Positions 1 to 12,250 of a stretch of DNA of 12,250 nt are shown here, one piece after another. This DNA is from Actinomycetota bacterium (GTDB taxonomy: Bacteria > Actinomycetota > Humimicrobiia > Humimicrobiales > Humimicrobiaceae), in contig JAMCVO010000771.1 of assembly GCA_023475715.1 (NCBI GenBank), forward strand, positions 1 through 12,250, written 5' to 3'. The notes under the pieces were generated by a model that did not search any database, was not told the DNA's origin, and was given only the letters and a program-made list of their open reading frames with translations. The stretch's first letter is position 1. Every line of letters begins with the position of its first letter. The position numbers and the translations under genes were made by a program.

Positions 1-115
1 ATATTTTTTTCCATTTTATTTTTTTCAATAAATATTGCTACGATTCTTGCTGGAAAAAATATTTATTATTTTTTAAATTAATTATATTTATTACAGGCAT
101 TAATTATAACATATT
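1..115. other. Left-end non-coding stretch downstream of mazG
   Basis: Very AT-rich DNA between the mazG stop codon and the window edge. No stem-loop followed by a T-run is evident in the leftward direction, so mazG has no obvious terminator here. A leftward promoter-like pair overlaps the 3' end of mazG and is listed separately. An ATG on the minus strand at 14-12 could begin a gene that runs off the window, but only about four codons are visible and there is no convincing Shine-Dalgarno sequence, so no gene is called. Confidence 0.5.
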
Positions 116-132
116 TTAACTCTTTTTTGCAA
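103..132 (-). promoter_or_regulatory. Possible leftward sigma70-type promoter at the end of mazG
   Basis: On the minus strand a TTGCAA hexamer (132-127) is followed after 18 nt by TATAAT (108-103). The -10 is a perfect consensus and the -35 matches TTGACA at four or five positions depending on alignment. It would start transcription near position 96 and read off the left edge into the next gene, which is not visible. AT-rich DNA gives such matches by chance, so confidence is low. Confidence 0.3.
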
Positions 133-949
133 TTTCCCAGAGTTTTTCCTTTTCGGCAAGTGATAGATTTTTAAAATCAAGGCCATGTTTTAAAGCATAA
201 TCTTCCATAAAATCAAATCTATCAATGAATTTTTTGCATGTATTTTTTAAACTCTCTTCGCTGTCAATCTTTAAGTGTCTGCTTAAATTTACGATACTGA
301 ACAAAATATCGCCAAGTTCGTCAGATATTTGGGCGATTTTTCCACCCGGAAGTTCCTTTTTCAGTTCTTTAATTTCCTCTTTTATTTTATCAAGAACATC
401 ATTGCTTTTTTCCCAGTCAAATCCAAATCTTGCAGCTCTTAATTGTATTTCATTGGCATAATGAAGTGATGGCAGCATTTTGGGGATATTCGTAAAAACA
501 GACAAATCCTGGCTCGACTTTTCTTTTCTCTCCTCTTTTTTTATATCTTCCCAGTTTGCCAGAATTTCCTGGCTGCCTGCTACCACTTTATTCCCAAAGA
601 CATGCGGGTGTCTCCTGACAAGCTTATTCAAAATGCTTCGAAGCACGTCATTTATATCAAATTCAGAATTTTCCCGGGCAATCTGGCTGTGAAACACGAT
701 CTGGAGAAGGATATCTCCAAGCTCTTCTTTTAATCCCTGGTAACTTCCACCCTCAATTGATTCAACAGCTTCGTAAGCTTCTTCAACGAGGTTTTTCTTG
801 ATAGTTTTATGCGTTTGCTCCCTGTCCCAGACACAACCTTTCGAAGACCTTAGCTTTTCCATAACAGCAACAAGGATTAAAAACAATTCCCCCGGATTTT
901 TTATATCACCTAAGTTGTTCAACAGTTTTTCTGTTAATTCAATTGTCAT
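116..949 (-). CDS. mazG: MazG nucleoside triphosphate pyrophosphohydrolase
   Basis: Cytosolic enzyme that hydrolyses (d)NTPs to NMPs and pyrophosphate and cleans non-canonical nucleotides from the pool. The 277-residue product is close to the E. coli length (about 263) and has the full two-domain layout. The N-terminal MazG domain has the WDREQTH segment at 41-47, the metal-binding EExxE at 56-60 and ExxD at 76-79. A second MazG-like domain holds a DELGD segment near 209-213. Both acidic motif sets are intact, so the enzyme is probably active. The ATG at 949 is preceded on the minus strand by AAGGCGG, an acceptable ribosome-binding site. The gene lies 17 nt behind the parvulin gene and is the last visible gene of the leftward block, matching the mfd-to-mazG proximity known in Actinobacteria and Bacillus (yabN). 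Confidence 0.95.
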   Translation of the reverse strand: MTIELTEKLLNNLGDIKNPGELFLILVAVMEKLRSSKGCVWDREQTHKTIKKNLVEEAYEAVESIEGGSYQGLKEELGDILLQIVFHSQIARENSEFDINDVLRSILNKLVRRHPHVFGNKVVAGSQEILANWEDIKKEERKEKSSQDLSVFTNIPKMLPSLHYANEIQLRAARFGFDWEKSNDVLDKIKEEIKELKKELPGGKIAQISDELGDILFSIVNLSRHLKIDSEESLKNTCKKFIDRFDFMEDYALKHGLDFKNLSLAEKEKLWEIAKKS

Positions 950-966
950 TGGCTTCCGCCTTAGCC

Positions 967-2274
967 TTAAGTGGTCCCGGTTGTATCTTCCGTTCCCGTT
1001 GTTCCTGTTGTTGCGCTGCTTCCTGTAGTGCTGTCAGTGCTTGATGTACCAGTGGACGGAGTATCGCTTGTGCCTGTACCCTGATTATTTTTATTAATGT
1101 CAAGAAGCGCACCCTTGAGATCAGTAGTATATATTATATTCGTCTTAAGTATAAGTTCAGATACAAATTTATCCCACTCACCGCTTTGCCTGCTATTTAA
1201 AAGATAGGATTTAATCGAGTCAGTTACTTCACCGAAATCTTTAATATATGGATCTTTATGGTCTGTAACTTTGATTAAATGATAGCCATATGTAGTTTCT
1301 GTAACATCGCTGACTTCTCCAACTTTTAATGCAAAAGCTGCGTCTTCGAATTCTTTAATGGTTTGGCCTGCACTGATTAATCCTATGTCCCCGCCATTTT
1401 CTTTGCTCGCAGTATCTTCAGAGTATGACTTTGCAAGCGCTGCAAAATCTTCCCCGTTTTTTAATTTATCCTGTATAGCCTTAATTTTATCATAGGCTTC
1501 CTTTTTTAATTGTTCGTTAAGCTCCTGTCCTTCCGGCACATTGAATTTTATCAAAATATGGCTTACCTGAATCTGTTCCGGTACCTTGAATAAGGTTTCT
1601 TTGTTGTCATCATAATATTTCTTAACTTCTGCATCAGAAATTGTTATATTTTTTGTAACGTCCGTAAAAATTTTATTACTGAGAACCTGGCTTTTTATTT
1701 GACTCATTAAAAAATCCTTGCTAATTTTTTTGGCAACCAGATCCTTTTCAAAATCACTCTCGGATGGATAATTTTTTACAATATTCTGATAAGCGTCATC
1801 AATTTCTTTCTGGGTTACCTTAAAATTATTTTTAGCACCATAATTTTCAAGAACATTTAAAACTATTAATGAATCAAGGATATTAGCCTGAAGTGTTTTA
1901 AATTCCGGAGTATTATCTGCAGGAACAGATGTGGGGTCCTGGTTTTTCAGGAATTCAACATATGTGTCTACGGCATTTTGTTTAATACTTGCATCATTGA
2001 CTGTAGCTAAAGTTTTACTGAAGTCAAATTTATAACCAAAATAACCAAAAATCACTCCTGCGGCTACCGCAAGCACTACAATTACACTTACAACCGAAAT
2101 TAAAATTTTAGCTGTTTTAGTTAAACCCTTTTTGGTTTCCTGGACAATTTTGGGTTTTGGCTGGTTTTTAAGTGTCTTTTTTTTCGCTCTCTGGATCTCT
2201 TTTGTTTCTTCCTTTTCATTTATTATTTCTTCATCATCCCAGTGATAAACTTTCTTTAAATCTTTTTTTTTCAT
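967..2274 (-). CDS. Membrane-anchored parvulin-type peptidylprolyl isomerase (SurA/PrsA-like)
   Basis: Likely folding catalyst on the outer face of the cytoplasmic membrane. It has 435 residues. A lysine/glutamate-rich N-terminal segment of about 56 residues should stay in the cytoplasm. One membrane helix follows at about 57-80, then a SurA_N-like helical chaperone region (about 85-230), then a PpiC rotamase domain (about 234-338) with the family's QVSHIL start, GGDIG loop and GYHLIKV end. The last 40 residues (from about 396) are almost entirely Gly, Ser, Thr, Asp and Pro. There is no lipobox, so unlike PrsA it is anchored by an uncleaved helix and not by lipid. It sits between mfd and mazG, 78 nt after mfd and 17 nt before mazG. 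The ATG at 2274 has only a weak GAAG-type ribosome-binding site. The fold assignment is firm; the substrates are unknown. Confidence 0.88.
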   Translation of the reverse strand: MKKKDLKKVYHWDDEEIINEKEETKEIQRAKKKTLKNQPKPKIVQETKKGLTKTAKILISVVSVIVVLAVAAGVIFGYFGYKFDFSKTLATVNDASIKQNAVDTYVEFLKNQDPTSVPADNTPEFKTLQANILDSLIVLNVLENYGAKNNFKVTQKEIDDAYQNIVKNYPSESDFEKDLVAKKISKDFLMSQIKSQVLSNKIFTDVTKNITISDAEVKKYYDDNKETLFKVPEQIQVSHILIKFNVPEGQELNEQLKKEAYDKIKAIQDKLKNGEDFAALAKSYSEDTASKENGGDIGLISAGQTIKEFEDAAFALKVGEVSDVTETTYGYHLIKVTDHKDPYIKDFGEVTDSIKSYLLNSRQSGEWDKFVSELILKTNIIYTTDLKGALLDINKNNQGTGTSDTPSTGTSSTDSTTGSSATTGTTGTEDTTGTT

Positions 2275-2352
2275 TATTATCTTCGTTCAATTTGAATCCT
2301 TTTTTATAATTGTTTTAATAATATTAAATTTGCTTTATATGTTCCCGGATTT
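2275..2352. other. Gap between mfd and the parvulin gene
   Basis: This 78-nt AT-rich gap is the longest spacer inside the leftward housekeeping block. I find no clear hairpin terminator and only weak promoter-like hexamers, so transcription probably continues from mfd into the parvulin gene. An additional promoter cannot be excluded. Confidence 0.4.
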
Positions 2353-5300
2353 TTAAATAAAGCCTATTATATCACTTAAAGTGCTTAATACTAAATCTAA
2401 ATCTAAATTTTTGACAGGATTTTTAATAAGAACCTCTCCGCTTCTTGGCAAATAGACAAGATTGGGATTTTTATCGCTCATTTTAACAGCATTTGCAGCG
2501 CTCATCATTATTTTTTTCAGAAATATTCCCCTGCTTGAATTATAAATGATCTTTTCAATTTTAGCTTTTTTTAATATATTTTTTATAATAGCAATATTGA
2601 TTAAATTTTTTACCGGTTTTGGAACATTCCCAAACCTGTCAGCAATGCCTGAAGCTATTCTCTTTATATCCTCATCACTTTTAGCACTGCCTAAAGCTTT
2701 GTAAATATTTACTCTTTCTTTTTCATTTTTTATATAATTTTTTGGAATATAAGCACTCACAGGAAGCTCTATATGCACATTGATATCTTCCTCTACTGCA
2801 ATGCCTTTCAGCTTTTCAACTTCTTCCTTTATTATCTGGCAGTACATATCAAATCCTACACTATTAATATGCCCATGCTGTCTGGCTCCTAAAAGTTCTC
2901 CGGCACCCCGTATTTCCAGGTCTTTCATTGCTACTTTGTATCCTGAACCAAGTTCAGTATAATCTGAAAGCGTTTTAAGCCTTTGGAACGACTGGAAATT
3001 CAGATGCATTCTATCAGGATAAAAAAAGTAGGCATAAGCTTTTTCAGATGATCTTCCGACTCTTCCTCTGAGCTGATATAGCTGAGCCAGCCCAAACCTG
3101 TGAGAGTCTTCAACAATAAGAGTGTTTACATTGCTGATATCCATGCCCGACTCAATAATTGAAGTGGTGAGGAGTATATCGTACTTTTTGTTTAAGAAGT
3201 CCTGCATTATTTTTTCAATTTCTTCACCTTCCATCCTTCCATGAGTGACAGCAATACTTGCATCAGGAATAAGTATCTGAAGACGATATTTTTTTTCCTG
3301 CAAGCCTGCTATTCGGTTGAAAACATAATAAACCTGACCACCCCTTTTGATTTCTCTTTCAACCGCCATCTTGATGACGAGATTATCTTTTTCACCAACA
3401 AAAGTTTCAATAGGGACTCTTCCTACAGGATGAGTTTCAATCAAAATAATATCTCTGATTCCCGTAAGCGACATGTATAAGGTCCTTGGGATTGGGGTTG
3501 CAGAGAGTGTCAGGACATCAACTTCTTTTTTAAGCAGCTTTATTCTCTCCTTACTGTTTACCCCAAATCTCTGCTCTTCATCCACTATTACAAGCCCCAG
3601 ATCATTCGGCCTTATGTCATTGGAAAGCAACCTGTGGGTACCGATAAGCATGTCAATCCTGCCATCTTTAAAGTTTTTCAGGATTTCATTTTGCGATTTT
3701 TTGGACCTGAATCTGCTGATTACCTCTACAATAACTGGAAAGTTTTTATATCTTTCGCTGAATGTTCTGTAATGCTGGTCAGCAAGTATTGTGGTAGGGA
3801 CAAGCATTAAAACTTGTTTGCCGTTTTCAATTGCCTTGAAAGCTGCTCTAATGGCAATTTCTGTTTTCCCAAAGCCAACATCTCCGCAGAGCAATACATC
3901 CATCGGCTTTGAATCCTGCATTACGGTTTTAACATAATCGATTGCTTTAAGTTGATCTGCGGTTTCAGAAAACGGGAACAAATCCTCCATTTCTTTCTGC
4001 CATACATCATCCTGAGTAAATGAAAAACCTTCCTTTAAATTCCTTTCTGCATATAATGATGAGAGATCGATAGCCAGCTTGTGAACCGAGGTTCTTGCCT
4101 TCCTTTTGAGATTTTCCCATTGTTTTGGATTTAATGCGGTAATTGTTGGATTTTTATCACCAATGTATTTATGGATTCTGTCAGATTGCCATGCAGGCAC
4201 ATAAAGCCTGTCATTATTTGCATATTCTATAAGGAAATATTCCTTTTTACTATCACCAATCTGTTCAGAAACAATTTCAAGATACTTACCTATACCATGA
4301 GTCTTGTGAACAATATAATCTCCGGGGCTGAAATCCTCATAATCCTTTTCAATTACTGCCTCCATTGAATCCTGGCTATATTCCAGCTGTTCATATATGT
4401 CAAGCTCACCGTACAGAGAGGTAGATTTAGATTCATAGCCTCTGAACAATTTGCTGTCAATCATATTTACCACAGCATGGTTAAGGGTGAAAAAATCAAT
4501 TACATCAGTACACTGACTATCATTACCGGAACTTTTGCCCGAAGTATAATTTTTAAAAGATATGCTGCTGTCAAGTAAAATTTCAGTCACTTTTGCCCTT
4601 CTCTTTTGACTTTCAAGGGAAATTATTGTGATTTTTTTCTTTTTCAAATCTTTTTTTAAATTCTGTATAAAAATTTCAGAATTACCCAGGCTTTTTTTCT
4701 GTCTGGAAATTCCTTCAAAAACGAAAGCTCCTTCTTTATCTGCTTCAAGAAATGAAGAGGTAATATTTAACCTGTAATCAAAAGAATCATTTTCGGCAAA
4801 ATCCTTTTTTAAAATAACAGAATTTAATTGTATGTCAGCCATTTTTAAATTTTCATCGTCTTCAAAATCAACTGACTTTATAAGCATATCTATGTCGCTT
4901 TTTATTTTTAAATTTACTTCAAGGGGATCACAGACAATAAAACCAAATTCTTTTATATATTCTTTAGCAATTTGAAAAATTGAAACCATTTCTTCTGATT
5001 GATTAAATTGCTCATTCTGAAGAATGACCGCTTCTCCTGGCGCTTCCCAGGGATTAAGATTTGGAAATATCGATATACTTTCCAGGCTTCCTGCAGATTG
5101 CTGAGAATCAACGTCATAAATTATTATTTTTTCAACATTTTCATCCATCAAATCAATTCTTACAGGTTTTTCAGCGGTGACATCAAATATGTCAATGATA
5201 TCGCCCTTTGCACTGAATTCACCCTTGTCAAAAACTTTGTTTACACGCTCATAACCAGTATTGACAAGCTTTGAGATTAATTCATCCCGGTTCAGACTCT

Positions 5301-5742
5301 CTTTGGATTTTATAACTATGCTGTTTTGCCGGTTTATTTTGGATTTTGGTATTAAGTCTATTATAGAGCTGCTTGTTAATATGATTATGAAAGGTTTTTC
5401 CCCATCCCTATATTCCATAATCTTCTTAAAAACTTCAAGCCTGGCTGACAAATTCTCAATACCGGCAGCAGACTTGGTCTTTAAAAAAGAACCCCTGCCA
5501 ATTGTAGGATAGAAAAGAATTTGTACGCCGCCTACCAGCGGGTTTAACTCCATGGAAAGTTCGCTAGCCCTGTCAAGTGTCGAGGTTAGAACCAGTAGCG
5601 GAAATTGAAATTCATTAAGAAAAGACCCGATTAAAAAAGGCCAGATGCTCTCATCTGCAATAAGATTGGCCTTATGTGAATTTTTGTATTTTTCTATAAA
5701 ATCAAGCCATAGCTCTTCTTTATTAAAATTATTTATAAACAT
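2353..5742 (-). CDS. mfd: Transcription-repair coupling factor Mfd
   Basis: ATP-driven DNA translocase that removes RNA polymerase stalled at lesions and recruits UvrA. The 1129-residue length is normal for the family (about 1150). The N-terminal part is the UvrB-like module. A CarD-like RNA polymerase interaction domain starts near 470 with GDYIVHKTHGIGKY. The translocase follows with Walker A GDVGFGKTE near 620-628, DEEQ near 720, the LSATPIPRT motif and motif VI QLRGRVGRS. The C-terminal TRCF domain occupies about 985-1090. All helicase motifs look intact. The ATG at 5742 shares its A with the pth stop codon (TAATG), so translation is probably coupled to pth. The pth-mfd adjacency matches Bacillus. 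Confidence 0.97.
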   Translation of the reverse strand: MFINNFNKEELWLDFIEKYKNSHKANLIADESIWPFLIGSFLNEFQFPLLVLTSTLDRASELSMELNPLVGGVQILFYPTIGRGSFLKTKSAAGIENLSARLEVFKKIMEYRDGEKPFIIILTSSSIIDLIPKSKINRQNSIVIKSKESLNRDELISKLVNTGYERVNKVFDKGEFSAKGDIIDIFDVTAEKPVRIDLMDENVEKIIIYDVDSQQSAGSLESISIFPNLNPWEAPGEAVILQNEQFNQSEEMVSIFQIAKEYIKEFGFIVCDPLEVNLKIKSDIDMLIKSVDFEDDENLKMADIQLNSVILKKDFAENDSFDYRLNITSSFLEADKEGAFVFEGISRQKKSLGNSEIFIQNLKKDLKKKKITIISLESQKRRAKVTEILLDSSISFKNYTSGKSSGNDSQCTDVIDFFTLNHAVVNMIDSKLFRGYESKSTSLYGELDIYEQLEYSQDSMEAVIEKDYEDFSPGDYIVHKTHGIGKYLEIVSEQIGDSKKEYFLIEYANNDRLYVPAWQSDRIHKYIGDKNPTITALNPKQWENLKRKARTSVHKLAIDLSSLYAERNLKEGFSFTQDDVWQKEMEDLFPFSETADQLKAIDYVKTVMQDSKPMDVLLCGDVGFGKTEIAIRAAFKAIENGKQVLMLVPTTILADQHYRTFSERYKNFPVIVEVISRFRSKKSQNEILKNFKDGRIDMLIGTHRLLSNDIRPNDLGLVIVDEEQRFGVNSKERIKLLKKEVDVLTLSATPIPRTLYMSLTGIRDIILIETHPVGRVPIETFVGEKDNLVIKMAVEREIKRGGQVYYVFNRIAGLQEKKYRLQILIPDASIAVTHGRMEGEEIEKIMQDFLNKKYDILLTTSIIESGMDISNVNTLIVEDSHRFGLAQLYQLRGRVGRSSEKAYAYFFYPDRMHLNFQSFQRLKTLSDYTELGSGYKVAMKDLEIRGAGELLGARQHGHINSVGFDMYCQIIKEEVEKLKGIAVEEDINVHIELPVSAYIPKNYIKNEKERVNIYKALGSAKSDEDIKRIASGIADRFGNVPKPVKNLINIAIIKNILKKAKIEKIIYNSSRGIFLKKIMMSAANAVKMSDKNPNLVYLPRSGEVLIKNPVKNLDLDLVLSTLSDIIGFI

Positions 5743-6299
5743 TAATTATACTTGTTCATTGCAAAATTAATTCCGTTTTCAACATAATCCTTTAAAGCTT
5801 CGATGCTTATCGGAATAATAGAATCAAGTTCGCGAGTCTCCTTCATTTTAAATTTGGACAAGACAAAATCTGCAGGATCCTTATGCCCAAGGGGTCTTCC
5901 AATACCAAACCTTAGTCTGTCAAAATCAGAACGTCCAAGCTTTTTTACAATTGATTCAAGACCATTATGGCCGCCTGTTCCGCCTCCCGATTTAAACTTT
6001 ATTTCTCCAAACTCAATATCAAGATCGTCATGGATAACTATCATTGATTCTATCTTGTCTTCAAAGTGTTTAATCACCTTTAAAACTGCAGAGCCGCTGT
6101 TATTCATGAAAGTGCAAGGTTTTACGCAAAGCAGGTCTTTCCCGGCATATTCTGATTTAATGAGAATAGAGTTAAATTTGGAAATCTGAGCCAGTATTCC
6201 TGTTTCTTCACTGAATTTATCGAGTATTACAAAACCAATATTGTGCCTTGTCTGCTCATAATCTTTACCGGGGTTGCCAAGGCCAATAATTAATATCAT
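5742..6299 (-). CDS. pth: Peptidyl-tRNA hydrolase
   Basis: Cleaves the ester bond of peptidyl-tRNA released from stalled ribosomes, recycling the tRNA in the cytosol. The 185 residues match the usual Pth length. The signature GLGNPGKDYEQTRHNIGF lies at 6-23 and carries the catalytic His19 and Asn9. A second signature with the HDDLD core follows near 89-93, and the GGGTGGHNGL loop near 103-112 provides the substrate-binding Asn. The start ATG overlaps the rplY stop in an ATGA arrangement (4 nt), and the stop shares one base with the mfd start, so rplY, pth and mfd are likely translationally coupled. This ctc-pth order is standard in Bacillus (spoVC). Confidence 0.97.
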   Translation of the reverse strand: MILIIGLGNPGKDYEQTRHNIGFVILDKFSEETGILAQISKFNSILIKSEYAGKDLLCVKPCTFMNNSGSAVLKVIKHFEDKIESMIVIHDDLDIEFGEIKFKSGGGTGGHNGLESIVKKLGRSDFDRLRFGIGRPLGHKDPADFVLSKFKMKETRELDSIIPISIEALKDYVENGINFAMNKYN

Positions 6300-6982
6300 T
6301 TTTCTTCTTTTTCCTTATCAGAAACCTTTTCCTTTGATATCACCTCTGGTTCTGCAGCAGCAGCTTCCTCTTCCTCGACTGGAACTTCTTCAACAACAAG
6401 GTGCGTTGGATGAATGATAGAAACTATTATTTCTTCAGGATGACTTAAGACTTTTATCTCACTGCCGATGGTCAAATCAGATACTTTTATAATATGTCCC
6501 ATCTTTAAATCTGTAATATCGTAAGTTATCCTTTCAGGAATTTGCATTGGCAGACATGAAATATGCAGTTCCCTTAACCCATGCTGAACGACTCCGCCTT
6601 CTTCTTTAACTCCAATTGATTCTTCCTCATTTAATATTACCACAGGAACAGTAGTTTCCACTTCTTTCTCCATTTTAATTCTGTAAAAATCAATATGCAT
6701 AAATTCATGAGTAAAAGGATTTTTCTGAGTGTCCTTTATAATAGCAATTTCTTTTTTATTTTTACCGCCAATGTTCATCGTCATCTCAATAATTAAACTG
6801 GCAGCGCTTTTACCCTTTAAAATTTCCTTTAACTTCCTGGAATCAATTTTTATGCTTTGTGGTTCTTCTGCCTGGCCATAAATTGTTGCAGGAATAAAAC
6901 CACCAGCCCTTAACCTTCTGGATGAATTATTTTTTAATTCTTCTTTACTTCTGGTTTCTACTTTTAAAGAAACATTGCTCAT
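6296..6982 (-). CDS. rplY: Ribosomal protein bL25, long CTC/TL5 form
   Basis: 5S rRNA-binding protein of the large ribosomal subunit. The 228-residue product is the two-domain form (CTC in Bacillus, TL5 in Thermus), not the short E. coli L25. The N-terminal L25 domain covers about 1-95 and includes the AIIKDTQKNPFTHEFMHIDF segment near 79-98. The C-terminal TL5 beta domain covers about 100-195. The final 30 residues form a Glu/Lys/Ala-rich tail, common in this form. The ATG at 6982 is preceded on the minus strand by AAGGTGG, a strong ribosome-binding site about 7-8 nt upstream. It lies 28 nt after prs and overlaps pth by 4 nt. Confidence 0.95.
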   Translation of the reverse strand: MSNVSLKVETRSKEELKNNSSRRLRAGGFIPATIYGQAEEPQSIKIDSRKLKEILKGKSAASLIIEMTMNIGGKNKKEIAIIKDTQKNPFTHEFMHIDFYRIKMEKEVETTVPVVILNEEESIGVKEEGGVVQHGLRELHISCLPMQIPERITYDITDLKMGHIIKVSDLTIGSEIKVLSHPEEIIVSIIHPTHLVVEEVPVEEEEAAAAEPEVISKEKVSDKEKEEK

Positions 6983-7010
6983 AATAACCCCACCTTAAAT
7001 AGAATATTTA

Positions 7011-7979
7011 TTATACCAAATTTTCTCCCTTGAATAAGGAGCTCACAGATTTGCAATGATAAACTTTTTTTATAGTTTTTGCAAGAAGCGGAGCAATTGA
7101 AACCACTTTTATTTTATCCTGTCTGAATTCTTTATTAATAGGCAGTGTGTCGGAAACTATAATTTCTTCTGCCTTTGAATTTTCAAGAAGCTCTATTGCA
7201 TTACCTGAAAAAATGGCATGAGTGGCGCCTACAAATACTCTTCTCGCTCCGAATCTGATAAGCATATCAATAGCTTCTACTATGGTGCCTCCCGTATCTA
7301 TCATATCATCAAAAATAATTGCATCCTTATCCTCAACGTCTCCAACAAGATGGTCCATTTTTGCCTGGTTAGGTCCAGGTCTTACCTTATCAAGAATTGC
7401 AAGCGGAAAATGCAGCTGATTTGCGAAAATACTTGCTCTTTTGACACCACCGACATCGGGACTGACAATGACACCTTTTTTTATATTCCTGGTTTTGAAA
7501 TAATTTGCAATTATAGGTATTGCAGTCACATGATCTACCGGAATATCAAAGAAGCCCTGTATTGTTGCAGAATGCAGGTCTGAAACAATAAGCCTGTCTA
7601 TTCCGGCAACCGAGAGCAGGTCGGCAATCAATTTAGCAGTTATTGGTTCCCTGCCTTCTGATTTCTTATCCTGTCTTGCATACCCATAATGCGGGATTAC
7701 ACAATTTATAATTCCAGCTGACGCTCGCTTAAGAGCATCTATCATTATAAGCAGCTCCATTATATTGGCATTTATAGGCTCACTGCATGTCTGAATAACA
7801 AAAACATCTGCACCCCTGACACTCTCGTCAAACCTGATATAAATTTCACCGTTTTTAAACTTTGTTCTTGTTACCTTACCCAGATTCATTTCAAGATTCT
7901 CTGCAATTTGTGTTGCCAGTTCAGGATTGGATGATCCTGAAAATAAAATCATCTTTTTATTGGTAGGATAGTCCTTCAT
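7011..7979 (-). CDS. prs: Ribose-phosphate pyrophosphokinase (PRPP synthetase)
   Basis: Converts ribose 5-phosphate and ATP to PRPP, the precursor for purines, pyrimidines, histidine, tryptophan and NAD. The 322 residues fit class I bacterial Prs (about 315). Visible features are the N-terminal FSGSSNPELA segment, the YARQDKK ATP-binding stretch, DLHSATIQGFFDIPVDH near 133-149, the SPDVGGVKRA segment, and the PRPP loop DDMIDTGGT near 223-231. The ATG at 7979 is preceded on the minus strand by AGGGGGAC at a good distance. That ribosome-binding site begins directly beside the adapter sequence at 7994-8009, so everything upstream of the prs leader must be treated with caution. glmU upstream and ctc downstream match known synteny. 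Confidence 0.97.
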   Translation of the reverse strand: MKDYPTNKKMILFSGSSNPELATQIAENLEMNLGKVTRTKFKNGEIYIRFDESVRGADVFVIQTCSEPINANIMELLIMIDALKRASAGIINCVIPHYGYARQDKKSEGREPITAKLIADLLSVAGIDRLIVSDLHSATIQGFFDIPVDHVTAIPIIANYFKTRNIKKGVIVSPDVGGVKRASIFANQLHFPLAILDKVRPGPNQAKMDHLVGDVEDKDAIIFDDMIDTGGTIVEAIDMLIRFGARRVFVGATHAIFSGNAIELLENSKAEEIIVSDTLPINKEFRQDKIKVVSIAPLLAKTIKKVYHCKSVSSLFKGENLV

Positions 7980-7991
7980 TATTTAGTCCCC

Positions 7992-8774
7992 CTAGATCGG
8001 AAGAGCGTCTAGCTTTTCATTTATCCTTGACTGCATTATTTTTTCAAGTCTTGTCAGCGCAGTCATGTCATTTATACCTTCTATTTCAAAATTATCCTGC
8101 ACCACAACACATGAAACTTTCTGTTTTGCATCAACAAAATTTTCAATAATATCCGTGAGATAGAACTCATTTTGAGAATTTTTTGAATCAATATTTTCAA
8201 GATAATCAAACAGGGATTTTGTTTTAAAACAGTAGATTGAAGAATTGATTTCACTTATCTTTTTCTCACTCTCAGATGCATCGGATTCCTCAACAATTTT
8301 CAAAATATTGTTCTTACTATCTTTGATTATCCGGCCGTAACCATTAGGATCATCAACCATTGCCGTTAAAATAACCGCTGTATTGCCTGATTGTTTCATA
8401 GCTTTGACAACTTTTTTTAAAGTAGAATCACTTATGAGAGGGGTATCGCCTGGTATTACAAGGCAAATATCCCCTAGTTCTCCGATACGGTTTTTCAGCA
8501 TACTAACAGCATGGGCAGTGCCGAGCTGATTTTTCTGAATAACCGGAATTGCCATTGGGAAATTACTGCTTAAAAATTTTTGGACTTTCTCAGCTTTGTG
8601 CCCAATAATAACAAATAAATTTTTTGGGTTTAATTTAAGTGCGGAGGTTAAAATATAATGAATTATGGGTTTACGACAAATATTGTGAAGAACTTTAGGG
8701 ATGTCGGATTTCATGCGTTTGCCTTTACCGGCTGCAAGCACAATAACAGTTAGATTTTTATTATTTGTGCTCAA
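7992..8774 (-). CDS. glmU: GlmU uridylyltransferase half, truncated at an adapter junction
   Basis: N-terminal half of the bifunctional enzyme that makes UDP-GlcNAc for peptidoglycan. This half transfers UMP to GlcNAc-1-phosphate. Seen are LAAGKGKRM (13-21 from the chosen start), the K of IPKVLH, QLGTAHAV, PGDTPLIS, GYGRII and NEFYLTDII, all of the nucleotidyltransferase fold. The native frame ends at 8010. The last five residues (DALPI) and the T of the stop codon come from the adapter. About 200 residues of left-handed beta-helix acetyltransferase domain are missing compared with the usual 450 or so. I chose TTG at 8774 because AGGTGG (8788-8783) sits 8 nt upstream; a GTG at 8798 would add eight residues but lacks a ribosome-binding site. 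The start overlaps the upstream small gene by 14 nt. Confidence 0.9.
   Translation of the reverse strand: MSTNNKNLTVIVLAAGKGKRMKSDIPKVLHNICRKPIIHYILTSALKLNPKNLFVIIGHKAEKVQKFLSSNFPMAIPVIQKNQLGTAHAVSMLKNRIGELGDICLVIPGDTPLISDSTLKKVVKAMKQSGNTAVILTAMVDDPNGYGRIIKDSKNNILKIVEESDASESEKKISEINSSIYCFKTKSLFDYLENIDSKNSQNEFYLTDIIENFVDAKQKVSCVVVQDNFEIEGINDMTALTRLEKIMQSRINEKLDALPI
7994..8009. other. Embedded Illumina TruSeq adapter fragment (assembly join)
   Basis: The plus strand reads AGATCGGAAGAGCGTC, an exact 16-base match to the start of the Illumina read-through adapter. The minus strand is the 3' end of the P5-side adapter (ending CTCTTCCGATCT). The match stops after 16 bases. A chance exact match in 12 kb is expected only a few times per million such windows. 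It also falls exactly where the GlmU frame leaves the family, encoding DALPI and then a stop. The simplest reading is an untrimmed read end that was assembled, joining glmU DNA on the right to the prs leader on the left with unknown sequence lost between them. Confidence 0.93.
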
Positions 8775-9072
8775 TAATTTTTCCACCTGAAATTTCACTG
8801 GATATTAAATTGTAGTTTTCACCAAAATAAGCAGTAAGATAAATCAGATTATTGCACTTCTTGCCAAGTATTTCTTTCCTCAGTAAAAAGGCTGACCCTG
8901 CAGGGCCTTCTTCTTCATCATAAAGCCTTGAAATATCGCTGCTTCTTCGAACATTGACAGTAATTTCTTCGCCGCATCTGTTACATTGGACATTAAAATT
9001 TATAAAGTTTGAAGTGCTTGAATAAACAGGTGCTGAAAAAAAATTTTTTAAATTTTGTAAAAAACTAGCCAT
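8761..9072 (-). CDS. Small conserved-type CxxC protein upstream of glmU
   Basis: Protein of 103 residues without an assigned function. From the ATG at 9072 it has a short hydrophobic/basic start, a CNRC pair at 30-33, a basic/acidic stretch ending in a DEEE cluster, then LLRKEILGKKC with Cys73 and a C-terminal GGKII. Three cysteines could bind a metal or form part of a zinc ribbon with a partner; this is inference. The pattern (CxRCGE, RKEI-G-xxC, then a GG motif) resembles short hypothetical proteins I recall from several bacterial phyla. An in-frame TTG at 9114 would add 14 residues but overlaps the divergent gene's promoter; neither start has a clear ribosome-binding site. Its last codons contain the glmU ribosome-binding site, so the two are probably co-translated. 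Confidence 0.65.
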   Translation of the reverse strand: MASFLQNLKNFFSAPVYSSTSNFINFNVQCNRCGEEITVNVRRSSDISRLYDEEEGPAGSAFLLRKEILGKKCNNLIYLTAYFGENYNLISSEISGGKIIEHK

Positions 9073-9094
9073 AACAAATTGTATTTTAACAAAT

Positions 9095-9123
9095 TTGGCA
9101 GATATATTAAACAATATTATAAT
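9095..9123 (+). promoter_or_regulatory. Sigma70-type promoter for the radical SAM gene
   Basis: TTGGCA (9095-9100) and TATAAT (9118-9123) are separated by exactly 17 bp. This differs by one base from the TTGACA-N17-TATAAT consensus. Transcription would start near 9130 and read rightward into the radical SAM gene. The promoter lies upstream of the ATG of the leftward small gene, in the divergent spacer. If it is real, the TTG at 9079 cannot start translation of this transcript. Confidence 0.5.
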
Positions 9124-9132
9124 ACAAATGAA

Positions 9133-10059
9133 TTGAAAAGCAGGACATCAAAATCTAAACAGTTTTGTTACTTTGCAGGATTTGCATTAATCAGCAGGCT
9201 AGGTTCAAAATATAAAAAACCTCTGATAAGCAGCTTTAAGCTGACTAATAAGTGTACACTTAAATGCCTCCACTGTCCTTTCTGGAGAAATAATGAAATC
9301 CTGGAACTTAACTATGATGAGGCTGACGCAATTCTTCAAAGATTGTACAGGGACGGGATTAAAATAGTAATCTTTGAAGGAGGAGAGCCTCTTATATGGA
9401 AAGACAGGGAAAGGAACAAAGATATCCATGATATTATCAAAATGGCAAAAGAATTATTTTATTATGTTGGTGTTACAACAAACGGCACCGTGGAACTTGC
9501 CAATATTGAGTCTGACATTATATTTGTAAGTATTGACGGCATGCAAAAAACGCACGACGCAATCCGCGGTAAAAGCTTTGACAGGATAATAGGAAACATA
9601 AAAGCAAATAAAAACACTAAAAAAATAATTGCAAATATCTGCATAAGCAAAATCAACCGGAAAGAAATTCCTGAACTTGTAAAATTTCTAAATGACATCA
9701 CCTATGGTATAACCATTCAATTCTTTTATCCTTATTCCAATGTCGGGGACCTGACTATAAATTTGCAGGAAAAAGAACAACTGCTTAAAGATCTGATAAA
9801 ATTAAAAAAAGAGGGATACAAAATTTTAGATTCGGCTGCCTGCCTTGAGAGGATGATGAAAAATACCTGGAAATGTTATGATTTTTTGGTATCAAGTGTG
9901 GAGCCCGATGGCAAAACCTATTATGGGTGTTATTTAAAGAATAAAGCTGATAATGTATCCTGCAGGGACTGCGGCTTTGCTGTGCATTGTGAAATATCGC
10001 TTGCTTATGGTTTAAATATTGACGCTTTAAATTCTGCCAGAAAAATATTCTGGGGATAG
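9133..10059 (+). CDS. Radical SAM protein with SPASM-like C-terminal cysteines
   Basis: Predicted radical S-adenosylmethionine enzyme of unknown substrate. Numbering from an in-frame TTG at 9079, the cluster motif CTLKCLHC supplies Cys59, Cys63 and Cys66 for the SAM-binding 4Fe-4S cluster. The FEGGEPL segment is the GGE motif contacting SAM, and the SIDG strand fits the partial TIM barrel. The C-terminus has Cys255, Cys266, Cys284, Cys295, Cys298 and Cys304. The C-x(n)-G-x5-C then CxxCx5C spacing resembles a SPASM or twitch auxiliary-cluster domain. The start is uncertain: TTG at 9079 precedes the likely promoter, so I prefer TTG at 9133, just after the expected transcription start, which would be nearly leaderless. 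No ATG is available before the cluster motif. The gene stands alone, divergent from the glmU side and convergent with the hydrolase gene. Confidence 0.82.
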   Translation: MKSRTSKSKQFCYFAGFALISRLGSKYKKPLISSFKLTNKCTLKCLHCPFWRNNEILELNYDEADAILQRLYRDGIKIVIFEGGEPLIWKDRERNKDIHDIIKMAKELFYYVGVTTNGTVELANIESDIIFVSIDGMQKTHDAIRGKSFDRIIGNIKANKNTKKIIANICISKINRKEIPELVKFLNDITYGITIQFFYPYSNVGDLTINLQEKEQLLKDLIKLKKEGYKILDSAACLERMMKNTWKCYDFLVSSVEPDGKTYYGCYLKNKADNVSCRDCGFAVHCEISLAYGLNIDALNSARKIFWG

Positions 10060-10086
10060 ATTTCTAAGATTCAGGGTAAAATTTTA

Positions 10087-11019
10087 TTAATCATTTATGG
10101 TATCTCCAATGCTGTCCAGCTCCCTGGGGCCGACATATGGTATGAAACCATATTTTTGGGCCTGTGATATAAAACTTTTTATGTTTTCTTCTTTTTGACT
10201 GTAATTAATTGCAAATACGAACCTGTTGGCTTTTATTATCTGATTTAAATAACCAAGGGAAATAACTAATTCATCTTTATCCTGTAGATTGTCACCTACA
10301 AACCACAGGTTTTCTCTCCCGACACCATCTATTGCATTAAGATAGCCGTTTTCCGTAATCAGCTCTTCGGAATTCTGCGGAATAATCAAAAAATCCCCGT
10401 TTTGATTTTTTGCATTTTTTGAAATTGCTGTTACGAAATTAACCATATACAACCTGGCATAAGAATATCCTTTATCATCAAAGTAATCATATGCGTCAAC
10501 TAAATCAAGGTAAATACCATCATAACCTTTATCTATAATTTTTGAAATCGAGTCAAATACTATTTTCTGCCAGTCACTGTACCAATATTTAACCTTAAAA
10601 TTTCCCTTCCAGTTTGGATTTTCCTCATCCAAAAAAACAGGATTACCGGGTTTCCAGTCTTTTTTCCAGTAGCTTCTATAGTTCTCTGCTTCCCCAATAC
10701 TCAAATATGCAATCAATGCTTTGCTCTGAGAATGCAAGTCAGCAATATTGTCTTTACTGAGCTTGCTGTCATCAGGGTCCACTACAGCCACATCAAATTC
10801 GATTGAGGCAAGTATTTCATAATCAGCATTCTGCAAAATGCAGATAAGCTTGCTGTCTGACTCAAAAGCAGGTTTAGAAATTAGCTCTGAACCTTTGGTA
10901 CCGGAAAGATTCTTTAATGAGCTATCATTTAATGCTGTACATGATGAGAGCAGCAGTAAAAAAATTATAGATAGACCTGTAATAAAAAGAAAAAGAATTT
11001 GTATTTTTTTAGAATTCAC
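10087..11019 (-). CDS. Secreted lipoprotein glycoside hydrolase, GH114/PelA-like (MJ1477/TM1410 type)
   Basis: Predicted extracytoplasmic glycosidase, probably acting on an alpha-1,4-galactosaminan such as Pel. From GTG at 11019 it has 310 residues: a basic start (NSKK), a hydrophobic stretch and the lipobox LSSC with Cys27, giving a membrane-anchored lipoprotein. The barrel then shows DVAVVDPDD, YLSIGEAENYRSYW (about 103-116), DGIYLD (167-172), IPQNSEEL (about 212) and the GVGREN segment. These motifs are typical of the GH114 and related PelA hydrolase family. The frame is open up to TTG 11139, overlapping pelG, but that start would put 40 odd residues before the signal peptide and lacks a ribosome-binding site. 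It lies 52 nt after pelG on the same strand, so a joint role in Pel-type polymer processing is likely. Specificity is inferred, not shown. Confidence 0.85.
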   Translation of the reverse strand: MNSKKIQILFLFITGLSIIFLLLLSSCTALNDSSLKNLSGTKGSELISKPAFESDSKLICILQNADYEILASIEFDVAVVDPDDSKLSKDNIADLHSQSKALIAYLSIGEAENYRSYWKKDWKPGNPVFLDEENPNWKGNFKVKYWYSDWQKIVFDSISKIIDKGYDGIYLDLVDAYDYFDDKGYSYARLYMVNFVTAISKNAKNQNGDFLIIPQNSEELITENGYLNAIDGVGRENLWFVGDNLQDKDELVISLGYLNQIIKANRFVFAINYSQKEENIKSFISQAQKYGFIPYVGPRELDSIGDTIND

Positions 11020-11071
11020 TATTATCTTTGTCTGTAATGTTTTCGACGTTTTCTTACTATTGTTTTTCTTA

Positions 11072-12130
11072 TTATTTTGGCAATATTTTTGTTTCCTGCT
11101 GAGCTGTACGCTCTCTTCTGGGTGTAAAAAAATCAACAAGATTCGAAAAAAACCCTCTTTTTTCCTTATAGATAATCGGCTGCCCGCAAAATGTATAATA
11201 ATTTATATTTTTAAGATAAACTATAAGTCTTATGATTGCCACAATCACACCAAGAAGGGCGGCAAGAAAAAAACCTAACCCATAGATGTTTTCGGAATAA
11301 TTCATCGTCAGGTAAGTAAAAATAATATTACTGATTAAAAAAGTAACAGATACAGACAATGCCCCCCGCCTGTCTTCAAAATAAAGCAATATCAGTATTA
11401 TTATCAGCATGACTATATTAAAGTATGCACCAAGTGCAAGAACATTAAAAATATCAATAGACAGTTGGGACAAGCCAATTTTGGGCAGGAGATAATAACC
11501 CGCTGCAATAAAAACCAAGGTAAAAAATAATTGTATTTCCATTATATTTCTGATTTCAGACCAGAGAGTCTTTGTCATATCTTTTTTTGCATTCTCTATA
11601 TCAGTAAGATTGCCTTTTCCGGTTATTAAAGTGTAATACGCCTTATACTTGTCATAAAAAGATGTTTCAATTGATACTACAAACACAATCATTGAGGGCA
11701 TTATGGATAAAAAAGCATAAAATGTCGGAACATCATAAGTAGGTGCATATACATATGTTCCGGCTATCCTGACACCAAGTTCGCTTGTCCAGAACAAGAA
11801 ATTATGTACGTATAGACCAAGTGTATAAAAAAAAGCAATAAAAAATAATGATGGATATTTATCAAAATGCCGCATAAATTCAAAATACCTGTTTACCGAT
11901 TTGCCGAAGAAATTTTTAAGATACACCATTAAGGAAACTATGATTATAAAGAATCCCAAATCCATCGCAAACAATAATCCAAAAACTGCCTGCAGGTTTG
12001 TAAATTTCAAAAAGACAAAAGAGAGCACTAAAATTATCCCAATTCCCCATAAAAAACTTTTTACTATTTTCATATAATCTTTGAGGGTGGACAGATATTC
12101 CATCATTATAAAAACAATAACCAGCTGCAA
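11072..12130 (-). CDS. pelG: PelG, Pel exopolysaccharide membrane transporter subunit (5'-truncated)
   Basis: Polytopic membrane protein of the Pel polysaccharide synthesis and export complex, distantly related to MATE/Wzx flippases and partner of the glycosyltransferase PelF. Family hallmarks visible are the FLSALKDY-like segment (here EYLSTLKDY), the RYFEFMRHFDKYPSLFFIAFFYTLGLYVHNFLFW-type region near 81-115, SIETSFYDKYKAYY near 151, and the GxLxDIxxAKKxM segment. About eight membrane helices are recognisable. Usual PelG is about 450 residues or more, so roughly the first 120 are missing. The apparent TTG start at 12130 is not real: from 12116 rightward the DNA is a misplaced copy of an internal part of the same gene in another frame. 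Trustworthy coding sequence ends near 12115. The downstream neighbour is a PelA-like hydrolase. Confidence 0.85.
   Translation of the reverse strand: MQLVIVFIMMEYLSTLKDYMKIVKSFLWGIGIILVLSFVFLKFTNLQAVFGLLFAMDLGFFIIIVSLMVYLKNFFGKSVNRYFEFMRHFDKYPSLFFIAFFYTLGLYVHNFLFWTSELGVRIAGTYVYAPTYDVPTFYAFLSIMPSMIVFVVSIETSFYDKYKAYYTLITGKGNLTDIENAKKDMTKTLWSEIRNIMEIQLFFTLVFIAAGYYLLPKIGLSQLSIDIFNVLALGAYFNIVMLIIILILLYFEDRRGALSVSVTFLISNIIFTYLTMNYSENIYGLGFFLAALLGVIVAIIRLIVYLKNINYYTFCGQPIIYKEKRGFFSNLVDFFTPRRERTAQQETKILPK
11494..11628. repeat. Direct repeat, internal copy (within pelG)
   Basis: This 135-bp segment encodes part of PelG in frame (around ENAKKDMTKTLWSEI to IAAGY) and is the genuine copy. It recurs at 12116-12250 with one mismatch (C at 11501, A in the other copy), offset by 622 bp. 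Confidence 0.95.
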
Positions 12131-12250
12131 TAAAAACCAAGGTAAAAAATAATTGTATTTCCATTATATTTCTGATTTCAGACCAGAGAGTCTTTGTCAT
12201 ATCTTTTTTTGCATTCTCTATATCAGTAAGATTGCCTTTTCCGGTTATTA
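12116..12250. repeat. Direct repeat, terminal copy (probable contig-end artefact)
   Basis: Copy of 11494-11628 that runs to the last base of the window. The 622-bp offset is not a multiple of three, so the copy puts the PelG peptide in a frame incompatible with the gene it joins. Its left edge coincides with seven bases (AATAACC) shared by both loci, a typical micro-homology join. Confidence 0.95.

Follow-up and report, generated by a model that had tools for sequence, protein, structure and literature searches.

The window, by which we mean the whole stretch of 12,250 nucleotides analysed here, seems to make up its entire contig. On its reverse strand lies an open reading frame of 268 codons that starts at GTG (7992..8798, minus strand), followed by prs (7011..7979, minus strand), which encodes a ribose-phosphate diphosphokinase and scores over cut-off against both TIGR01251 and PRK01259. 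The order glmU-prs is one that it has in common with bifunctional GlmU. The protein of the window matches PF00483, and its match to TIGR01173, the profile of bifunctional GlmU, covers positions 2-244 of 452 at 266.9 bits, below the cut-off of 366.85. By profile and fold it corresponds to the uridylyltransferase half of that enzyme, whereas the C-terminal beta-helix acetyltransferase half is absent, as a preliminary description of this DNA had rightly observed. The N-terminal domain carries the glycine-rich AAGxGKRM motif of GlmU uridylyltransferases, whose columns, one lysine excepted, are invariant among 17 aligned sequences. An AlphaFold2 model built from 17 sequences (pLDDT 87.7, pTM 0.87) comprises a nucleotidyltransferase domain with a long helix at its end, and GlmU structures are its closest Foldseek neighbours. 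These matches include PDB 1fwy and 1fxj, fragments of E. coli GlmU in which the uridylyltransferase part likewise folds without the full beta-helix; the fragments are presumably laboratory constructs, whereas the short GlmU of the window's lineage appears to be natural. One homologue, P0013, retains a short stretch after the domain that resembles, by eye, GAGTxTCNYDG, a motif belonging to the helix that was lost. Elsewhere in the window, a direct repeat of 135 bp (11494-11628 and 12116-12250, differing at a single position) duplicates part of the frame at 11072-12130; the second copy runs exactly to the last base of the contig, and the repeat has the look of an artefact of assembly there.

The last residues encoded by this glmU are almost certainly adapter-derived. 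Sixteen bases at 7994-8009 of the forward strand, AGATCGGAAGAGCGTC, agree with part of the Illumina TruSeq read-through adapter with 0 mismatches; the match to the read-2 read-through sequence spans these 16 bases and departs thereafter. They encode DALPI, the C-terminal residues of the 268-residue GlmU, and share a single base with the stop codon TAG (7992-7994); both the identification of the adapter and its reach into the tail and stop had been described correctly. In viral contigs, the adapter 16-mer is present in at least 120 stretches and the reversed 16-mer, used as a control, in 1; among the matches listed (120 viral loci), 125 of 126 adapter copies lie less than 200 bases from a contig end, at a median of 14.5. 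Among the 126 matches listed, a single copy has over 300 bases between it and a contig end; it lies at coordinate 25655 of the 42-kb record L102 and consists of the identical 16 bases followed by one N. The copy in the window lies away from the usual contig-end position, with the nearest contig end 4,241 bases distant, and is therefore unusual, an internal scar. Passages of PMC11536531 report Illumina adapter in genome records of microbial assemblies, and a concentration of this contamination at contig ends. The window resembles those cases in containing an Illumina adapter within a genome record, and differs from those at contig ends in that its scar is internal and the length of the sequence is nearly preserved.

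The opposing view, that these bases belong to the organism and resemble the adapter only by coincidence, could appeal to the open frame and to a tail as long as that of six relatives, yet we regard it as very improbable. An exact 16-mer would be expected in 1.5e-6 copies, given 12,250 bases of the window's composition and both strands, and the GlmU tails of relatives are mostly lysine-rich, unlike DALPI. Our class set comprises 40 genomes, including G001 and G002, the genomes of contigs L001 (from an Actinomycetota MAG) and L002 (Ca. Calidifonticultor, class Ca. Humimicrobiia). Only one of the 40, G012, contains the 16-mer, at a contig start, and none contains the control. An exact adapter start stands where relatives have none, L001 having other sequence at this place: identity to L001 is 15/20 at 7980-7999 (including a 2-nt gap) and 10/20 columns at 8000-8019, and is regained immediately on either side, such that some 15 nt of the native glmU tail differ and have been replaced. 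The adapter might have entered, for example, through untrimmed read-through tails taken up in a thin consensus.

The preliminary description went further, holding that the adapter marks a collapse which removed 600 bp or more from a full-length GlmU and left behind a false stop and an apparent single-domain protein. Two observations lend this account some plausibility: the adapter lies inside the contig, and full GlmU is common elsewhere, for example among the 119 genomes drawn from G043's phylum (labelled Acidobacteria), of which 94 exceed the TIGR01173 cut-off. The relatives nevertheless tell against it. Window positions 3245-9177 align to L001 at 90% DNA identity and remain colinear across the junction save for the single 2-nt gap; since L001 runs colinear through the junction, nothing like 600 bp is missing. 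In L001, too, a short GlmU runs into prs, and the linker is 2 nt shorter than that of the window, so that glmU-prs spacing in a relative, which had been proposed as a check, reveals no such loss. All of the TAG except its one shared base is outside the adapter, and it pairs with a TAG in L001; there it falls out of frame because of the shorter linker, and the GlmU frame of L001 continues until it overlaps prs, measuring 281 codons stop to stop in all. All 11 of the closest non-self GlmU proteins (P0002-P0012, compared as proteins) measure 260-270 residues, at 76-84% identity to that of the window in one comparison and 74-83% in another, and six of them (P0002, P0004, P0005, P0009, P0010 and P0011) end five residues past the point where the adapter tail starts, exactly as the window's protein does. 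Moreover, a tblastn search with six C-half queries at E 0.01 found no beta-helix remnants after the glmU stop in 35 class genomes. For the close relatives the collapse is refuted by these sequence comparisons, and for the window itself we hold it to be exceedingly improbable. Of the preliminary interpretation as a whole, the adapter origin stands; the missing sequence, the false stop and the false single-domain GlmU do not. A relative with the same short GlmU, which that description had named as grounds for abandoning its own reading, exists in L001, though without the same 16 bases, and its warning against taking the locus as evidence for a split GlmU is wrong for this lineage, given that close relatives have the short GlmU in common. 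The adapter overwrote a short, variable, mostly lysine-rich tail and left the architecture unchanged. Farther along the alignment, some 680 bp of the window (9178-9859) are absent from L001, in which the two flanking parts lie next to each other, a few bases apart at most (L001 2832-2838); these bases belong to a frame at 9079-10059 that is radical-SAM-like by eye, and deletion, insertion or misassembly are candidate causes of the difference.

Across the class, a GlmU frame was read in 39 of the 40 genomes (G040 has no clear GlmU) and scored for the acetyltransferase motif HxxYxGD, which is kept in 23 of 40. In 12 of 40 (G001, G008, G009, G016, G018, G021, G022, G028, G029, G031, G035 and G036) GlmU ends at a stop without the motif, at 261-404 codons stop to stop, G016 and G021 having lost it by internal deletion. 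Five genomes were left unclassified: G040, and G020, G024, G026 and G032, in which the frame is cut by contig ends. Downstream of the glmU stop, prs was found in 33 of 35 genomes tested; the two exceptions are G005 and G034, whose stretches run out after a further 56 and 428 bases. A full-length GlmU hidden elsewhere in G001 was considered and rejected, as TIGR01173 matches the short GlmU of that genome at 263 bits and its seven other matches there, none of which spans the model, score 60.1 bits at most. Judged from these sequences of its relatives, the short GlmU, a uridylyltransferase domain alone, is a genuine feature of the window's lineage.

The genomes without the motif have in common a second gene. 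A separate beta-helix gene was found in all 12 of them, near full length in 10 and as pieces of 212 residues (G036) and 40 residues (G021) at contig ends, whereas the 23 genomes with the motif contain no intact copy, G013 and G015 keeping remnants before glmM. G020, G026, G032 and G040 gave no match to it. The remaining unclassified genome, G024, holds a 126-residue piece 96% identical to the protein of G001, beside a glmM 94% identical to that of G001; it has two glmM genes (G024:C77 and G024:C1), and the piece with its glmM is possibly contamination of the MAG. Fisher's exact test for 12/12 versus 0/23, which ignores kinship, gives 1.2e-9; with the remnants of G013 and G015 counted as present it gives 1.1e-7, and with G021 additionally counted as absent 2.1e-6, kinship being ignored in both. 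On a tree of 40 rows (the window and 39 genomes, with the GlmU part in 34 rows and the Prs part in 34), the truncated state requires 9 changes, 8 without the unclassified rows, 4 of them forced by well-supported branches. Independent contrasts on well-supported branches agree in 4 of 4 cases (p 0.125), out of 8 contrasts on all branches. Because the class genomes are mostly drafts, with glmM itself not found at E 1e-60 in 5 of 40, absence of the separate gene is soft evidence.

What the separate gene encodes can be predicted in some detail. In G001 its product is a protein of 268 residues (L168, 1358-2161). Among NCBIfam models it matches TIGR03992 best, in the C-terminal acetyltransferase half (1.2e-42). 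Its 146 bits fall below the TIGR03992 cut-off of 292, which is accounted for by the absence of a nucleotidyltransferase half; the corresponding protein of G041, a genome of a second phylum, matches TIGR03992 at 8.2e-52. Alternative assignments to LpxA, LpxD or DapD were rejected at 21-24 bits for the L168 protein, as was PRK00892 (an LpxD-like model) at 29 bits, against 146 for TIGR03992. The best solved relatives are structures of Sulfolobus tokodaii ST0452 (PDB 5z09 and 2ggo; profile 4e-27 and 6e-27), and a model of the relative P0150, built from 30 sequences (pLDDT 93.0), retrieves ST0452 and then GlmU as its top Foldseek matches, with moderate TM-scores to ST0452 of 0.48-0.57 of the query. 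The protein is in this respect a left-handed beta-helix related to ST0452. His308, Tyr311 and Asn331, residues described for ST0452, are kept in the alignment, and H166, Y169 and N188 of the separate protein are the same in every sequence of two sets, one of 17 and one of 30. K337 and K340, presumably important lysines of ST0452, align with S and V. Its best reading is a predicted archaeal-type glucosamine-1-phosphate acetyltransferase, matching the acetyltransferase half of the archaeal bifunctional TIGR03992 enzyme. Unlike ST0452, it stands alone, with an N-terminal part of its own and no nucleotidyltransferase half, and it occurs in bacteria, in the class beside glmM. Six database proteins (P0130, P0136, P0140, P0150, P0184 and P0219) are named 'glucose-1-phosphate thymidylyltransferase' and show no nucleotidyltransferase among their precomputed Pfam domains; they are probably misnamed.

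The genomic position of the separate gene suggests a link to the same pathway. GlmM produces glucosamine-1-phosphate, the substrate of the missing GlmU domain, and at each of the 10 loci read the separate gene is followed immediately, on its own strand, by glmM (G001, G008, G009, G016, G018, G022, G028, G029, G031 and G035; identified by TIGR01455 matches, with the family scanned at two). It also lies directly 3' of the separate gene in G036 and G024, making 12 loci in all with that side read. A gene related to glucosamine-6-phosphate deaminase is found near 6 of the 10 loci (family scanned for two). Among 22 class glmM loci compared, glmM is either at least about 70% or 42-47% identical to that of G001; the former group comprises those beside the separate gene together with G006, G007, G013, G015 and G033, and the latter includes, for example, G003, G011, G012, G034 and G037-G040. 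Given these two groups, it may be that glmM and the separate gene were exchanged as a unit.

Close kin have lost opposite copies. The GlmU of G016 is identical to that of G017 at 380 of 396 aligned residues, and it lacks a 76-residue block holding the active site, while the separate gene of G016 is intact. G013 and G015, close kin of G016, combine a full GlmU with a deleted separate gene: G013 retains only its first part just before glmM (tblastn E 1e-5), and G015 an internally deleted frame of 111 codons at the same position. Redundancy between two equivalent functions predicts reciprocal loss of this kind. Such remnants are not general, since in G006 and G007, which have a full GlmU and a glmM about 70% identical to that of G001, the 1,488 upstream bases contain no vestige of the separate gene.

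One could argue that errors in MAG assembly account for the truncations and remnants seen among relatives. Most of the genomes are drafts, several cases sit at contig edges and one genome lies behind each case of reciprocal loss. Against this, clusters of short and mid-length GlmU recur in several contigs each, for example P0098 (382 residues, 9 contigs), P0040 (371 residues, 8), P0101 (397 residues, 6) and P0072 (257 residues, 6, the longest of 188 kb), and the separate gene is found on contigs of more than 100 kb (P0150, P0137). We regard assembly error as exceedingly improbable.

The second phylum, that of G041 (the genome of L003, labelled Ca. Methylomirabilis), was represented by 39 genomes. 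In 26 of these the GlmU match, taken without regard to contig ends, extends no farther than profile position 341, and the separate gene is found in 26 of 26, in G051 as a 107-residue piece; some GlmU frames extend past the profile match, to 458 residues. It is found in 0 of 8 genomes with a full GlmU. One genome, G047, has a full GlmU and the separate gene together, and in 4 neither one was found at the thresholds applied. In G041 the separate gene is not beside glmM, no scanned neighbour being glmM at the one locus read (L254). The phylum of G043 was considered as a third instance and set aside: at E 1e-30, in a search without a positive control, the separate gene was found in 0 of 119 genomes. 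A few truncated GlmU matches occur there without it (e.g., G172 and G159), which may reflect other solutions or contig ends. In G085, G101, G115, G128 and G164 of the same phylum, matches to the N- and C-terminal parts of GlmU lie on different contigs, perhaps a plain split of the gene.

We therefore consider it likely that the window combines a local adapter scar of about 15 nt with a naturally short GlmU whose acetylation step has moved to a stand-alone archaeal-type enzyme. GlmM would form glucosamine-1-phosphate, a left-handed beta-helix enzyme of the ST0452 type, encoded just upstream of glmM, would acetylate it, and the short GlmU would then add UMP from UTP to yield UDP-GlcNAc. The separate gene is presumably present in the window's own organism as well, by analogy with its relative G001. 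The separate enzyme would make the acetyltransferase domain of GlmU redundant, such that one or the other of the two copies could be lost, repeatedly. A different possibility is that the short GlmU is real and the separate protein acts on another sugar phosphate, with acetylation supplied by a GNA1-like enzyme acting on glucosamine-6-phosphate or by salvage of GlcNAc. Archaeal enzymes of the ST0452 fold act on more than one amino-sugar phosphate, and the two lysines assumed above to matter in ST0452 differ. However, the separate gene is placed with glmM, the source of glucosamine-1-phosphate, in two phyla it accompanies loss of the active site of GlmU, and losses are reciprocal in close kin; on balance we judge action on another substrate to be unlikely. 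The broader reading, which we think probable, is that in at least two bacterial phyla the bifunctional GlmU has been split repeatedly, with GlmU decaying to its uridylyltransferase part, a stand-alone archaeal-type acetyltransferase (beside glmM in one class) supplying the acetylation of glucosamine-1-phosphate, and reciprocal loss of one copy or the other among close relatives.

The bifunctional GlmU is regarded as essential and as a drug target. Searches of the open-licence PMC literature found no split GlmU of the sort described here; the phrase 'GlmU lacks' occurs in PMC6736417. As a record of contamination, the window is a case in which an adapter scar inside a contig affects just a few bases and costs no sequence; a reader heeding the artefact flag raised on it would have dismissed a genuine single-domain GlmU. 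If the reading given here is true, database proteins that at present often bear the name 'glucose-1-phosphate thymidylyltransferase' would acquire a function, and the reciprocal losses in close kin would serve as natural experiments. The acetyltransferase half of GlmU would then have been replaced naturally and repeatedly, meaning that the two steps can be uncoupled.
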